From positions 1 through 64,000 of IMG/VR virus record IMGVR_UViG_3300021138_002231: 64,000 nucleotides of DNA; one strand, written 5' to 3'. The DNA is from a virus. The translations under genes and the position numbers were made by a program. A model generated the notes under the pieces. It saw nothing but the letters and a program-made list of their open reading frames with translations. It was not told the origin of the DNA and did no database searches. Positions 1-64,000 of the stretch are shown piece by piece (position 1 is the first letter of the stretch; each line of letters opens with the position of its first letter).

Positions 1-10
1 TCAATGTACA

Positions 11-35
11 GTCAGCTTTCGCTGACACTCTTTTT
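11..35 (+). terminator. Rho-independent terminator-like hairpin
   Basis: A 6-bp stem GTCAGC/GCTGAC closes a TTTC loop and is followed by ACTCTTTTT on the plus strand. It could end a plus-strand transcript entering from the left, or lie between converging units; the window edge prevents a decision. Confidence 0.5.
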
Positions 36-38
36 ATA
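31..38 (-). promoter_or_regulatory. GTATAAAAA box (late-promoter-like)
   Basis: On the minus strand TTGTATAAAAAG is read here. It belongs to a family of GTATAAAWA boxes found in intergenic regions of this window and would drive a gene to the left of the window. Similarity to the T4 late box TATAAATA is only a resemblance. Confidence 0.3.
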
Positions 39-46
39 CAAGAAAT

Positions 47-460
47 TTATAAAGAATTTCTAGAATTCATTAGATTTTTAAGAACAGTTTTCTCACCCTG
101 AATAAATCCTAAACTTTTCTTTATTAAAGCTATAGTCAAGAATTCATCCCTATGATCATAAATGCTTTGCCAATATTTAGTATTAACAAGCATTTCAGAT
201 TGTTCAACAAAGAGTGTTTCCACCCAATAAGACGATCCTACATGTAAATGTTTTACAAAAACATTTATTGGCACGTATGATTCATCTTCAACTGTATTTC
301 TAAAATGCTCGATGTTATTTAATCCTATCATAAATTCTGGATAAGGAATAAATGCACCAAGTTTATCATAGTCAGATTCAGGAGTATTTAAACCATACGC
401 ATGACTGCCGCCAACAACTTGAAATATCAAATTTTCGCGTACCATTTTTTCAATATTCAT
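47..460 (-). CDS. RlaP-like nucleotidyltransferase (short)
   Basis: The 137-residue product resembles the N-terminal half of the RlaP/COG3541 nucleotidyltransferases (Pol-beta fold), which are frequent in large phages. The diagnostic GSHAYG segment followed by SDYD near residues 18-32 supplies the glycine-serine motif and the paired acidic residues expected to bind metal and NTP. The start is strongly supported by an AAAGGAGG SD. Family members are usually about 200-300 residues, so this copy lacks much of the usual C-terminus; no obvious continuation is readable in the 46 bases left of the stop. The family is linked to RNA repair, but the substrate here is unknown. It may be a truncated or minimal form. 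Confidence 0.7.
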   Translation of the reverse strand: MNIEKMVRENLIFQVVGGSHAYGLNTPESDYDKLGAFIPYPEFMIGLNNIEHFRNTVEDESYVPINVFVKHLHVGSSYWVETLFVEQSEMLVNTKYWQSIYDHRDEFLTIALIKKSLGFIQGEKTVLKNLMNSRNSL

Positions 461-522
461 AACGTTTTCCTCCTTTCACGATCTATTATACATTCTACGC
501 GAAAAAATGTCAAATAGTTTAT

Positions 523-554
523 AAGAAAAGGGAAGATTTCTCTTCCCTTTTCTT
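523..554 (-). terminator. Hairpin terminator overlapping a stop codon
   Basis: A perfect 12-bp stem (AAGAAAAGGGAA with its complement) and an 8-base loop overlap the stop codon of the coiled-coil membrane protein gene. This compact arrangement recurs in the window. Confidence 0.7.
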
Positions 555-1278
555 ATTTCAACTTAAAATCAATATTTGTTTTAGGAGGAGGAGCAGCTAC
601 ACTATGCGTCACATGATCATTAGACGGAAAATAATCAATTTTAATAATTCCGAATTGCAATAGCATACCGATAAATACAACAATTGAACTTATTGTGGCT
701 AAAATTATGCCAACTTTTCTAGTACCATCTTTCCAGCCTTGCCGATCTTTATTAAATCCTTCATTATGGTTAATGATTTGATTAATTTTGGTATTTGTTT
801 CATTTGTTAAAACTTCTTTAATGGACTTTAAATGATTATTAACATCTTTAGAATTGCTATTATGTGACTCTAGAACTTTATATAGTGTTCCATGTTGTTT
901 ATCTAATTTTTCGATTATATCGGAAACATTTTCGTCTGTTTTTTCTTTGAGCCTTTCAATTTCTCCGCCTAAATGAGAAAGCACAGAATTGTAATCTTCT
1001 AATTGATCTACAATATAAGCATTGCGCTCTTTACTCAATTCTACATGTCCTTTAAATTGTTCATGAAGAATGATAAGTTTTTGTATAGCATCCTGTAGCA
1101 CATCATCATGCACAGAATTTAAAGTAACAGACATATCTTTTAATTGATCGATGATTTTAGCTAAAGCATTAGTAAAATCAATGTAAGCTTCCGTCTGAGC
1201 ATTATAAGCTTCCGTCTGAGCAGCAATACGTTCAGATAAAGCCACAAAATCTAATTTATTATTATCAAAATCGCTCAT
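553..1278 (-). CDS. Coiled-coil protein with one C-terminal membrane segment
   Basis: This 241-residue product is not recognised by family. Residues about 1-185 are hydrophilic with heptad-like helices (for example LKSIKEVL, IEKLDKQ), suggesting a long coiled coil. A single hydrophobic segment at about residues 189-213 is followed by a short tail, so it is probably tail-anchored in a membrane. Residues about 20-34 contain the tandem repeat AQTEAYN-AQTEAYI, visible in DNA as a near-perfect 21-bp duplication. An AAGGTG SD precedes the ATG. The overall architecture resembles phage membrane scaffolds or t-SNARE-like coiled coils, but no function is assigned. Confidence 0.6.
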   Translation of the reverse strand: MSDFDNNKLDFVALSERIAAQTEAYNAQTEAYIDFTNALAKIIDQLKDMSVTLNSVHDDVLQDAIQKLIILHEQFKGHVELSKERNAYIVDQLEDYNSVLSHLGGEIERLKEKTDENVSDIIEKLDKQHGTLYKVLESHNSNSKDVNNHLKSIKEVLTNETNTKINQIINHNEGFNKDRQGWKDGTRKVGIILATISSIVVFIGMLLQFGIIKIDYFPSNDHVTHSVAAPPPKTNIDFKLK

Positions 1279-1290
1279 ATTATAAACACC

Positions 1291-1324
1291 TTAAGCTCTG
1301 TATATTTTAGTATACAGAGCTTAA
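1291..1324 (-). terminator. Intergenic hairpin, 14-bp stem
   Basis: TTAAGCTCTGTATA and its exact complement flank a 6-base loop, between the PAS-like gene and the coiled-coil gene. It lacks a clean U-tract on the minus strand, so it may act as a terminator or as an mRNA 3-prime end stabiliser. Confidence 0.55.
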
Positions 1325-1348
1325 ATACTAGATTTTGGAGATAAATTC

Positions 1349-1702
1349 CTAGTTAATTTGTAATTGTTGGACGGCTAATCGCAATTTTTTAGTAGATTCT
1401 CTTAATTTATTAACAATTTCATCATCTTGTTTAATTTCTATAAGAAAATAATCAGTCCCATGATTAATTGCCCTTTTAGAAACTATCAGTTTTTTGCCTT
1501 GAAAAGTAATATTGTAATTTCTAGTATTGCATGCTTTAATTGCTGTTTGAATTAATGTTTCTTTGTCATCTGCTCGCCTAATATATTCATTAACGCAAAC
1601 AGCGCCTGATTTGTCTGCAATTATAGCAGGATAATCAAATGTATCCAATAATCCCTCTAGTACTAACATTGGGTTTTCTGTAATTTTAAGTCCAGCATTC
1701 AT
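1349..1702 (-). CDS. Small PAS-like protein
   Basis: The 117-residue product has the outline of a single PAS fold. LLDTFDYPAIIADKSGAVC (residues about 18-36) resembles the opening helix and first strands, and DYFLIEIKQDDE (residues about 84-95) resembles the final strand. A basic amphipathic helix forms the C-terminus. There is no output domain, so it could be a ligand or protein-interaction module. An SD GAGGAT lies before the ATG, within the end of the macro-domain gene, so the two genes are probably co-transcribed. The PAS call rests on pattern only and needs a profile search. Confidence 0.4.
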   Translation of the reverse strand: MNAGLKITENPMLVLEGLLDTFDYPAIIADKSGAVCVNEYIRRADDKETLIQTAIKACNTRNYNITFQGKKLIVSKRAINHGTDYFLIEIKQDDEIVNKLRESTKKLRLAVQQLQIN

Positions 1703-1711
1703 ATTTTATCC

Positions 1712-2635
1712 TCAATCTTTATCTCCAAAAACTCGTTTATAATAATATTCAAAAGCCTTTACACTTTCATCATCTTCCATAACTAAAAAGATATTCTTCA
1801 AATGAAAAATATCTGTTGTTCGTAAGAACGTTTTAATTGTAGCTAATTGAATTGAAGCAGTATAATGTATATCATACGTACCACAATCACAAGGAATCAT
1901 TACAATAGATTGTGCCCCTTGTGCCTCAGCCCACAATAAACCTTTTCTTACAGATGATCTTATATCATTTTCATTAACTAAACGACTTGCACCTGCAACA
2001 ACTGCATGCAAAATTCTATTTGATTTAACAACACTTTCTGGTCCCCCATTGCTGGTGGGATAAACATGCCCCATTTGAATAGGCCGAGGGATTTTGTCAC
2101 ATTCTTCTTGAACCATGCCACGAGACATTCGATTTAGTTGAGCATCATCTATGGTCAAAAGATTATTTGTAGGATAAAATAATACATCAGATTTAACTAA
2201 ATAAGGATTATCTAATTTGTGAATAGATATTTTTACTGGATATTCTTCTTCCTCTTCTTCTGAATCATCACTTTCTTCTTCCTCTTCTTCTGAATCATCA
2301 CTTTCTTCAGATTCTTCAGATTCTTCTTCAAAAGGATCATAATTATCGGCTGCACCAATAACAACAACTTCTTCCTCTTCCTCTTCTTCTGAATCTAAAT
2401 CCCAAAGTAAAGGAATAATCGAACAATTATCGTATTCGCCTTTACAATCAATATCCCAAAGATCGGTATCGTAATCTTCGTTATTTTTGACTAAAGCCGT
2501 TGCAACAGGAGCGGAGAGTGTTTGTTTGATAAAGCATCCTTGATTACCCTTAATGTCTGTAACATAGAATGGGCAATCGCATGCTTGATCAATAGATTGC
2601 TTTAAAATTTTTTTTAACATAATAGCCGTAGCCAT
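1712..2635 (-). CDS. Macro-domain-like protein with acidic linker
   Basis: This 307-residue product has three parts. Residues 1-80 are Cys-containing (CDCPFYV, GCFI, DCKGEYDNC) and may bind a metal. Residues about 82-133 are almost entirely Glu/Asp/Ser, encoded by degenerate TCTTCC/TCTTCA repeats. Residues about 135-300 resemble a macro domain: a strand with DVLFYPTNNLL, then ILHAVVAG, SSVRKGLLWAEAQG, SIVMIPCDCGT, and a final helix with KAFEYY. Macro domains bind or hydrolyse ADP-ribose derivatives, so a role in NAD or ADP-ribosylation signalling is possible. ATG at 2635 follows GG very closely; Met6 is an alternative start. A GTATAAATA box lies just upstream. Confidence 0.55.
   Translation of the reverse strand: MATAIMLKKILKQSIDQACDCPFYVTDIKGNQGCFIKQTLSAPVATALVKNNEDYDTDLWDIDCKGEYDNCSIIPLLWDLDSEEEEEEEVVVIGAADNYDPFEEESEESEESDDSEEEEEESDDSEEEEEEYPVKISIHKLDNPYLVKSDVLFYPTNNLLTIDDAQLNRMSRGMVQEECDKIPRPIQMGHVYPTSNGGPESVVKSNRILHAVVAGASRLVNENDIRSSVRKGLLWAEAQGAQSIVMIPCDCGTYDIHYTASIQLATIKTFLRTTDIFHLKNIFLVMEDDESVKAFEYYYKRVFGDKD
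2240..2400. repeat. Degenerate TCTTCC/TCTTCTGAATCATCACT repeats
   Basis: Short repeats encode the Glu/Asp/Ser linker of the macro-domain protein. A unit containing CTTCTTCTGAATCATCACTT occurs twice in tandem at about 2247-2305, and a related copy lies near 2370-2395. The tract is prone to length change by slippage. Confidence 0.75.
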
Positions 2636-2655
2636 CCTTTTTATTTTTGATGGTT

Positions 2656-2663
2656 TATTTATA
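2656..2663 (-). promoter_or_regulatory. TATAAATA box upstream of the macro-domain gene
   Basis: Minus-strand CTGTATAAATAAAC matches the T4-type late promoter octamer and the GTATAAAWA family of this window. It overlaps the stop codon of the upstream gene and lies 20 bases from the next ATG. Confidence 0.4.
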
Positions 2664-3222
2664 CAGAATTCAATTTTGCAATGTATTTTGCATAATTATC
2701 AGCCAAATTTTGTATATCTGAAGGCAATTCAGAAGTCTCAGAATTAGGCAACATCGATGGAAGTTTATTGAAAGTTTGCAGATATTCACGCGCTTGTTCA
2801 GATAGTTTTTTAGCAACTTCTGGCTTTATGCCTGGATAATGATCCAGAAATTCAATATACGAATTTAATCTTGCTGATTGTTGATTATACCAATTTTGAA
2901 CTTCTGGAGTTCTCTCCCATTCATACAATTCTTTTGCATAATCATCAGCGCTCATACCAGGTTGAAATGCTGGAACTTCTAATGGATTTTCTGGCCCATT
3001 GGCACTTAAAAAAGAAGAGTATAAAGGATTGACAGTTAAACCCATACCCTGCTGTCCTAAAGCAGTATCTTTTAATATTCCTGGAGATGTTAAATATGAG
3101 CTTCCAGGAATAGCATTTAATGCGGTTAAATCAGTCGCTAATTTAACAAATTTATCAATTGTATCTGCAATCTCATATTTACCCGCTTGATCATAAGCCT
3201 GAGCAATTTTAATATGGTTCAT
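2659..3222 (-). CDS. Unknown protein with N-terminal DQAG-KYEIAD motif
   Basis: The family of this 187-residue product is not recognised. Its first 30 residues, with IAQAYDQAGKYEIAD followed by IDKFVKLA, match a motif repeated in other proteins of the window (starts of the 7230-8009 product, end of the 17765-18466 product). The remainder is Pro/Asn-rich, then helical. The gene starts with an SD GGAG and overlaps the preceding gene by 14 bases, so it belongs to the same transcript as the 3209-4396 gene. A virion or virion-associated role is inferred only from the shared motif. Confidence 0.5.
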   Translation of the reverse strand: MNHIKIAQAYDQAGKYEIADTIDKFVKLATDLTALNAIPGSSYLTSPGILKDTALGQQGMGLTVNPLYSSFLSANGPENPLEVPAFQPGMSADDYAKELYEWERTPEVQNWYNQQSARLNSYIEFLDHYPGIKPEVAKKLSEQAREYLQTFNKLPSMLPNSETSELPSDIQNLADNYAKYIAKLNSV

Positions 3223-4396
3223 TATTTACTCCACTTTGATTTTCTTGTTCTAAATGATTAAACACTTGATTTGAACTTGTTATAATTGAATTAAGATAAT
3301 CTGTTATAGCTTTTTCCAGCCCAACCGTATTATTTGTGCCATATTCTTGCATCAATGGCAAAATACCTTGATGAAATAAATCATCAATGGAATATGGTAT
3401 ATTTTCCTCATTTAGAATTTGAACTTCTGCTAATTTTTGGAATGAATTTTCATTTGATCCTCTAATTACACTTGGGTCCGTAGTCCCAATTCCCGCAGGT
3501 AAATTGGAAGTATCACTGCTAGTATCTGGAATTTGATAATTTCCTGGTAAACCGCCCAAATTTCCAAAATTACCTTGATTTGTAATGCCGCCATGTGATG
3601 CTGAAGGCATCGTTACGCCAGAAGAATTAGATTGCATTTTTGAGTTAATTTGTTGAAATTGTTGCTCTGTGCCCTCATTAATATTTGAATGAGTAAATGC
3701 TTGAAACCCTTTTAATGGTAAATAAGCAGATGGGATTAACACTGCTGCTCTAGCTAGAAAAACTACTGTTGATAGAGTTCTTTTACTGGCTGCTCCTCTA
3801 ATAACATCTTGTGAAAGTTCTTTCAAAGCTTGATTGAAACTATCAATGCCATCTTGCGTAAGAACGACTCCAACGTTGCCCTGTAAAAACTTTTCTATAC
3901 TCATTTCTTCAATAGCTTTAGTATTACTATTTGCAACTTTAAGTGTTGCCTGTTTAAATTTTTCTACAGCTTGTGATTTATCACGATCAAGAAAACCCAT
4001 GCCTTTAATTAAGGCATTTTTTAAAAAGCTGGCTCGACCACCTGGCGTTAGTTGTGTTAAGTCTGTTAATATTTTATTTAAATCTGTGTCTGAAGGATTA
4101 GAACCCAATTGTAAATATCTTCTTCGCGCCAATATGCCCTGCATGCCAGGTAAATTGTTTAATATATTTTCAACTTCTTGTCTTTTTGTATTTTTTAATT
4201 CAGAGGGCAAAGCTCCAGGATTTAAAGATATGGGCATATTATTCATGGGAATTTTTTTAAATCGCTTAAAAAAACCGCCAAATTGTGCTTCTGAAATTCG
4301 AGGGCCTTCATATCCATCAAAATAAAAATCATTAGAATTATCACTTGAAGCAATTCTATTAAACTTATTATCAACTCTTTCGAACTTATCAGACAT
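3209..4396 (-). CDS. Unknown protein, possibly virion-associated
   Basis: A TTG-initiated reading would begin at 4408, but the ATG at 4396 (MSDKFERV) has GGAGAAG at SD distance and is preferred, giving 395 residues. The family is not recognised. A KFNRIASS motif at about residues 11-18 echoes KFIRIAKS and RFIRVAQ in two other proteins of the window. Residues about 200-225 are hydrophobic (VVFLARAAVLIPSAYLPL) and may be a membrane-active segment. The central part (about 255-310) is rich in Ser, Asn and Gly. The gene overlaps the next gene downstream. Confidence 0.5.
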   Translation of the reverse strand: MSDKFERVDNKFNRIASSDNSNDFYFDGYEGPRISEAQFGGFFKRFKKIPMNNMPISLNPGALPSELKNTKRQEVENILNNLPGMQGILARRRYLQLGSNPSDTDLNKILTDLTQLTPGGRASFLKNALIKGMGFLDRDKSQAVEKFKQATLKVANSNTKAIEEMSIEKFLQGNVGVVLTQDGIDSFNQALKELSQDVIRGAASKRTLSTVVFLARAAVLIPSAYLPLKGFQAFTHSNINEGTEQQFQQINSKMQSNSSGVTMPSASHGGITNQGNFGNLGGLPGNYQIPDTSSDTSNLPAGIGTTDPSVIRGSNENSFQKLAEVQILNEENIPYSIDDLFHQGILPLMQEYGTNNTVGLEKAITDYLNSIITSSNQVFNHLEQENQSGVNNEPY

Positions 4397-4424
4397 AATC
4401 TTCTCCAATATGCATATATTCTAT

Positions 4425-5834
4425 TTACAATTCCACCACACCTTTGTATTCAATGTCGATTTGTTTTTTAAGAGATTCATATTTATATTCGCTTGGATTG
4501 TTTATGCATTCTTTTGTTATAAGGATTCTTCCTTTATTCTCATTGATCATGCCACCCAATAATTCAAAAGCAGCTTTGGATACTGATTTGCTGATAATTG
4601 TATTTAATGCTCTAGCTCCCGTTGACATTGAATATGCTTTGTTTACAACTTCATCTATGAAATCATCATCAAATTCCAAGAGATATCCACATTCTGCAAA
4701 TAATTTAATTTCTCTTTGCATCGGAGAATGATTCAATTCTAAAAGACACATTCTTAACTCTTCTTTTGTTAATGGAGCTAAAGGCGCAATAACAGGAATT
4801 CTTCCTACAAGTTCAGTGGAAAGTCCATATTGTATCAAAGCTTGAATTAAAGTTTCAGTATCAGCCTTCGACAATATTTCATAAGTTCTTATAGCCTTTT
4901 CAAATTCTTGATTAGAATTATTTTGATTAAATCCTATTTTTGGGCCTGAATATCCGCTAATTTTAGCAACAATTTCTGACAATCCTGGGAATGCTCCACC
5001 TAAAAAGAAAAGAATTTTACTTGTATCAACCTGAATAAATGTTCCCTGGGGTTCTCCTAAAAGTTGTCCTGGCACTTTAACCTTTTTACCTTCAATAAGT
5101 TTTAATAATGATGATTGTGTTGCTATATTTAAAGCTTCTCCTCGATTACCTTGATTATAGTGTGTAGACATTTTATCAATTTCATCAATAAAAATTATAC
5201 CCTTTTCTGCTAAAGCAACATTCCCATTTGCTTTTAAAAGCAAATCTGAAATCATAGTATCAGCATCTGCTCCTTGATATCCAGTTGGGCTATAGCTTGT
5301 GGCGTCTACTGCAACAAATGGCAATTTTAAAGACTTGGCTATTGTATTGGCTATTAATGTTTTACCACTACCACTAGGCCCCAATAACAAAATTCCATGA
5401 CTATCTGATGCATTAGTATTTGATTTTCTTTTCAGGCTTCTTACGTGCTTAAAAACACTTAAACTAATTTGTGATTTAGCCAAATCTTGCCCTATAACAT
5501 TTGATTCTAAAGCATCGTATAATTCTCTTGGTGTTTGTTCTTTAATCTCTAAAATTTGATTTTTTTCTACTTGCCTTCTTGCATTTGGAACCAAAGTATA
5601 AAGCTTTTCTTTTAATTCATTGGCTGTTAAGTTTTCATCCATTTCACTAATGTAATTTACTAGTTTAGATGGTAATTCCATTTGACCTATCATAAGGCCA
5701 GTATAAAAAGCACGATGATGTTTTTGGCAAAGATAAAATTTTTTTCCTTGCAATACAACTGTTTTTCCTTGATCATTTGCTGCTTCTGAACAAATTAAAC
5801 AAACCTTATCATCTAAAGAATATATGTTAATCAT
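4425..5834 (-). CDS. clpX: ClpX-like AAA+ unfoldase
   Basis: The 469-residue product has ClpX organisation. An N-terminal zinc-binding domain has C12, C15, C36 and H39. The AAA+ module has a Walker A GPSGSGKT (152-159), a pore loop GYQG (185-188, ClpX GYVG), a Walker B FIDEID (215-220), the arginine-finger region GRIP near R345 and sensor II GAR (406-408). The IGF tripeptide at 300-302 lies where ClpX proteins carry the loop that docks on ClpP. By family knowledge it would unfold proteins and could feed host ClpP. C36-H39 replaces the usual CxxC second half. It lies downstream of the DUF1289 gene, separated by a strong hairpin and a GTATAAAAA box. Confidence 0.85.
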   Translation of the reverse strand: MINIYSLDDKVCLICSEAANDQGKTVVLQGKKFYLCQKHHRAFYTGLMIGQMELPSKLVNYISEMDENLTANELKEKLYTLVPNARRQVEKNQILEIKEQTPRELYDALESNVIGQDLAKSQISLSVFKHVRSLKRKSNTNASDSHGILLLGPSGSGKTLIANTIAKSLKLPFVAVDATSYSPTGYQGADADTMISDLLLKANGNVALAEKGIIFIDEIDKMSTHYNQGNRGEALNIATQSSLLKLIEGKKVKVPGQLLGEPQGTFIQVDTSKILFFLGGAFPGLSEIVAKISGYSGPKIGFNQNNSNQEFEKAIRTYEILSKADTETLIQALIQYGLSTELVGRIPVIAPLAPLTKEELRMCLLELNHSPMQREIKLFAECGYLLEFDDDFIDEVVNKAYSMSTGARALNTIISKSVSKAAFELLGGMINENKGRILITKECINNPSEYKYESLKKQIDIEYKGVVEL

Positions 5835-5847
5835 GTGTTTACCAAAT

Positions 5848-5880
5848 ATAAAAAGTCCAATATAATATTGGACTTTTTAT
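5848..5880 (-). terminator. Perfect 15-bp hairpin terminator
   Basis: ATAAAAAGTCCAATA and its complement flank a 3-base loop and end with ACTTTTTAT on one strand. It separates the DUF1289 gene from the clpX-like gene and overlaps a promoter-like box. Confidence 0.75.
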
Positions 5881-5881
5881 A
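5874..5881 (-). promoter_or_regulatory. GTATAAAAA box upstream of clpX-like gene
   Basis: Minus-strand CTGTATAAAAAGTCC lies in the promoter-proximal arm of the hairpin, 40 bases before the clpX-like ATG. It is a member of the GTATAAAWA family. Confidence 0.4.
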
Positions 5882-5888
5882 CAGTGGC

Positions 5889-6053
5889 TTATTTGGGATT
5901 TGAGTTTTCAATTTCTAATTGCTTCATTATTTGTAATTTTTCTTCATAAGAATAATTTTTCCAGTTCTTTATTTGGATAATTGTTCTTTTGCATCCTAAA
6001 CAAGTTTTATTATCATCTAATTGACATATTTTAATACATGGAGTTATATTCAT
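5889..6053 (-). CDS. DUF1289-family miniprotein
   Basis: This short ORF encodes 54 residues beginning MNITPCIKICQLDDNKTC. The spacing PC-IKIC-...-TCLGCKRT, followed by a Trp at 31 and EEKL, matches the DUF1289 family, whose four cysteines (here C6, C10, C18, C21) suggest metal or Fe-S binding. The family's function is not established. The start lies inside the end of the upstream gene (23-base overlap), suggesting translational coupling, and a strong hairpin follows the stop. Confidence 0.7.
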   Translation of the reverse strand: MNITPCIKICQLDDNKTCLGCKRTIIQIKNWKNYSYEEKLQIMKQLEIENSNPK

Positions 6054-7230
6054 TATCTGGTCCTTGAGTTAATGATTCAGCTTGTTGCAATGTTTGCATT
6101 AAATTATTTAATGCACTTTGATATTCAGGTGATGTTGCTTCCTGTGCCATATTTTGTTTCACAAAATCATTTGTAATTGATGATCCAGAAACTTCTTTAG
6201 ATTGCAATGCCGCATTCACATTATTTTGTGTTTGATCAATAGATTGTAAACTATAGTTTATTAACTTTTGTACTATTTCATAATATTTTTGAATATTAGG
6301 TTCATTATTTGTTAATTGCAATAGCATTTTAAATTGTTCATTAATATCATTGTAATTATCTTCAATGTTAGTTTTTTCGCCTCGCAAGCTATTCCCAAAA
6401 TCAAGTAATTTATCAGTTGCTATGCCTGCAAGCAAACCCACTCCACCACTTGCTAGTCCTGATGCGAGGCCACCGCCCCCGCTTGACAATAATTCGGGGG
6501 CTAATTTGGGCATTAAATCTTCAGATATTTGAGGAGCCGCTTGCGAAAGACCTTTAAGACCCACATTATATAATTGTTCTGCTCCTCTATTGGACAAATC
6601 ACCTTGTATTAAAGCTCCACCCATCCCTTTTGCAGTATCTGAAAAATCAAAATCATTATGATTATCCATTTTAGGCGATTTTGCTATTCTTATAAATTTA
6701 TTATTTTTATTAGCTAACAATTTGCTCGTACCAGGAGACAGAGATGCGTCTGTGGGTTCAGAAACATCATTAGATGCATCGGTTGATGGAGATGATTCTT
6801 TCTTTTGTATATTTTCATCTACGTATTGTTTAATTTCAGTGCCAATTCCTGTAAGATATTTTGCTAGAGTAGGATTGTGTTTATCCATTATTCCAGCGAT
6901 GGTATTTAATCTTTCTTGAATGTCTCCAGCTTGCCAAGAAGCTTTATCTTCGTTAGAACGTGTAGCATACCATAAATCTTTTAATCCATGTCCCACTAAA
7001 CCACTTAAACCGCCAATTATGGCCCCAGGAACCGCACCAGCCCCACCAGCGGGTAGAGTTGCTATAGCCCCGCCAGCGGCACCCGCTGCTGCATCTGTCA
7101 AAACATCATGTCCATATTCTCCAAGATTAAATTCGCCCATTGTTCCTGCTTCTCGGGTCATTTCACGAATTTCTTGCATAGTAGCAGAACGCACAGGTTG
7201 AATGCCTTGTTTTAAATATCTTTTTTCCAT
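6031..7230 (-). CDS. Gly/Ala-rich unknown protein, possible virion component
   Basis: The family of this 399-residue product is not recognised. Residues about 46-83 form a glycine-zipper-like stretch (AAAGAAGGAIATLPAGGAGA), and residues about 250-270 form a second one (GGGGLASGLASGGVGLLAG); both resemble membrane-inserting segments. Between them lies a Ser/Thr/Asp-rich linker and the motif NKFIRIAKSPK at about residues 176-186, shared in form with two other proteins here. The C-terminal third is Gln/Asn-rich helix. The ATG overlaps the stop of the upstream gene (TAATG). A membrane-penetrating or internal virion protein is one possibility. Confidence 0.5.
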   Translation of the reverse strand: MEKRYLKQGIQPVRSATMQEIREMTREAGTMGEFNLGEYGHDVLTDAAAGAAGGAIATLPAGGAGAVPGAIIGGLSGLVGHGLKDLWYATRSNEDKASWQAGDIQERLNTIAGIMDKHNPTLAKYLTGIGTEIKQYVDENIQKKESSPSTDASNDVSEPTDASLSPGTSKLLANKNNKFIRIAKSPKMDNHNDFDFSDTAKGMGGALIQGDLSNRGAEQLYNVGLKGLSQAAPQISEDLMPKLAPELLSSGGGGLASGLASGGVGLLAGIATDKLLDFGNSLRGEKTNIEDNYNDINEQFKMLLQLTNNEPNIQKYYEIVQKLINYSLQSIDQTQNNVNAALQSKEVSGSSITNDFVKQNMAQEATSPEYQSALNNLMQTLQQAESLTQGPDNEYNSMY

Positions 7231-8009
7231 TATCTCACCTTTAAATATTTGTGTTTACCAGGAACAATTTCAGATTGTAGTACAGCATTAGGATTAATTC
7301 TACGAAGTAGCCATCCCACATTGTGAGTTAAATCGCCTTCGCGCATTTTTTCTCTCATTTTTGGATCAGCCTCTTCATAAGTAGGATCAAACATAGAACG
7401 AATCAAATGAGGGTCAAACATTTTTGCATATGGAGCATCATTTTCAGAAAAAGTGAGCATTTTTTCCAATCTAGGATCAGCAATTAAAGTTCGCTCATAA
7501 TTCTCACTATTTGTAGATGGAGAAATAATTTTAAATGTACGTCGTTTTGTTCCTCCATGTGTGGCTTTGTTAAGCTGATTTAAGAAATTTTCTTTATTAA
7601 TTTGTTGTTGCTCGGGTGTTAAGAATAAATTAGCGACATCTGTTGATCGTAATTTGACACCTTTGGGATAATGAATCTTATATTGACCCCAATTACCCTC
7701 TGATTCTTTAGCTTTTTTATTTGCTGCTTGATAATCTATTAATTGTTGAAGTTCATTATGAAATTCAGGATTGTAATGTCTGATATTATTCACCACATCA
7801 GGATTTCTTAAATCCAAAACATTTTCTTGTAATTCGGGATAAATGATTTTTGGATCAAATAAAATAGGATCAACAGGATCATTGTCTTCATCTTCTTCCC
7901 ACAATTCATTTTCGGCATATTTTAACATGACAGATGTTAATTGATCTGCCTCTCTAAACATACCATTTTGATCTAACCATAACGCGGCTTGTGCTAATTT
8001 TTCTAACAT
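7230..8009 (-). CDS. Unknown protein with LDQNG-FREAD motif
   Basis: The family of this 259-residue product is not recognised. It opens with a helical motif LAQAALWLDQNGMFREADQL (residues 5-24), the clearest copy of a signature found in several proteins of this window. The rest is acidic then basic, rich in Asn, Pro and Tyr, with no visible catalytic motif. An SD GGAG precedes the ATG. A TATAAATA box and a 16-18-bp hairpin lie immediately upstream, and TAATG coupling links it to the Gly/Ala-rich gene. Confidence 0.5.
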   Translation of the reverse strand: MLEKLAQAALWLDQNGMFREADQLTSVMLKYAENELWEEDEDNDPVDPILFDPKIIYPELQENVLDLRNPDVVNNIRHYNPEFHNELQQLIDYQAANKKAKESEGNWGQYKIHYPKGVKLRSTDVANLFLTPEQQQINKENFLNQLNKATHGGTKRRTFKIISPSTNSENYERTLIADPRLEKMLTFSENDAPYAKMFDPHLIRSMFDPTYEEADPKMREKMREGDLTHNVGWLLRRINPNAVLQSEIVPGKHKYLKVR

Positions 8010-8022
8010 TCATGATCTCCAA

Positions 8023-8063
8023 ATAAATAAAGATGATGAAAAATCTTCATCATCTTTATTTAT
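8023..8063 (-). terminator. 18-bp hairpin terminator after the recD2 C-part
   Basis: A near-perfect 18-bp stem with a 5-base loop follows the stop of the RecD2 C-terminal ORF. On the minus strand the distal arm reads TTCATCATCTTTATTTAT, giving a U-rich end. Confidence 0.75.
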
Positions 8064-8064
8064 A
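8057..8064 (-). promoter_or_regulatory. TATAAATA box embedded in the terminator hairpin
   Basis: Minus-strand CAGTATAAATAAAG matches the T4-type late octamer exactly. It overlaps the arm of the terminator and lies 47 bases before the ATG of the 7230-8009 gene, so termination and re-initiation would share DNA. Confidence 0.45.
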
Positions 8065-8079
8065 CTGTTTTAACGATCC

Positions 8080-9135
8080 TTAAACCTTTTTCGAATTCTT
8101 CAAAAGTTCACACAAGGTTGTGTTGCGGTGAATTTCTTTATCATTTTCGACAGCAACTTCAATTGCATTTTGAGTGCCAGCAACAATGCAAATCTTTTTA
8201 GCGCGAGTTAATCCAGTATAAAACAGATTTCTTTGTAACATTTTATACTGTGAATTATGCAACACTAAAACAACAGCGGGATATTCTGCTCCCTGAGAAT
8301 TATGACAAACAAATCCATTGCAAACAAAAGAATGTATATCTTCTATTTCTAAATCATATGTTTGTTCTTCGCATAAAAAGTCAATATTTTTAATTTTATC
8401 ATAGTAATAATTATGATTCAAGGTTTTCGTTAGTGATGTTGGCACCTCCAAGTTATGATCGTTAAGAAAATTGATCATCTGATTTAAATGATGATAATTT
8501 AAATTCGCATTTCTTCTTTGTTTTTTAATAATATTTATTTGATTTTGCAATGAAGAATATTTAGGATTATTAAATCCTTGACCTTTTTTGCCCCTGAAAC
8601 TAGGAAAAGCTTTAATGAAATCTTCATATACAAATTTCATAGGAATAATATCATTGTTTGTTTTACCATTGGTGTTATTTAATAAAGATAATTTATGTTT
8701 TTTGTTTTTATTAAATAAATTAAGGTGTTTTTTAATAATCTGTAAACTTGGTCCTTGAATATGAACACAATATGCATTCGGATAGTCTTTTCGAATGGAA
8801 GAAATAACTCCAGCATTCAATAAAAGCATTTGCATATTCTGAGCAAATTGTTCAGATTTAATTACTATTCTTATTCCATGATTATCTATACATCCATCAG
8901 CATCTATCATTCCCGAAATAAAAGACATTTTATTTTTTAATGATTCATTATAAATCACATCAGGAATTGTTTTGGAATCACACTTTACATATTGCAAACC
9001 TAAACCCAATAAATATTCACGTATTTTTTTTGAAAAAACACATGCTCTTATATTGAGATCATCATTTTTATTTTTAGGATATATTTTAATATCATAATCA
9101 AAATTTGTTTTAATAATGTCCTGTATTTTTTTCAA
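8080..9135 (-). CDS. recD2: RecD2 helicase C-part plus intein C-half
   Basis: This 351-residue reading begins at a TTG with no good SD and is out of frame with the preceding ORF. Residues 1-279 are the second half of an intein: a DOD endonuclease motif FISGMIDADG (72-81), block F around DIHSFVCNGFV and the end VCHN (276-279). Residues 280-351 are the C-extein of RecD2, SQGAEYP then NLFYTGLTRAKK (303-314), helicase motifs V/VI with the arginine of the active site. Removing one A from the A7 run at 9126-9132 joins it to the N-part. It is therefore best read as the second piece of one frameshifted gene; a separately translated split-intein half is the alternative. Confidence 0.8.
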   Translation of the reverse strand: MKKIQDIIKTNFDYDIKIYPKNKNDDLNIRACVFSKKIREYLLGLGLQYVKCDSKTIPDVIYNESLKNKMSFISGMIDADGCIDNHGIRIVIKSEQFAQNMQMLLLNAGVISSIRKDYPNAYCVHIQGPSLQIIKKHLNLFNKNKKHKLSLLNNTNGKTNNDIIPMKFVYEDFIKAFPSFRGKKGQGFNNPKYSSLQNQINIIKKQRRNANLNYHHLNQMINFLNDHNLEVPTSLTKTLNHNYYYDKIKNIDFLCEEQTYDLEIEDIHSFVCNGFVCHNSQGAEYPAVVLVLHNSQYKMLQRNLFYTGLTRAKKICIVAGTQNAIEVAVENDKEIHRNTTLCELLKNSKKV

Positions 9136-9556
9136 AACATTCTATTGCATTTACATGTCCAGTCCACTCTATACGATAATCATTATCAAATGTATTATAA
9201 TTTCCGTCTCCAACAGTGTAACCCAATAACCAAGCCATGTCGCTTGATAAAATGTCAGTATTGTCTATTATTGTCCTATCAATAATGATATAATCAGATT
9301 CTTTAATATCTTTTATTTTTTTAAATAATTCTTCATTAACAATAGTATCGTATACAAGTATCGGGTGTTTATCAGTTGCATCAATTTTATATCCATTTTT
9401 TGTAGTTAATCTGTAAATTTCTTGAACTCCAGATTCAATATTATCAACGACTTTCATAAAAAGATTACCGCCTACAGCTACAGAATCGCCAATAACAATA
9501 TCTTGAATATTTTTATAACCTTGCTCTGTTAGTACAAGTTCTCCTTTTTTAATGCA
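8299..9556 (-). other. Intein in RecD2 with one-base frameshift
   Basis: The element runs from C660 of the N-part to N279 of the C-part, with S as the first C-extein residue, so both splice-site residues (Cys1, His-Asn, Ser+1) are present. It is 1258 bp, that is 419 codons plus one base. The extra base lies in an A7 run (9126-9132) within the homing-endonuclease region, between the two DOD motifs LLGYTVGDG and ISGMIDADG. Deleting one A gives a continuous endonuclease reading (ECFEKIQDIIK). Confidence 0.85.
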
Positions 9557-11533
9557 TTTATGTACTGTTACACAAAAGCAATGTTGTAATTCATCCCATT
9601 CTGAGGGTTCATAAGATACAGATTCAGCTATATCTGGATATTTAACATACACCATCGTATCATCTCCATCTTTGATGATGTTTTCAATAATACCCATATC
9701 ACCGTTGAAAACTCCACCAGCTTCTTCAGCCTTGCCATAGTTATTACGTATTTGCATAACCCTATCGCCAACTCTAAAAATTCTATTTCCAAGTTGGATT
9801 TCAGGTTTAGATGGACTTTCTGGATTTAAAACTGATTGTAATCTAGGATTTAAATCTTCTACACCTAATCCGCGTGAACGCATAGGTGTAAGCACTTGTA
9901 TTTCTTGAGACTTATATCCAGCATCAGGAAGAGATTTTGACACAAGTGTAATAATTTTTTGAATCAAGTCTTCTTGATCTTCAGATGAGACTCTCATGCA
10001 ATTGCGCCCTTTACTTTCTCTTGGAGTAGGTAATTCTGGAATATTTCCATGCAAAATATCATGCGCAACAGTAACGATTGTTGATCCTGCCTGTTGACGA
10101 AAAATTTGTGTTAATCTAGTTACGGCACAAGCATTTGACTTAATGATATCTCGTAATACATTTCCTGGTCCAACAGAAGGCAACTGATCTACATCTCCGA
10201 TAAAAATCAATCGCATATGTTTTTCCATAGCAAACAATAAACTTTGCAACAATGAAATATCTAACATAGATGCTTCATCTACAATTACACATTGAGTTCG
10301 TAAAGGATTTTCAGCATTATAATAAAAGCTACCATTCTGAAATTGTAATAGTCTATGAATAGTTGATGCACTATTCCCTGTTGCTTCCGACAATCGTTTC
10401 GCCGCTCTACCAGTGGGAGCGCATAATACATAACTGATATCATTGAACTCTAAAAGATTACAAAGAGTTTTAGTGACAAAACTCTTACCAACACCAGGAC
10501 CACCAGTAATAACAGAAACGCGATTATTCATGGTATTAAATAGCGCTAATTCCTGTTCATGAGCCAAAGGCTTATCAGGATCATAAATGCCCCTATATTT
10601 AAGTTCTACAATAACATCGTTTAATGTCTTGTAATATTGCTTAGACGGATAATTAATCATTTGTGTTAGAATATTACTGACATTTTGTTCTGTATGCCAC
10701 ATACCAGATAAATAGATTTTATTATATTCTTTCACTAAAATTGATGTATCTACAAGTCTTTGAATGGCTTTAAGCGCAGATTCAACATTAATGTCTGATT
10801 TTAAAAGTTTTACTGTTTCTGTCGCTAAAGTGTCTTTAATGACATAACAATGCCCTGACATTTTAGACTGTTCCATACAATATTGAACTGCGGCATCGGC
10901 GCGATCTGGTGAATTACGTGGAACTCCTGTTTTAATAGCTATTTCATCGGCTGTATGGAAGCCGATACCAGGAATTTCTGTAATACAATATGGGTTCTTT
11001 TCAATTAATGATATTGAGAGTTCTCCAAAGTATTTTTGAATTTTATTCGCAATATTAGGAGGCATGCCCATAGACATAAGTTGTGTAACAATCAAATGAA
11101 TATCTCTAGATTCTTTCCATTGATTAATTAAATCATTTGCCTTAGCTGGTAAAATACCTGGGACTTCTAAAATTTTATTAGGGTCACTATCTAGAATTGA
11201 AATTGTATCCATGCCAAAATGATTTACAATTGATCTTGCAGTTGTTACACCAACTTTTTTAAAAGCTTTTCCAGAAAGATATTTCACTAATGAATCTGCA
11301 CTAGTAAATCCATCTTCATAAATTTCTTCGACATTAATCTGTTCTCCCCATTTGGGATGTACAGATTGAGTTCCTCTTGCTTTGACTCTCATGCCTTCCG
11401 TAAATGCAGGCATATCTCCAATCAAGACATAATCTTTTCTTTTATCACGCACGGTCATTCTTGTCCATCCTGAATCTTTACGAATCATTCTGACAATTTC
11501 GCCAGTAACTTCTATAACATTTGACATAATCAT
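9110..11533 (-). CDS. recD2: RecD2-type helicase N-part plus intein N-half
   Basis: Residues 1-659 match RecD2/TraA helicases (SF1B, 5-prime to 3-prime). An N-terminal OB-like region is followed by helix-hairpin-helix segments (VPGILPAKA, IPGIGFHTADEIA), Walker A GGPGVGKS (344-351), Walker B VDEASM (418-423), GDVDQLPSVGPG (447-458) and FRQ (478-480). The sequence reads TVHK then C660, the first residue of an intein, exactly where RecD2 has TVHKSQG. Block-B TDKH (720-723) and the DOD motif LLGYTVGDG (769-777) follow. The ORF stops after a frameshift. A TAGAAT box abuts the first ATG, so Met3 (11527) is the likelier start. Confidence 0.85.
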   Translation of the reverse strand: MIMSNVIEVTGEIVRMIRKDSGWTRMTVRDKRKDYVLIGDMPAFTEGMRVKARGTQSVHPKWGEQINVEEIYEDGFTSADSLVKYLSGKAFKKVGVTTARSIVNHFGMDTISILDSDPNKILEVPGILPAKANDLINQWKESRDIHLIVTQLMSMGMPPNIANKIQKYFGELSISLIEKNPYCITEIPGIGFHTADEIAIKTGVPRNSPDRADAAVQYCMEQSKMSGHCYVIKDTLATETVKLLKSDINVESALKAIQRLVDTSILVKEYNKIYLSGMWHTEQNVSNILTQMINYPSKQYYKTLNDVIVELKYRGIYDPDKPLAHEQELALFNTMNNRVSVITGGPGVGKSFVTKTLCNLLEFNDISYVLCAPTGRAAKRLSEATGNSASTIHRLLQFQNGSFYYNAENPLRTQCVIVDEASMLDISLLQSLLFAMEKHMRLIFIGDVDQLPSVGPGNVLRDIIKSNACAVTRLTQIFRQQAGSTIVTVAHDILHGNIPELPTPRESKGRNCMRVSSEDQEDLIQKIITLVSKSLPDAGYKSQEIQVLTPMRSRGLGVEDLNPRLQSVLNPESPSKPEIQLGNRIFRVGDRVMQIRNNYGKAEEAGGVFNGDMGIIENIIKDGDDTMVYVKYPDIAESVSYEPSEWDELQHCFCVTVHKCIKKGELVLTEQGYKNIQDIVIGDSVAVGGNLFMKVVDNIESGVQEIYRLTTKNGYKIDATDKHPILVYDTIVNEELFKKIKDIKESDYIIIDRTIIDNTDILSSDMAWLLGYTVGDGNYNTFDNDYRIEWTGHVNAIECFEKNTGHY

Positions 11534-11539
11534 ATTCTA
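11534..11539 (-). promoter_or_regulatory. TAGAAT -10-like box before recD2
   Basis: Minus-strand ACGTAGAATATGATTATG places TAGAAT six bases before the second ATG (Met3) of RecD2, the spacing expected for a leaderless transcript. No SD is visible. Confidence 0.4.
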
Positions 11540-11616
11540 CGTTTATTATCGATTTTTTGTTCGTATTTTATCTAAAAAGTTTTTCCTGAGAATTGCACTC
11601 GAATAAACAGGCAATT

Positions 11617-11636
11617 AACATATGTTAGTATAGAAT
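11617..11636 (+). promoter_or_regulatory. AACATATGTTAGTATAGAAT promoter/operator element
   Basis: This 20-mer matches a second copy at 17101-17120 in 18 of 20 positions. It combines a perfect palindrome AACATATGTT with a TAGAAT -10-like box and lies about 85 bases before the first plus-strand operon. ACATATGTTA recurs at about 11689-11698. Confidence 0.5.
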
Positions 11637-11720
11637 ACAAAAATATTTTCAAAATTAAAGGTGTTGTTAGTTTCTTTTCAGTACAATGACATATGTTACA
11701 CTAATAAAAGGAGAAAAAAT

Positions 11721-11960
11721 ATGGGTACACAAGACAATATTATTCATGATCGCGGAGAAGGCAACTGGCTTTTTGAAATCTATCAGCCAAATATTAAAAT
11801 TGGTCCAATTGAAGGAAAACTTAAAGTAAGCAAAGATCATCATGTGGTTTATGCTGAAGTTTATGATGAAAATGATAGATTTTTAACAGAGAAATGTATT
11901 GCAAGTTTTCCAAGTCAGAATGTTGCTTATGTCGTTGATCTTGATCACGTTCATCAATAA
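11721..11960 (+). CDS. Small unknown protein, first gene of plus operon
   Basis: The ATG at 11721 is preferred because AAAAGGAG precedes it at the right distance; the longer reading from 11661 crosses the likely promoter. The 79-residue product begins MGTQDNIIHDRGEGNW and is predicted to be mostly beta-strand (WLFEIYQ, KLKVS, VVYAEVY). No family is recognised. It is followed after 11 bases by the next gene, and together with the next three genes forms an operon. The size, position after a distinct promoter and strand switch are typical of early host-takeover genes, which is inference. Confidence 0.55.
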   Translation: MGTQDNIIHDRGEGNWLFEIYQPNIKIGPIEGKLKVSKDHHVVYAEVYDENDRFLTEKCIASFPSQNVAYVVDLDHVHQ

Positions 11961-11971
11961 GGAGACACTGC

Positions 11972-12259
11972 ATGTGGTATCGGTTAATACAGGCTGAAAA
12001 CAAATTTAAAGAAGGTGGAGCTTTTGATGCTAAAATCGTTGATTTTCTAGCAGAAAATGCAGTTAGACATTTTCTTTTTCTAAAAGGCGATTATCATCCA
12101 GATAATAAACTAATTAATCGATATAAAAATCTTGCCATTAATACTTTAAGAAATGAATATCATAAGTTAAGTTTAATTCGCAGAACTGTTCCTGGAGATC
12201 ATCTCAAAGATGTCGTTTACAACACTGTCGATAAGATTATTAATAAGAAAAAGAAATAA
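11972..12259 (+). CDS. Small basic helical protein
   Basis: This 95-residue product has an SD (GGAG) before the ATG and is not recognised. It is helical, begins MWYRLIQAENKFKEGGAFDAK and ends in a Lys-rich tail (KIINKKKK) suited to nucleic-acid or membrane contact. The first residues faintly resemble the repeated motif at protein termini in this window. Its stop overlaps the start of the next gene (TAATG), so translation is probably coupled. Confidence 0.5.
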   Translation: MWYRLIQAENKFKEGGAFDAKIVDFLAENAVRHFLFLKGDYHPDNKLINRYKNLAINTLRNEYHKLSLIRRTVPGDHLKDVVYNTVDKIINKKKK

Positions 12260-12879
12260 TGCTTCAATATGTTGAATCTAAACTTTATTCAGAATCATCG
12301 GAATGGCCTTGTTCTTATATAAATGGCTTATTAAGTTTACACGCATCATTGACTAATAAAACTGCAATTCCAAGAATATATTTAAAAAAGGAAGAATGTA
12401 TTGATACATATCTTCCTTTTTTGTTTTATTCAGATAGTGAAATGATTAAAATACATACAAATTACATTTGTTCATCTATTGGAATTGGATTAAAACTTAC
12501 TCAAACATTTTCCGAATATGATAAAAAAACAATCGCTGAATATATAGAGGATCAATTATCATCTTTATGTGGGGACGGACAATTGATTTATGAAATGAAC
12601 CGTTTTACGCCTTTTCATGAGGATAAAGTCCTGCCATTATTGAATGATGATTCTTATTTGAAGAAGACTCTTCAAATAAGAAATGAAAAGAAACAAATAT
12701 ATTTAAACAAATTTTCATCTAAAATTGTAAATTCGGATTTAAAGTATTACGACACATATTCGCAAATATTAACAGATAAAATAAATCAGAAATGGCAATT
12801 ATTTTGGCTATCTTCATTAAATTATATTGAACAAAATAACGATATAGTAAGCAAATTAATAATTGAGGAAGACATATGA
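12259..12879 (+). CDS. Unknown protein containing terminator-like hairpins
   Basis: This 206-residue product has no recognised domain. It is rich in Ser, Tyr, Ile and Lys and looks mainly helical, with no membrane segment. The coding sequence carries two strong perfect inverted repeats, one followed by a long T-rich run at codons about 42-56, so expression could be attenuated within the gene. It is translationally coupled upstream (TAATG) and overlaps the next gene by four bases. Confidence 0.5.
   Translation: MLQYVESKLYSESSEWPCSYINGLLSLHASLTNKTAIPRIYLKKEECIDTYLPFLFYSDSEMIKIHTNYICSSIGIGLKLTQTFSEYDKKTIAEYIEDQLSSLCGDGQLIYEMNRFTPFHEDKVLPLLNDDSYLKKTLQIRNEKKQIYLNKFSSKIVNSDLKYYDTYSQILTDKINQKWQLFWLSSLNYIEQNNDIVSKLIIEEDI
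12384..12422 (+). terminator. Intragenic terminator-like hairpin
   Basis: AAAAAAGGAAGA pairs with TCTTCCTTTTTT, and ATGTAT/ATACAT extends the stem inside, giving about 18 bp with one bulge. It is followed by GTTTTATT. It lies well inside an open reading frame, so it may act only when translation stalls, or not at all. Confidence 0.45.
12651..12682 (+). repeat. Intragenic 14-bp inverted repeat
   Basis: TTCTTATTTGAAGA and its exact complement flank a 4-base loop inside the same ORF, about 230 bases beyond the terminator-like hairpin. No U-tract follows on the plus strand. Confidence 0.6.
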
Positions 12880-13427
12880 CTCTAATTGGATATTTCACAA
12901 TAAATATGACATTGGTAACTCAAAATACGAAATATATTCAATGTTATGAGTTAAAACCAATAGAAAATAAATGGCTTTCCAAAAAACAATTATTGCCTGG
13001 AGAACCGATTTTAGCTATCTATGAAAATCAAAAATTAGTAGCTTTGTATTCAGTTTCAAATAAAGGTATTCCAATTCAAATAATGGGCAAAACTAATTCT
13101 TTAATGGAAAAGGTACATATTATTGATCTAACACACAAAATTATTCCTTTATTGCGCATGTGTCAATATATACATGAAAATGTATACGAACATTTAAGTT
13201 TAAATGAGCTTATATTTCATGAAACACAACTTAAATCATGGGAATTATCTAGCTTAGAAGATACGTTATTGAACGGCAAAGAATGGAAATCAATTAAAAA
13301 AATTTGCCATAAATGGTGGGAAGATATAAATATAACTTTAGAAACCAAACAATCTATTTCTGATTTAATCTTGCACATCAATTCAATTAAAAAACTAAAG
13401 CCATTAATATTAGATATTAACTTCTAA
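12876..13427 (+). CDS. Unknown protein, last gene of plus operon
   Basis: The 183-residue product is not recognised. An SD GAGGAAG precedes the ATG, which overlaps the previous stop (ATGA). The N-terminal half looks beta-rich (YIQCYELKPI, EPILAIYENQKLVALYSV) and the C-terminal half helical with a Trp-rich stretch (SWELSS, EWKSIKK, KWWEDI). It ends by overlapping the convergent Cys-rich gene by 18 bases, so transcription of the two genes may interfere. Confidence 0.5.
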   Translation: MTLIGYFTINMTLVTQNTKYIQCYELKPIENKWLSKKQLLPGEPILAIYENQKLVALYSVSNKGIPIQIMGKTNSLMEKVHIIDLTHKIIPLLRMCQYIHENVYEHLSLNELIFHETQLKSWELSSLEDTLLNGKEWKSIKKICHKWWEDINITLETKQSISDLILHINSIKKLKPLILDINF

Positions 13428-13832
13428 ATGATTAGGCAAAAAAAGCATAGGTTGTTGTTGTTGAGGATTTTGTTGTTGTTGTAATCTTTTTCTTTGTCTT
13501 CTATTTCTTTCATACATTGACATCTGTTCTCTATTAAACAGTTTTGCTTCTTCTATACACTCATCACAAGCGTTTGGCGCAAATACCCATCTATAATAGC
13601 CACTTGGTAGTTGTTTTAATTCACATCTGCAACGTTCATGTAATTTGTGAAATTCATATTTCCCTACATTTGTAGGCGGAACAAAAGTGCCTGCTGGTTG
13701 ATCAGGTGTAGTTTCTACGTTTTGTGGTGTCATTTGTGGCATTGGAATATTCGGCATTTCTGGTGTAGGCACAGCAGGGCCTGTAACATTCAAGCCTTGA
13801 GCCAATACTCTTTTTGCATTTACGTACCACAT
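13410..13832 (-). CDS. Cys-rich protein with H-x2-CxC and CxxC
   Basis: This 140-residue product has a Pro/Met/Thr-rich N-terminal half and then HERCRCEL (H65, C68, C70) and NACDECI (C89, C92), likely a structural metal site. A similar His-CxC / CxxC arrangement is seen near the C-termini of some phage head-morphogenesis proteins, so a virion role is possible. The tail is Arg/Gln-rich (RRQRKRLQQQQ). TATAAT sits nine bases before the ATG, and no SD is visible. It is alone on the minus strand between two plus-strand blocks. Confidence 0.5.
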   Translation of the reverse strand: MWYVNAKRVLAQGLNVTGPAVPTPEMPNIPMPQMTPQNVETTPDQPAGTFVPPTNVGKYEFHKLHERCRCELKQLPSGYYRWVFAPNACDECIEEAKLFNREQMSMYERNRRQRKRLQQQQNPQQQQPMLFLPNHLEVNI

Positions 13833-13841
13833 AATGTATAT

Positions 13842-13847
13842 ATTATA
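13842..13847 (-). promoter_or_regulatory. TATAAT box before the Cys-rich gene
   Basis: Minus-strand TATAAT stands nine bases upstream of the ATG, with no SD between, consistent with a leaderless or very short-leader transcript. Confidence 0.35.
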
Positions 13848-13902
13848 AAATCAATAACAATAATCCTGTACAAAGAATATAAAAATAAAGCGAGGGATTA
13901 AA

Positions 13903-14880
13903 TTGTCTAATTCAAACCCATTAAATCCAGATAAAATTATCGACTATTCCAAAGACTATTATGGCATTTTAGGCTTAGAGAAAGGATGCCTTCCAGAAGG
14001 GAAGTCGCGCTCTGAGCGTCAAGAATGTTCGCACATTTTAGAAACTGCTTATCGGAAAGCAGCACGACGCGCCCATCCAGATTTTGGTGGCAACAAAGAT
14101 GCATTCATTGATGTTGTACGTGCAAAATGGATTCTTGAAGACCCATTGATGAGGCGAATGTATGAATCTGGCGGAACTTATAAACCAACATTTGTTGAGG
14201 ATGGCAATCCATTTGAGGTTGATTGGTCAAAGATTGGAACTTATCGACCTGGAACAAGTGAAGACACCATTGGTTTTGGACTATTTTTAAAAATTAGTCA
14301 ACGTGCCGCTGATTTAGGTTTAGTTCCAGCATTTTATCCATCTGATGAAACTCATAATTATGAATGGGATTGGGTAATTATGCCAGAGGGTGATTACAAA
14401 ATTGCATTATCTTTAGTACATGACGAAAGTGAAGTTTTACGCTTGACTTCAGGAGAAGATATTGGTAAATCTCTTCCGTTTAAGATTTATGTCTGTATTC
14501 CTAGAAAAAATATTTACTTTTTAAGAGATGATAGTGTAACTGTTGAACTTGATGATAAAAATTCAGTTGATATTAATGGGAATCTTCTGGCATGTTCTTA
14601 TTCAGATTTTAATCTACTAGAAACCACTTCTCTAGAAGATGCCAATGAGTATTTCGCCCCAGGAGGAACTTTTGAAACACATTTACAATCATTTAGAGAT
14701 GGAACTATGATTGAAATGCAAAAAGAAAAAGACCTACAAGCATTACAACCTATTTTTAAATCTGGCGAAGAATTAAAGAATATCGACACAGAAATGCTCA
14801 AGTCAATTATGAATATGCGCTCATTTACTACAGTTATGAATGAAAGAGCCGCAGATTTTCTTGAAAATTTACCAAGATAA
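13903..14880 (+). CDS. J-domain protein with novel C-terminus
   Basis: Residues about 18-85 are a J-domain: DYYGILGLEKG, helix II AYRKAARRAHPDFGG with HPD at 58-60, and helix III to MRRMYESGG. A 15-residue insertion (GCLPEGKSRSERQEC) separates helices I and II. There is no Gly/Phe or zinc region, and the remaining 240 residues are not recognised. J-proteins stimulate Hsp70 ATPase; a DnaK is encoded at 31509-33257, so the phage may supply a dedicated pair. The start is TTG with a GAGGG SD six bases upstream; no ATG in frame fits better. Confidence 0.75.
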   Translation: MSNSNPLNPDKIIDYSKDYYGILGLEKGCLPEGKSRSERQECSHILETAYRKAARRAHPDFGGNKDAFIDVVRAKWILEDPLMRRMYESGGTYKPTFVEDGNPFEVDWSKIGTYRPGTSEDTIGFGLFLKISQRAADLGLVPAFYPSDETHNYEWDWVIMPEGDYKIALSLVHDESEVLRLTSGEDIGKSLPFKIYVCIPRKNIYFLRDDSVTVELDDKNSVDINGNLLACSYSDFNLLETTSLEDANEYFAPGGTFETHLQSFRDGTMIEMQKEKDLQALQPIFKSGEELKNIDTEMLKSIMNMRSFTTVMNERAADFLENLPR

Positions 14881-14978
14881 AGGAATAAATTTTGTATATT
14901 TTTTATTGAAAATTTATTTAATTAAACAAGTGATTTAAATTCAAAATTAATAAAAAATGACGAGGTAATGAAGGCATC

Positions 14979-16427
14979 ATGCTAGAAAAGAAGATGAGTA
15001 CAGTCCATCATAGTAATGATGCAAAGACTGTCAAGGGGGACATTTTGGCTAAGCATATTTATGTCGTAGATACGTGCGTTCTTCTCCATGATCCTCAAGC
15101 CATTTATAAATTCGCAGAGCATGATGTTTACATTCCTCTTGCGGTAATTGATGATCTTGATGATATTAAAACAAGACGTGAAAGTGTTGGATGGGGGGCG
15201 CGTGAAGTATTTCGATTGCTTGATCAGTTCGAGCTTACAGATTTGATGTCCAAGGGCGTAAAGGTAAATGAAAAAGGTGGCAAATTATTCATTTATAATA
15301 ATGAAGGTCCTATACAGCAAAATCAACGTCCAAATATTCAGAAAGTTTTTTCTGATAATGCTATAATTGAAGCAGCTATTGCACTTAATACTCAATATCC
15401 TAAACGTAAAGTATCTATCGTTACAAAAGATACAGCCTTGCGAGTAAGAGCTGAAAGTTGGGGTTGTAAAGCTGAAAATTATCGTTCTGATCTTTTAGAA
15501 GATGAAAAATACACAGGATTACGATATGTCGATATAACTAACATTCAAGACTGGAATATTTTATGGAATAATGAAGAATTAACTCTAAAACATTTTTCAG
15601 CAGAACTTGTAAATGCACTTGGTGTAATTCATCCAAATGAATTCATTTTATTTAGAAATGGAGAGTTTATTTGCCCAAGTCTTTTCCAACATGGAGTTTT
15701 TCGAATATTAAAAGATAAGAAAGAGAAAAACGGACGCGATAAAAATAAAATTGAATTTTCTGGCATATCTCCAAAAAATTTAGAACAAAAATGCGCTATG
15801 GAAGTCCTTGCAGATGATTCTATTCCTTTTGTTACAATTTGCGGTCAAGCTGGAACTGGTAAAACTTTGGTTACTTTAGCTGTTGCTTTGCAAAAAATTG
15901 CAGAGGAAACATATGAAAGAATCATTATCATCAAGCCTCTTATTCCAGTTGGTGGTAAAGACATTGGCGCTTTACCTGGTGATAAATTTGATAAAATTTC
16001 TGCTTGGCTTGGTCCAATGAAAGATAATATTGAACAAATTCTTGGTTCAAAAACAATGAAAGGTGGAAATCCATTTGAAGAAATGGTAGCAGATGGTGCT
16101 ATTGAAGTAGAGGCTATGGCCTTTATTCAAGGACGATCCATCCCTAATTCTATAGTAATTGTAGATGAATCACAAAATCTTACTCCAAGAGAAGGTCGTA
16201 TGGTTGTAGAGCGTTGCGGAAAAGATTCTAAGATTATTTTCTTAGGAGATTTATCTCAGGTGGAAAATCCATACTTAGACGCTAGGAGCAATGCTTTAAT
16301 TCATGCTATGAATGGAGGCAAAAATCTTGATCAATGTGCAGCAGTAACATTGGTTAAAGTTGAAAGATCATCTCTATCTGCTGTTGCTTCTGAAATCTTT
16401 AAAGACCCAGCTTCTTTAATTAGATAA
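14979..16427 (+). CDS. PIN-PhoH protein (PhoH2/YlaK-like)
   Basis: The 482-residue product starts with a PIN nuclease domain (residues about 24-185: VVDTCVLLHDP, PLAVIDDLDD, SDNAIIEAA, SIVTKDTALR), whose acidic residues would bind metal for RNA cleavage. A PhoH P-loop ATPase follows, with GQAGTGKT at about 289-296, VIVDESQN near 393-400 and FLGDLSQVENP near 416-426. PIN-PhoH fusions of other bacteria are described as RNA helicase/ribonucleases. PhoH genes are very common in large phages. A strong hairpin terminator directly follows. Confidence 0.88.
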   Translation: MLEKKMSTVHHSNDAKTVKGDILAKHIYVVDTCVLLHDPQAIYKFAEHDVYIPLAVIDDLDDIKTRRESVGWGAREVFRLLDQFELTDLMSKGVKVNEKGGKLFIYNNEGPIQQNQRPNIQKVFSDNAIIEAAIALNTQYPKRKVSIVTKDTALRVRAESWGCKAENYRSDLLEDEKYTGLRYVDITNIQDWNILWNNEELTLKHFSAELVNALGVIHPNEFILFRNGEFICPSLFQHGVFRILKDKKEKNGRDKNKIEFSGISPKNLEQKCAMEVLADDSIPFVTICGQAGTGKTLVTLAVALQKIAEETYERIIIIKPLIPVGGKDIGALPGDKFDKISAWLGPMKDNIEQILGSKTMKGGNPFEEMVADGAIEVEAMAFIQGRSIPNSIVIVDESQNLTPREGRMVVERCGKDSKIIFLGDLSQVENPYLDARSNALIHAMNGGKNLDQCAAVTLVKVERSSLSAVASEIFKDPASLIR

Positions 16428-16436
16428 CATTTGTAT

Positions 16437-16474
16437 AATAATATGCTTGGAAAACTTCTTCCAAGCATATTATT
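16437..16474 (+). terminator. 16-bp hairpin terminator after phoH
   Basis: AATAATATGCTTGGAA and its complement flank a 6-base loop, starting nine bases after the PIN-PhoH stop. It also argues against the upstream start for the next gene. Confidence 0.75.
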
Positions 16475-16487
16475 AGGAAAAGAATTT

Positions 16488-17027
16488 ATGGCTATTGCAC
16501 AATCTTGGGTATTATATGAAAATACATCTCCTTTTTCTGTTGTCACAGAAGAAATGTTAAATTTAGATTTTGGTATTATTGAACCTGGGAATTGGGCGAT
16601 TCAAGTAATTGGTTTAAAATTTCAAGGTGAACCTGTAAACAATATCAAAGCTTATCTATCTAGTTATAGATGTGATGCTTTTATACATAGCGGATCAACA
16701 TTTAATTTTATCAACGATAATTTAATGACAAGTGAATCAGGTGATTTACACTCAGGCTATCAAATAAAGGTTTTAGAACTCGATCCAAATTCTTCCGATT
16801 ATTCTAGTCAAGTTGCAAATTTTGCATTAGGCCCTTCTTCAAGTAGTTGGACAGATTTTTCTACAATTGTAGGTAATGCACACATGCCTATTTCATTACA
16901 CGGCACAATGGATAAATTTTTTGTAACAAGAAGTAGTATGTTAGCTATTGCTTTATATGTTCCAAGTGGGCAAAGCGATGCTTTAATTAAGAACTTAAAG
17001 TTATTCTGTGAATTCGATACAAACTAA
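16488..17027 (+). CDS. Unknown beta-rich protein, possibly virion
   Basis: The ATG at 16488 (MAIAQSWVLYEN) is preferred over 16431 because the latter lies inside the PIN-PhoH terminator, and TTAGGA precedes 16488 at SD distance. The 179-residue product is Ser/Phe/Asn-rich with alternating hydrophobic residues, which suggests a compact beta-sandwich; it has no signal peptide. No family is recognised. It precedes a short non-coding region holding two promoter candidates. Confidence 0.5.
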   Translation: MAIAQSWVLYENTSPFSVVTEEMLNLDFGIIEPGNWAIQVIGLKFQGEPVNNIKAYLSSYRCDAFIHSGSTFNFINDNLMTSESGDLHSGYQIKVLELDPNSSDYSSQVANFALGPSSSSWTDFSTIVGNAHMPISLHGTMDKFFVTRSSMLAIALYVPSGQSDALIKNLKLFCEFDTN

Positions 17028-17092
17028 AAGGATAGTAAGACAATCGCACAGTAAATTATGAAATATATTTTAACATTATTTTAACTGGAAAT

Positions 17093-17120
17093 TTGACAAT
17101 AACAAATGTTATTATAGAAT
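17093..17120 (+). promoter_or_regulatory. Sigma70-like promoter with repeated operator
   Basis: TTGACA (17093-17098), 16 bases, then TAGAAT (17115-17120). Positions 17101-17120 repeat the 20-mer found at 11617-11636 with two mismatches, including the near-palindrome AACAAATGTT. It would serve the 17240-18466 genes. The rest of 17028-17239 is AT-rich with no other feature seen. Confidence 0.55.
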
Positions 17121-17219
17121 TTCAATAATATTTTTTAATAATTAAAAGGATTTGTAGTTAAACAAATATAAAGTATATTTGAAAGGACTTTAAAGGTTAA
17201 TCCTTATCTCAATAAAAGG

Positions 17220-17227
17220 TATAAATA
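17220..17227 (+). promoter_or_regulatory. TATAAATA box near the 17240 start
   Basis: GGTATAAATAGGA is an exact match to the octamer, but it lies only 12 bases before the ATG and runs into the AGGA that looks like the SD of that gene. It may be fortuitous. Confidence 0.25.
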
Positions 17228-17239
17228 GGAATAATAAAT

Positions 17240-17752
17240 ATGCGCCCACTCGAATCAGAATTACATCAGGTACTGGAAGAGACTGCACCAGATGCTTATG
17301 CAATAGAGGATCAAGCTCGTATTGTTGCCACAGCAGCCGCAATATACAGACGTATTGAGCGAACAGCTTCTAAAAAATCAGGAAAACTTGATCCAAATAA
17401 GATTCATGAGGCAAGAATGATAGATTCATTGCTTCAGGCTATGGGTGCTCTGGAGGATTGGTCTGATAGTCAAAATTATACCGAGAATTATATTGATGGT
17501 AGAGGATTGTCAGTTAATCAAATTCTTAGTCGAGCATCTCATACATTAGCGGGAAACAGATATGCTAAGGATTTTAGCATGGATATTCTCAATGATGATG
17601 AATTGGATAAAATTCTTAATCCAAAATACTCAGAAGATGATAATTATTATGATATTGATGATGATCATGATGATAGACATCCATCTAATCTATTTTTTAC
17701 ACCTGGGACAGGCCATCATAAAACAGATTCAATTAGTCGCGGCGGATATTAA
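17240..17752 (+). CDS. Unknown protein with acidic His-rich tail
   Basis: The 170-residue product is not recognised. Residues 1-115 look helical (QARIVATAAAIYRRIERTAS, MIDSLLQAMGALEDW). A tail of about 30 residues is dense in Asp, Tyr and His (EDDNYYDIDDDHDD), which may bind cations. It is followed immediately by an AAGGAGG SD that overlaps its stop codon, so it is co-translated with the Pro-rich gene. A structural or scaffold role is possible but unproven. Confidence 0.5.
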   Translation: MRPLESELHQVLEETAPDAYAIEDQARIVATAAAIYRRIERTASKKSGKLDPNKIHEARMIDSLLQAMGALEDWSDSQNYTENYIDGRGLSVNQILSRASHTLAGNRYAKDFSMDILNDDELDKILNPKYSEDDNYYDIDDDHDDRHPSNLFFTPGTGHHKTDSISRGGY

Positions 17753-17764
17753 GGAGGTAATAAT

Positions 17765-18466
17765 ATGAGCAAGTTTTCGACCCGTTTTATTCGAGTCGCT
17801 CAGGCTCCTCCTGGCCCTCCACCTTCTGGTCCTGGCGGACCACCACCACCCCCTCCAACAGCACCCCCAGGAGGAGCACCACCGCCACCTATGCTTGGAA
17901 TGGGCGGACCCCCACCAACAGCACCAACAGCAGCACCTGGTGGAATTTCTGGACCTGATAGAGAGGAAATAGGTTCGGCATTAGATAGTTTGGATAAAAT
18001 TTTATATGATATTGATATTCAAGCTATGATTGAAAATGACCCAACATTGGACCCAGATGATTTAGCTGTCACAGTTTTTAAAATGTATGGCGGCGATGAA
18101 TTTGGGAATGCTATCAGAAGTAAAGTTGGTAAACGCGATCCTCATGCCAAAAATGTTTCTCCAGAAGATGAAAAAGCTGAACAAGAAAGAACTGAAGACA
18201 AAAGATGGGAAAGATTGCCTTTAGGACAACATATAACTGACATTCAAGGCGTGACATTAGATAAATTAACCCAATTTATGCCAGCATTAATAGCATCCGT
18301 TGTTGCTAATGTTAAAAAGCAAGCAGGTGGCGGAGCGGCAGGTGGTCCGCCAGGACCAGGTGGGCCATTGGCTTCATCTAACGCCTGGATTAAAATTGCA
18401 AATAATTTAGATCAACAAGGTTGCTTTAAACAAGCAGATTGGATAGATAAAAATTATATAGTTTAA
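17765..18466 (+). CDS. Pro-rich protein carrying both repeated terminal motifs
   Basis: This 233-residue protein begins MSKFSTRFIRVAQAPPG, then has a Pro/Gly tract (residues about 14-60), a helical middle, a Gly/Pro patch, and ends with IKIANNLDQQGCFKQADWID. It therefore carries both short motifs that recur in this window: RFIRVAQ at one end and LDQQG-FKQAD at the other. The SD AAGGAGG is perfect. A terminator hairpin follows. Protein family unknown; a virion or scaffold protein is inferred from the shared motifs. Confidence 0.55.
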   Translation: MSKFSTRFIRVAQAPPGPPPSGPGGPPPPPPTAPPGGAPPPPMLGMGGPPPTAPTAAPGGISGPDREEIGSALDSLDKILYDIDIQAMIENDPTLDPDDLAVTVFKMYGGDEFGNAIRSKVGKRDPHAKNVSPEDEKAEQERTEDKRWERLPLGQHITDIQGVTLDKLTQFMPALIASVVANVKKQAGGGAAGGPPGPGGPLASSNAWIKIANNLDQQGCFKQADWIDKNYIV

Positions 18467-18501
18467 AACGAAAAACATGTCTTCCGCGTAGGAATATACA
18501 C

Positions 18502-18535
18502 AAAACACCGAGAATGAATAAATTGTCGGTGTTTT
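18502..18535 (+). terminator. Terminator after the Pro-rich gene
   Basis: AAAACACCGA / TCGGTGTTTT form a 10-bp stem with a 14-base loop, ending in a T-run. Confidence 0.65.
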
Positions 18536-18544
18536 ATATTTAAA

Positions 18545-18671
18545 AACCTCAAAAATGTACGATAATACATAGAGGTTCTTGTATAATGAAAATACACAAT
18601 GATTACAGGAACTGCTCCTCTTGATGCAAATGCATCCTATTAACGCAAATATCCTGTGATAAGGTGAACGA
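18545..18671 (+). promoter_or_regulatory. Structured leader and promoter of gyrBA
   Basis: A hairpin AACCTC/GAGGTT precedes TATAAT (18582-18587). The leader then contains a 14-codon ORF (18599-18643, beginning MITGTAPLD), a small stem GATGC/GCATC and an outer ACAGGA/TCCTGT pairing just before the AAGGTG SD of gyrB. A supercoiling- or translation-sensitive leader is conceivable; only the structures are seen. Confidence 0.4.
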
Positions 18672-20888
18672 ATGACACATAACAATAAATCAAATTACGA
18701 TAGCAAATCTATTACCATATTAAATGGTCAACAAGCAGTTCGTACACGCCCCGCAATGTATATCGGTGACACAGGCAAGCGTGGACTACATCATCTAGTT
18801 TGGGAGATTTTAGATAACTCTGTAGATGAAGCAATGGCTGGTTACTGTAACCAGATTAAAATCACCGTAGATTCAGATGGACGAACCATTACGGTTGAAG
18901 ATAATGGTCGAGGTATTCCTACTGAAGTCAAAGAGGAAGATGAACATAAACGTTCCACTCTTGAAATTGTATTAACTGAACTACATGCTGGAGGAAAATT
19001 CGGCGGTTCAGGTTATGAAGCCGCAGGCGGACTTCATGGTGTTGGTGCAAGTTGTGTCAACTTTTTATCCTACAATCTTATTGCTAGAGTTTGGCGAGAT
19101 GATATTAAAGAAGATGGTAAAGTTACAACTCCTGGCGGAGCTTTTGAACTTTCGTTTAAAAGAGGCGTTGCAGAATCTCCTTGCAATCGTGTAGGCAATA
19201 CAAATAAGCACGGAACAGCAATTACATTTGTGGCAGACCATAATATGTTTGGTCAAGTTAATGTCGATGATATTATCTCAAATATTGCAGAAAATGAGTT
19301 TGTTGTAGATGAAGACTTTTCTGATGCAAATAAAGCATGGAAACAATTATTGATTGATGGTGAAGTAACATTTAATCATTTTAAGAAAGTTTTTGGATAT
19401 TTAGTTCAAAATAAAGTTTTGACTGAAGAACAATTACAAAATGCCTATGATAAATGGGAAAGACAATCAATTAGAAATACACAATTCGATGATGAAATTC
19501 TAGTTCGAAGATTTCGTGAAACTGCTTTTCTTAATGGCGGATTGAGAATCTTGTTTGAAAATAAGAAAACTGGTAGAAAAGAAGAGTTTCAATATAATGG
19601 CGGTATTTCAGATTATGTAAAATATCTTTCAAAAACAAGAACTAATCCATATCCAGAACCACCATTTTTCTTCTCTAATAAACTTGGTAAAGTGCAAGTT
19701 CAAGTCGCATTTCAATATTCCGAAGATGACGAAGAAACTATTTTAACATTTGCCAACAACATCTATACAACAGATGGAGGAACTCATTTATCTGGATTTA
19801 AGACATCATTAACTCGGGTTGTTAATCAATTTGCGCGATCTAGCGGTTTACTTAAAGATAAAGAACCTAATCTTTCTGGAGATGATATTCGAGAGGGTAT
19901 TATATCAATCATCAGTATTCGATTGCCTCAGCCTCAGTTTGAAGGACAAACTAAAAGTAAATTAGGTTCTCCAGAAGGTGAAAGCGTAGTAAATAAACTT
20001 TTTGGTGAAGCTTTAACTGAATACTTTGAAAAGAATCCTTCTATCGTTAAAACTATAGTTGAGAGAGCTTTAATTGCGCAAAAGGCTAGAGAAGCGGCTA
20101 AAAAACAATCAGAACTTATTAAACGAAAGAGTTTCTTAGGAAAATCCAATCGCTTGCCTGGTAAATTAAAAGATTGTAATATGGAAGATCGTGATTCTAC
20201 AGAAATATTCATCGTAGAAGGCGATTCGGCGGCTGGTAGTGCAAAAGATGGACGCGATCCTCAAACACAAGCTATTTTGCCAATTAGAGGTAAAATTATC
20301 AATGCTGAAAAGAATGACTTAACTTCTCTTTTAAAGAATCAGGAAGTTCAATCATTAATTTCTGCTATCGGTGTTGGAGTATTAATTAATGAAGATGAGT
20401 CAGAAGAAAATACTGATTTTAATCTTGATAATAGACGTTATAGTAAAATCATCCTAATGACCGACGCTGACGTTGATGGAAGTCATATTGCAACTCTGCT
20501 GTTAACATTTTTGTATCGATTTATGCGGCCTCTTGTTGCAAATGGATATGTGTACCTAGCTCAGCCTCCTTTATATCGCGTTGATATTGGTAAAAAATCA
20601 ACATATTGCTGGACTGAAGAAGAAATGACAGAATTAGTCAGTTCTGCAAATGGCAAGGCAAAAACTGTTCGATTTAAAGGACTTGGAGAAATGAATCCTG
20701 AAGAACTTGCTGTTACAACAATGCATAGAGAAACACGTCGATTGCTTAGAGTTAATGTTTCAAATGCAGGAGATGCAGATCAGATGCTTTCAATCCTAAT
20801 GGGTAGAAATGTTGCCGCACGTAAAGAACATATTATCAAACGATCAGAAGAAAGAACTTCTAACGACCTTGCGACAATTGTCGCCTAA
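18672..20888 (+). CDS. gyrB: DNA gyrase subunit B
   Basis: This 738-residue type IIA topoisomerase ATPase subunit has a GHKL domain (EILDNSVDEA at 45-54, EDNGRGIP at 76-83, GGLHGVGAS at 119-127), a transducer region, and a TOPRIM domain with EGDSAAGSA (516-524) and the metal-binding DADVD (598-602). It pairs with GyrA to pass DNA using ATP. About 65 extra residues (about 213-281) sit in or near the transducer region compared with compact bacterial GyrB. Placement directly before gyrA, six bases apart, indicates one operon. Confidence 0.93.
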   Translation: MTHNNKSNYDSKSITILNGQQAVRTRPAMYIGDTGKRGLHHLVWEILDNSVDEAMAGYCNQIKITVDSDGRTITVEDNGRGIPTEVKEEDEHKRSTLEIVLTELHAGGKFGGSGYEAAGGLHGVGASCVNFLSYNLIARVWRDDIKEDGKVTTPGGAFELSFKRGVAESPCNRVGNTNKHGTAITFVADHNMFGQVNVDDIISNIAENEFVVDEDFSDANKAWKQLLIDGEVTFNHFKKVFGYLVQNKVLTEEQLQNAYDKWERQSIRNTQFDDEILVRRFRETAFLNGGLRILFENKKTGRKEEFQYNGGISDYVKYLSKTRTNPYPEPPFFFSNKLGKVQVQVAFQYSEDDEETILTFANNIYTTDGGTHLSGFKTSLTRVVNQFARSSGLLKDKEPNLSGDDIREGIISIISIRLPQPQFEGQTKSKLGSPEGESVVNKLFGEALTEYFEKNPSIVKTIVERALIAQKAREAAKKQSELIKRKSFLGKSNRLPGKLKDCNMEDRDSTEIFIVEGDSAAGSAKDGRDPQTQAILPIRGKIINAEKNDLTSLLKNQEVQSLISAIGVGVLINEDESEENTDFNLDNRRYSKIILMTDADVDGSHIATLLLTFLYRFMRPLVANGYVYLAQPPLYRVDIGKKSTYCWTEEEMTELVSSANGKAKTVRFKGLGEMNPEELAVTTMHRETRRLLRVNVSNAGDADQMLSILMGRNVAARKEHIIKRSEERTSNDLATIVA

Positions 20889-20894
20889 AATACC

Positions 20895-23417
20895 ATGAGA
20901 AAAAAGAACAACAAACTAAATCAAGACGATAATTTGACATCTATTACAGAACATATTTCTGATGAAGAAATTACTGAATTATTAGATGAAAATTATATGC
21001 GTTATACATTCGCCGTCATGGAAGATCGCGCTCTTCCAGAAGCTAAAGATGGCTTAAAACCATCGCAAAGACGTATTTTAGTCGCAATGAATGATTTGAG
21101 ACTAAATTATTCGAGTTCAACTGAAAAATGTGCTAAAATCTGTGGTGAAACATCTGGTAACTATCATCCACATGGTGAAGCTATTGTTTACCCAACATTG
21201 ATTCGCATGGCACAAGATTGGGTCTTGAGATATCCTTTAATTAAAGGTCAGGGTAATCTTGGTAATGTTGGAGGCGATCCTCCAGCGGCTATGCGATACA
21301 CCGAAGCAAAGCTTTCTCGGGCTGGTGAAGCAATGTTGTCTGATCTTTCTGAAGATGTTGTGCCATATGTTGCTAACTATAATGAAAAGTTAAGAGAACC
21401 AACTATTTTACCTTCTATTCTACCAAATCTTATTGTGAATGGTGGTAGCGGAATTGCAGTTGGTGTAGCTTGTAAACTTGCTCCTCATAATTTAAGAGAA
21501 GTTACAGAAGTTATCAAGGCTTATATTGCTAATCCAAATTTAACAGTTGATGAAATTATATCATTAATGCCTGGTCCTGATTTTCCCACTGGCGGAATCT
21601 TACGTGGGCAAAAAGGTGTTAGAGATTATTATGAAGCTGGTAGAGGATCGCTCACTATCGATGGCATTTATGAAATAACTGAGGGCCATAAAGGAGCACA
21701 AAATATTGTAATCACTGGATTACCATATGGATCAAGTCCTGAAAAACTAGCCGAACAAATCGAAGAACTTGTTAAAGAGAAAAAGATTGATGGCATCACT
21801 GACCTTAAAGATTTATCACATCGTAAAAATGGACAAACAGTTATTCAATTGATTGTTGAAGTAGGTAAAGGCGGGAATGCGAATCTTGTATTAAATCAAT
21901 TACTTAAATCAACAAGTCTGCGAGTTTCTTTTGATGTTAATCAAACTATTCTCATTGATGGTAAAGTCGTTGAAAATGCCCCCTTAAAGAGCCTTATTAA
22001 GGCTTTTGTGGATCATAGGCAAAATATATTGACAAACAAGTTTAATGCTGAATTAAAGAAGAATCAAGCAAGAGTTCATATTCTTGATGGTTTGTTAAAA
22101 GTATCTTTGAACATTGATAAAGCTATTAAGCTTATTCGGGCAAGCGATAATGCTGATAGTGCTATCCAAGCTTTATTAGACAATGATCTTGTTGATACAG
22201 AAATTCAAGCAAAAGCTGTTTTGGCGATTACATTGCGTCAACTTACTAAATTAGAGGCTAATTCTTTGGAAACTGAGAGAAAGAATCTATTAGAACGCAA
22301 TGAATGGCTTACTGACATTCTTGGTAATAATAAAAAGCTTTTGAAATATATTGCAAAAGAACAAGAAGATTTTGCAAAATTATATGGAGATGATCGCAGA
22401 ACAATTATTGGAGATGATACATCTGGTATTACTGCTGAAGATTTGATTCCTGAAGAACAAATTATCATCAGTTTAACAAAGGATGGATATATCAAGCGCG
22501 TACCTGTAAATACTTATAGGGTTCAAAAGCGTGGTGGAAAAGGCATGATTGGCGTAGGCAAAAGAGAAGCAGATGAAGCATCTGATATTTTCACTGGAAG
22601 TACACATGAATTGTTCTTATTCTTCTCAAATAAAGGAATTATGTATCGAAAGAAAGGTTATCAAATTCCTGAAGCTTCAAGAACTGGGAAAGGTATTCAC
22701 TTAGCCAATCTTCTTTCTTTGTCTGCTGGTGAAGTTATTACTAACACTATTACAGTTAAAACATTAGATCAAGACGGAACATTAGTTATTGTTACTAAAA
22801 ATGGTTTAATTAAGCGTACTGATATTAGAGAATATGATTCACAACGCATTTCTAAGAAATTTGGGGCAATTAAACTTGAAGACAATGATGAAGTACAGTG
22901 TGTTACAATCACAGATGGCAAACAAGATATTGTCCTAATTACACAGAATGGTATGGCTGTAAGATATTCAGAGAATATTGTTCGGAAAACTGCTCGTATG
23001 ACTAAGGGTTGTCAAGCTATGAATCTTGCTAAAACAGATTGTATTGTGTCTATGTTAACGCTTGATAAGAATGAAAATCCCGATGTATTAGTAGTCACCA
23101 CAAAGGGATATGCTAAGAAAACATTAGCTTCGGAATATCGATGTTTGCAAGGAAGATACGCTAAAGGTGTGCGAACTATCGACATTGATAAATCTGATCG
23201 CAATGGTGCCATTGTAAGTGCATTAATTGTTACAGATGAAGATACACTTTTATTCCTTACGAATAAAGGAACTATCATGAGAATGGCTGTTGCTGAAATT
23301 AAAGCTAAAGGAAGAAGTACTATGGGATCAAGGGCTATCAAAATAGAAGATGATACAACTCAAGTCGTTTCTGTAATTACAGCAAGTTGTGAAGAAGATG
23401 AAGAAGAAATAGAATAA
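20895..23417 (+). CDS. gyrA: DNA gyrase subunit A
   Basis: The 840-residue product has the breakage-reunion domain with catalytic Tyr135 (MRYTE), the YHPHG loop (90-94), and a C-terminal beta-pinwheel opened by the GyrA-box QKRGGKG (544-550), which marks true gyrase rather than topoisomerase IV. Repeated pinwheel blades (LFLFFSNKGIMYRKKGY, LVIVTKNGLIKRT) follow. Together with GyrB it should introduce negative supercoils. The residues equivalent to E. coli Ser83 and Asp87 are Ala96 and Pro100. An acidic tail (EEDEEEIE) ends the protein. There is no clear SD, so coupling from gyrB is likely. Confidence 0.93.
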   Translation: MRKKNNKLNQDDNLTSITEHISDEEITELLDENYMRYTFAVMEDRALPEAKDGLKPSQRRILVAMNDLRLNYSSSTEKCAKICGETSGNYHPHGEAIVYPTLIRMAQDWVLRYPLIKGQGNLGNVGGDPPAAMRYTEAKLSRAGEAMLSDLSEDVVPYVANYNEKLREPTILPSILPNLIVNGGSGIAVGVACKLAPHNLREVTEVIKAYIANPNLTVDEIISLMPGPDFPTGGILRGQKGVRDYYEAGRGSLTIDGIYEITEGHKGAQNIVITGLPYGSSPEKLAEQIEELVKEKKIDGITDLKDLSHRKNGQTVIQLIVEVGKGGNANLVLNQLLKSTSLRVSFDVNQTILIDGKVVENAPLKSLIKAFVDHRQNILTNKFNAELKKNQARVHILDGLLKVSLNIDKAIKLIRASDNADSAIQALLDNDLVDTEIQAKAVLAITLRQLTKLEANSLETERKNLLERNEWLTDILGNNKKLLKYIAKEQEDFAKLYGDDRRTIIGDDTSGITAEDLIPEEQIIISLTKDGYIKRVPVNTYRVQKRGGKGMIGVGKREADEASDIFTGSTHELFLFFSNKGIMYRKKGYQIPEASRTGKGIHLANLLSLSAGEVITNTITVKTLDQDGTLVIVTKNGLIKRTDIREYDSQRISKKFGAIKLEDNDEVQCVTITDGKQDIVLITQNGMAVRYSENIVRKTARMTKGCQAMNLAKTDCIVSMLTLDKNENPDVLVVTTKGYAKKTLASEYRCLQGRYAKGVRTIDIDKSDRNGAIVSALIVTDEDTLLFLTNKGTIMRMAVAEIKAKGRSTMGSRAIKIEDDTTQVVSVITASCEEDEEEIE

Positions 23418-23432
23418 CATTCTATTTACATT

Positions 23433-23474
23433 ATAAAAAACACTTGGAAAGATATCTTTCCAAGTGTTTTTTAT
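23433..23474 (+). terminator. 42-bp perfect palindrome, bidirectional terminator
   Basis: A perfect palindrome centred on GATATC with AAAAAACACTTGG arms ends the gyrBA unit; T-runs occur in both directions. Confidence 0.8.
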
Positions 23475-23514
23475 TTAAAGGGATGTCATATAAATGTTTT
23501 GAATATTACATTAT

Positions 23515-24453
23515 ATGGCATTTCCAGGATTTTTATCAAGATTTGAACCCGCAACAGGATTATTGGTGCGGGGCATTTTAGTTAATGGTCATTATCTCTT
23601 AACAGATACTTGTCAAGTATTCCCACAACAAGAAATTGATTTAAATTGGCTCATACAAGGCGGTTCTGGTGGTAGTATCGCTAATCTAGGAAGAAAACAT
23701 ATTGAGGGACAAATATCTTGCCCTATTAGAGTAGATCAAAATGGAAATTTAGAACAGGCTGTACAGGAAATTTTAAATAATGCTCAATTTCCAAATACAC
23801 CTTTAAGGATAGATACAAATCATGTTCTTTCAGATTTAAGAACAACAGCAGACAATGGAGGCACAGATAATAATTTACTTTTATCTATGGATTGTTTAGT
23901 TGTCAAAGATTTAACTGTCACAGCTACTCCGAATGAAGGTGTCAAACTCACAGCAACTGTAATTGGCATGATTGATAGTAGAACTTCCACTGATCTTATT
24001 ACATCTCCTGATGGACATTATTTAGGGAGAACGATATCTTGGGCTGAATGCGATGCTGAAAGATTTCAATCTTCAATGCGAAGTGTCGTTAAAATAGTTG
24101 CAAGCATAAATAATCAAGTAGAAATTCCCACATTTTTACTTCCATATACAGCCTCTATTAATAGCAGATCAGATCAACCTACATTTGTAGGTGTTAAACA
24201 ATGCAAATGGGGTGGAAATTTTGAAGAATTTCTCAGATTAGGTAATGATAAAGAAACATACATACATGGAGGTTGGATGGTAGGTGAAAATTTAGTATTT
24301 ACTTTCGGTCCAATTAAAGCAATTTATCCAGTTCCATTGTTTAAAATAAGCCAACAACCTTTAACATATAACATTTTAAAAAGAAATACTGAATTCTTTT
24401 TTCAAAATTCACCCAACTATGCTTATCAACAAGGTGGACTTTTTACATTTTGA
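23515..24453 (+). CDS. Tail-tube-like structural protein (tentative)
   Basis: The 312-residue product is beta-rich with no signal peptide. The segment GRKHIEGQISCPIRVD then LEQAVQEILNNAQ (about 60-92), followed by VVKDLTVTATPNEGVKLTATVIG (about 123-145), resembles the strand-helix-strand pattern of tail-tube/sheath-associated folds. The assignment is by feel rather than a diagnostic motif. A TATAAATG stretch near 23490 may be its promoter, and there is no SD. The next gene has the same length and could be a paralogue or partner. Confidence 0.35.
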   Translation: MAFPGFLSRFEPATGLLVRGILVNGHYLLTDTCQVFPQQEIDLNWLIQGGSGGSIANLGRKHIEGQISCPIRVDQNGNLEQAVQEILNNAQFPNTPLRIDTNHVLSDLRTTADNGGTDNNLLLSMDCLVVKDLTVTATPNEGVKLTATVIGMIDSRTSTDLITSPDGHYLGRTISWAECDAERFQSSMRSVVKIVASINNQVEIPTFLLPYTASINSRSDQPTFVGVKQCKWGGNFEEFLRLGNDKETYIHGGWMVGENLVFTFGPIKAIYPVPLFKISQQPLTYNILKRNTEFFFQNSPNYAYQQGGLFTF

Positions 24454-24553
24454 GAATAATAAAAATACACGATTGAAAAATAGAAGGTATTTTATACGTT
24501 TTAGAGAATCAAATTGACAAAGAAGGAATAGAAACTTAGGAGAATGCAACAGT

Positions 24554-25492
24554 ATGCCAGTCAATAACAATATATTTGGCGTTAATAAAACGCTTCAAAT
24601 AGCAGGAAGTCTAATTTTGGCAGCATCCGCGAACCGCAGATTAACTATGCAGGTTCAAAATAAGCCATTAATTCAAGGCACTCCCAAAACAAGAATTTTA
24701 GATATTGGTGGCGTGACTGAAGAAATTACTATTGACTCACCTATCTTAATTGGCGGGGCTGCTGCTTATGACGGAAGAACATTATTAAATAATCGATTAA
24801 ATGATTATTTAGGTAATCCAGCGAATGCAACTTTGCCTTTGCTTAAAAGTGCAAATATTTCTATTAATCAACAACAGGCTAATGTTGATTTGAATTTAAT
24901 TTCTGATGGTGACCCAGCTAATGCGAATGTATTTTTAGTTACTGATCTTCAAATACCTGAACTTGATCCAAGTTCTTCTGGAGGGCCAACACGTTTGGCT
25001 AGATTCTACGATTTCAGAGTATATTTAGCTGGATATTATTATTTTGTAACTGATGCAAGAATATCTGTTGAAGTTGATTCTCAAAATCTATATTTCCTTA
25101 CACCATACAATGAAACTGTTGGAAATCAATTTCCTACAGTAGGTATTTCGGCTATCAAGATTTCTGGTTCTGGTAAAGCGGCGGCTTTGTTGCAAGACCC
25201 TAATTCTTCAGACCCATATTTCCAAAATCCAGGAGATGATTACAATGCTGAAGCATATTTAACTACTAATAATTATCCTCTAACATTACAACATTCAGGA
25301 TTAGTTGATTATGTCAATACTGGGCCTAATGATGGCAGTTTTGCGATACAAATCTATAATGGCAGTGCATGGGTGGATTTATTTAGCGGAACTTCTATTG
25401 ATTTGTCATATTCTGTTTTAAGTAAAAGCGAATTTAGAGTTGAACCAGGTTTGATGACTGTTGATTTTGCGTTTAACTGCTGGGTGAAATAA
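24554..25492 (+). CDS. Structural protein, tube- or neck-like (tentative)
   Basis: This 312-residue beta-rich product begins MPVNNNIFGVNKTLQIAG and has Asn/Ser/Pro-rich loops such as DPSSSGGPT. No diagnostic motif is seen. Its length equals that of the preceding protein, and both sit between gyrase and the TnpB element, suggesting a small virion-protein island. TAGGAG is an SD about 11 bases before the ATG. Its final codons GGTGAAATAA are repeated just after the TnpB element. Confidence 0.4.
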   Translation: MPVNNNIFGVNKTLQIAGSLILAASANRRLTMQVQNKPLIQGTPKTRILDIGGVTEEITIDSPILIGGAAAYDGRTLLNNRLNDYLGNPANATLPLLKSANISINQQQANVDLNLISDGDPANANVFLVTDLQIPELDPSSSGGPTRLARFYDFRVYLAGYYYFVTDARISVEVDSQNLYFLTPYNETVGNQFPTVGISAIKISGSGKAAALLQDPNSSDPYFQNPGDDYNAEAYLTTNNYPLTLQHSGLVDYVNTGPNDGSFAIQIYNGSAWVDLFSGTSIDLSYSVLSKSEFRVEPGLMTVDFAFNCWVK

Positions 25493-25563
25493 CAATTCCT
25501 TAAAATCTGAACAAATCTGAACATTTGTGAACAAAACACAATTTTTAACAATTAAATTTACAC

Positions 25564-25609
25564 AATTCCTTCTAAATGAAGGTTTTACAAACAAAATTTA
25601 GAAGGAATT
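25564..25609 (+). promoter_or_regulatory. SD-sequestering hairpin before tnpB
   Basis: A perfect 14-bp stem (AATTCCTTCTAAAT with its complement) and an 18-base loop end 10 bases before the ATG. The SD AAGGA (25602-25606) lies in the 3-prime arm, so it would be masked. 5-prime structures that mask transposase SD are known in IS200. Confidence 0.55.
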
Positions 25610-25619
25610 ATAGATTCCA

Positions 25620-26837
25620 ATGAAATCTTTCAAAACTGAATTAATTCTCAATAATAAAGAAATTACAAAATGTAAAAAACATGCTGGCGTAGCCAGACAT
25701 GCTTGGAATTGGGCATTGGAACAAACACAAAAAGCATTAGATGACAAAGAATTATTGCCTTCAGCAATCATTTTACACAAACGTCTTGTGGCAGAAGTAA
25801 AGAAAAATAATCCTTGGTATTATGAAGTGAGTAAATACACTCCTCAACAAGCATTAAGAAATCTTGAAGTATCTTGGAAAAGATGTTTTAAAAAATTATC
25901 TAAAAAACCAAAATTTAAAAAGAAAGAACAAAATGATTCTTTTTATCTTGAAGGTAAAATTCAGATAAAAGGAAATAAAATTAAACTACCAAATCTTGGA
26001 TGGATAAAAACACATGAAGTTCTACCTGAGATTCTTAAAGGAGAATCTGGTACAGCAAATGTTACAATATCTGAAAGAGCAGGCAGATGGTTTATTAGTT
26101 ATAAAGTAAATCATAAACCTGAAATAACAGATAAAACACTAGATTGTGCAGGTATGGATTTAGGAATTAAAACATTAGCAACACTATCTGATGGAACGAC
26201 TTTTGAAAATCCTAAAGCATATAGAAAGAATAAAGCAAAGTTATCTAGAACACAGAGAAGTTTTTCAAGAAAGAAAAAAGGTTCTGCGAATGGAACTAAA
26301 CAAAAACAAAAACTACGAAAGATACATTATAGAATTGCGAACATTCGCAAAAACGCAATTCATAAGATAACATCTTATCTCACTAAGAATCACAGTGAGA
26401 TTGTGTTGGAAGACTTAAATGTATCTGGTATGATGAAAAACCATAAGTTGGCATCCGCAATCGCAGATTGCGGATTTCATGAATTTAGAAGACAATTAGA
26501 ATATAAATCTGAATGGCATGGATGTACATTAACATTTGTTGACAGATTCTTTCCAAGTAGTAAAATTTTCTCTAATTGTGGATGTAAAAAGGAACAACTA
26601 TCGCTTTCCGAGCGTATGTTTAATTGTTCAGATTGTGGTTTTCAGATTGATAGAGATTTAAATGCTGCTATTAATTTGAAAAAACAAATAAAATCCATAC
26701 CCGAAGCTCTCGGGGAATTAACGCCTGTGGAGATGAAAGCTCTGGTTGCTGGCAAAGCCAGCAACGAAACTATCGTCACAGAAGCAGGAATAAAATATCA
26801 GTTAAGAACAAATGTTCAGAATTGTGTAAGTTTTTAA
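25620..26837 (+). CDS. tnpB: TnpB RNA-guided nuclease
   Basis: This 405-residue protein has the TnpB layout: an N-terminal helical/beta region (HAWNWALEQTQ, NPWYYEVSKYTPQQALRNLE), then a split RuvC domain with D180 (GMDLGIKTLA), E264 (VLEDLNVSGM) and D344 (IDRDLNAAINL). The zinc finger deviates: C320, C322, C336 and C339 are present, while the usual first Cys (position 317) is Phe. TnpB proteins use an omega RNA overlapping the 3-prime end of the gene to guide DNA cleavage. A Shine-Dalgarno sequence is sequestered in a hairpin. Confidence 0.9.
   Translation: MKSFKTELILNNKEITKCKKHAGVARHAWNWALEQTQKALDDKELLPSAIILHKRLVAEVKKNNPWYYEVSKYTPQQALRNLEVSWKRCFKKLSKKPKFKKKEQNDSFYLEGKIQIKGNKIKLPNLGWIKTHEVLPEILKGESGTANVTISERAGRWFISYKVNHKPEITDKTLDCAGMDLGIKTLATLSDGTTFENPKAYRKNKAKLSRTQRSFSRKKKGSANGTKQKQKLRKIHYRIANIRKNAIHKITSYLTKNHSEIVLEDLNVSGMMKNHKLASAIADCGFHEFRRQLEYKSEWHGCTLTFVDRFFPSSKIFSNCGCKKEQLSLSERMFNCSDCGFQIDRDLNAAINLKKQIKSIPEALGELTPVEMKALVAGKASNETIVTEAGIKYQLRTNVQNCVSF
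26745..26765 (+). ncRNA. Possible omega-RNA stem in tnpB 3-prime end
   Basis: GTTGCTGGC/GCCAGCAAC form a perfect 9-bp stem with an AAA loop inside the last 35 codons of tnpB, where omega RNAs usually begin. Other stems, such as CCCGA/TCGGG at 26699-26713, lie just upstream. The full RNA extent is not determined. Confidence 0.35.
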
Positions 26838-26854
26838 GAGCGGTGAAATAATTG

Positions 26855-26860
26855 TATAAT
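26855..26860 (+). promoter_or_regulatory. TATAAT box before the BFN gene
   Basis: TATAAT ends eight bases before the ATG with no SD, the spacing of a leaderless transcript. It lies immediately beyond the right side of the TnpB element. Confidence 0.4.
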
Positions 26861-26868
26861 TCAAAACC

Positions 26869-27387
26869 ATGAACATTCCTAAATCTAAAATAACTCAGAA
26901 AGATATTTCTAAAATAAAAGAAACTGATGAATTAGAATTAGTTCCTATGGTTTTAAGCAAATTGCTTTTAAGTAATCAAGACGGAAGTGTGGCTGTATTA
27001 GAAGCCGACGATAAAGCATTTACTTATGCATTAGATTCTTACGAAGGAACACAACTTAGCTTTGCTAATGCTGGACTTTCAGATCATAGTCATATTAAAA
27101 CAATCTACCAATTGTTTTTAGGATGGCTAAGAGATCAAGAAGTTAAATTGACTAATATTATGCTTGAAGCGAAAGTTGGTGATGTACACTATGTAAGACT
27201 AGAGTGGACAGATAAACAAAATAAAAAGATTTACAGTATGGTGTCGTTGGGAGACGCTTTAATTCTATCACTTTTAACCAAAACAAAAATGTCTATTATT
27301 AAAAATGTCATACCATTAATGAATGAATATGATGAGAATTGGCCTTACGAAGTTGAAATTATCGATTTTGAAAGCAATGATGATTAG
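26869..27387 (+). CDS. BFN-domain (DUF151) bifunctional nuclease-like protein
   Basis: This 172-residue product matches the pattern of the BFN/DUF151 family: VLSKLLLSNQDGSVAVLEADDKAF with YALDS, then HIKTIYQLFLGWL, EAKVGDVHYVRLEW, and the terminal SLGDALILSLLTKTKMSI (compare SDAIALAL in the family). Some family members are reported to have DNase/RNase activity. The 20 N-terminal and 10 C-terminal residues are acidic or basic extensions. It converges with the large gene on the minus strand with a 4-base overlap. Confidence 0.65.
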   Translation: MNIPKSKITQKDISKIKETDELELVPMVLSKLLLSNQDGSVAVLEADDKAFTYALDSYEGTQLSFANAGLSDHSHIKTIYQLFLGWLRDQEVKLTNIMLEAKVGDVHYVRLEWTDKQNKKIYSMVSLGDALILSLLTKTKMSIIKNVIPLMNEYDENWPYEVEIIDFESNDD

Positions 27388-29894
27388 ATATTGATATTCT
27401 GAAATCTTGTGTTATCTTGGATCATTAATTCCTCTCTTTCATATGCACCTTTCTTTATGATATTTTCGCATGCTCTTAAAATATATGCATATCTATCAGA
27501 ATTTTCTATTTGCATATAATATTCAATATCATTTAGTAATTTACCAAATTCTACATATTTTTGATTTTCAAGCATTTTCAACTCTTCATATTTTTCACGA
27601 ATGTCTTGAATACTTTCTTTTTTAAATAAATTAAATTCATTTAATTTATTTAAATATGCAATGTAGTTTTCTTTACTTTTATCTTTAGAATATGTATTCC
27701 ATAAATTTGTACATTCAAAAAGATATTCATTATATTCATTATAATAATTAAACATAAGTTGTGTATTGATTAATGGCATTTCACCGACGCCAACCATTGC
27801 TAAACGATTGTAGAGAATCGCGTCATATTTAGCAATGAAACTTCGTATTAATGCTTCTTCAGGGCTTACGGTGCGATTTGTGTATCTACCATTTGAATCA
27901 ACAACTAAAAATTTATGAACATCACAGTTAGGATTATGACAAACTTTTTTATGTTCGATTAAATTATGAGAGGCAATGCAATAATTAATGTTGTTGACAT
28001 CTATTGCTGGATTTCTATAGATAATAGAAGCCTCATCGAGCTTGTTCATAATCACAGAATCATCTTTAATATCCTTTTCTTCAAAATAAATAGCGCTGCT
28101 ATCTATAATATTTGAAGCAAAATTCTCTGTCATTTTTTTCCATTCAGTTTTTACTGAGTATTTGTCGCCAATTGTTGCATTTGACCCTGCTGTTAATTCA
28201 TTTCCATATTTCGAAGATTTAGCAATACTACCATCTGGTAAATATAAGTTTTTATCAAGGTTATATCGTTTAGTATTTGACAACATTCCATAATATTCAC
28301 CTACAAAAACGACTTTTTCTTTGATAACAGGATGATATAATCCAGATTCATCTTGTTCCCAATGAGAAATAACATCACATGGAATAACAAAATCAACAAT
28401 ATAATTCATACTTCCTGATTTATCAAAATCAGGTGCTGTTATAGATATACGTTGAGGAACAGCAGCAAGACCATACGATCTTAATTTATTAATAATAGCC
28501 CTTTCTGGTCCTGAATCAATATTAAAACAAGTATAAACTTCATCTTTGTGTATTCTTCCACCCAATGCATAAATGGGATCATCTTTATCATATCCAATGT
28601 CTAGTAACATGTCTCTAAATTTACTTAAAGTTTTCTCGCAAATTTGTTCATAACAATATTTTAGACATTGTTCTACTTCATTTCTTGGAACAGTATTTCG
28701 ATCTGTTAAAACTAAATGTAATCTTTCAATTGCATTTGAAGAATTGCTGCTTAAAAATTCGTCAATGTATTGTTTAAATACAGGCAAAATAACTTCATCA
28801 TCTTTTCTGCGTTCTTCAATTGCTAAGTTATACTCTTCTTTATTAGTTGGCTTAGGCATTTTATAAAAAAATACATTTTCGCATTTCTTAATGCTAGAAT
28901 CTTCAACTTTATCCCATCTTATGCCTAAAGGCAATAAAATATCAGAATATGCGTTTATTGGCATAGGATCAGGCATGATGCTTTTATTAATTTCTAGTTC
29001 ATTTTCATCTTTGCCTAAATGACTCCAAATTTGTCCTGCTCTAGTACCGTCATTATTATCTCTAACTAGATTATTTATAAAAGGGATACTTGATAAGTCT
29101 GTTTCGTTAAAACATTCCAGAATGTTTTTATCTTTTAATAATTCTATTCTATTGTCTTTAGTTGGCAACAAAAACAAAGCCATGATAATGTCATCTGTTA
29201 AATTAGGACATTGTGTTTTTTTTGACCTTAAATCATTAATTTTTTGTTTAATGTCATTGCGTAACTGTTCAATTGTTAATGTTCTTTTTGATAAAACAGC
29301 CTTCTTTTGCATTTCTATATTGGCTTGATTAAAAAAAGCAGCCAATAAATTTTTGCCCTCTTTTTCAGAAAAGAAATTTATAGTTGGTTCGGTAGCATAA
29401 GATGCCAATTCTTCTGAATGTAGTGATAAAACCTTTTTAATTAATTCCTGTTTTAATTGATTAACAAATGAATTATAAGCACTTGTAGGCATTCCTAATG
29501 GCTTACCTTCTCTCCCAATATCTTGAGGCTTAACTTTTTCTTGATATTGAATATTAAACTCATCAAATAACTTTTTAGCCAATGCTTCATTTTCTTGAAT
29601 TGCTTTTGAATATTCATTAATCTTTTTTATAACAAGATCACTACCTGGTTTATATGGTGAATTTTGAAAACCAGATAAAACAACACCAAAAACATCTGCT
29701 GATTCAATTGCCATATCACCAATATATTTAGTAATTTCGCCTGACAATTGAACGTATTTTTCAGGATTTTCTAATATTTGTGAGATTTTTTTGTTAATTT
29801 CTTCTTGATTTTGTGTTAAAAAAGGCAGAGCGATTTTTTCTTCTTGAAATTCCGCTAATAACTGTCTGTATTTTTTAAAATTAAAACCACGCAT
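27384..29894 (-). CDS. Large unknown protein, possible nuclease-like segment
   Basis: This 836-residue protein is not recognised. The N-terminal 300 residues are helical and Lys/Glu-rich. A central region (about 455-560) contains ITAPDFDKSGSMNYIVDFVIP followed by VVFVGEYYG, whose acidic residues after strands are compatible with a PD-(D/E)xK nuclease core, but the lysine is not evident. A region near 645-655 has HKKVCHNPNCDVHK, a possible metal site. The C-terminus is again helical. An SD GGTGAG and a GTATAAAAG box precede it. Confidence 0.5.
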   Translation of the reverse strand: MRGFNFKKYRQLLAEFQEEKIALPFLTQNQEEINKKISQILENPEKYVQLSGEITKYIGDMAIESADVFGVVLSGFQNSPYKPGSDLVIKKINEYSKAIQENEALAKKLFDEFNIQYQEKVKPQDIGREGKPLGMPTSAYNSFVNQLKQELIKKVLSLHSEELASYATEPTINFFSEKEGKNLLAAFFNQANIEMQKKAVLSKRTLTIEQLRNDIKQKINDLRSKKTQCPNLTDDIIMALFLLPTKDNRIELLKDKNILECFNETDLSSIPFINNLVRDNNDGTRAGQIWSHLGKDENELEINKSIMPDPMPINAYSDILLPLGIRWDKVEDSSIKKCENVFFYKMPKPTNKEEYNLAIEERRKDDEVILPVFKQYIDEFLSSNSSNAIERLHLVLTDRNTVPRNEVEQCLKYCYEQICEKTLSKFRDMLLDIGYDKDDPIYALGGRIHKDEVYTCFNIDSGPERAIINKLRSYGLAAVPQRISITAPDFDKSGSMNYIVDFVIPCDVISHWEQDESGLYHPVIKEKVVFVGEYYGMLSNTKRYNLDKNLYLPDGSIAKSSKYGNELTAGSNATIGDKYSVKTEWKKMTENFASNIIDSSAIYFEEKDIKDDSVIMNKLDEASIIYRNPAIDVNNINYCIASHNLIEHKKVCHNPNCDVHKFLVVDSNGRYTNRTVSPEEALIRSFIAKYDAILYNRLAMVGVGEMPLINTQLMFNYYNEYNEYLFECTNLWNTYSKDKSKENYIAYLNKLNEFNLFKKESIQDIREKYEELKMLENQKYVEFGKLLNDIEYYMQIENSDRYAYILRACENIIKKGAYEREELMIQDNTRFQNINI

Positions 29895-29895
29895 A

Positions 29896-29970
29896 AAAAT
29901 CTCACCTATTTTCTTTTATACTGTTTTTAAGTTTAAAATTCCTTGAAACAGTATTGATAGGTGAGATTTT
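29896..29970 (-). terminator. Two-part hairpin with embedded promoter box
   Basis: Outer arms AAAATCTCACCTAT (29896-29909) and its complement (29957-29970) enclose a second inverted pair ATACTGTTT/AAACAGTAT. The structure follows the stop of the 29973-30392 gene and contains the next promoter-like box. Confidence 0.6.
29913..29920 (-). promoter_or_regulatory. GTATAAAAG box before the 836-residue gene
   Basis: Minus-strand CAGTATAAAAGAAAA lies 18 bases before the ATG of the large gene, in the loop of the hairpin described at 29896-29970. Confidence 0.35.
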
Positions 29971-29972
29971 GT

Positions 29973-30392
29973 TTAAATTTCTTCTTCACATGACGGAATA
30001 AATTCCAAGTTCAAATGTGTAGCCGCTAAATCAGCCCCAATTTCCACAGCAGAAATAAATGGCATTAATTCCTCTTCATCTTCTAAGCCATGCATAAAAT
30101 ATACACTAATTTGATTTTCAATTCCAGTAGAATCAATAACAAAAATAGGTAATGCAAACATAGATACGTAATCGTCGGATATGAATATTTTACCTTTATT
30201 AATAGGATGTAAACCTATTTGTACACAAGTGGTTTCATTCTTTTCATGATAATGCATAACAGCTTCATATGCTAAATCATGCCAATCTTCAATAAATGAA
30301 TCTTTTAATAAATCTACATATGCATTACGTATTTGTTCAAAAGCTGGATGTAAGGGAATAATTGCCAAATTTGTGCGCTGAGATTCCACCAT
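29973..30392 (-). CDS. Unknown acidic protein
   Basis: The 139-residue product is not recognised. It is acidic, with a helical first half (FEQIRNAYVDLLKD, EDWHDLAYEAVMHYHEK) and a mixed second half ending SCEEEI. There is no membrane segment. Its ATG overlaps the stop of the MerC-like gene (TAATG), so it is the last member of the dnaK-rnhB-merC operon. Confidence 0.5.
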   Translation of the reverse strand: MVESQRTNLAIIPLHPAFEQIRNAYVDLLKDSFIEDWHDLAYEAVMHYHEKNETTCVQIGLHPINKGKIFISDDYVSMFALPIFVIDSTGIENQISVYFMHGLEDEEELMPFISAVEIGADLAATHLNLEFIPSCEEEI

Positions 30393-30820
30393 TATTTATT
30401 GTCCTCCGCGTGTTCGTGATGACATACTGTGCAAGAATGGCATAGTTTATGATTAATAAAATGCGAACAGGCCACCATAAAACCACCAATAACTAACATT
30501 AACACATAAATGTCAAAAGTATGATGTATTTTAACATATTCATGTAAAATTCTTCCAATGGCTAAAAATGTCAGTCCGACAGATAAAATTGCCAAAGCTA
30601 ATTTTGATTTATGCTTGGTATATCCAAAGCATAAACTCGTTACACCAATGCCAGCACTAGAAGCGAATAATAGCCATTCCATTGTTTCACTGGCAAAAAA
30701 ACTTAATCCTATAATTGGGAATAGAGTAATAACTAATGGCATCAGTGCGCAATGTATTGCGCACAAGAAAGAAGCAGTTGCTCCTACTTTGTCTAATTTT
30801 GAATGTGTTTTTAATTTCAT
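30392..30820 (-). CDS. MerC-family membrane protein
   Basis: This 142-residue protein has four hydrophobic segments (about 15-37, 44-64, 71-91, 99-118) and the MerC-type signature DKVGATASFLCAIHCALMP (about 10-28) with Cys20 and Cys25 in the first helix. The C-terminus CHSCTVCHHEHAED adds a Cys/His cluster likely to bind a metal. MerC proteins are inner-membrane carriers associated with mercury uptake. Presence in a phage operon between rnhB and an unknown gene is unusual. The ATG overlaps the rnhB stop (ATGA). Confidence 0.75.
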   Translation of the reverse strand: MKLKTHSKLDKVGATASFLCAIHCALMPLVITLFPIIGLSFFASETMEWLLFASSAGIGVTSLCFGYTKHKSKLALAILSVGLTFLAIGRILHEYVKIHHTFDIYVLMLVIGGFMVACSHFINHKLCHSCTVCHHEHAEDNK

Positions 30821-31491
30821 AATGCATCTATTAGATCAGATAGATTTATCTCATCTTTATTATTGTTGTTTGTAAAGCCTTTTATGTTATAAGAATAACG
30901 ATGAACTCCTTTAATCATGCCATATTTTTTAACAGCCTGCTTATGTTCTTCATTAATATATCCTTTATGATTCTCAAATTTATAGTCAGGATATTTTTCA
31001 GCCAATTCCATAATATATTCATCTCTTGCAACTTTAGCTAACACAGATGCTGCGGCTATACTTAAACTCGTAGCATCTCCTTTAACAATCATATTATATG
31101 GTTTAAGAGTAAACGACGTTGTTTGATCAACTAAATAAATATTTACTTGTTTCTCTATTTGAGACGAACATTGTTTTGCCGCCATTTCCATTGCCTGACG
31201 ATTTGCCCAAGATAATCCCTTTTTGTCAATATCTTTTGCATCTATAAAAAATACACTCCATGCAAGTGCCAAATTTTTAATTTTATCAATCAATTCGACT
31301 CTTGTATCGTGCGAGAGCTGTTTACTATCATTAAGACCTGAAATAGTGGCATTTTCTGGTAATATACAAGCTCCTGCTACTAATGGACCAGCCCAACAAC
31401 CACGAGCAACTTCATCAATACCACAAATGACAGGACCGTGTATTGATCTTATATTATTGTCATATTGAGCAAGTTTCTCATGAGCTTTCAT
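30817..31491 (-). CDS. rnhB: Ribonuclease HII
   Basis: The 224-residue product has RNase HII motifs: GIDEVARG (D26, E27), LVDQ (D122), KGDA (D139) and AASVLAKVARDEYI. It would remove ribonucleotides or RNA primers from DNA during replication. GIDEVARG replaces the usual G[IV]DEAGRG, a mild change next to the catalytic pair. No SD is present; TAGAAT lies five bases before the ATG. It overlaps the MerC-like gene by four bases. Confidence 0.88.
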   Translation of the reverse strand: MKAHEKLAQYDNNIRSIHGPVICGIDEVARGCWAGPLVAGACILPENATISGLNDSKQLSHDTRVELIDKIKNLALAWSVFFIDAKDIDKKGLSWANRQAMEMAAKQCSSQIEKQVNIYLVDQTTSFTLKPYNMIVKGDATSLSIAAASVLAKVARDEYIMELAEKYPDYKFENHKGYINEEHKQAVKKYGMIKGVHRYSYNIKGFTNNNNKDEINLSDLIDAL

Positions 31492-31496
31492 AGTGT

Positions 31497-31502
31497 ATTC
31501 TA
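31497..31502 (-). promoter_or_regulatory. TAGAAT box before rnhB
   Basis: Minus-strand CACGTAGAATACACTATG places TAGAAT five bases from the ATG with no SD, consistent with leaderless transcription. CGTAGAAT is shared with the boxes before recD2 and before the gene at 47-460. Confidence 0.4.
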
Positions 31503-31508
31503 CGTGTT

Positions 31509-33257
31509 TTATTCTGAATTTATAAGCGATTCCGCAATCAAACTCAATTGTTTACTAGCCATTTTAAGAATATCTTCTGTAGAAGTTACAAGTCCGCGTA
31601 ATAATTCAAGATTTTCATTTGTTTGTCCTTGCTCTAAAGACGGTAACAAATCTTCTAATTCGTAAATAAGTTCTTCTGTAAAATAATCTCTATTGTCTCT
31701 TAATAATTCTTCAACTTGAATTAATTGATCTCTAACTACACTTTGCAAGTTAGATGTAATTGTAAACAGAGCATCTTCTTCTTTGTTTTCTTCTGCTTCT
31801 TTAAGCATTCTTTGCACTTCTTCAGAGGATAATGAAGAATTTCCTGTTAAAGTAATCGATTTAGACAATCCTGTAATCTTATCAATCGCAGAGACTGAAA
31901 GTATACCATTTGCATCAACATCAAACGTGACTTCGATTTGTGGTGCTCCTCTTGGTGCTGGATCAACTTCAAGACTAAATTTACCCAAGAATTTATTATC
32001 TTTTGTTTGTGGCCTTTCGCCCTGATATACTTTAATTTCAACTAATTTTTGATTATCTTCTGCTGTGGAGTAAATATCTGAAAATGATGCTGGTACAGGA
32101 GTATTGCGTTCAATCATTTTCGTCATTACTCCGCCTGCTGTTTCAATTCCTAATGTTAGAGGACTTACATCAACAAGATAAATTTCTTTATCTGATTGTC
32201 CAGAAAGAACACTGGCCTGTATTGCTGCACCAATCGCAACAGCTTCGTCGGGATTAATGGATCGATTTGGCACTTTGCCTGTCCATAATTCTACAGATTC
32301 TGCAATTTTAGGAACTCTTGTACTTCCGCCAACAAATACGACTTCATCAATTTCAGAATAAGTAATTTTAGCATCAAGTATTGCTTGGTCTACGCATTTT
32401 TTAGCCTTTTCAATGAGTTCTTCTATTTCTTTTTCGAATTCTTGTCTGGTTACTGTAACTTTAAGATGTTTTGGCAGGCCATTTTCATGATAGAAATATG
32501 GTATATATACGTTACTGCTCTTGCTGGATGTTAGTTCTTTTTTAAGCTTTTCAGCGGCTTCTCTTAATCGAACTTTCATATTCTCATCTAATACGTCTTC
32601 TTGAATTTCTGCTTTAGAAAGAATGATTTTTTCTAGTTTTTGATCAAAATCATCTCCACCCAAAAAGGTATCTCCGCTTGTAGATTGAACTAAGAAATCC
32701 ATACCATCAAGTATTTTAAGGATTGTTACGTCAAATGTCCCGCCTCCCAAATCAAAGACAAGAACAGTTTCATCTTTATTTTTATCTAATCCATACGCTA
32801 AAGATGCGGCAGTAGGTTCGTTTATAATTCTAAGAACTTTTAATCCTGCTAATTCTCCAGCTATAGTTGTAGATTTACGTTGATCATTATTAAAGTATGC
32901 TGGAACCGTAATAACAACAGCTTCTACTGTATCATTAAGAAATGATTCTGCATCTTCTTTAAGTTTTTTAAGTATTTCAGATGATATTTCTTCTGGAGAA
33001 AATTCTTTATCATTAAGCATTAGTCGATCATTAGTTCCCATACGTCTTTTAATAGAACGTATTGTGGATGAGGGGTTCATTAATTCTTGATCAACTGCTG
33101 GTGCTCCAACAAGTTTTTCTTTATCTTGTGTGTATGCAAATACAGACGGAGTTGTTCTTCCTCCTTCACTACTAGGAATAACTTCAGGGATTCCTTTATC
33201 ATTTACATATGCAATACAAGAATTTGTAGTTCCAAGATCAATTCCAATTACTTTCAT
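31509..33257 (-). CDS. dnaK: Hsp70 chaperone DnaK
   Basis: This 582-residue Hsp70 contains IGIDLGTTNS (4-13), the NRSIKRRMGT region, FDLGGGTFDV near residue 168-177 and VFVGGSTRVP near 310-319, the nucleotide-binding motifs. The substrate-binding domain (LTLGIETAGG, ERNTPVP, FDVDANGILSVSA) is present. It is about 55 residues shorter than E. coli DnaK, mainly in the C-terminal lid and tail, and lacks the EEVD-like end. Two J-proteins are encoded nearby, but no GrpE is seen, so host GrpE may serve. The next gene, rnhB, begins 17 bases after its stop. Confidence 0.93.
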   Translation of the reverse strand: MKVIGIDLGTTNSCIAYVNDKGIPEVIPSSEGGRTTPSVFAYTQDKEKLVGAPAVDQELMNPSSTIRSIKRRMGTNDRLMLNDKEFSPEEISSEILKKLKEDAESFLNDTVEAVVITVPAYFNNDQRKSTTIAGELAGLKVLRIINEPTAASLAYGLDKNKDETVLVFDLGGGTFDVTILKILDGMDFLVQSTSGDTFLGGDDFDQKLEKIILSKAEIQEDVLDENMKVRLREAAEKLKKELTSSKSSNVYIPYFYHENGLPKHLKVTVTRQEFEKEIEELIEKAKKCVDQAILDAKITYSEIDEVVFVGGSTRVPKIAESVELWTGKVPNRSINPDEAVAIGAAIQASVLSGQSDKEIYLVDVSPLTLGIETAGGVMTKMIERNTPVPASFSDIYSTAEDNQKLVEIKVYQGERPQTKDNKFLGKFSLEVDPAPRGAPQIEVTFDVDANGILSVSAIDKITGLSKSITLTGNSSLSSEEVQRMLKEAEENKEEDALFTITSNLQSVVRDQLIQVEELLRDNRDYFTEELIYELEDLLPSLEQGQTNENLELLRGLVTSTEDILKMASKQLSLIAESLINSE

Positions 33258-33291
33258 ATTTTCAACTCTTTTTATTTATTTTGAGTTCAAT

Positions 33292-33333
33292 TATACAAAA
33301 AGAATTGGAAATATTTCCAATTCTTTTTGTATA
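33292..33333 (-). terminator. 42-bp perfect palindrome
   Basis: A perfect palindrome with arms TATACAAAAAGAATTGGAAA separates the zinc-ribbon gene from dnaK. Its minus-strand start TTGTATACAAAAAG resembles the GTATAAAWA family. Acts as terminator for the zinc-ribbon gene, and may overlap the dnaK promoter. Confidence 0.7.
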
Positions 33334-33337
33334 CAAT

Positions 33338-33691
33338 CTATTTATCTTCAGGCAATTGATTAGAAGCTCCAGGCTTATAACCTGGATAAAGTGTTTTAAG
33401 CGGATTGCCTGTTTCTAACTTTTTGCGCATCTTTTCAATTTCTTTAGTAGTAATAGGGGATTCAAGTTTGACAATACGAGGATCGCGTGGTAAATTTTCT
33501 TTATATCCATGAACCATCGAAAGCATTTGAGTGACTTTAAACGTGTCTTTACATTTGGGGCATCGCATAATTGCGAATGCTTCAACTTCATTTTTAGGAA
33601 GCCATCCTAAATGTGATTCTTGATAAAAAGGATGCCTACAATTTCTGTTTGCACATCGTTTGGGCATACCGAAGATGACTTGGTTAAACAT
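33338..33691 (-). CDS. Zinc-ribbon protein
   Basis: This 117-residue product starts with a four-cysteine zinc ribbon (C13, C18 in RCANRNC; C44, C47 in RCPKC), followed by a basic, Pro-rich C-terminal tail (KTLYPGYKPGAS). Such small ribbons are common in phage transcription or DNA-associated factors, but no specific family is recognised. An SD GAGGAAG lies before the ATG. It sits opposite the plus-strand unit at 33692-34020. Confidence 0.6.
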   Translation of the reverse strand: MFNQVIFGMPKRCANRNCRHPFYQESHLGWLPKNEVEAFAIMRCPKCKDTFKVTQMLSMVHGYKENLPRDPRIVKLESPITTKEIEKMRKKLETGNPLKTLYPGYKPGASNQLPEDK

Positions 33692-33819
33692 GCTTCCTCA
33701 CACTCCTTACTAGGAATATTGTTATATTCTCTATAATGATAATTATTGCCTTTATATATTAAAATTATTATTTTAATATAATTTTAACACAAAATAGGAA
33801 TTTTTTGTTAAAATTATTC

Positions 33820-33825
33820 TATAAT
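33820..33825 (+). promoter_or_regulatory. Promoter of the 33916 small ORF
   Basis: TATAAT lies in TTCTATAATATATATGG. The AT-rich stretch upstream (33740-33819) contains an AAAATTAT/ATAATTTT inverted pair. A 90-base leader follows with a small AGTTC/GAACT stem. No other gene is seen in 33692-33915. Confidence 0.4.
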
Positions 33826-33915
33826 ATATATGGCGTCAAAGATGAATACAAATAGTTCGTTGAGGAACTAGCTCTCGTTGTTGAGACAATATCACATACA
33901 AGGAGATTTACTATT

Positions 33916-34020
33916 ATGAAAAAATTCCTCAAAGAATTTATCACAAATTGGGAAATCATGCTAACACACGCAATGTGCGTCCAGTATGGAATTCCGAAAA
34001 TCGAAGATAAAATTCGCTAA
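33916..34020 (+). CDS. 34-residue peptide
   Basis: This short ORF encodes MKKFLKEFITNWEIMLTH and 16 further residues. An SD AAGGAG lies 9-10 bases upstream and a TATAAT promoter about 90 bases upstream. The N-terminal 20 residues are amphipathic and basic with hydrophobic faces, so membrane association is possible. It overlaps the stop of the convergent UvsW-like gene. It is the only plus-strand gene within a 36-kb block of minus-strand genes. Confidence 0.5.
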   Translation: MKKFLKEFITNWEIMLTHAMCVQYGIPKIEDKIR

Positions 34021-35825
34021 ACTATCTCTAAAGTCCATGCTCTTTCGTTATTATATACTTGTTTACGAACTGAAGCATGTTCTTTAAACTCTCTCTGCTG
34101 GCTAAGGAAATCAATGACGATAGCCTCAGATTTACCATTTTCAATGGATTCTTCAATGTTTTTTCCTACACAACGAAGAACACGTCCGATGGCCTGATAA
34201 GTGGTGATTGTTGATTTATTTGATCCAGCAAGAATCAACACCGTCACTTTCGGGGCATCAATACCTGTATTTGCCCATTTCGTAGCAATTACAATCGTTT
34301 CGTTCCTTTCTAACTTATCAAGCATTCTTCGTCTATAATCTTTCTCTTCTTCGTTCGGATCATCATCTTCATCTTCTTTAGCTCCAGTTCCAGGAATAAA
34401 GACTGAATTTTTAATCATACTTTCAAGAAGATAACCATGATCTTTTTGATCCACAAGAATAAGAACAGGTTTCCCCTCTTCCATAAAGGCTTCGGCAAAT
34501 TGTTTAATGCGATAATTTCTTTCCCAATTATTGATTATATTGATATTATATGTATCTTGATACGTTTTACCACTTTTATGATATCCTATTTTAACAAGAA
34601 ATATTCTAGGTGGAACTAAATAGCCCATTTCAATTAAATCAGAGCTAGAAACAGAAATTACTTTTCTGCCAAGCGATCCTTCCATTCTAATTTCTTGATT
34701 GTCTTCGCGCCAAGGAGTTGCGGAAAGTCCTATTTTATAATATGCATTTTTGGCATAATTACTTAACTCTTCAACAATAACTGCCGCGAGATGTGCTTCA
34801 TCAACAATAAAAGCTTTGCATTCTTGAATAAGTTTTCTTACAGATTGTTTCTGCTCAATCAATTTGATTTTATCATTTAATGCCTTTTCTTCATCTAAAT
34901 ACACTTTTTTAACATCTTTAATTAAAGCTTTAAAATCTTTGTCGTATTTAGCCTGGTGTGTTTTGATTTCTTTTTCAATTTTAATTTGTTTTTTGGGATC
35001 AGTTTCTAATTTTAAAGATTTATTTAAATTGTTAATTATTAATAATTGTTCATTTAAAGATTCTTTTGCGGTCTTTTCTACTTTTTCATATTGTGTTTTA
35101 GCTTTATCATAAGCAGATTTGATTTGTTCTAAAGTTCGTGTTTTGGAATTTTCTTCTGAAACAAGTTTTTTTGCACTTTCTGAATATTTCACATCAAAAG
35201 CAGTAAGCGCAGTTTGATAAGTGACAATGTTAATTCCCTCAAGATTTAAATCACATTTTCCGCCACCCGCAATGCCAATTTTTACAGGTTTTCCGTCTTT
35301 ACGAATATATTTATGAAATTCTTCTTGAGTTTGATTTAGCAAAGAAATAGAAGGAACTATAAAGATAACAGGAGATACTGAAAATTCAGCCAGCATTTCA
35401 CATGAAAGCATGGTTTTGCCTGCTCCAGTTCCTAGTTCTAGCATAGCTCTTGTGTACTTTTTAGCTAATTTAGGAGCTTCGATTTGATATGGCCTTAATT
35501 TTTTGTTGCCGAAATCACATGTAATTTGATAATTCTGTTCAGGCTTTGGTCTTGTATCCTCTATTTTGTAATCAATTTCATTTTTCTTGAAAAACTTCAC
35601 AACACGAGGGACTAATCCAGTGGGAAGCGATTGAGAAGCTTTACGATAAAGTGATATTCGTCCATCCCACAAGCCTTCTTTAACTTTGGGTGCCCATTCT
35701 ATATTAGGAGGCATATAACTAAGTTCTTGGCGTATAGATTCATGAAAATCTTTATTGATGGTATAACTTTCATGAATTTGACCAATTAATTTAGCTTGGA
35801 CATTATCAATTAAAATTCTTATCAT
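34017..35825 (-). CDS. uvsW: UvsW-like SF2 helicase with coiled-coil insertion
   Basis: The 602-residue product resembles T4 UvsW: an N-terminal region containing EGLWDGRISLY, Walker A GTGAGKT (132-138), VDEAH (341-345), LSATPWR (367-373), and motif VI region TYQAIGRVLR near residue 555. UvsW proteins unwind branched DNA during recombination-dependent replication. About 115 residues (215-330), rich in Lys/Glu with long heptads, separate motif Ib from DEAH, where UvsW has only a short loop. TATAAT lies eight bases before the ATG with no SD. Confidence 0.8.
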   Translation of the reverse strand: MIRILIDNVQAKLIGQIHESYTINKDFHESIRQELSYMPPNIEWAPKVKEGLWDGRISLYRKASQSLPTGLVPRVVKFFKKNEIDYKIEDTRPKPEQNYQITCDFGNKKLRPYQIEAPKLAKKYTRAMLELGTGAGKTMLSCEMLAEFSVSPVIFIVPSISLLNQTQEEFHKYIRKDGKPVKIGIAGGGKCDLNLEGINIVTYQTALTAFDVKYSESAKKLVSEENSKTRTLEQIKSAYDKAKTQYEKVEKTAKESLNEQLLIINNLNKSLKLETDPKKQIKIEKEIKTHQAKYDKDFKALIKDVKKVYLDEEKALNDKIKLIEQKQSVRKLIQECKAFIVDEAHLAAVIVEELSNYAKNAYYKIGLSATPWREDNQEIRMEGSLGRKVISVSSSDLIEMGYLVPPRIFLVKIGYHKSGKTYQDTYNINIINNWERNYRIKQFAEAFMEEGKPVLILVDQKDHGYLLESMIKNSVFIPGTGAKEDEDDDPNEEEKDYRRRMLDKLERNETIVIATKWANTGIDAPKVTVLILAGSNKSTITTYQAIGRVLRCVGKNIEESIENGKSEAIVIDFLSQQREFKEHASVRKQVYNNERAWTLEIV

Positions 35826-35833
35826 AACATTAT

Positions 35834-35839
35834 ATTATA
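35834..35839 (-). promoter_or_regulatory. TATAAT box before the UvsW-like gene
   Basis: Minus-strand TATAATATAATGTTATG puts TATAAT eight bases from the ATG with no SD. It overlaps the distal end of the terminator hairpin. Confidence 0.35.
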
Positions 35840-35888
35840 GTACAAAAACACACTGGAATGTTATAATTCCAGTGTGTTTTTGTACTAT
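35837..35888 (-). terminator. 23-bp perfect hairpin terminator
   Basis: ATAGTACAAAAACACACTGG and three more bases pair exactly with the arm starting at 35866; the loop is six bases. It ends the Pro/Glu-rich gene and the operon from 38809 downward. Confidence 0.75.
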
Positions 35889-35899
35889 TTATGATTAAA

Positions 35900-36313
35900 T
35901 TAATTCCCGCCAAGTAAGAATCGAGTTCTTTGTTCTTCTCGTTCTTTTGAATCAGCATAAGGATGATTAGCCACCCAATTGTTGAACAATGCATCAAGCT
36001 CGGCTTGATCAACTTCTGGTCTTGTGCCAGGAGCATAAACAGGAACAACAATTGGAGAAGGTTCTGGAGCAGGAACAGGAACAACGGCTGGCGTTGGTTC
36101 AGGTGTTGGTTCAGGTGTTACAGGCACTACAATTTCTTGTGTACTTCCGTCAGGTTCTTTGACGATAATTACTTCTTCAGGATTTGTAGTACCAGGCGCT
36201 GGTTGTTCAATTACAACGGTAGGTTGCCCTTCGCTTTCTGAACTAACGTCTGAAGTATTAGTTGTTTTAACAACTTCGGTCTGTGATTCTGTGGGTTTAT
36301 CTCTTTTTGCCAT
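35900..36313 (-). CDS. Pro/Glu/Val-rich low-complexity protein
   Basis: This 137-residue product is mostly low complexity: Thr/Ser/Glu-rich, then a PTPEP / VVPVPAPEP repeat region (about 65-95), with a short charged C-terminus (ADSKEREEQRTRFLLGG). Such PEP-rich segments often act as rigid spacers. There is no membrane segment. An SD AAGGAG precedes the ATG. It follows the holin-like gene by nine bases. Confidence 0.55.
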   Translation of the reverse strand: MAKRDKPTESQTEVVKTTNTSDVSSESEGQPTVVIEQPAPGTTNPEEVIIVKEPDGSTQEIVVPVTPEPTPEPTPAVVPVPAPEPSPIVVPVYAPGTRPEVDQAELDALFNNWVANHPYADSKEREEQRTRFLLGGN

Positions 36314-36322
36314 TTTGACTCC

Positions 36323-36751
36323 TTATTTTAATACCATCATCATTTTGACGGCTTTAGTGGTTGGTTGATTCTTCAGATGAAGCATATTTACAATTGTCAA
36401 TGTAACTTGCTTAATATCTTCGATTTCTGTATCAGTTAAAGTTACATTATGATCTGCGGCTGCTTTCTGAACAAATTTCACAAATACATCGACGGCCTCA
36501 TTGTCTGTAAATTTGCCTGATGCAATTTCATTTAAACCTTCGAGCCAAATGCTATAAATAAAGTCAGCCTTGTCGCCTAGCTTTGTTCCTAAAATTTGTT
36601 TAGCTAATGAAAGAGCGATTTGAGCATATGCAACATCATCCTTGTTGGCAGAAAGATATTTCAAACCCAAGACCGACAAAAGACCAAGCAATATGGGAAT
36701 AGCCCACGATGCTACAGTTACTCCAAATGCTGTTAAAAGTGTTTCGTGCAT
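36323..36751 (-). CDS. Possible holin (LL-H-like) or small membrane protein
   Basis: The 142-residue product has one hydrophobic segment (about 9-33), then an amphipathic helical region and a final LTDTEIEDIKQVTLTIVNML helix. Length and layout resemble LL-H-type phage holins, but the sequence match is weak. An SD AAGGTAGG precedes the ATG. Neighbours are a zinc-ribbon protein and a low-complexity protein; no lysin is recognised nearby. Confidence 0.35.
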   Translation of the reverse strand: MHETLLTAFGVTVASWAIPILLGLLSVLGLKYLSANKDDVAYAQIALSLAKQILGTKLGDKADFIYSIWLEGLNEIASGKFTDNEAVDVFVKFVQKAAADHNVTLTDTEIEDIKQVTLTIVNMLHLKNQPTTKAVKMMMVLK

Positions 36752-36782
36752 ATTTTTAATACCTACCTTTTATTTTGTTTGT

Positions 36783-37007
36783 TTAACAACTTTTAGCAAT
36801 CACATCGCCTTCTCCGTCGTCATCTAACGGACCTGTGTTAATTCTAGAATTAACATGTCTGTGGCAATATGGGCAAACTCCACCATCTTCAAGGTTTTCT
36901 TTAGAAACAATGATTTTATTGCATGACATGCATAAAATAGCACCGTCATTTTGTTCGCCAGTAAATTTATCAATAGAGCCTGAAGCTCCGCGTTTAATCA
37001 TACTCAT
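36783..37007 (-). CDS. Small zinc-ribbon protein
   Basis: The 74-residue product carries CMSC (C26, C29) and CPYC (C45, C48), a compact zinc ribbon, and an acidic C-terminus ending in Cys. Starts with MSM; an SD AAGGAG supports the first ATG. It lies in the DnaJ operon. Function unknown. Confidence 0.6.
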   Translation of the reverse strand: MSMIKRGASGSIDKFTGEQNDGAILCMSCNKIIVSKENLEDGGVCPYCHRHVNSRINTGPLDDDGEGDVIAKSC

Positions 37008-37023
37008 TAAAATACTCCTTACT

Positions 37024-38082
37024 TTAATCCTTTTTATTTTTTCTTGAATCCAAGTATTTAATCAAAAGTTCTTCTTCTTCTTCTGTTATGTTCTTTGGAG
37101 ATTCAAATTCAAATTGAATATATAAATCTCCGCGTTCAGTAGGACTTTTTGGAAGACCTTGATTATTTATCTTTTCTAGTTTTTTATAATCAAAACCTTT
37201 TTCTAACATAAATGTTATATTTTTTCCATCTATTCCTTTAATAGTGAACTCGCCACCCATTATTGCTTGGACTGGATCAATGGTTTGTTTGTACAGTAAA
37301 TTGTATTGGATATCATGTTCAAAATTGGGTTGTTTTTCTAAATCAACATGAATATATAAGTTGCCAGCAGGTAAATCTGGATATTCATGATTTCCACCAT
37401 TTGCAACCATAAATTGCTTAAATAAACTACCAACTTTAATGATTTCTTCTTTTTCGACAGATTTGTTTTTTAAACCAAACCCTTGACATTTATCGCATGT
37501 TTTGGAAAATGTTTTACCTTTTCCAAAACATTTTCTGCATTGAAATCTGGTCTCAGTAATTTGATTACCATATTGTTGTCTTTGAGAAACTACACCTGTT
37601 CCTTTACAGACATCACAAGGTGTTGGATTTATTTGGCCTTCATTAGAACAATCTGGGCATCCTATTTTAATATTATATCGTAGATTAATTTTCGAATCAT
37701 GAAAAATTTGATTAGCTTTCAAATGAATGGATATTCTTATATCGGTATTTTGCCTGATTTGAGCATATGTTCCGTTTCCTCTGACTTGATTAAACATCCA
37801 CTCTATATCATTATTAAAATAATTAAAATTAGTATTCCCGAAATTGACTCCTCCCGTCTGAGGCCCAACGCCAGAACTGCCAAAATTATCATAATCACGC
37901 CTTTTATCAGAATTACTTAAAGTTTCATAAGCTTCTGTGCATTGTTTAAATTTTTCTTCTGCCTCAGGATTATCAGGATTGACATCAGGGTGATATTTTT
38001 TGGCAAGCTTACGATATGCTGATTTGATTTCATCAGCCGTTGCAGTTTTTGAAACACCTAAAATTTCATAATAATTTGCCAT
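37024..38082 (-). CDS. dnaJ: DnaJ co-chaperone
   Basis: The 352-residue product begins with a J-domain ([10 protein letters not shown] type, [10 protein letters not shown] with HPD at 33-35), followed by a Gly/Asn/Phe-rich linker ([19 protein letters not shown]), a Cys-rich zinc domain ([32 protein letters not shown]) and the C-terminal substrate domain. This is a full type-I DnaJ, expected to work with the phage DnaK. SD AAGG precedes the ATG. Confidence 0.92.
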
Positions 38083-38110
38083 AATTTAACCTTGAATAAT
38101 ATTCAAGATA

Positions 38111-38809
38111 TTATCGGCTTTTTGTGATAGAATTCACGAAAGAAATTATTTTGTTTGAAGGACAAACTGAATTCTCACCTATTCCAATTTCTGCATGTTG
38201 ACCAGTGACACCAATTACTAATCCATATACTAATCCATCTGTTCCAATCACCATACCGCCACTGACCCCTTGAAGAATTTTTGCGTCAATAAAAATAATG
38301 TCATTCCATGCTTGACTTGGCGCATGTTCGCCCAATTGTTGATGAACATTACTGATTCTTCCAACAGTAGACGTATCATGCCATCCTTCGGGGCTTCCAA
38401 TAACAGCAATAATATCACCAATTTCAGCTTTATTCGAATCTCCTAATGTAACATAAGGTATATTTTTTGATATTTGTGGGCATGAAAGCAATGCACAGTC
38501 TATATTAGGGTCAGATGCCACAATATCTGCTTTATATCGCGTTTTACCATCAAATGTAATATTAATCTCATGGGGTTTTGAATTTAATTCAGGAGGACAA
38601 ACATGTGAAGCTGTACATACAACTCCTTCTCCTAAATGGAAACCACTACCAGACCAATGTTCATTCTCGGCATATACGAGAATAGTACAAGATGATTGTA
38701 TACAATCTTTGATCATATAAGCAATTTCATCTTCTACTTTTTCGTGCTTTTCTTGCGCGACTCGCATATGCCAAGCAATTAAATCTGGATTTAAACTAAA
38801 AATATTCAT
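38111..38809 (-). CDS. Trypsin-like serine protease
   Basis: The 232-residue product has a chymotrypsin fold triad: H69 (TASHV), D104 (NIDCALL) and S183 (GVSGGM), with GSGF (54-57) opening the first barrel as in HtrA-type proteases. There is no PDZ domain, no signal peptide and no transmembrane segment. It may cleave virion precursors or host proteins inside the cell. It is one of three adjacent genes encoding peptidases. Confidence 0.85.
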   Translation of the reverse strand: MNIFSLNPDLIAWHMRVAQEKHEKVEDEIAYMIKDCIQSSCTILVYAENEHWSGSGFHLGEGVVCTASHVCPPELNSKPHEINITFDGKTRYKADIVASDPNIDCALLSCPQISKNIPYVTLGDSNKAEIGDIIAVIGSPEGWHDTSTVGRISNVHQQLGEHAPSQAWNDIIFIDAKILQGVSGGMVIGTDGLVYGLVIGVTGQHAEIGIGENSVCPSNKIISFVNSITKSR

Positions 38810-38848
38810 ATTGTTATATTCAAAAATATATCTTGATTTCCCTTATTA

Positions 38849-39334
38849 CTAAAATTTACTTGTATATGTTATCATTTTACGAGGAAAGATAGCTTTTCCG
38901 ATAATATCTTTTATTGGCACTGGACCAATAACTCTGGAATCTTCAGAATTAGCACTATTATCACCTAAAACATATACATATCCCTGAGGAATTATGGTTT
39001 TCTTAACTTGAATTAATCTTTTTGGCACATGTGTTGCTTCATAAAAATTAAGATGTTCAGGCATGTCATCATGCACATATCCAGTATAACAAGCATCACC
39101 AGGGATAAGCTCTATGCGCTTAATCTCTGTTATATTTTTATATTTAAAAACAATTACATCTCCTCTGTGCAAATTATTATACATTTTGCTAATAAATAAC
39201 AAATCTAAATTATTATATGTTGGACACATAGATGTTCCTTGAACAACAACCAGTTTAAAAGGATGTAATAAAATTGACAAAAATGCAATTATTATAATAA
39301 TAAATTGCCACACACGCTTGATTTTATAAGGCAT
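38849..39334 (-). CDS. lepB: Signal peptidase I
   Basis: The 161-residue product has an N-terminal membrane segment (about 10-30), the catalytic serine in GTSMCPT (S35), the lysine base in IKRIELIPGD (K72) and GDNSANSEDSR (124-134), the full box set of type I signal peptidases. It is short, with one membrane helix as in Gram-positive-type enzymes. A role in processing exported phage or host proteins is expected; its substrates are not seen here. SD AAGGAG precedes the ATG. Confidence 0.9.
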   Translation of the reverse strand: MPYKIKRVWQFIIIIIAFLSILLHPFKLVVVQGTSMCPTYNNLDLLFISKMYNNLHRGDVIVFKYKNITEIKRIELIPGDACYTGYVHDDMPEHLNFYEATHVPKRLIQVKKTIIPQGYVYVLGDNSANSEDSRVIGPVPIKDIIGKAIFPRKMITYTSKF

Positions 39335-39416
39335 AAAGCTTCACTCCTTGCTTTACCAAATCAGCGTTTTCAAATGCTGCTTTTATGTAGTTTTTATTTG
39401 TTGTAGATTGCTGCAT
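39324..39416 (-). CDS. Possible 30-residue upstream peptide
   Basis: An ORF of 30 residues (MQQSTTNKNYIKAAFENADL and so on) covers most of the 140-base gap before the signal peptidase gene and overlaps its start. No SD is visible for it, so it may be a leader or chance. Confidence 0.2.
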   Translation of the reverse strand: MQQSTTNKNYIKAAFENADLVKQGVKLYAL

Positions 39417-39440
39417 AAAGAACGACGCTATAATTAGTCA

Positions 39441-39476
39441 AAATAATCATCATTTCTACCATTATGATGATTATTT
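39441..39476 (-). terminator. Hairpin after the subtilase gene
   Basis: AAATAATCATCAT and its complement form a 13-bp stem with a 10-base loop and overlap the stop codon of the subtilase gene. Confidence 0.65.
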
Positions 39477-40395
39477 AAGATGACGATTTCCAAGGCATAA
39501 AGTTAGCAAAATTAGGAATACCATAAGTAATTTTGCCTATATGATCAACTGTTGCAATTCCGCCATTATTATCGCTTAATTCATCTAAAAATTTAAGCAT
39601 ATCTTGAGAATTTTTAATTTGTGGATTATTTGGATCGCTTCTCGACCAAGATAAAATCAAAGCACATACACCAGCAACAAATGGTGATGCTTGACTTGTT
39701 CCATTAAGTAAAGCATATTGATTATTTAAAAATGTTGAATAAATATTAACTCCAGGTGCTCCCAAAGCAATTCTAGCTCCGCGAGAGCTAAAATTGGCAA
39801 TTTGTCCCGATTGATCCATAGCTGCAACGGCAATAACTTCATCGTATCTTGCAGGCCAATTTACATTGCCACCGTCATTTCCAGCAGCAGCAATAATAAT
39901 AATGCCAGCATCGTATGCATCTTTAATTGCATCATGAACAGAACTAGGTGGTTCTATTGGAGCGCCTAAACTCATATTAATAATATCAACTTTATTTTCA
40001 ATGGCTAATCTAATTCCTTTTTCGATGGTATCAAAACCGCTATGTCCTGAATCATCTAGAACTTTAATAGGAAGAATTTTAGCTTGTGGAGCTACTCCAA
40101 TAACGCCTATGCCATTTTCTAAAGCAGCAATAATGCCTGCTACGTGCGTATGATGCCCAACTTTGTCGTCAACAGTTCCTACTACAGAAATAGCAGGCAA
40201 CAAATTATCATTTAGATCAATATGATTAGGTCCCCCAGTATCTAAAACTGCAACAACAACACCTGCTCCTTTAGAATGTTTATGCGCTTCAGGGATATCA
40301 GCAGCGATTAATCCCCAATCCATTGTTTCTGATAAAGCGCCAATCACATATTCAGGAGTCAATTCTTCAATTGGTAAAAATGGTATATCAAACAT
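39475..40395 (-). CDS. Subtilisin-like serine protease
   Basis: The 306-residue protein has the subtilase triad D52 (VAVLDTG), H81 (GHHTHVAG, with the usual HGTH changed to HHTH), and S234 (NGTSQASP), plus the oxyanion Asn173 (AAGNDGG). There is no signal peptide and only about 43 residues precede the catalytic core, so it is likely an intracellular or virion-packaged enzyme without a classical propeptide. It lies directly downstream of the giant surface-protein genes and may process them. SD GGTGAT is present. Confidence 0.9.
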   Translation of the reverse strand: MFDIPFLPIEELTPEYVIGALSETMDWGLIAADIPEAHKHSKGAGVVVAVLDTGGPNHIDLNDNLLPAISVVGTVDDKVGHHTHVAGIIAALENGIGVIGVAPQAKILPIKVLDDSGHSGFDTIEKGIRLAIENKVDIINMSLGAPIEPPSSVHDAIKDAYDAGIIIIAAAGNDGGNVNWPARYDEVIAVAAMDQSGQIANFSSRGARIALGAPGVNIYSTFLNNQYALLNGTSQASPFVAGVCALILSWSRSDPNNPQIKNSQDMLKFLDELSDNNGGIATVDHIGKITYGIPNFANFMPWKSSS

Positions 40396-40420
40396 ATTAA
40401 ATCACCATTTTATGTTACTA

Positions 40421-40457
40421 TAATTCTTATTAATTTTCCTTTGAAAATTAGGAATTA
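40421..40457 (-). terminator. Hairpin after the 2785-residue gene
   Basis: An outer TAATTC/GAATTA and an inner TAATTTTC/GAAAATTA pairing surround a CTTT loop and overlap the stop codon. Confidence 0.5.
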
Positions 40458-43400
40458 TTGAACAGTAACATAACCACTTGAAATAGGGTTTCCATAAAGA
40501 GTCCCATTATATGGTGTGATTATATAATTAATTACCATACCGCTCTTTACCATATTTGCTGGCAATATTGCAGTATATACTCCATCAACTGGATCGTTGC
40601 TATTAAGAGGCAAATTGCTATCTTTTGAATACCAATAAATAATATTATTATTAGCTATACCTGATATATTTTGATCACCGCCACCATTTCCATCATTATA
40701 AATATAGGAAGCGGTTAGCTCAGTATTGGCTGGAACATATACTACATTATTTACAGTCGTTTGATTTGGTGAAGTAATTGCGACATTAGTTACATAAGGT
40801 TTATACTTTGCGCCTAAAGTTATTGTGTTACTCACAACAGGATCACCTAAATTGTAGCCATCACAAGGCGTAACTATAACATATAATTGATCATGTAATT
40901 GGAATAAACTTCCTATATCATCTAATCGCTCTACTGTTCTGTTATTATACTCGGGTAAACCATTACCCGCTGTTATTTGAACAAATCCATTACCATCATT
41001 AATTGCACCAGATAATCCTGTGCGTTTTAACCACCATGTTGTTTGCGTATTTCTTTCTTCATTCCCAGTATGAGATGCATAAATATAATTTATGTAGATT
41101 TGATCATATATACTTGCTGGCGATGGTTGTAAAGTAACAAATCCACTAATATATGGAGGGTCAGATTGTGATAATAATTGCTGTAAATTAGTGGAATTTT
41201 GAGTAGTATACATTAATCCAAAATTTTTAATATCTACTGGAACATCAGAATAATTTACAATTTCAACGCCTATTCTAAATTTTGAAGAAGGTTGAATATA
41301 AACCGTAACCACATCTGTTCTTTCTAATTCTTTTTTAAATGTTATTGTTCCATTCTCGTTATTTGCAAAATAATTTCCTCTAACAATAGAATTATTTAAT
41401 AACACAACAATTTCAGAATCAACAGGCCATTTACCGTTGATTAAATAATATGTTCTGTTATCATAAGTCACAGTATTTTCACCAGCATTTTCGTAAAGTT
41501 TTGCTGGAGTAATAATGTTTACAGTAAATACAGCGGAAAATGATTGAGCTTGTCTAAAAATAATATATCCATGTGCTCCATCAAGTGCATAAACACCATT
41601 GGTATTATCAATTGGTTTAGAATATCCTTGAATATATACGCTAACTTCATCTGTTGTACTCCATGTTACGGGATTACCACTAGAATCAATAACTTGATAT
41701 ATTAAAACACCATCTGTTGTGGTTCCTCCAGGTGCTGCAATTGTCGCAAGATTTAAACGATCAATTTCTTTTGTAAACAATAAACTAACTTGTCTATTGG
41801 GAAGCACTCCATTGCGCCCATTAATTATATGTTCATAATAATTAAAGTCTGTAATGTCACCTCTGCATATCCCCCAGTTTAATTTTGCTGTTTTAGGAAT
41901 TACAGCTTCAATCGTGAGTATTTCTTCAAATAGTAAACCGTTAATATCATATGGATAAGTAATCAAGTATTCGTAGCTTGGTAAAATTTGTGTATGATAC
42001 AATTCTGTTATAATTGGTTTAACGGCACTATAAATTCCAGATATTAATGTCCAACCATCAGTCATATTTATAACGTATTGTATGCCCAAAACTAAAGCTT
42101 GAACAGTTAATGGTGTTCCACTAGTTAATGTTTGCCATCCTGACCAATTTAATCTATCTTGAGTCCATCTTACTTTAATAATACATGAGCTATTTGATAT
42201 TGTTCCTGTTGGGGCGGAAAAAGTAGCATTTACATTTTCTAACCAAATTCCTTCCTCAAAATCATAATTTTTATTCCATGTCGCAGTGAATACATCATTC
42301 ACTCCTCCATGCAAAAGACTATTAATAGCATTTGACCAATCAGTTGACGCATTTGCACTATTAATATCAAATAAATTGCCATTGGTTTCATCTGTTATAG
42401 TTCTCAACCCAGTTAAGTTAGATGATCGATCTAAAGCAAATATAGATGTATTGGCCCCTAAACCATTCCAAGAAGTAAAAGCTGTCAAACCTACTTGGCT
42501 TGCTGTTTGAGCATTCATGCCATTATCGTCACCATCCGCAAATACAAAGAACAATGGAGTAAATGTATTAGCCCATCTTTGTATTAAATAATTTCTGACA
42601 GTTGGCGATGCGGCAATTCCTCCAGATGTTCCATCCCAATCTGATATAAATTGCGTCTCATACCAGTCTTGAATATCATTTAACCTTAACATATTCCTAT
42701 CAATATGATATTGAACAATTTCATTAACAATAAATTGTATCTGTGATTCATTATAATTCTTGTTAATAATAGCATTTACAATAGCTTCTGGACTTATCCC
42801 ACTAGCTGACAAATTAGCAGTATCGTATAAATAAGAATATACACCATTCTCTCTTAAAGCTAAAGCATAGGTGTCAAAACTACTTAATACATTTGAAAAT
42901 CCATCTGTTCTTTCTAAAGAACTCGTACCATATTGCCACCAATCCGCAAAAGTAGGATAAAAATCTGAACCATTAACTTGAGTTTTAGTTCGATTAAATA
43001 GCATATCTATTAAATTTTGAATATTTTCAACATGATACAAATTTGATGTAATTCCATCAATTGAATCTGACCATTTAATAGAGTTAGAATCGTCAATTGT
43101 TAATGCTATAGCAAATTTAGAATCTGTGGTTAAGCTTCCGTCGTCTGTAACCACTACGCTTCCATAAGATTCTCCTGTTAAAAATCCAACTGGCAGTGTA
43201 TTATCCTTATATCCTACTGGTTCATATACAGTGGTTGTTGTTACGGGTTGAACCATAAAAACTTTAAAGAAAAAGTTTTTGTCTCCAGGAGTTAATGTTG
43301 CCCAATTAGGAGTAATACCCCCAGTTAATGCTAACCCATCGGAATATGGATGTGATAAAGCTGAAACTTGCCAATTAAAACATGGTTCTGCACCTGATGC

Positions 43401-46400
43401 TACATTTTCTTTAATTACCAATGCATAAGTAGATGTATCATCAGGCAAATTAGCAGCTACATTTAAAGAATAAAAACCTTCGTATTGCACATCAGATGCC
43501 AGTAATTGATCTTGACTTGTGGTTGTCCATCCAGCAGGCAAATAACCTTCAGTAATTAAAGTATCGATATCTAATTGAGTCATTCCAATGGTAGTATTTG
43601 TAGGATAGCCATTGGAGTCCGTCGAATAAATTGCGGCAGTAAGATAATTATTTTGTGAATTTGCTTGACTGGTAGAATTCAAGTAATGATCTTTTAAAGA
43701 AACATAAATTGAAATTTTGTAAATTTTCTTTAACCCTGTAGATGTTTTAAATGTTTCTGCTAAATATCCATCATCGAAGGGTATAACACTTGTTATTTTA
43801 GATGCATAATTAATAGGCACATATCCTTCTAGCGTAGGCTCATCACTTCTATACCATGTATCGCCATAATCAATAGAATAATACAATCCTAATTCTGTAC
43901 CTGCTAAAATTAAATCTTTAGTTACAATTTGATTATATGTTGGGCTAGAAACGTATGTATCTAAAAAGGTTACAGAAAAATGCTGTAAATCATATACGGC
44001 AGTATCGCCACCTGCAATTTTTTCACATATTTCGAAAGAAGTTGATTCGTCGAAAGAACGATATATAACTTTATTAGTTCCTATAAATGTTAAAGATTTA
44101 CCAGGTGTGCCTGAAACAGTAAATTGAACATAACAATTACATGACAAACCTTGCAATTGATGGGATTCTACATAGAAATTTAATAAATCAGATTGTGTAG
44201 GGTCAGGGTCACACCATCTCCAATTTCTAACAGTGTAGATGCCATTAGATGTCAGAATTTTGAATGGTATAGGTGTTTTGGTTGCAGGCGGTGTAGCTAA
44301 TGGTCTAAATATTTTATAATATTTGACACCATTTGATATGGTATTGCCAAACATCTCTCTGCCAGTTAATAAAGAAGAATATGTGCCTCCTCTTGACCCA
44401 AATGTAGTGCCATACAATCCTTTTTCAGTGCATAAATATAATGCATCTGTTGGTATTTGTTGTGTATTTCCTTGCGAATCAGTTGATAATCGAATAAACG
44501 TGTCATGGTATACTCCATAAACCCTATATCCGTCTACTGTATCAAAATGATCTGAAATAAATGTGGAACTTCCAGTTTTGGTATAAATAAAAGCTAAACC
44601 ATCATCTTTGCCAAAAGCCTCAAATGTACCGCTAATTGTAGAATTACCATTAGCATCACTTGTATTCCAATTCCCGCTTAAATAATCAAAAATAACTTGT
44701 GAATATGTTGGGTCGGAAGACCATTCGTTGCCCGTTTGTAACCATGCGCCATTGTCTGTACCCACCATTAATGGATTGCCCAACCCATTAGTATAATGTT
44801 TAAAGAAATAAGTTCTTGCTGCACCACCTAAAATAGATTGTTTATTCCAAGTATTATTTTGATAAATCCAAACACCCTGATCAGTACCCACAATCATCCC
44901 GTCGCCAGATTGAGAGGGATTATAAATATTGTAAATAGTTTGAGGGCTTACAGGAGTATCTGCTGCGCTTGGAATCCATCCAACATAAAAACTTGAATTT
45001 GTGGCCTTAGGGTCTAACGGAGATGGAGCTTGATCAAGATTTAAAAGAACCGTATTAACCAACCCAAGACTTGATTTGGTTCCAGAAACAGATATAGGGT
45101 TGTAAAAATTACTATACAAATTAGAATATTGATTTGTCATCGACATTGCGAATCGCAATAGATTTTGATTTGCAATAGAATTAAAATGATATGTTTCATT
45201 TGTTTGCACTTGAGTAATTTTATCTTCAATACCTAAAATAGTTTTTGGGGTGACAATAAAAACCTGACTTCCAATTGGTAAAGTTGAAACAACTGGACTT
45301 GGACCAACAATTGTGATTGCATATGTTAATGGATCAATATAAATCGGAACACGAACACTTGTAGCTGAACTCACAATTTGAATATATTGTGTTTCTGAAG
45401 GTAATGCCCTGGGATTTACTACACTAATAGTTGTTGATGTCGCTGTTAAAGCCGTTGATAATTTGGTTGCTGCTATAGTTTCTGCCACTAAACTATTTGG
45501 CAATTCTTCATGAGGCGTTAATCCAACATTGTTAATATATGCACCAAGTCTAATAACTGTAATAGATACATTTTGAGCATCAGAAGGAGAAAGACTTTGA
45601 TTAAAAATTATCAATCCCAAATCTGGGTTTAATGTATAGTTAATTGTAGATATTATATTATTTACATAAACTATAACTTGTGCATCTGCACTATTCCAAG
45701 GCAAGGTATAAAAATGTGTGTAATCTTTCTCGTAAACATATGTAGAACCATATCGTGGTGAAGAATTAAAAATAAAAGCTTGTGTATTATAGTCAATAGA
45801 CGAAAAATTATAATCAGACCAAGAAACCATAGATAGATCATGATTGTTATATATTGTTGGTTTTTGATTATTTGAGCTAAATTGATATGAAGTTCTAGTC
45901 CACGCAATAATTGTAATTGAGTTATTATCTGTTGTATTACTGAGACTTAAATTTGCTATCCATAGCCCTCTTGGAGTTCCAGCAATTAATTGTCCTTTTG
46001 ATGATTGAGAATTATTACGAAAAATTAAAGAATTAATTTTGCCTTGATTCGTATTATTCCATGACAATTGAGACACATATGGTTGAGCACCAACACTAAA
46101 TTGTTCTGAAATATAATAAATATTTTGTGTCGTACCAGCAAAATATTCAGTTCCGTGATCAGCCATAGAAGTGAATATTTCATCATTTTGTGAACTTTGC
46201 AGTTTGAAAATTTTAATTTTCCAAATGATATCGCTTCTTTGTTCAACATACCAAACACTTCCAGCATTTACTGTGCCATTTAACACGGTAACTTGTGGTT
46301 GAGTATTATTATTTAATACATCTGATGTCTTAGTCCATGTCCCATCATTATTAACTAAATATATACCATTTTGTGTTGTATCAATGTATTGATTTTTAAC

Positions 46401-48812
46401 AAGCACATGATTACCAGCAGAAAGATTGACTCCATCAATTATAGTTGGCAATGTACTTGTAAAATCAATTGATGAAACAGTTGCTACTGTGATTGTTGTC
46501 GTTAAAGTATTAAATGATCCAGTAAAGGGATTAGTCCAAGTGGTATTCCCTTCCCCATCATTATAGTAATAAGATGAATTACTTATAGCAACATAAGAGT
46601 CTGTCCACCATAAAAGGCTATTATTTTCTTTATTCCATCGAAATCCTTTGGGTATATCAGTAGTAATACGTTTCATATAGCTAGAATCCCCATAAAAGAA
46701 TCCAGCATCACAACCAATATATAATGTTTTGTTAAATGATTTTGTGACTTCACCAGTGTCGGAATTGGTTGATTGATTTACTGTTACTATTTCTTGTATA
46801 GCATAAATTGTTCCAATAATTTCTGGTGAAAGTTCATTGTCACTTTCATTGTACCAGTTACTAAAAGCCGCGCCCCAACTCCAATCATTTTGAGTTTGTC
46901 CACTTTGTTGATTAATAGAAAATAATCCTTGATTTGTACCTAGATAAAGATTAGAAGACCAGTTAGACTTTGCAGTTGATGTCTCTTGAACATCATCTCG
47001 TTGACTTGAAGCATAAAATGATGTCGCATAAAATGGATTAGAATTGTTTAAAATCGGCATTTTAAGCATATGCCAAGATAATCCCGCGTCCACGGTATAC
47101 CATACTTTACCCACAACATTTGAATTGCTTATATTAGATAATGCCCATGTTGTATGAAAATGATTTTCATAAGTATCTGCTGGTAATATTTCATCAATAA
47201 AATATATAGGCTGACCATTATCAATATTCCAAGATAAAGAGTAATTTGTATTAATATAATCTGATGTTTGTATTAATCCGCGCTTGGTTCCCAGTAAAAC
47301 AGAAGGATTTATATTTTGACTTGAATAAACATTAAAAACTTCTGTTCCATATTGCAATGCTTGATTTGGAATTTCAGGATAAAATGTTACATGATCTCCT
47401 TCTGGCAATAATCTCAAAGAAGGCTTTAAATATGCAGGCGCTTTATATCTAAATTGTCCAACGTGATCCAAACCAATAATTCTTTTTTGATCTAATGTTC
47501 CTCTAGTAAATGTAGATGCATCAATATCTGCAACTCTTTTACCCGATAATTTTCCTGTAATTTGTATCCCAATATGCGTAATAATAATAGATAAATCTGA
47601 ATTTTGATAAGTACTTAAGGCTGGATTAAATTCACTAGGATTATTGAACATCAGCCTGCCATTTGACGAATCTATGGTATATAAATTTGAGTTTAATAAA
47701 TTGCCTTTTAAATAAACCTCTGCTGGTAAATATAAAGCATCACTCCATTTATATGTGACTTGTACTGTGTTTCCGTTAGAGTCTGTAGAGGTTGTGCCAT
47801 CTGTTAAATAAATCCAATTAGGCACATTGGAAGAGGATAGACTAGAACCATCTTGGATAAAAAGTTTAACTTGAGGAGATAAAGGTAAAATAACCTGAAT
47901 AGTTGAATTTTTTGGCACACTATTTTTTAAATACAAAATACCAGTTGATGGCACCAGACTATAATCTGATTTAAGTAATTCTACATTATTTAATCTAACT
48001 TGAGGAATGCCGTAATTTGATGTTTTCCAAGTAAATAAATTACCAGAACTGTCTTCTATGGTAAAAATATCACTTCCTTCTGGTGCAACAGCATTTAAAA
48101 TAAGTTGACTTGATAAATTAATTTTACTTGGATGATTTGCCCCGCCAAGATGAACATGGTGATAAAATGTTTGTTTTAAGGCTGCTTGTAAAGCACCTGC
48201 TAGATTTTTTAAATCATTATAATAATTAGAATCTTGTGTGATAGATAAAATGGCAGGCAAATGTGTGACTGAATCTGTTGTTACTTCAACTGTCGCAAGA
48301 TATGTAGCATTAGTTAAAGAAAGATAATCTGGTACATCTAAAGTAGATACACTTATACTTGCTACACCTTCTGTTTGTAAACAAAATGCATCTTGCGCCC
48401 AAACATAATAAACATTATCGGATGTAAGTCTAAAATAATAGTTGTAGTTTGTTTGAGCTGCATATACTCCAACAATTCCTTTGCCAATAGACACTTGAAT
48501 AACTTGTTTCCATTGATTTTCATCAGAATTATTAGTAATATTCAATGATAAATATTGTTGATTCATAAAAGAATCAATTGGTGCATTTATTAATACATTT
48601 CTTGCATCAATAATGGCATTATCTGTGGTAGAGTTTCCTGTTAAAGCCATAGAAGTGACTTGCCAACCACTTAAGACACCAGGACCAACAAATTTATATA
48701 AACCAGATAATTCATTTTCAATAGTATCCATATTTTCTTGGTCAAAACCAGGATACCATATATTACCCGTTTCTAGTTCATAAAAATTATAAAATTTACT
48801 TATCTGTGCCAT
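40455..48812 (-). CDS. Giant beta-propeller and vWA-containing surface protein
   Basis: The 2785-residue product has no signal peptide. Its N-terminal third and centre contain many propeller-like repeats such as LGTNQGLFSI, AGTPRGLWIAN, VGTDQGVWIYQ and GTELGLYYS with YGDTW Asp-box motifs. A tail-fibre domain (VKNQYIDTTQNGIYLV, about residues 800-820) is shared with the 1744-residue neighbour. A von Willebrand factor A-like region (about 1890-2180) has the MIDAS motif DDSNS near 1904 and FADGDDN near 2090. FN3-like modules end the protein. Probably a virion adhesin or baseplate appendage. Confidence 0.7.
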   Translation of the reverse strand: MAQISKFYNFYELETGNIWYPGFDQENMDTIENELSGLYKFVGPGVLSGWQVTSMALTGNSTTDNAIIDARNVLINAPIDSFMNQQYLSLNITNNSDENQWKQVIQVSIGKGIVGVYAAQTNYNYYFRLTSDNVYYVWAQDAFCLQTEGVASISVSTLDVPDYLSLTNATYLATVEVTTDSVTHLPAILSITQDSNYYNDLKNLAGALQAALKQTFYHHVHLGGANHPSKINLSSQLILNAVAPEGSDIFTIEDSSGNLFTWKTSNYGIPQVRLNNVELLKSDYSLVPSTGILYLKNSVPKNSTIQVILPLSPQVKLFIQDGSSLSSSNVPNWIYLTDGTTSTDSNGNTVQVTYKWSDALYLPAEVYLKGNLLNSNLYTIDSSNGRLMFNNPSEFNPALSTYQNSDLSIIITHIGIQITGKLSGKRVADIDASTFTRGTLDQKRIIGLDHVGQFRYKAPAYLKPSLRLLPEGDHVTFYPEIPNQALQYGTEVFNVYSSQNINPSVLLGTKRGLIQTSDYINTNYSLSWNIDNGQPIYFIDEILPADTYENHFHTTWALSNISNSNVVGKVWYTVDAGLSWHMLKMPILNNSNPFYATSFYASSQRDDVQETSTAKSNWSSNLYLGTNQGLFSINQQSGQTQNDWSWGAAFSNWYNESDNELSPEIIGTIYAIQEIVTVNQSTNSDTGEVTKSFNKTLYIGCDAGFFYGDSSYMKRITTDIPKGFRWNKENNSLLWWTDSYVAISNSSYYYNDGEGNTTWTNPFTGSFNTLTTTITVATVSSIDFTSTLPTIIDGVNLSAGNHVLVKNQYIDTTQNGIYLVNNDGTWTKTSDVLNNNTQPQVTVLNGTVNAGSVWYVEQRSDIIWKIKIFKLQSSQNDEIFTSMADHGTEYFAGTTQNIYYISEQFSVGAQPYVSQLSWNNTNQGKINSLIFRNNSQSSKGQLIAGTPRGLWIANLSLSNTTDNNSITIIAWTRTSYQFSSNNQKPTIYNNHDLSMVSWSDYNFSSIDYNTQAFIFNSSPRYGSTYVYEKDYTHFYTLPWNSADAQVIVYVNNIISTINYTLNPDLGLIIFNQSLSPSDAQNVSITVIRLGAYINNVGLTPHEELPNSLVAETIAATKLSTALTATSTTISVVNPRALPSETQYIQIVSSATSVRVPIYIDPLTYAITIVGPSPVVSTLPIGSQVFIVTPKTILGIEDKITQVQTNETYHFNSIANQNLLRFAMSMTNQYSNLYSNFYNPISVSGTKSSLGLVNTVLLNLDQAPSPLDPKATNSSFYVGWIPSAADTPVSPQTIYNIYNPSQSGDGMIVGTDQGVWIYQNNTWNKQSILGGAARTYFFKHYTNGLGNPLMVGTDNGAWLQTGNEWSSDPTYSQVIFDYLSGNWNTSDANGNSTISGTFEAFGKDDGLAFIYTKTGSSTFISDHFDTVDGYRVYGVYHDTFIRLSTDSQGNTQQIPTDALYLCTEKGLYGTTFGSRGGTYSSLLTGREMFGNTISNGVKYYKIFRPLATPPATKTPIPFKILTSNGIYTVRNWRWCDPDPTQSDLLNFYVESHQLQGLSCNCYVQFTVSGTPGKSLTFIGTNKVIYRSFDESTSFEICEKIAGGDTAVYDLQHFSVTFLDTYVSSPTYNQIVTKDLILAGTELGLYYSIDYGDTWYRSDEPTLEGYVPINYASKITSVIPFDDGYLAETFKTSTGLKKIYKISIYVSLKDHYLNSTSQANSQNNYLTAAIYSTDSNGYPTNTTIGMTQLDIDTLITEGYLPAGWTTTSQDQLLASDVQYEGFYSLNVAANLPDDTSTYALVIKENVASGAEPCFNWQVSALSHPYSDGLALTGGITPNWATLTPGDKNFFFKVFMVQPVTTTTVYEPVGYKDNTLPVGFLTGESYGSVVVTDDGSLTTDSKFAIALTIDDSNSIKWSDSIDGITSNLYHVENIQNLIDMLFNRTKTQVNGSDFYPTFADWWQYGTSSLERTDGFSNVLSSFDTYALALRENGVYSYLYDTANLSASGISPEAIVNAIINKNYNESQIQFIVNEIVQYHIDRNMLRLNDIQDWYETQFISDWDGTSGGIAASPTVRNYLIQRWANTFTPLFFVFADGDDNGMNAQTASQVGLTAFTSWNGLGANTSIFALDRSSNLTGLRTITDETNGNLFDINSANASTDWSNAINSLLHGGVNDVFTATWNKNYDFEEGIWLENVNATFSAPTGTISNSSCIIKVRWTQDRLNWSGWQTLTSGTPLTVQALVLGIQYVINMTDGWTLISGIYSAVKPIITELYHTQILPSYEYLITYPYDINGLLFEEILTIEAVIPKTAKLNWGICRGDITDFNYYEHIINGRNGVLPNRQVSLLFTKEIDRLNLATIAAPGGTTTDGVLIYQVIDSSGNPVTWSTTDEVSVYIQGYSKPIDNTNGVYALDGAHGYIIFRQAQSFSAVFTVNIITPAKLYENAGENTVTYDNRTYYLINGKWPVDSEIVVLLNNSIVRGNYFANNENGTITFKKELERTDVVTVYIQPSSKFRIGVEIVNYSDVPVDIKNFGLMYTTQNSTNLQQLLSQSDPPYISGFVTLQPSPASIYDQIYINYIYASHTGNEERNTQTTWWLKRTGLSGAINDGNGFVQITAGNGLPEYNNRTVERLDDIGSLFQLHDQLYVIVTPCDGYNLGDPVVSNTITLGAKYKPYVTNVAITSPNQTTVNNVVYVPANTELTASYIYNDGNGGGDQNISGIANNNIIYWYSKDSNLPLNSNDPVDGVYTAILPANMVKSGMVINYIITPYNGTLYGNPISSGYVTVQ

Positions 48813-48835
48813 CTGTGACTCACAATATTAGACTT

Positions 48836-51800
48836 TTAATGATTATACAAATAATCCATGATATTCATGTCTACTGGACCATCATCAAGCATAACTGCCC
48901 AATCATAAACAATCGCTGGATTAGTTCCTACAGAAACAAGAAGTATAGCAAATCTAATATATTGCGATGCCTCGGGTAATTCAAATACTGTATTAGGTGT
49001 TATAATGTTATATTGTGTAAAGTCAAAAGTATTTCCTGCCGTTGGGTCAGTTATATATCCAAAAACAACTTGTCCACCATTGGTAATATAATCGGCAGCT
49101 AATAGTCCTCTTCTAATCTGAGGTGCGCTAATATCACTAGAATAAATAGATGTATCAAATAATGCAGAGAAGAAGTAACTTGCATTAGCAGATGAATATG
49201 TTAAAGTAACATTTTTAATTATTGGTGCAAAATTTTGAGAAGCACTTGACATGACTAATTTATATTGTAACCATTTTCCAGATAGTGTTGCAATATTAAA
49301 TGTATTGGTAATATATCCAGTTCCGCCGCTAATTGTGTCAGTTATATTATTTATATCAAATGGACTACCCCAATCTGCGCTAAGACATTGTGCTCTTGTA
49401 TTACCAGTTCTAACATAAATTTTAATACCAGTTCCTTGCATTAATCCATTTCCTACTGTAGCACCGACTGGGTATTGTGCTAATGTAGAAATATTACTCC
49501 ATGTAGTAAGTGTTGGCGCATAGAATGGTTGAGATTCATAAATTGCTTGTTGTTCTATTAATCTATCGGGTGCATATAATGCGCTTGAAACAGATGAAGA
49601 GAATATAGCGGCTGTTGATTTATCAGCATGTACTTGATAAATTGTTCCATTAGATATTTTAACACCGTTAATAGTTGGTGAATCTTGAACAATATCGTCG
49701 CTATATCCTGGCAATGGTGTAACATTGCCAGCGGCATCTTTAAACAACGCATAAGCGTATCGTTCAGTTTGTCCTATTTGTGATGGATCAAGAATATATA
49801 AATTCCCATCAGCTATTCCAGCAAATAATCTTGCTCCAATATATGCCAAATCACGAACATTATTTGGCAATCCTAAAGATGTAGACGGTACCAATTCTTT
49901 AGAAATAGTATTGGAAGACCAGTATAGTTTAATGCCAGGATGTGATTCTGAACCCAAATAATATTCAATTCTAATAGAAGTCCATTGTCCTGATACCATT
50001 GTAGCTATGCCAGTATATTCAGTTATTGATGAGTTATTTTTCCATGCGTCAATGATTAATTCCCCTCCTATATATAATCTTGCACCATCGCTAATATCAA
50101 GATAGAATGTATAATTTTCACTAGTTGACGTTTGAATATATCCTTCCCAAACCGTATTGATATATGAACTGTTAACTCCACTTGGGAAAGTATTATCCCA
50201 ATTAATAGGTCCGTCTTCTACAATAATTTGATTTGCGCCAATGCCAACATATTGATAATTAGAAGCATCGGAATTTGTCCATGTGGACATTAATCCTCCA
50301 GAAACAATAGAAGGTGAATCAATTGGATAATATGTATTGGAATTTGCTACATATCCAATCAATCCTGTATCTGTAGCAGACCAGAAATAATTACCTGACG
50401 GATCATCTTCCATAGCATAAAATACATTCGCATCACTAACATAACTTTTAGACCAAGATTGAGGTTTGCCATTTGAGAACGATAATTGCATAATGTAGCC
50501 ATTACTTAATCCAGCATATAATTTACCGTTAGCGGTCGCATGTAGCAATGTATATACAGCATCTGTATTAGAAGTTAAAGTTAATGTCCATTGTATGTTA
50601 TCGAATTGATAAATAGCACCAGCATTTAATCCCGTTACTCCACCAAGCGCGACATATAAATAATTTCCAACCGAAGCAAGTGCGTAAATGTATGGTTGAT
50701 TAAATGTTCTATTCAATGATAAAATATTATTAGTGTAATAATAAAGACTAGATTTACCCGACGAATTTGGTCCAGTTCCTATAAATAATGCACTATTATA
50801 AGAAGTCAAAGATATAATAGATAATGCGTTTGGTATAGTGAATAATGTAGTGTAATTTGCACCAGAATTAGAAGATAACACGACACCATTACTTAAGCCA
50901 ACATAAAGATTATTTTGATGTATTGTTAAAGCATTAATAACTATATTTGCGCTTGGAACAGTATAAGTATTTGTTATATTTCCATTTGTTTTGTATAAAT
51001 AAAGTTTATTACTTGTGGCGATGACAATTCCTGCTCCAAATTGAATCATTTTCTTAATCTGTCCCGAAACAGAAGCACCTTGTAACTTCCAAGTTTGATT
51101 GGAATTAATTAAATTCCAATCAAACTCAGAGAGTCCATCCTCAATCTGGACCCATCCACTAGAATCAGCACCAGGAAAATCAGTAGCATCTCTAAAGTCA
51201 CTATATCGTGAAAATTTAGCCGCTACAACTCCAGATAATTTATCAGTCGCTGCAATGGAAAGTTTTGCACTTGTATTAGAAGCATAATAGTCACCCTTGT
51301 ATCGCATTCTAACAGCATAGAGCGACAATGCGGCACTAAATGTATATGTATAGTAATCAGTTGTTGCAGAATTTGCTATAATTGTGAATAATGAACTCCA
51401 ATCATCTGAAGCATTAATTTTAGCTTCAATAATATAATTTTTCGGTTTATTAGCTGTAACTCCCACTTCAATAAAAGAAATTTTATCTGCTGGATTATTA
51501 AAATAATAAGTTAATGATCTATAGTCATTAATTCCAAGTAATTCATATTCTCCTGGATTAGTAGCATCTCCAAAATATTGAGCTTTTCTAATTGCAACAC
51601 CGAATGGGTCTTCAAGTTCAATAGTTCCTTCTGCTATTGTTTTAGTAGAAGTCGTGATTAAATAAACAGGAATATCTCCTGTATTATATACCCAGTTAAT
51701 AATATCTTCACTTTGTGCAGTGACACCTGTTTCTAAAGCATGTCCCCCTAAAATAATTACTGGATTATTATTACCAATTGGCATATTACTTAATGCCATA

Positions 51801-54800
51801 ACTACCCAATAATTGGTGTTCGATTTTAATGTGTCTGTAAATGTAAATGCATATTCAGTGGAACTCGGGGTCAAAGTACTAAATAATAATTGATTAGATG
51901 AAGTGCTGATTCTACTTCCAACGGTATTGAAATCATCAGAATATAAATACATTTCTATATATTCACTACCGTTAGACGCCAAAGAAGATATTGATAATTT
52001 AACTGAAATAGAAGCTAATGTTTCAACACCTGGAGAGGCAAATTGAAAAGCATAATATTGTGTGTTAAACAATAATTGTTCTGTAACTGATGGTATTGTT
52101 GGTGTAGTGTCGGTATAAACAGCAAAATGATGTACTTGCATACCACCGCTTCCAGGATTCTCATTGATTATAATATCTCCCAATGGAGGTGTGGTGTCCA
52201 GAGATACTTGAGCAACAGGATAACCTATTCTATTTTCATATAAATCCCCCAATGCAGGATTAATGTTTAATCCTGCCCACACAACAGGGTCAAAAAATAT
52301 GTCATTGTAATATGAAACAAGATTTAAAACTGGTTGTGTAAATGAAGCAACCGAATTAGCAGGAATAAAAGAATCAGTTAGATTTCCTGGATTATATGTG
52401 ACAACAATTTCATCGCCATGTACTACCGAAGAATTTAAAGTTAATAATATTTGTGTAGGCGCATTAATTGTTTGAGATGTTATAGTAGCCGATGAGCCAT
52501 TAACTGTAACACCAAAGCCATTTAAAGACGAAGAACTAGTCAAAGGAGGAGCGTAAACTTCTGCAAAATTAATAAAAATCTGACTACCATCTATCGAAGT
52601 GTATGCATCAAAAAAAATTGGAGCCGTATTAACTGGACCATTGTTCTCTACAAAAACTGTTGTAGGCTGTAAATAATAATAAGGTGGAGCTGGAGAACTT
52701 CCTTTATATATATAACTTGTTGTAGATGCCGATGTATAGATTAATTCTACAATTTGATTTCTAGTAATTGGCTGTAATACATTTAAAGATAAAGTATAGG
52801 TATCATTTAATGTACTATAACTAATCGAGTTAATGACAACATTATTTCCATCAACAACAACACTGAATCCTAAAGGCGAACTAGGTAATACATATTCAGA
52901 CATTGTAACAATAATGGTTTCGCCATCTGATTGAAGTGATGCAGTTTTAATGTATGGAGGATTAGAGGACGATGTATTATTTGTAATTGAAACATTGAAA
53001 TCATAATTTGGCAAGTAATTAACAGGAACATTATTGTTATAAATATTGTCGCCGTGAGAATTACCAATGTAAGAATCATAACCTAATGTATATACTTTGT
53101 TATAACTTGTAGGATTGACACAAGTTAATTTAATTGTCATAGCCTGTGTATATAAGCCTATAGAATGAAATGAATCTACCTTAGCAGAACTAATATCAAA
53201 TGGCAAGCCATTTTCCAAAACAAAGAAACCCTCAACATTGGCACCAATTGTATGTGGATAAAGATTATAGTAATTATTATAAACACTGACATAAATATAT
53301 AGTCCATCGTCAGTAGTAGATGCGCTATTAATAAAAGGTATTGGGTTCAAGCTATTATTTAGTGTTTGAATTTTGCAGCTTGGATATGTAAATGGAGGGA
53401 AATCTACATTTAATTCTCTTCCAGTATAAATATTTGATCCATGCTGATCACCTTTGAAATAATTTGTACCAGAAGATGGGCGGTCATATTGAATATATAA
53501 TAATTTTGTATTATCAACCTGGTAGGATGTTAATGATATAGTATAAACATTAGAAGCTTTACTAAGTGTATATTGTGTACTATCAAGAGATGTAACGCCA
53601 GAATCAGTAATTACATTAACATATAAACCATCTGGGTCAAGTCCACTGACAGTGTTAATATCAGGCATATATGTTAATGTGATTGTTTTGCCATCAATTG
53701 CGCAAGATGACGTTGCGATATTATTAAAGACCTGTATATCGGTAAATGTTCCGCCATGTAATGCGGTACTGTTAGAATTAGTGATTGGAGTAAATCCAGT
53801 TGGATCATAAGAAACATAATAATCTGATTGAGAAAGAACTCCAGATGTTACAGACAATTCAATAGAACTAAAATTGCCATTAGATGTTTTATATGTAGCA
53901 GTAGTAGCAATAACATTACTTTGATTGTCTTTTAATGTAAAACCATTAATGGGGCCAGAAGATGGAATAATACCAGGATATTCTGTAAAAAATTGGATAT
54001 CTACACTAGATTCTGATACATAATTATTATTATCAAATCCAGTATGTGCAAAAGCCACATAAAATCTATCTAATTCGCTATTATTCTCTGCAACATAACC
54101 TGTGAATCCTTGTAATTGTCTAGAAGAGTCTATATCTTCAATGGGATATGTTCCAATTGCATAATCTAATGTAACAATATCAGAAGGATATATTGTTGGA
54201 GTTCCTAAATCAATCACATAAACGTCTGGGCTTGGATGACTTACACTAGTGGTTAAAATTGTAACACTTGTGGTTGATCTTCCAAATGTGCCAGACATTA
54301 CGTATGAATTAATATTTACTGTAAATCCATCTGGATTATTTGGTGTTACGTTATTAAAATCTGACAACGTAACATGAATATATCTTCCATCATTTTGAAC
54401 AACAACATTAGATAATGTTGGATAAGTATTATTGACAACTGATTGGTTTGTAAAGGCGAATAGTTTATTAGCTGGAGTTTGTGAATTAGTAATAGAATTC
54501 GAGTTAGTTCCCTGAGGATTAGTTGGATTACTAACATAATAAGAATCTAAATAACTTACAGTTACAGTTCCACCAGCAACTAAATTACTTACAAGATTTA
54601 ATTGAATAGTTTTTCCAGAAGAATCGCCTGAATATTGAATAACACTAGAAACATTAAAAACATTTGTTCCTTGTTTGACTTGCCAAGCAGTATTTAAATC
54701 AGTTCCAGTAACGGTTGTTCCAACTGGAGAATTTAAAATAACTAAAACTTGGCTACCATCATTTGAAGTATATGCATTATCAAAAATTAAATGGCTTTGT

Positions 54801-57800
54801 AAACTGCTATTTATAGCAGACAAAGGTGTAACCAATGTCGCCATTTGTGTGCCAGACTCTGCTGAAACGACTTGAGATGTTCCTGGAATAGTATATCCAA
54901 TTGTAACTGAATCTTTATAATAAATAATTGGATTAGTTATATCTGTTATATTAATATAATATTGATTTAATGCCACTCCTGTTTGATCAATAGTGTAGTT
55001 AAGAGTGGTTGGGGAACCCCCTTGAGGAGTATAATTAACTGTAAACCCATTTGGACTTGTAGGACTAACGTCAGCATCAAATGTCAAGATAATTTGTGTG
55101 CCAGAAGATTGAACAATTGCTGTATTTAAAATTGGCGCAGCAGCATTATTAACGGCGAATGTTTGAGTGGTTAAAAATCCATATCCTGGACTTGTAGGGG
55201 AACCACTAAACGGCCCTGGATCAGTTTGCGCATCATGAATTCTTCCACCAGAATTCAAATCTGTATATGTTGCTTGAATTGTGGACCCAGGTGTTAAACT
55301 TGAAGCTAAAGTCAATTTGACAACACTATTATTAGTGCCTTGTAATGTCGCAGATGAAACCCCAATAGAGGATGGGCTTCCACCAACTGTTTCCTGTACA
55401 CTCCAACAACTGGCTAAAGTGCCTATCGCGGTCAAATTAGGTGCTGATGAATTTGAATTAAGATGAACATAAATATAATTGCCGTCTGCACTTGATGTTG
55501 TTGATGATGTATTAACTGTTATACTATTAACACGACTTCTATTAATAACAGGGAAGCTTGCTGTATATGGAGGAAAACCATTGGTTGTACCAACATAAGC
55601 ATCTGTTGTGGAATCAAGCGTGTATTGAATTGCCACAACATCACTATCATTTAATAAAATTGGCAATTGAATAGTTAAAGTATGGGAGTTTGGTGATAAT
55701 GTGACAGATGTTGGAGTAACTGGAGAAGAATTGACAGTTACTCCGATTCCAGAAGTGGAACTTATATTATTCACAAGAGTAAAAACAATTGTTGAATAAG
55801 TTAAACTTGTAGGATTGTCTGATGCAACAAAATCAGAAGCACAATAATTTAGTAAATTATAAACTTTTTGATTATTAACAGAACTTGGGTTTAATAGATT
55901 TCCTAATGAATCTTGAATGTTAGATGTATTTGGAGGACCATATGAAGAATTATAAGTTACTTTATAATTATCAGTCAAGTTAATACTTTGAGTTGGAATA
56001 GTCAATCGGACTGTCTTTGCATCTAATCCTGTGGTCCCTTTAATTATCTGGGCTGTTGGGGTAACGGTAGTAGAAAATCCAGAACCATGTTTAATAACCC
56101 AATTGATAATAGATGGATTAATGATGCTCAAAGGAGTATTAGATGTATTCAACACAACATCAATATAATTTCCGTCTGGAGTAATTGATGCATAATTAAA
56201 AGTTAAATTGTTAGATGTAGAACTATTTGTTACAGATATAGTAGAACTAGATAAATACACACTATTATGTATGTCTTTTGTCTTATTTGAATTTGTCGCA
56301 TTATACGTCAATTGAATCAAATGAGATTGCGCATATATAGGACTAGATAAATTAAATTGATATTTTGTTGTATCTACAAGCTTTGTTATTGATGAAATAG
56401 TTGAGGTTTTATCGACTCCGTCTACTGTTAGAGTAAAGCCTTGAACTGATCCAGCAGGGTTGTCTAGAGTGACGTTATCACTAAACGTTAAAACAATATA
56501 AGTTCCATCGACGCTTGAAGCAGCACTTGCCATTAAGGGAGCTATGACATTTGCTATTGGTGCGGCTGTGAAAGATTGCAATTGTTGCACTGGGCTAGAT
56601 GAGTCTTGAATATATGGAGACGCATGATTGTATGATAAAGTTAGTGTATCAGAAGGTGATAGAGCAGCTACGCTGGCTGTTATTTTTGCAGGCGAATTAG
56701 ATATCACATAAGAAAGCACGGATATTGGTGATCCATTTTTATATATTGTAAATTGCGGATTACCTGTTCCAGATTTAGAAATTGGAGGATTTGGAGTTGA
56801 CAAATATATTGAAATAGACGTTCCTGCACTATCTGTCGTAGCAGAACTAAAATTTAATAAAGATACAGTACTTAAATTACTCATATTAAATGAGCCATTT
56901 TGAATAGACATTCCAGAACGTTCATCTATTAATCCTAAATAATAATTGGGAGCTGAATAACTTACAGTAATTGTATCAGATGCTTTAATCGGACTTCCTA
57001 CAATATTTAAAGTAATTTGATTTGCCCATTCAATCGTTGTAGGCACAGTATATGTGGCAGGGCTTCCGCTAATATAAACCGCAAAAGGTGATCCAGTAAT
57101 AATAGAACTGTGTGAAATTTCATTAGAATACAGTGTAACTTGAGTTCCGTCCGCACTAACAATACCATTAAGATGGTCGTTAAAACACACGCAAATAGGA
57201 TTGTTATTATAATCTTTATTAAAGTTATGTAAAGGATTTCCAAGATAACCAGTATATAGATTATTTGATCCACCAGGTTGAGTATATGTTACATATAAAA
57301 TTTGACCTGTATTTAAAGAACTTAATGTTAAAGTTACTATGTCATTATTTGGATATGAATTTAATGATGTTGACGATATTGATATTGGTGAATCAGTTCC
57401 ATATTCATATACAGCAAATCCTTGTATCGCTCCAGAACCAGAATATGATAATAAATCAGAAAATATTACTTCAATAGTTTGTTTATCATTTTGCAAATAA
57501 GCATATTGAGGTATAGTGTAGCTTGTGCCATAAGTTGTTGTGGATATACTAATTGGCGATTCAAGTGTTTGTAATCTCACACTTGAATCCGCATAAGCAC
57601 TCACAGAATCAGAAAGTGATTTATTATAAAATAATGTTAAAGTACTTCCAGCTCTGATTAATCTATTTTGATTTAAAACTAATTGAATTTGATTGATACT
57701 ATATGACGGAGTAAACGCCCAATATGGCATTTTAATTCCATCAATATAAATTTCAAAACCAGTATAAGGTAAAGTAGAAGAATAGTTAATATTTTCTGAT

Positions 57801-58672
57801 AATGTTAAATTAACATTGTAAGTAGAAGACGCATATGTTAAGGAAGCACCAGTAATAACTAATTCTTTAGCAGACAACGGTTTATTAGAAAAAGCTGTAG
57901 TAAAAGTTCCGCTTGACGCATCTGTAAAATCAGTATATAGCAATCCGCCGTCATAGCTAATCGTAAACGTATTATCTATTGTTGGACTTGAAAATGTTAA
58001 AATTAGTTGATTTTCCACATATGGACTAATAGTTATAGTAGAAGGAATGGCTGTATTTGGCATTCCTCCACCTATAGTCCAGTGCAAATGTAAAGCATTT
58101 TTTAAATTAGTTAGATTTCCTATTACTAATCCAGGATGTGGCGTCGTGAAATTTAAAAATACTTTTGTTCCATCAGCGCTATAGTGAGCATTAACACATT
58201 GAATTTCATCAATAATACTATTATTAATTATTTGTATTGGAGAACTTGTATTACTCGTATTTATATCAAAGTTACTTAAAAGTCCCGAAGACGTATTAAC
58301 TGGATTGCTACCTGGAACACTATAGCTTAATTCGACAGAATCTGTGTAATAAACAGAAATCCCAGATGTATTTGTAAAAATAATCTGACTGCCAGTTACT
58401 GATGATATATTCCAAGTTACAGATTTTGTGACATTGGCTATATCTTTTACCGTAATGGTAAATCCGTTAGGCCAAGATAAAGAATTAATTATGGTATCAG
58501 ATAAGTTTAGTGTTAAACTATTACTGTTTACAACGGCGCTAATGGGATAGGCACCACTCATAGCCTTAAAATCCAAAGAAGACTTAGCATTCTTTTTACT
58601 TAAATTCTTAGTATTTTTTTGGACAATTGAATTGTCTTCAAAATTTTCTGGAGTTGGTATGTTATCGCCCAT
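48836..58672 (-). CDS. Giant SwmB-repeat, PA14 surface protein
   Basis: The 3278-residue protein has no signal peptide. About 18 related repeats of roughly 100-120 residues (about 45-2150) show the SwmB pattern DGTYIVLTFSDNV ... GFTLTVDG ... ITLTYN. The part after about 2150 includes a jelly-roll-like region, propeller-like repeats (YVGLSNGVVLSSNSG, LYAGLSNGYIMQ) and a PA14-like domain at about 2820-2925 (YTFYLDISDGARLYIGGELI, WTSIRIEYY). SwmB and PA14 occur in adhesins and carbohydrate-binding proteins, so a long virion fibre contacting cells is likely. SD CAGGAA precedes the ATG. Confidence 0.75.
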   Translation of the reverse strand: MGDNIPTPENFEDNSIVQKNTKNLSKKNAKSSLDFKAMSGAYPISAVVNSNSLTLNLSDTIINSLSWPNGFTITVKDIANVTKSVTWNISSVTGSQIIFTNTSGISVYYTDSVELSYSVPGSNPVNTSSGLLSNFDINTSNTSSPIQIINNSIIDEIQCVNAHYSADGTKVFLNFTTPHPGLVIGNLTNLKNALHLHWTIGGGMPNTAIPSTITISPYVENQLILTFSSPTIDNTFTISYDGGLLYTDFTDASSGTFTTAFSNKPLSAKELVITGASLTYASSTYNVNLTLSENINYSSTLPYTGFEIYIDGIKMPYWAFTPSYSINQIQLVLNQNRLIRAGSTLTLFYNKSLSDSVSAYADSSVRLQTLESPISISTTTYGTSYTIPQYAYLQNDKQTIEVIFSDLLSYSGSGAIQGFAVYEYGTDSPISISSTSLNSYPNNDIVTLTLSSLNTGQILYVTYTQPGGSNNLYTGYLGNPLHNFNKDYNNNPICVCFNDHLNGIVSADGTQVTLYSNEISHSSIITGSPFAVYISGSPATYTVPTTIEWANQITLNIVGSPIKASDTITVSYSAPNYYLGLIDERSGMSIQNGSFNMSNLSTVSLLNFSSATTDSAGTSISIYLSTPNPPISKSGTGNPQFTIYKNGSPISVLSYVISNSPAKITASVAALSPSDTLTLSYNHASPYIQDSSSPVQQLQSFTAAPIANVIAPLMASAASSVDGTYIVLTFSDNVTLDNPAGSVQGFTLTVDGVDKTSTISSITKLVDTTKYQFNLSSPIYAQSHLIQLTYNATNSNKTKDIHNSVYLSSSTISVTNSSTSNNLTFNYASITPDGNYIDVVLNTSNTPLSIINPSIINWVIKHGSGFSTTVTPTAQIIKGTTGLDAKTVRLTIPTQSINLTDNYKVTYNSSYGPPNTSNIQDSLGNLLNPSSVNNQKVYNLLNYCASDFVASDNPTSLTYSTIVFTLVNNISSTSGIGVTVNSSPVTPTSVTLSPNSHTLTIQLPILLNDSDVVAIQYTLDSTTDAYVGTTNGFPPYTASFPVINRSRVNSITVNTSSTTSSADGNYIYVHLNSNSSAPNLTAIGTLASCWSVQETVGGSPSSIGVSSATLQGTNNSVVKLTLASSLTPGSTIQATYTDLNSGGRIHDAQTDPGPFSGSPTSPGYGFLTTQTFAVNNAAAPILNTAIVQSSGTQIILTFDADVSPTSPNGFTVNYTPQGGSPTTLNYTIDQTGVALNQYYINITDITNPIIYYKDSVTIGYTIPGTSQVVSAESGTQMATLVTPLSAINSSLQSHLIFDNAYTSNDGSQVLVILNSPVGTTVTGTDLNTAWQVKQGTNVFNVSSVIQYSGDSSGKTIQLNLVSNLVAGGTVTVSYLDSYYVSNPTNPQGTNSNSITNSQTPANKLFAFTNQSVVNNTYPTLSNVVVQNDGRYIHVTLSDFNNVTPNNPDGFTVNINSYVMSGTFGRSTTSVTILTTSVSHPSPDVYVIDLGTPTIYPSDIVTLDYAIGTYPIEDIDSSRQLQGFTGYVAENNSELDRFYVAFAHTGFDNNNYVSESSVDIQFFTEYPGIIPSSGPINGFTLKDNQSNVIATTATYKTSNGNFSSIELSVTSGVLSQSDYYVSYDPTGFTPITNSNSTALHGGTFTDIQVFNNIATSSCAIDGKTITLTYMPDINTVSGLDPDGLYVNVITDSGVTSLDSTQYTLSKASNVYTISLTSYQVDNTKLLYIQYDRPSSGTNYFKGDQHGSNIYTGRELNVDFPPFTYPSCKIQTLNNSLNPIPFINSASTTDDGLYIYVSVYNNYYNLYPHTIGANVEGFFVLENGLPFDISSAKVDSFHSIGLYTQAMTIKLTCVNPTSYNKVYTLGYDSYIGNSHGDNIYNNNVPVNYLPNYDFNVSITNNTSSSNPPYIKTASLQSDGETIIVTMSEYVLPSSPLGFSVVVDGNNVVINSISYSTLNDTYTLSLNVLQPITRNQIVELIYTSASTTSYIYKGSSPAPPYYYLQPTTVFVENNGPVNTAPIFFDAYTSIDGSQIFINFAEVYAPPLTSSSSLNGFGVTVNGSSATITSQTINAPTQILLTLNSSVVHGDEIVVTYNPGNLTDSFIPANSVASFTQPVLNLVSYYNDIFFDPVVWAGLNINPALGDLYENRIGYPVAQVSLDTTPPLGDIIINENPGSGGMQVHHFAVYTDTTPTIPSVTEQLLFNTQYYAFQFASPGVETLASISVKLSISSLASNGSEYIEMYLYSDDFNTVGSRISTSSNQLLFSTLTPSSTEYAFTFTDTLKSNTNYWVVMALSNMPIGNNNPVIILGGHALETGVTAQSEDIINWVYNTGDIPVYLITTSTKTIAEGTIELEDPFGVAIRKAQYFGDATNPGEYELLGINDYRSLTYYFNNPADKISFIEVGVTANKPKNYIIEAKINASDDWSSLFTIIANSATTDYYTYTFSAALSLYAVRMRYKGDYYASNTSAKLSIAATDKLSGVVAAKFSRYSDFRDATDFPGADSSGWVQIEDGLSEFDWNLINSNQTWKLQGASVSGQIKKMIQFGAGIVIATSNKLYLYKTNGNITNTYTVPSANIVINALTIHQNNLYVGLSNGVVLSSNSGANYTTLFTIPNALSIISLTSYNSALFIGTGPNSSGKSSLYYYTNNILSLNRTFNQPYIYALASVGNYLYVALGGVTGLNAGAIYQFDNIQWTLTLTSNTDAVYTLLHATANGKLYAGLSNGYIMQLSFSNGKPQSWSKSYVSDANVFYAMEDDPSGNYFWSATDTGLIGYVANSNTYYPIDSPSIVSGGLMSTWTNSDASNYQYVGIGANQIIVEDGPINWDNTFPSGVNSSYINTVWEGYIQTSTSENYTFYLDISDGARLYIGGELIIDAWKNNSSITEYTGIATMVSGQWTSIRIEYYLGSESHPGIKLYWSSNTISKELVPSTSLGLPNNVRDLAYIGARLFAGIADGNLYILDPSQIGQTERYAYALFKDAAGNVTPLPGYSDDIVQDSPTINGVKISNGTIYQVHADKSTAAIFSSSVSSALYAPDRLIEQQAIYESQPFYAPTLTTWSNISTLAQYPVGATVGNGLMQGTGIKIYVRTGNTRAQCLSADWGSPFDINNITDTISGGTGYITNTFNIATLSGKWLQYKLVMSSASQNFAPIIKNVTLTYSSANASYFFSALFDTSIYSSDISAPQIRRGLLAADYITNGGQVVFGYITDPTAGNTFDFTQYNIITPNTVFELPEASQYIRFAILLVSVGTNPAIVYDWAVMLDDGPVDMNIMDYLYNH

Positions 58673-58691
58673 TTAATAATTCCTGCATAAT

Positions 58692-58723
58692 AAATTGTAT
58701 TTGAAAATACAACAATACAATTT
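58692..58723 (-). terminator. Hairpin between giant genes
   Basis: TTGTATT/AATACAA with a TGAA loop, and an alternative longer pairing AAATTGTATT/AATACAATTT, lie after the stop of the 1744-residue gene. Confidence 0.45.
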
Positions 58724-58754
58724 AAATTATACAAAAGTTAATTTAATTCCTGGT

Positions 58755-61700
58755 TTAATACGGACTTCTAATTGTGCCTTTTTGACCAGAAACTATTAAC
58801 GTTCCTTTGTATGAAGATGCGCTTAATGGTCTAATTACACCAGTTCCATCGGTTTTTCTCGGATATGGTGGATTTTCATAAACCCAAGTTTGATTATTTG
58901 AATCATATATAAACATTTTTGAAGCTCTATCATCAGGATTATCTGATTTCAATATTTTACTGATGCCATCAGTTAAAGCATAAACAGTACCAAGGTGATT
59001 AACCAATTTTCTGACCCCACCAGTAGATGGAAGGCGTGATTGAAGAGCAAAATTATATATTTTACGAGTAACAGGAGGTATTACACTACCAGTCACGAAT
59101 TTCATATCGCCATATAACCATACAGAATTGTTTTCTAAAGGATTGGTTTTGCCAAATCTTATTTGAGCATTTGATGTTGGTAATGTTAAGAAATTAGCAA
59201 CATCAATAATAGGCGTATCTGTTTTTCCTATCCATACTTTAATATCTCTACCATCGACACCAACTCGTATGGGTGTAATATTATATCTTAAATTTGGTAA
59301 AGCATCAGGTTCAACAGTATCAGTTACTACTGCAATATAATCTATATACCAGTCTGTGGGCCGATTTTGATCTGTTGGTAAATAAGTTAATGAAAATGAT
59401 ATATCTTTTACCATACCATGCCATTGAGGTGAAAATTCATATGTAACAAAACCTAATTCATTAACCAGTGGAGTATCTGTCCAATAATAAAAGTCATTAG
59501 CTGAATCAGCAAATTCATTAATTGAAACTTTTAGTCTAATATTTTCTAAAATATTCTCAAATGGCTCAGAATACAAAGTAGATGTAGAAACTGAATTATT
59601 TTCTCTAGGTGTGACTTTCATTCTTATTTTAATTTTACTTTGTGTATCAATTTTAAACTGATCATGTAAGTTATAAATTACTGGATCATAATCATTATTT
59701 ATATTAGCATGTAGTGAGCCAGATACATAGTCTAAATTATTAATGTATGCGTTAGAAGGTCCTGTATTTTCCCCAGCCCAATTTGTGCTAGAAGCAGTAG
59801 ATGTTGTATCATTAGGGTAAAATGGCCCATAATTTGATAGTGAATTAGAGCCATTAAAATTCCACATAATATAATTGCCAGAAGTTGGCATTTGTTCATC
59901 ACTCACTGAAAATGATGTTATAGGTGAAACTGGGGTTATGTTAGACACTCCAAATTGATAAGAATATTGATTGTCACCGCTCGTAATGATTATATCAGAA
60001 GGTGATAACTGAACATCATAATACCAATATCCATCGCTAATTTGAAAACCTTGTCTATTTGGCGTTGAGGATATAGTATTTGATGTATTGTAATACATCA
60101 TGCCTAATTCAAATGTATATTGTGGCTTGCTAAATAGAATTGGGCTTACTCCTACGGTCCCAGAAGTGGTTGTTAGCCAAGTTGTTGAATATTGAGTATC
60201 TCCTTTTTCTACATATACACCAGTATTTACACCGAATGAATTTGAAGAAGGTAGTTCACTTGCTCTAGTCCAGGAACCACTTGCAGCCAAATATACACCA
60301 TTTTGTATTGGATTAGTTTGATTTTTAACTAAAATTCTTGTTCCAACAACACTTACATAAAAACCGTCTATTGTTTGATTAAGTCCTGATAGACTAATGT
60401 TTTCTGTTGTTGCACAGATTACGTTAATAACAGCATTAGATGGTAAATTTTTAGATATGGTTTGTTCCCAGTCAGAACCAGTATTGGCAGTCAACGTGAC
60501 AATAGAATTAGTATTTGTGCCACTATTAATTTTTAATGCATTAATATTACTTGGTGTAATATCATTATTATTTGTTTGAACAGTCGTAATTGCATTATTA
60601 AGGGGATCATTAGTAAAGCTAATATATGGTTGCCAAGGATTTTTATATGAATTTTGTACTACCCATTTTTCTTTAGCTTGTGGTTCAATCATCTTTTCAT
60701 AATATGTCCATATTTCAGGTCTATCTCCAATACCTGCGAATATTTGTTTGCCGCTTGTAATTAAAGTAGAAACAGGAATACTATCACTGTTAATTGATCC
60801 TATTCTTGTATTAATTAAATCGATTTCATTTAAAGTTTCAATCACTTCGTTTTGATCTAATATTCGTCTATATGTTAAAATCTTGCTTTGATTCGTTCCA
60901 ATAAATAATTTATCATATGCACTTGTTGCACATGTGATATCGCCACTACTTGTAGCTAAAAATCCCGTATATGAAACTAATTCCCAAGAACTACTATTAA
61001 TAGCCAGATGAGTTGGCGCTCTAAATAATCTAGGTACATTAGATGTACCAGCATAAATATAAGAAATGTTATTAGAAGCATAAATGTCTTCAAAATTAAT
61101 ATCTGTCAATGATGTGTTATTTGAATAGTATTTCTCAATTTGGAACTGATGTTCAGTTAGCATTGTTACTGGTAAGGACGTATTATTGCTTGAACATGTA
61201 AAAACAGGTCCATTAATAACTTTACCATCACAGGCATAAATATTACCTTTATTTGTACCAATATATAAATAATTATCTGTTGGAAGCATTGATAATATAG
61301 CTTTTTCGCCTTTATATCCAAGATCAGCCACACTAAATACATTCATTCCATCCCAAGCCCATAATTGCGCGGAGTCTCTAATTACAGTAACTGTTGGATA
61401 AGGCGATTGAGGTGCATCAAACACTATTAATCCTCTAACTGAATCAATGGTAAATGTAGCTGAGTTAGATACAGTAACTCTATCTGTGCTTCTAAATAAA
61501 ATTTTACTTCCATACGGTGATATAGCGTAAAATGCTGTATTACCAGCATATGTACTATCATTAGAATTTATCAAAGAATAGTTATTGTATTCATAGTGTT
61601 TAATGGCAGAAAAGTAAAGTACATTATTCCATTCAGTAGAATCAATAAATAATACATTGCGATCAGAAGCATTATAGAGCATTTCTGTTAAAGAATCCGC

Positions 61701-63989
61701 TTCCATAACATTATTACCGTAATCTCTAAATTGCACTTCTATTCTTTTAATTCCATCTTCACTATTTGCAAATGAATAAGGCAGATATTCTGAGTTAGGT
61801 ATCCAATAATTAGACCATGTATTTGATGATCCAGGAGCATATTCTCTGTATCTAAAATCTTTGACATCAGTAACATCATCTACGCCATTAATTTTAAGCC
61901 AAGATTTTTGTTGATTAATTAATTCGATTGGTGATCCATCCATTCCACTTACAAATTGGATACTTCCTCGTGGTGGAACGGTATCAATTAAAGCAATTTT
62001 TTGCTCCAGTAATGTAATAGGGTTTGTTTCCGTGATATTGCCAGCTTGGTCAGCTATTTGTACCCATACTTTTCTTGACCCGCTGTAACCATCTAAATCT
62101 GTATTAAGATAGCATGTGTATGTGCCCAATTCAGAAATAGTTAAAGAATTCCAATTAAGCCAAGGAGTAAACATTAATGTATTGTGAGATTCTCTCACAA
62201 TACGAAAAGCCAATAGTCCAGAATCTTGATCTATAGCTGTTATGGTTAATTGAGCTTGATTAACAGATGGAGCTAAATTATAGATGTAACTTAAGGTTGG
62301 TGTTGCATTACTATTGTCTTTTATAGGTGGCAAAATATCTACAAGAGTTTGATTTGACAAATTACTAAATTGGCTACTTATTCGAGCATGAGTATCTGCC
62401 GCGATTCGTGATTGCAAAACAGATAAATGACTAGTATTACTGTGTCTTTCTGAATATTCAGAAAACAATTTATACCACACGCCATCAACCAAATTCATGT
62501 GATTATTTAAAACTGTGATTGTATTAGGTTTTAAAATATTTGCGGCATATAATTCATATCCAAATGGAATTTGTATTGCGACCCAAACAGAACTGCCAAT
62601 TTCAACACTTGATAAATTAATATCATTAATTTGAACAAGATTATTATTTGGAGATGTTTGCCCATAAATCCAACCAGTTAATGGAGATAAAGTACCATTA
62701 ATATCTCCACTATAAAATCTGACAGCGGGTGATAATCCAGGATATAATTCTTGAATCTTTTTAATCTTAAATTCTAATAAATTGGCGGTTAATGTTAATA
62801 TATTATTTACATCTATATCTAAAATCATATTTGTAAAATAAACATTGCTAATAACTTTGTTTTCCAAATATGTATTGATATACCATGACGTTGAACCATA
62901 TATATCGCCATATTGAACTTTTATTAATCCGTCAGTAAAAGATTGAATTTTATTAAAAGCATAATGATAAAGTCCAGATGTTTCTGTTAAAATATATTGA
63001 TATATTCCATCCCCATAAACATAGAAATAATCGGCAGGATTTAGAGTATATCCATCAATAATAAAAGGCTGTATTATGCTGCCATCTTGATCTATTATTT
63101 CTGGAACTATATCCGACATACATGTGACATTCCAAATAAAGTCTTCATATGAATAGTGTGGATTGCCAGAAATATAAGCCGCATAATAATTGGAGCTTCC
63201 ATCATAAAAATAGTATCCATAATAATTGTCAGAAATTATATCTCCCATAGACTGGACTATAGTAGATTGTTCTGTGTTCACAATTAATCCCGCATATGCT
63301 TTATATAATATGCGATTAGTATTTTCATATAATAAATAATCACCTTCTTGTAAAGGTCTAAATTTTGTATTTGCTGGCAAAGTATTAGCTATATAATTAT
63401 TAATATCACTGATGGTTGTTACGCCTGGTTCTATAGCATAATTGGTAGTTAATGCTAAAGGCACACCAACAGATTTAATATTTCCATAATAAACATCATT
63501 TTCTTCAGTTAATGAAGAAATTAATGTTTGCCCTAAATATCTTTTTTGATATGTTAACCCGCTATTTGATTTAGTAAAATGTTTGATATTAACCTGTTCT
63601 TCTTTATTAAAAGAAGTCACAGGCAATATTCCGCTTGATCTAAATTGATAAACATTATAGTTGATGGAACCATTATTTGTTGACCCGCCAAACCCAACAT
63701 ACCATCCCAGGCCAGAAGTTGCATTTGCCGAAAAAGCAGGAATAAATTCCGTAGATGTAATTACATTTCCTGTAGTAGAATCATCAATTTCCAAATAAAT
63801 GAAACTGCCATCAATATTGTTATCCAATTTATGTTTCAATAGTTGAACATTAACAGTAAAGTTTGTCAATTTAAAATTATTAATCTGCTTGGTGTAAATT
63901 GTATGATTATTATTTCTTTGTGTAATAAAAATTCCATTTTTTGATGAAGAAAATACAATTTCTAATATGTCCGATAGAGGTTCGGACAT
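58755..63989 (-). CDS. Giant tail-fibre-like protein with propeller
   Basis: The 1744-residue protein starts at an ATG 11 bases from the window edge and appears complete. Ig-like segments (about 575-660: VPPRGSIQF and WVQIADQAGN) and propeller repeats (LYIGTNKGNIYACDG, LFIGTNQSKILTYR) are visible. A tail-fibre domain at about residues 1190-1290 (LVKNQTNPIQNGVYL, then GVYVEKGDTQY) resembles domains found in other phage tail fibres. No signal peptide is seen. It lies upstream of the two larger giants and is probably part of the same appendage. Confidence 0.7.
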   Translation of the reverse strand: MSEPLSDILEIVFSSSKNGIFITQRNNNHTIYTKQINNFKLTNFTVNVQLLKHKLDNNIDGSFIYLEIDDSTTGNVITSTEFIPAFSANATSGLGWYVGFGGSTNNGSINYNVYQFRSSGILPVTSFNKEEQVNIKHFTKSNSGLTYQKRYLGQTLISSLTEENDVYYGNIKSVGVPLALTTNYAIEPGVTTISDINNYIANTLPANTKFRPLQEGDYLLYENTNRILYKAYAGLIVNTEQSTIVQSMGDIISDNYYGYYFYDGSSNYYAAYISGNPHYSYEDFIWNVTCMSDIVPEIIDQDGSIIQPFIIDGYTLNPADYFYVYGDGIYQYILTETSGLYHYAFNKIQSFTDGLIKVQYGDIYGSTSWYINTYLENKVISNVYFTNMILDIDVNNILTLTANLLEFKIKKIQELYPGLSPAVRFYSGDINGTLSPLTGWIYGQTSPNNNLVQINDINLSSVEIGSSVWVAIQIPFGYELYAANILKPNTITVLNNHMNLVDGVWYKLFSEYSERHSNTSHLSVLQSRIAADTHARISSQFSNLSNQTLVDILPPIKDNSNATPTLSYIYNLAPSVNQAQLTITAIDQDSGLLAFRIVRESHNTLMFTPWLNWNSLTISELGTYTCYLNTDLDGYSGSRKVWVQIADQAGNITETNPITLLEQKIALIDTVPPRGSIQFVSGMDGSPIELINQQKSWLKINGVDDVTDVKDFRYREYAPGSSNTWSNYWIPNSEYLPYSFANSEDGIKRIEVQFRDYGNNVMEADSLTEMLYNASDRNVLFIDSTEWNNVLYFSAIKHYEYNNYSLINSNDSTYAGNTAFYAISPYGSKILFRSTDRVTVSNSATFTIDSVRGLIVFDAPQSPYPTVTVIRDSAQLWAWDGMNVFSVADLGYKGEKAILSMLPTDNYLYIGTNKGNIYACDGKVINGPVFTCSSNNTSLPVTMLTEHQFQIEKYYSNNTSLTDINFEDIYASNNISYIYAGTSNVPRLFRAPTHLAINSSSWELVSYTGFLATSSGDITCATSAYDKLFIGTNQSKILTYRRILDQNEVIETLNEIDLINTRIGSINSDSIPVSTLITSGKQIFAGIGDRPEIWTYYEKMIEPQAKEKWVVQNSYKNPWQPYISFTNDPLNNAITTVQTNNNDITPSNINALKINSGTNTNSIVTLTANTGSDWEQTISKNLPSNAVINVICATTENISLSGLNQTIDGFYVSVVGTRILVKNQTNPIQNGVYLAASGSWTRASELPSSNSFGVNTGVYVEKGDTQYSTTWLTTTSGTVGVSPILFSKPQYTFELGMMYYNTSNTISSTPNRQGFQISDGYWYYDVQLSPSDIIITSGDNQYSYQFGVSNITPVSPITSFSVSDEQMPTSGNYIMWNFNGSNSLSNYGPFYPNDTTSTASSTNWAGENTGPSNAYINNLDYVSGSLHANINNDYDPVIYNLHDQFKIDTQSKIKIRMKVTPRENNSVSTSTLYSEPFENILENIRLKVSINEFADSANDFYYWTDTPLVNELGFVTYEFSPQWHGMVKDISFSLTYLPTDQNRPTDWYIDYIAVVTDTVEPDALPNLRYNITPIRVGVDGRDIKVWIGKTDTPIIDVANFLTLPTSNAQIRFGKTNPLENNSVWLYGDMKFVTGSVIPPVTRKIYNFALQSRLPSTGGVRKLVNHLGTVYALTDGISKILKSDNPDDRASKMFIYDSNNQTWVYENPPYPRKTDGTGVIRPLSASSYKGTLIVSGQKGTIRSPY

Positions 63990-64000
63990 ATTTTCATTAA

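What the first reader, a model, noticed from the sequence alone, without database searches (positions are those of the whole stretch)
8299..9556. Frameshifted or split intein in the RecD2 helicase active site
Seen: RecD2 is interrupted exactly at TVHK/SQG (helicase motif V) by an intein with Cys1, block-B TxxH, two DOD motifs and terminal HN followed by Ser. The two halves are in different frames, overlapping by 26 bases, with an A7 run where removal of one A restores a single 419-codon intein. Known: inteins favour conserved active-site positions; homing-endonuclease regions are where natural split inteins are divided. Inference: either a one-base error, recent decay that inactivates the helicase, slippage at A7 that makes a fraction of full-length protein, or two separately translated halves that trans-splice.
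Basis: partly seen in the sequence, partly recalled or inferred. Interest (0 to 1): 0.7.

Follow-up and report, generated by a model that had tools for sequence, protein, structure and literature searches.

The report
Frame-broken intein in phage RecD2 helicase
A bacteriophage helicase gene carries an ordinary self-splicing protein insert (intein) at a site that other phages and bacteria also use; here its reading frame is broken by a one-base length change in a run of As, most likely a sequencing slip or a recent mutation rather than a new kind of split intein.

Summary
On the minus strand a RecD2 helicase gene is interrupted after TVHK (helicase motif V) by an intein with all splicing and LAGLIDADG-endonuclease signatures. 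The two halves lie in different frames, overlap by 26 bases, and meet at an A7 run (9126-9132). The record is an 83.9-kb fragment of an uncultured huge-phage relative.

Ten RecD2 inteins at the identical T-x-H-K|S-Q-G site (seven in bacterial contigs, three viral), plus three in related phage helicases, are all one uninterrupted frame. A profile built from such inteins aligns end to end with the read-through intein. Codon usage switches frame exactly at the A7, and nothing else in the gene is damaged.

A natural split is unlikely: the break lies inside the endonuclease domain, and the C-half has only an unsupported TTG start. Programmed recoding is unlikely: a +1 (or -2) shift is needed, no stimulatory signal is seen, and E. 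coli RNA polymerase showed no rescue by base loss on the A runs tested (PMC6260861). I read it as a normal cis-splicing intein carrying one accidental homopolymer indel. Whether that is an assembly error or a recent loss-of-function mutation cannot be decided without reads.

The parts
9557..11533 (-). RecD2 N-extein, 659 codons (OB/HHH/ATPase/SH3 domains), ending QHCFCVTVHK
   Evidence: NCBIfam TIGR01448 E=1.2e-185 over residues 19-659; Pfam HHH_RecD2 and SH3_13
8299..9556 (-). Bifunctional (splicing plus LAGLIDADG) intein, 1258 bases, out of frame by one base
   Evidence: TIGR01445 at G000:9353-9556, PF14528 at 8767-8931
9126..9132 (-). A7 run where the reading frame changes
   Evidence: coding signal changes frame here
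9365..9376 (-). Block B TDKH (TxxH), intein residues 61-64
   Evidence: read from the translation, aligned with homologues
9200..9229 (-). First LAGLIDADG (DOD) motif LLGYTVGDGN, catalytic Asp kept
8893..8922 (-). Second LAGLIDADG (DOD) motif FISGMIDADG, catalytic Asp kept
8299..8358 (-). Blocks F and G, YDLEIEDIHSFVCNGFVCHN, with +1 Ser following
8080..8298 (-). RecD2 C-extein, 72 codons (rest of motif V and motif VI region) plus stop
   Evidence: TIGR01448 positions 644-712, UvrD_C_2 E=2.5e-12
9133..9135 (-). TTG, the only start codon of the second frame at the break; no Shine-Dalgarno

Best explanation
This is an ordinary cis-splicing intein with a LAGLIDADG homing endonuclease, sitting at a recurrent insertion site in helicase motif V of RecD2 (T-V-H-K|S-Q-G) in an uncultured phage. 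In the intact form (seen in homologues, inferred here) the 1150-codon precursor would splice itself into a 731-residue helicase, and the endonuclease would copy the intein into empty recD2 alleles. In this sequence a single accidental one-base length change in an A run inside the endonuclease domain truncates the product before helicase motifs V-VI. The change is either an assembly or sequencing error (about 45%) or a real and recent loss-of-function mutation (about 40%). It is not a functional split or a programmed shift.
For: Ten RecD2 inteins at the identical site (loci L029, L032, L038, L039, L041, L043, L044 in bacterial contigs; L045, L046, L047 viral) plus three in other SF1 helicases (L010, L023, L095) are single uninterrupted frames. 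Among about 60 intein-bearing loci scanned, only this one and one other (L097) are broken. The read-through intein aligns end to end with the in-frame profile at 284 bits, 11 more than the two halves summed. All splicing and endonuclease residues are intact and codon usage stays gene-like in both halves, so there is one lesion only. A/T runs of 7 or more are strongly avoided in this contig's coding DNA (about 24 seen, 65 +/- 5 expected by synonymous shuffling), as expected of indel-prone sites. No other gene break was seen in 83.9 kb, about 97% of it in ORFs, and 13 genes compared with related phages align unbroken.
Against: The other 23 A/T runs of 7 or more sit in intact frames, two of them inside this intein, so the assembly is not generally bad at homopolymers. 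No close relative or reads exist here to show the unshifted form of this very gene.
Confidence: 0.85

Rival explanations
1. Transcriptional or ribosomal slippage at the A7 run restores the frame in a fraction of products, so that some full-length precursor splices to active RecD2.
For: There is an A7 run at the exact junction, and both halves keep gene-like codon usage and all catalytic residues. Rescue at longer A runs is known, e.g. A11 in Citrobacter tssM by base insertion (PMC4256274).
Against: One base must be lost or two gained; the -1 heptamer present shifts the wrong way. E. coli RNAP gave no rescue by base loss on the poly(A) runs tested and no detectable slippage below eight As (PMC6260861). 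There is no stimulatory RNA structure (z = -0.57) and no stop or SD-like stimulator at the site. The other 23 long A/T runs in the contig need no rescue.
Confidence: 0.07
2. A natural split intein: the two ORFs are translated separately and the halves trans-splice into RecD2.
For: Each half carries complete splicing blocks (N: A, B; C: F, G). The second ORF has a TTG start just upstream of the break and overlaps the first, so translational coupling is conceivable.
Against: The TTG has no Shine-Dalgarno, and no later start before the second DOD motif has more than a 4-base SD match. The TTG lies only two codons after an in-frame TAG, as a chance start would (sequence). [quoted passage not shown] All same-site homologues are contiguous.
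Confidence: 0.04
3. Long-standing decay: the intein and recD2 are a pseudogene in this phage lineage.
For: A frame break inactivates both helicase and intein as written. Most related huge phages searched lack a RecD2 like this one, so it may be dispensable.
Against: There is only one lesion in 1150 codons, with codon usage and all catalytic residues intact. An old pseudogene should hold more stops and frameshifts.
Confidence: 0.04

Closest known systems
RecD2 inteins at helicase motif V in Armatimonadota, Opitutaceae and Gemmataceae MAGs and in viral contigs (L029, L032, L038, L039, L041, L043-L047)
   Same: Identical insertion point, Cys1, HN|S junction; most have the same LAGLIDADG layout (L032 and L046 are shorter); 23-30% identity for the full-length ones, closest L043
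   Different: All are one open frame; this one is broken by one base
Certrevirus (Pectobacterium phage CB7/phiTE) helicase intein, PHROG phrog_30356
   Same: Same motif-V site (TGHK|C...HN|CQG), two DOD motifs
   Different: Host protein is a different SF1 helicase; in frame; +1 residue Cys
Natural split inteins (DnaE, gp41-1 type)
   Same: Splicing blocks divided over two ORFs
   Different: Those split at the endonuclease insertion site and lack the endonuclease domain; here the endonuclease is present and is itself cut
Citrobacter rodentium tssM1 poly-A transcriptional frameshifting (PMC4256274)
   Same: A run of A at a frame break in a conserved gene
   Different: A11, rescued by base insertion and shown experimentally; here A7, needing a base loss or a double insertion

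Membership tests
Class 1 intein with LAGLIDADG endonuclease | N-terminal Cys, TxxH block B, C-terminal HN followed by Ser/Thr/Cys | tested here: met
Class 1 intein with LAGLIDADG endonuclease | Two DOD motifs with acidic residues | tested here: met
   LLGYTVGDGN and FISGMIDADG; PF14528 over cut-off
Class 1 intein with LAGLIDADG endonuclease | In-frame insertion in the host gene | tested here: not met
   One base out of frame at A7 in this sequence; met in all same-site homologues. It is therefore filed as a frame-broken copy of such an intein, not as an intact member
Class 1 intein with LAGLIDADG endonuclease | Actual protein splicing | not testable with these tools
   needs expression
RecD2 helicase | RecD2 domain order and motif match over both exteins | tested here: met
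   TIGR01448 618.7 bits for the N part (cut-off 500) plus C-terminal match 644-712
Natural split intein | Split at the endonuclease insertion site, endonuclease absent | tested here: not met
   Break inside the endonuclease domain between the two DOD motifs
Natural split intein | C-half has its own translation start | tested here: inconclusive
   TTG without Shine-Dalgarno
Programmed frameshift or slippage site | Slippery sequence in the right direction plus stimulator or long enough run | tested here: not met
   A7, +1/-2 needed, no structure; RNAP data in PMC6260861

The most novel reading that the evidence does not exclude
A phage RecD2 whose activity is rationed by rare slippage at an A7 run inside its intein, or whose intein is a first-generation split intein still carrying its endonuclease, divided between the DOD motifs and trans-splicing from two overlapping ORFs.
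Probability: 0.06. Interest if true: 0.65.

Novelty: new member of a known kind. Interest (0 to 1): 0.2.

Why it matters
It adds one phage member to a recurrent intein site in helicase motif V shared by RecD2 and other SF1 helicases across phages and bacteria, which fits helicase-to-helicase spread of inteins. If the frame break were functional it would show an intermediate between a full intein and a split intein; the evidence does not favour that.

Tried and rejected
Close relatives, to read A6 or A7 in other copies: protein pattern scans of viral contigs with both halves found none; a DNA scan across the run allowing 4-10 bases found none; megablast in phages and plasmids found none. These collections may leave out very near records. 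Natural split and programmed shift were tested by start sites, RNA fold, run length and direction and found unsupported. General bad assembly was rejected: other long homopolymers and neighbouring genes are in frame. Pattern hits L012, L030, L031, L033-L037, L040 and L042 were chance matches. A RecD2 in related huge phages was sought and mostly absent; LR745208 has one with an intein at another site, VIDE|C. Structure prediction was not run because it could not bear on A6 versus A7.

Full report
What is there. The window belongs to an 83,935-base virus record. On the minus strand, ORF 9110..11533 (807 aa) and ORF 8080..9135 (351 aa) overlap by 26 bases. The first matches NCBIfam helicase_RecD2 over residues 19-659 (618.7 bits) and intein_Nterm from residue 660. 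The second matches the last part of RecD2 (model positions 644-712), intein_Cterm and LAGLIDADG_3. The intein runs 8299-9556: Cys1 after TVHK, TDKH, LLGYTVGDGN, FISGMIDADG, CHN|SQG. It reads as 419 codons if one base of the A7 run (9126-9132) is disregarded, leaving exteins of 659 and 72 residues.

What organism. The DnaK-like protein at 31509-33257 has 44-57% identity over most of its length to proteins of uncultured phages of 484-735 kb and of IMG/VR contigs L014-L016. Thirteen contig genes align to L014-L016. The record also carries gyrase A and B, PhoH and a ClpX-like ATPase. It is best read as a fragment of a huge phage; the host is unknown.

Relatives at the same site. A pattern for the junction H-N-S-Q-G-x-E-[FY] found RecD2 genes interrupted at exactly T-x-H-K|S-Q-G in seven bacterial contigs (L029, L032, L038, L039, L041, L043, L044) and three viral ones (L045, L046, L047). 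Inteins at the equivalent position also occur in other SF1 helicases: L010 (human gut phage contig), L023 (Pectobacterium phage CB7) and L095. All are single open frames. The read-through intein aligns end to end with them; the best is L043, 30% identity over 419 residues, E = 1e-68.

The break. A profile made only from in-frame homologues matches frame 0 at positions 1-153 (98 bits) and frame 1 at positions 176-443 (175 bits), and the read-through over 1-443 (284 bits). Codon-usage scores favour frame 0 down to about 9145 and frame 1 from about 9115. The break is thus a single base-length change at the A7, between the two DOD motifs. No splicing or endonuclease residue is lost. The intein is richer in A+T than its host gene (26% G+C against 34.5% and 35.6% for the exteins and 32.4% for the contig), as a mobile insert may be.

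Is it an error? The contig's coding DNA holds about 24 A/T runs of 7 or more, against 65 +/- 5 in synonymous shuffles, so such runs are avoided. The others sit in open frames, including an A7 and an A8 within this same intein. No other broken gene was seen. A contrast is L097, a viral contig with a terminase intein that breaks in several places along with its extein, which looks like poor sequence. So the present contig is good overall, and one homopolymer indel is compatible both with an isolated consensus error and with a real mutation in the sequenced phage. No reads or close relatives were available.

Could it work as it stands? Restoring the frame needs +1 (or -2). The classical -1 heptamer A AAA AAT is present, but it leads into the third frame. 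Reporter tests showed no detectable E. coli RNA polymerase slippage below seven Ts or eight As and no rescue by deletion on the poly(A) runs tested (PMC6260861). The proven bacterial rescue at tssM uses A11 and inserts bases (PMC4256274). A phage with its own slippage-prone RNA polymerase would be less constrained (T7 RNA polymerase slips on shorter runs, same paper); whether this phage has one is unknown because only a fragment is held. The RNA around the site is not structured beyond chance. For trans-splicing, the C-half would have to start at a TTG without a Shine-Dalgarno, and the break would lie inside an endonuclease domain rather than at the canonical insertion site where splits are usual (PMC7090010). 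Inteins split artificially within an endonuclease domain can, from my own knowledge, trans-splice, so this is improbable rather than impossible.

Verdict. Shown: the intein, its site, its recurrence, the single frame break and its location. Inferred: the intact ancestor spliced in cis, and the break is accidental. I give 85% to an ordinary cis intein with an accidental indel (about 45% error, 40% real recent mutation), 7% to slippage, 4% to trans-splicing and 4% to old decay; the split between error and mutation is a judgement, not a measurement. Interest is low; it becomes interesting only if reads confirm A7 in several populations.

Noticed in passing
L032 (JAPLCP010000113.1), ORF 2170-6196: An Armatimonadetes RecD2 carries two inteins in one gene, one after the Walker A GGPGCGK and one in motif V.
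   Followed up: partly
L025 (LR745208.1, 485-kb phage): This RecD2 carries a mini-intein at a third site, VIDE|C (Walker B). LR745208.1 also has further inteins in helicase-like genes (L024).
   Followed up: partly
L028 (LR756508.1, 484-kb phage): One long ORF with portal-like sequence appears to contain several mini-inteins in tandem.
   Followed up: no
L097 (IMGVR_UViG_3300005346_000147) 3219-4718: A terminase intein and its extein are broken by several frame changes, probably sequence errors.
   Followed up: partly
window 40455-65783: Three consecutive giant ORFs of 2785, 3278 and 2342 aa (the last runs past the window's end); the second has SWM_repeat and PA14 domains.
   Followed up: no
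window 25620-26837: A transposase gene (phrog_506) within the phage record.
   Followed up: no
whole record: A/T homopolymers of 7 or more are about 2.7-fold rarer in coding DNA than synonymous shuffling predicts.
   Followed up: yes
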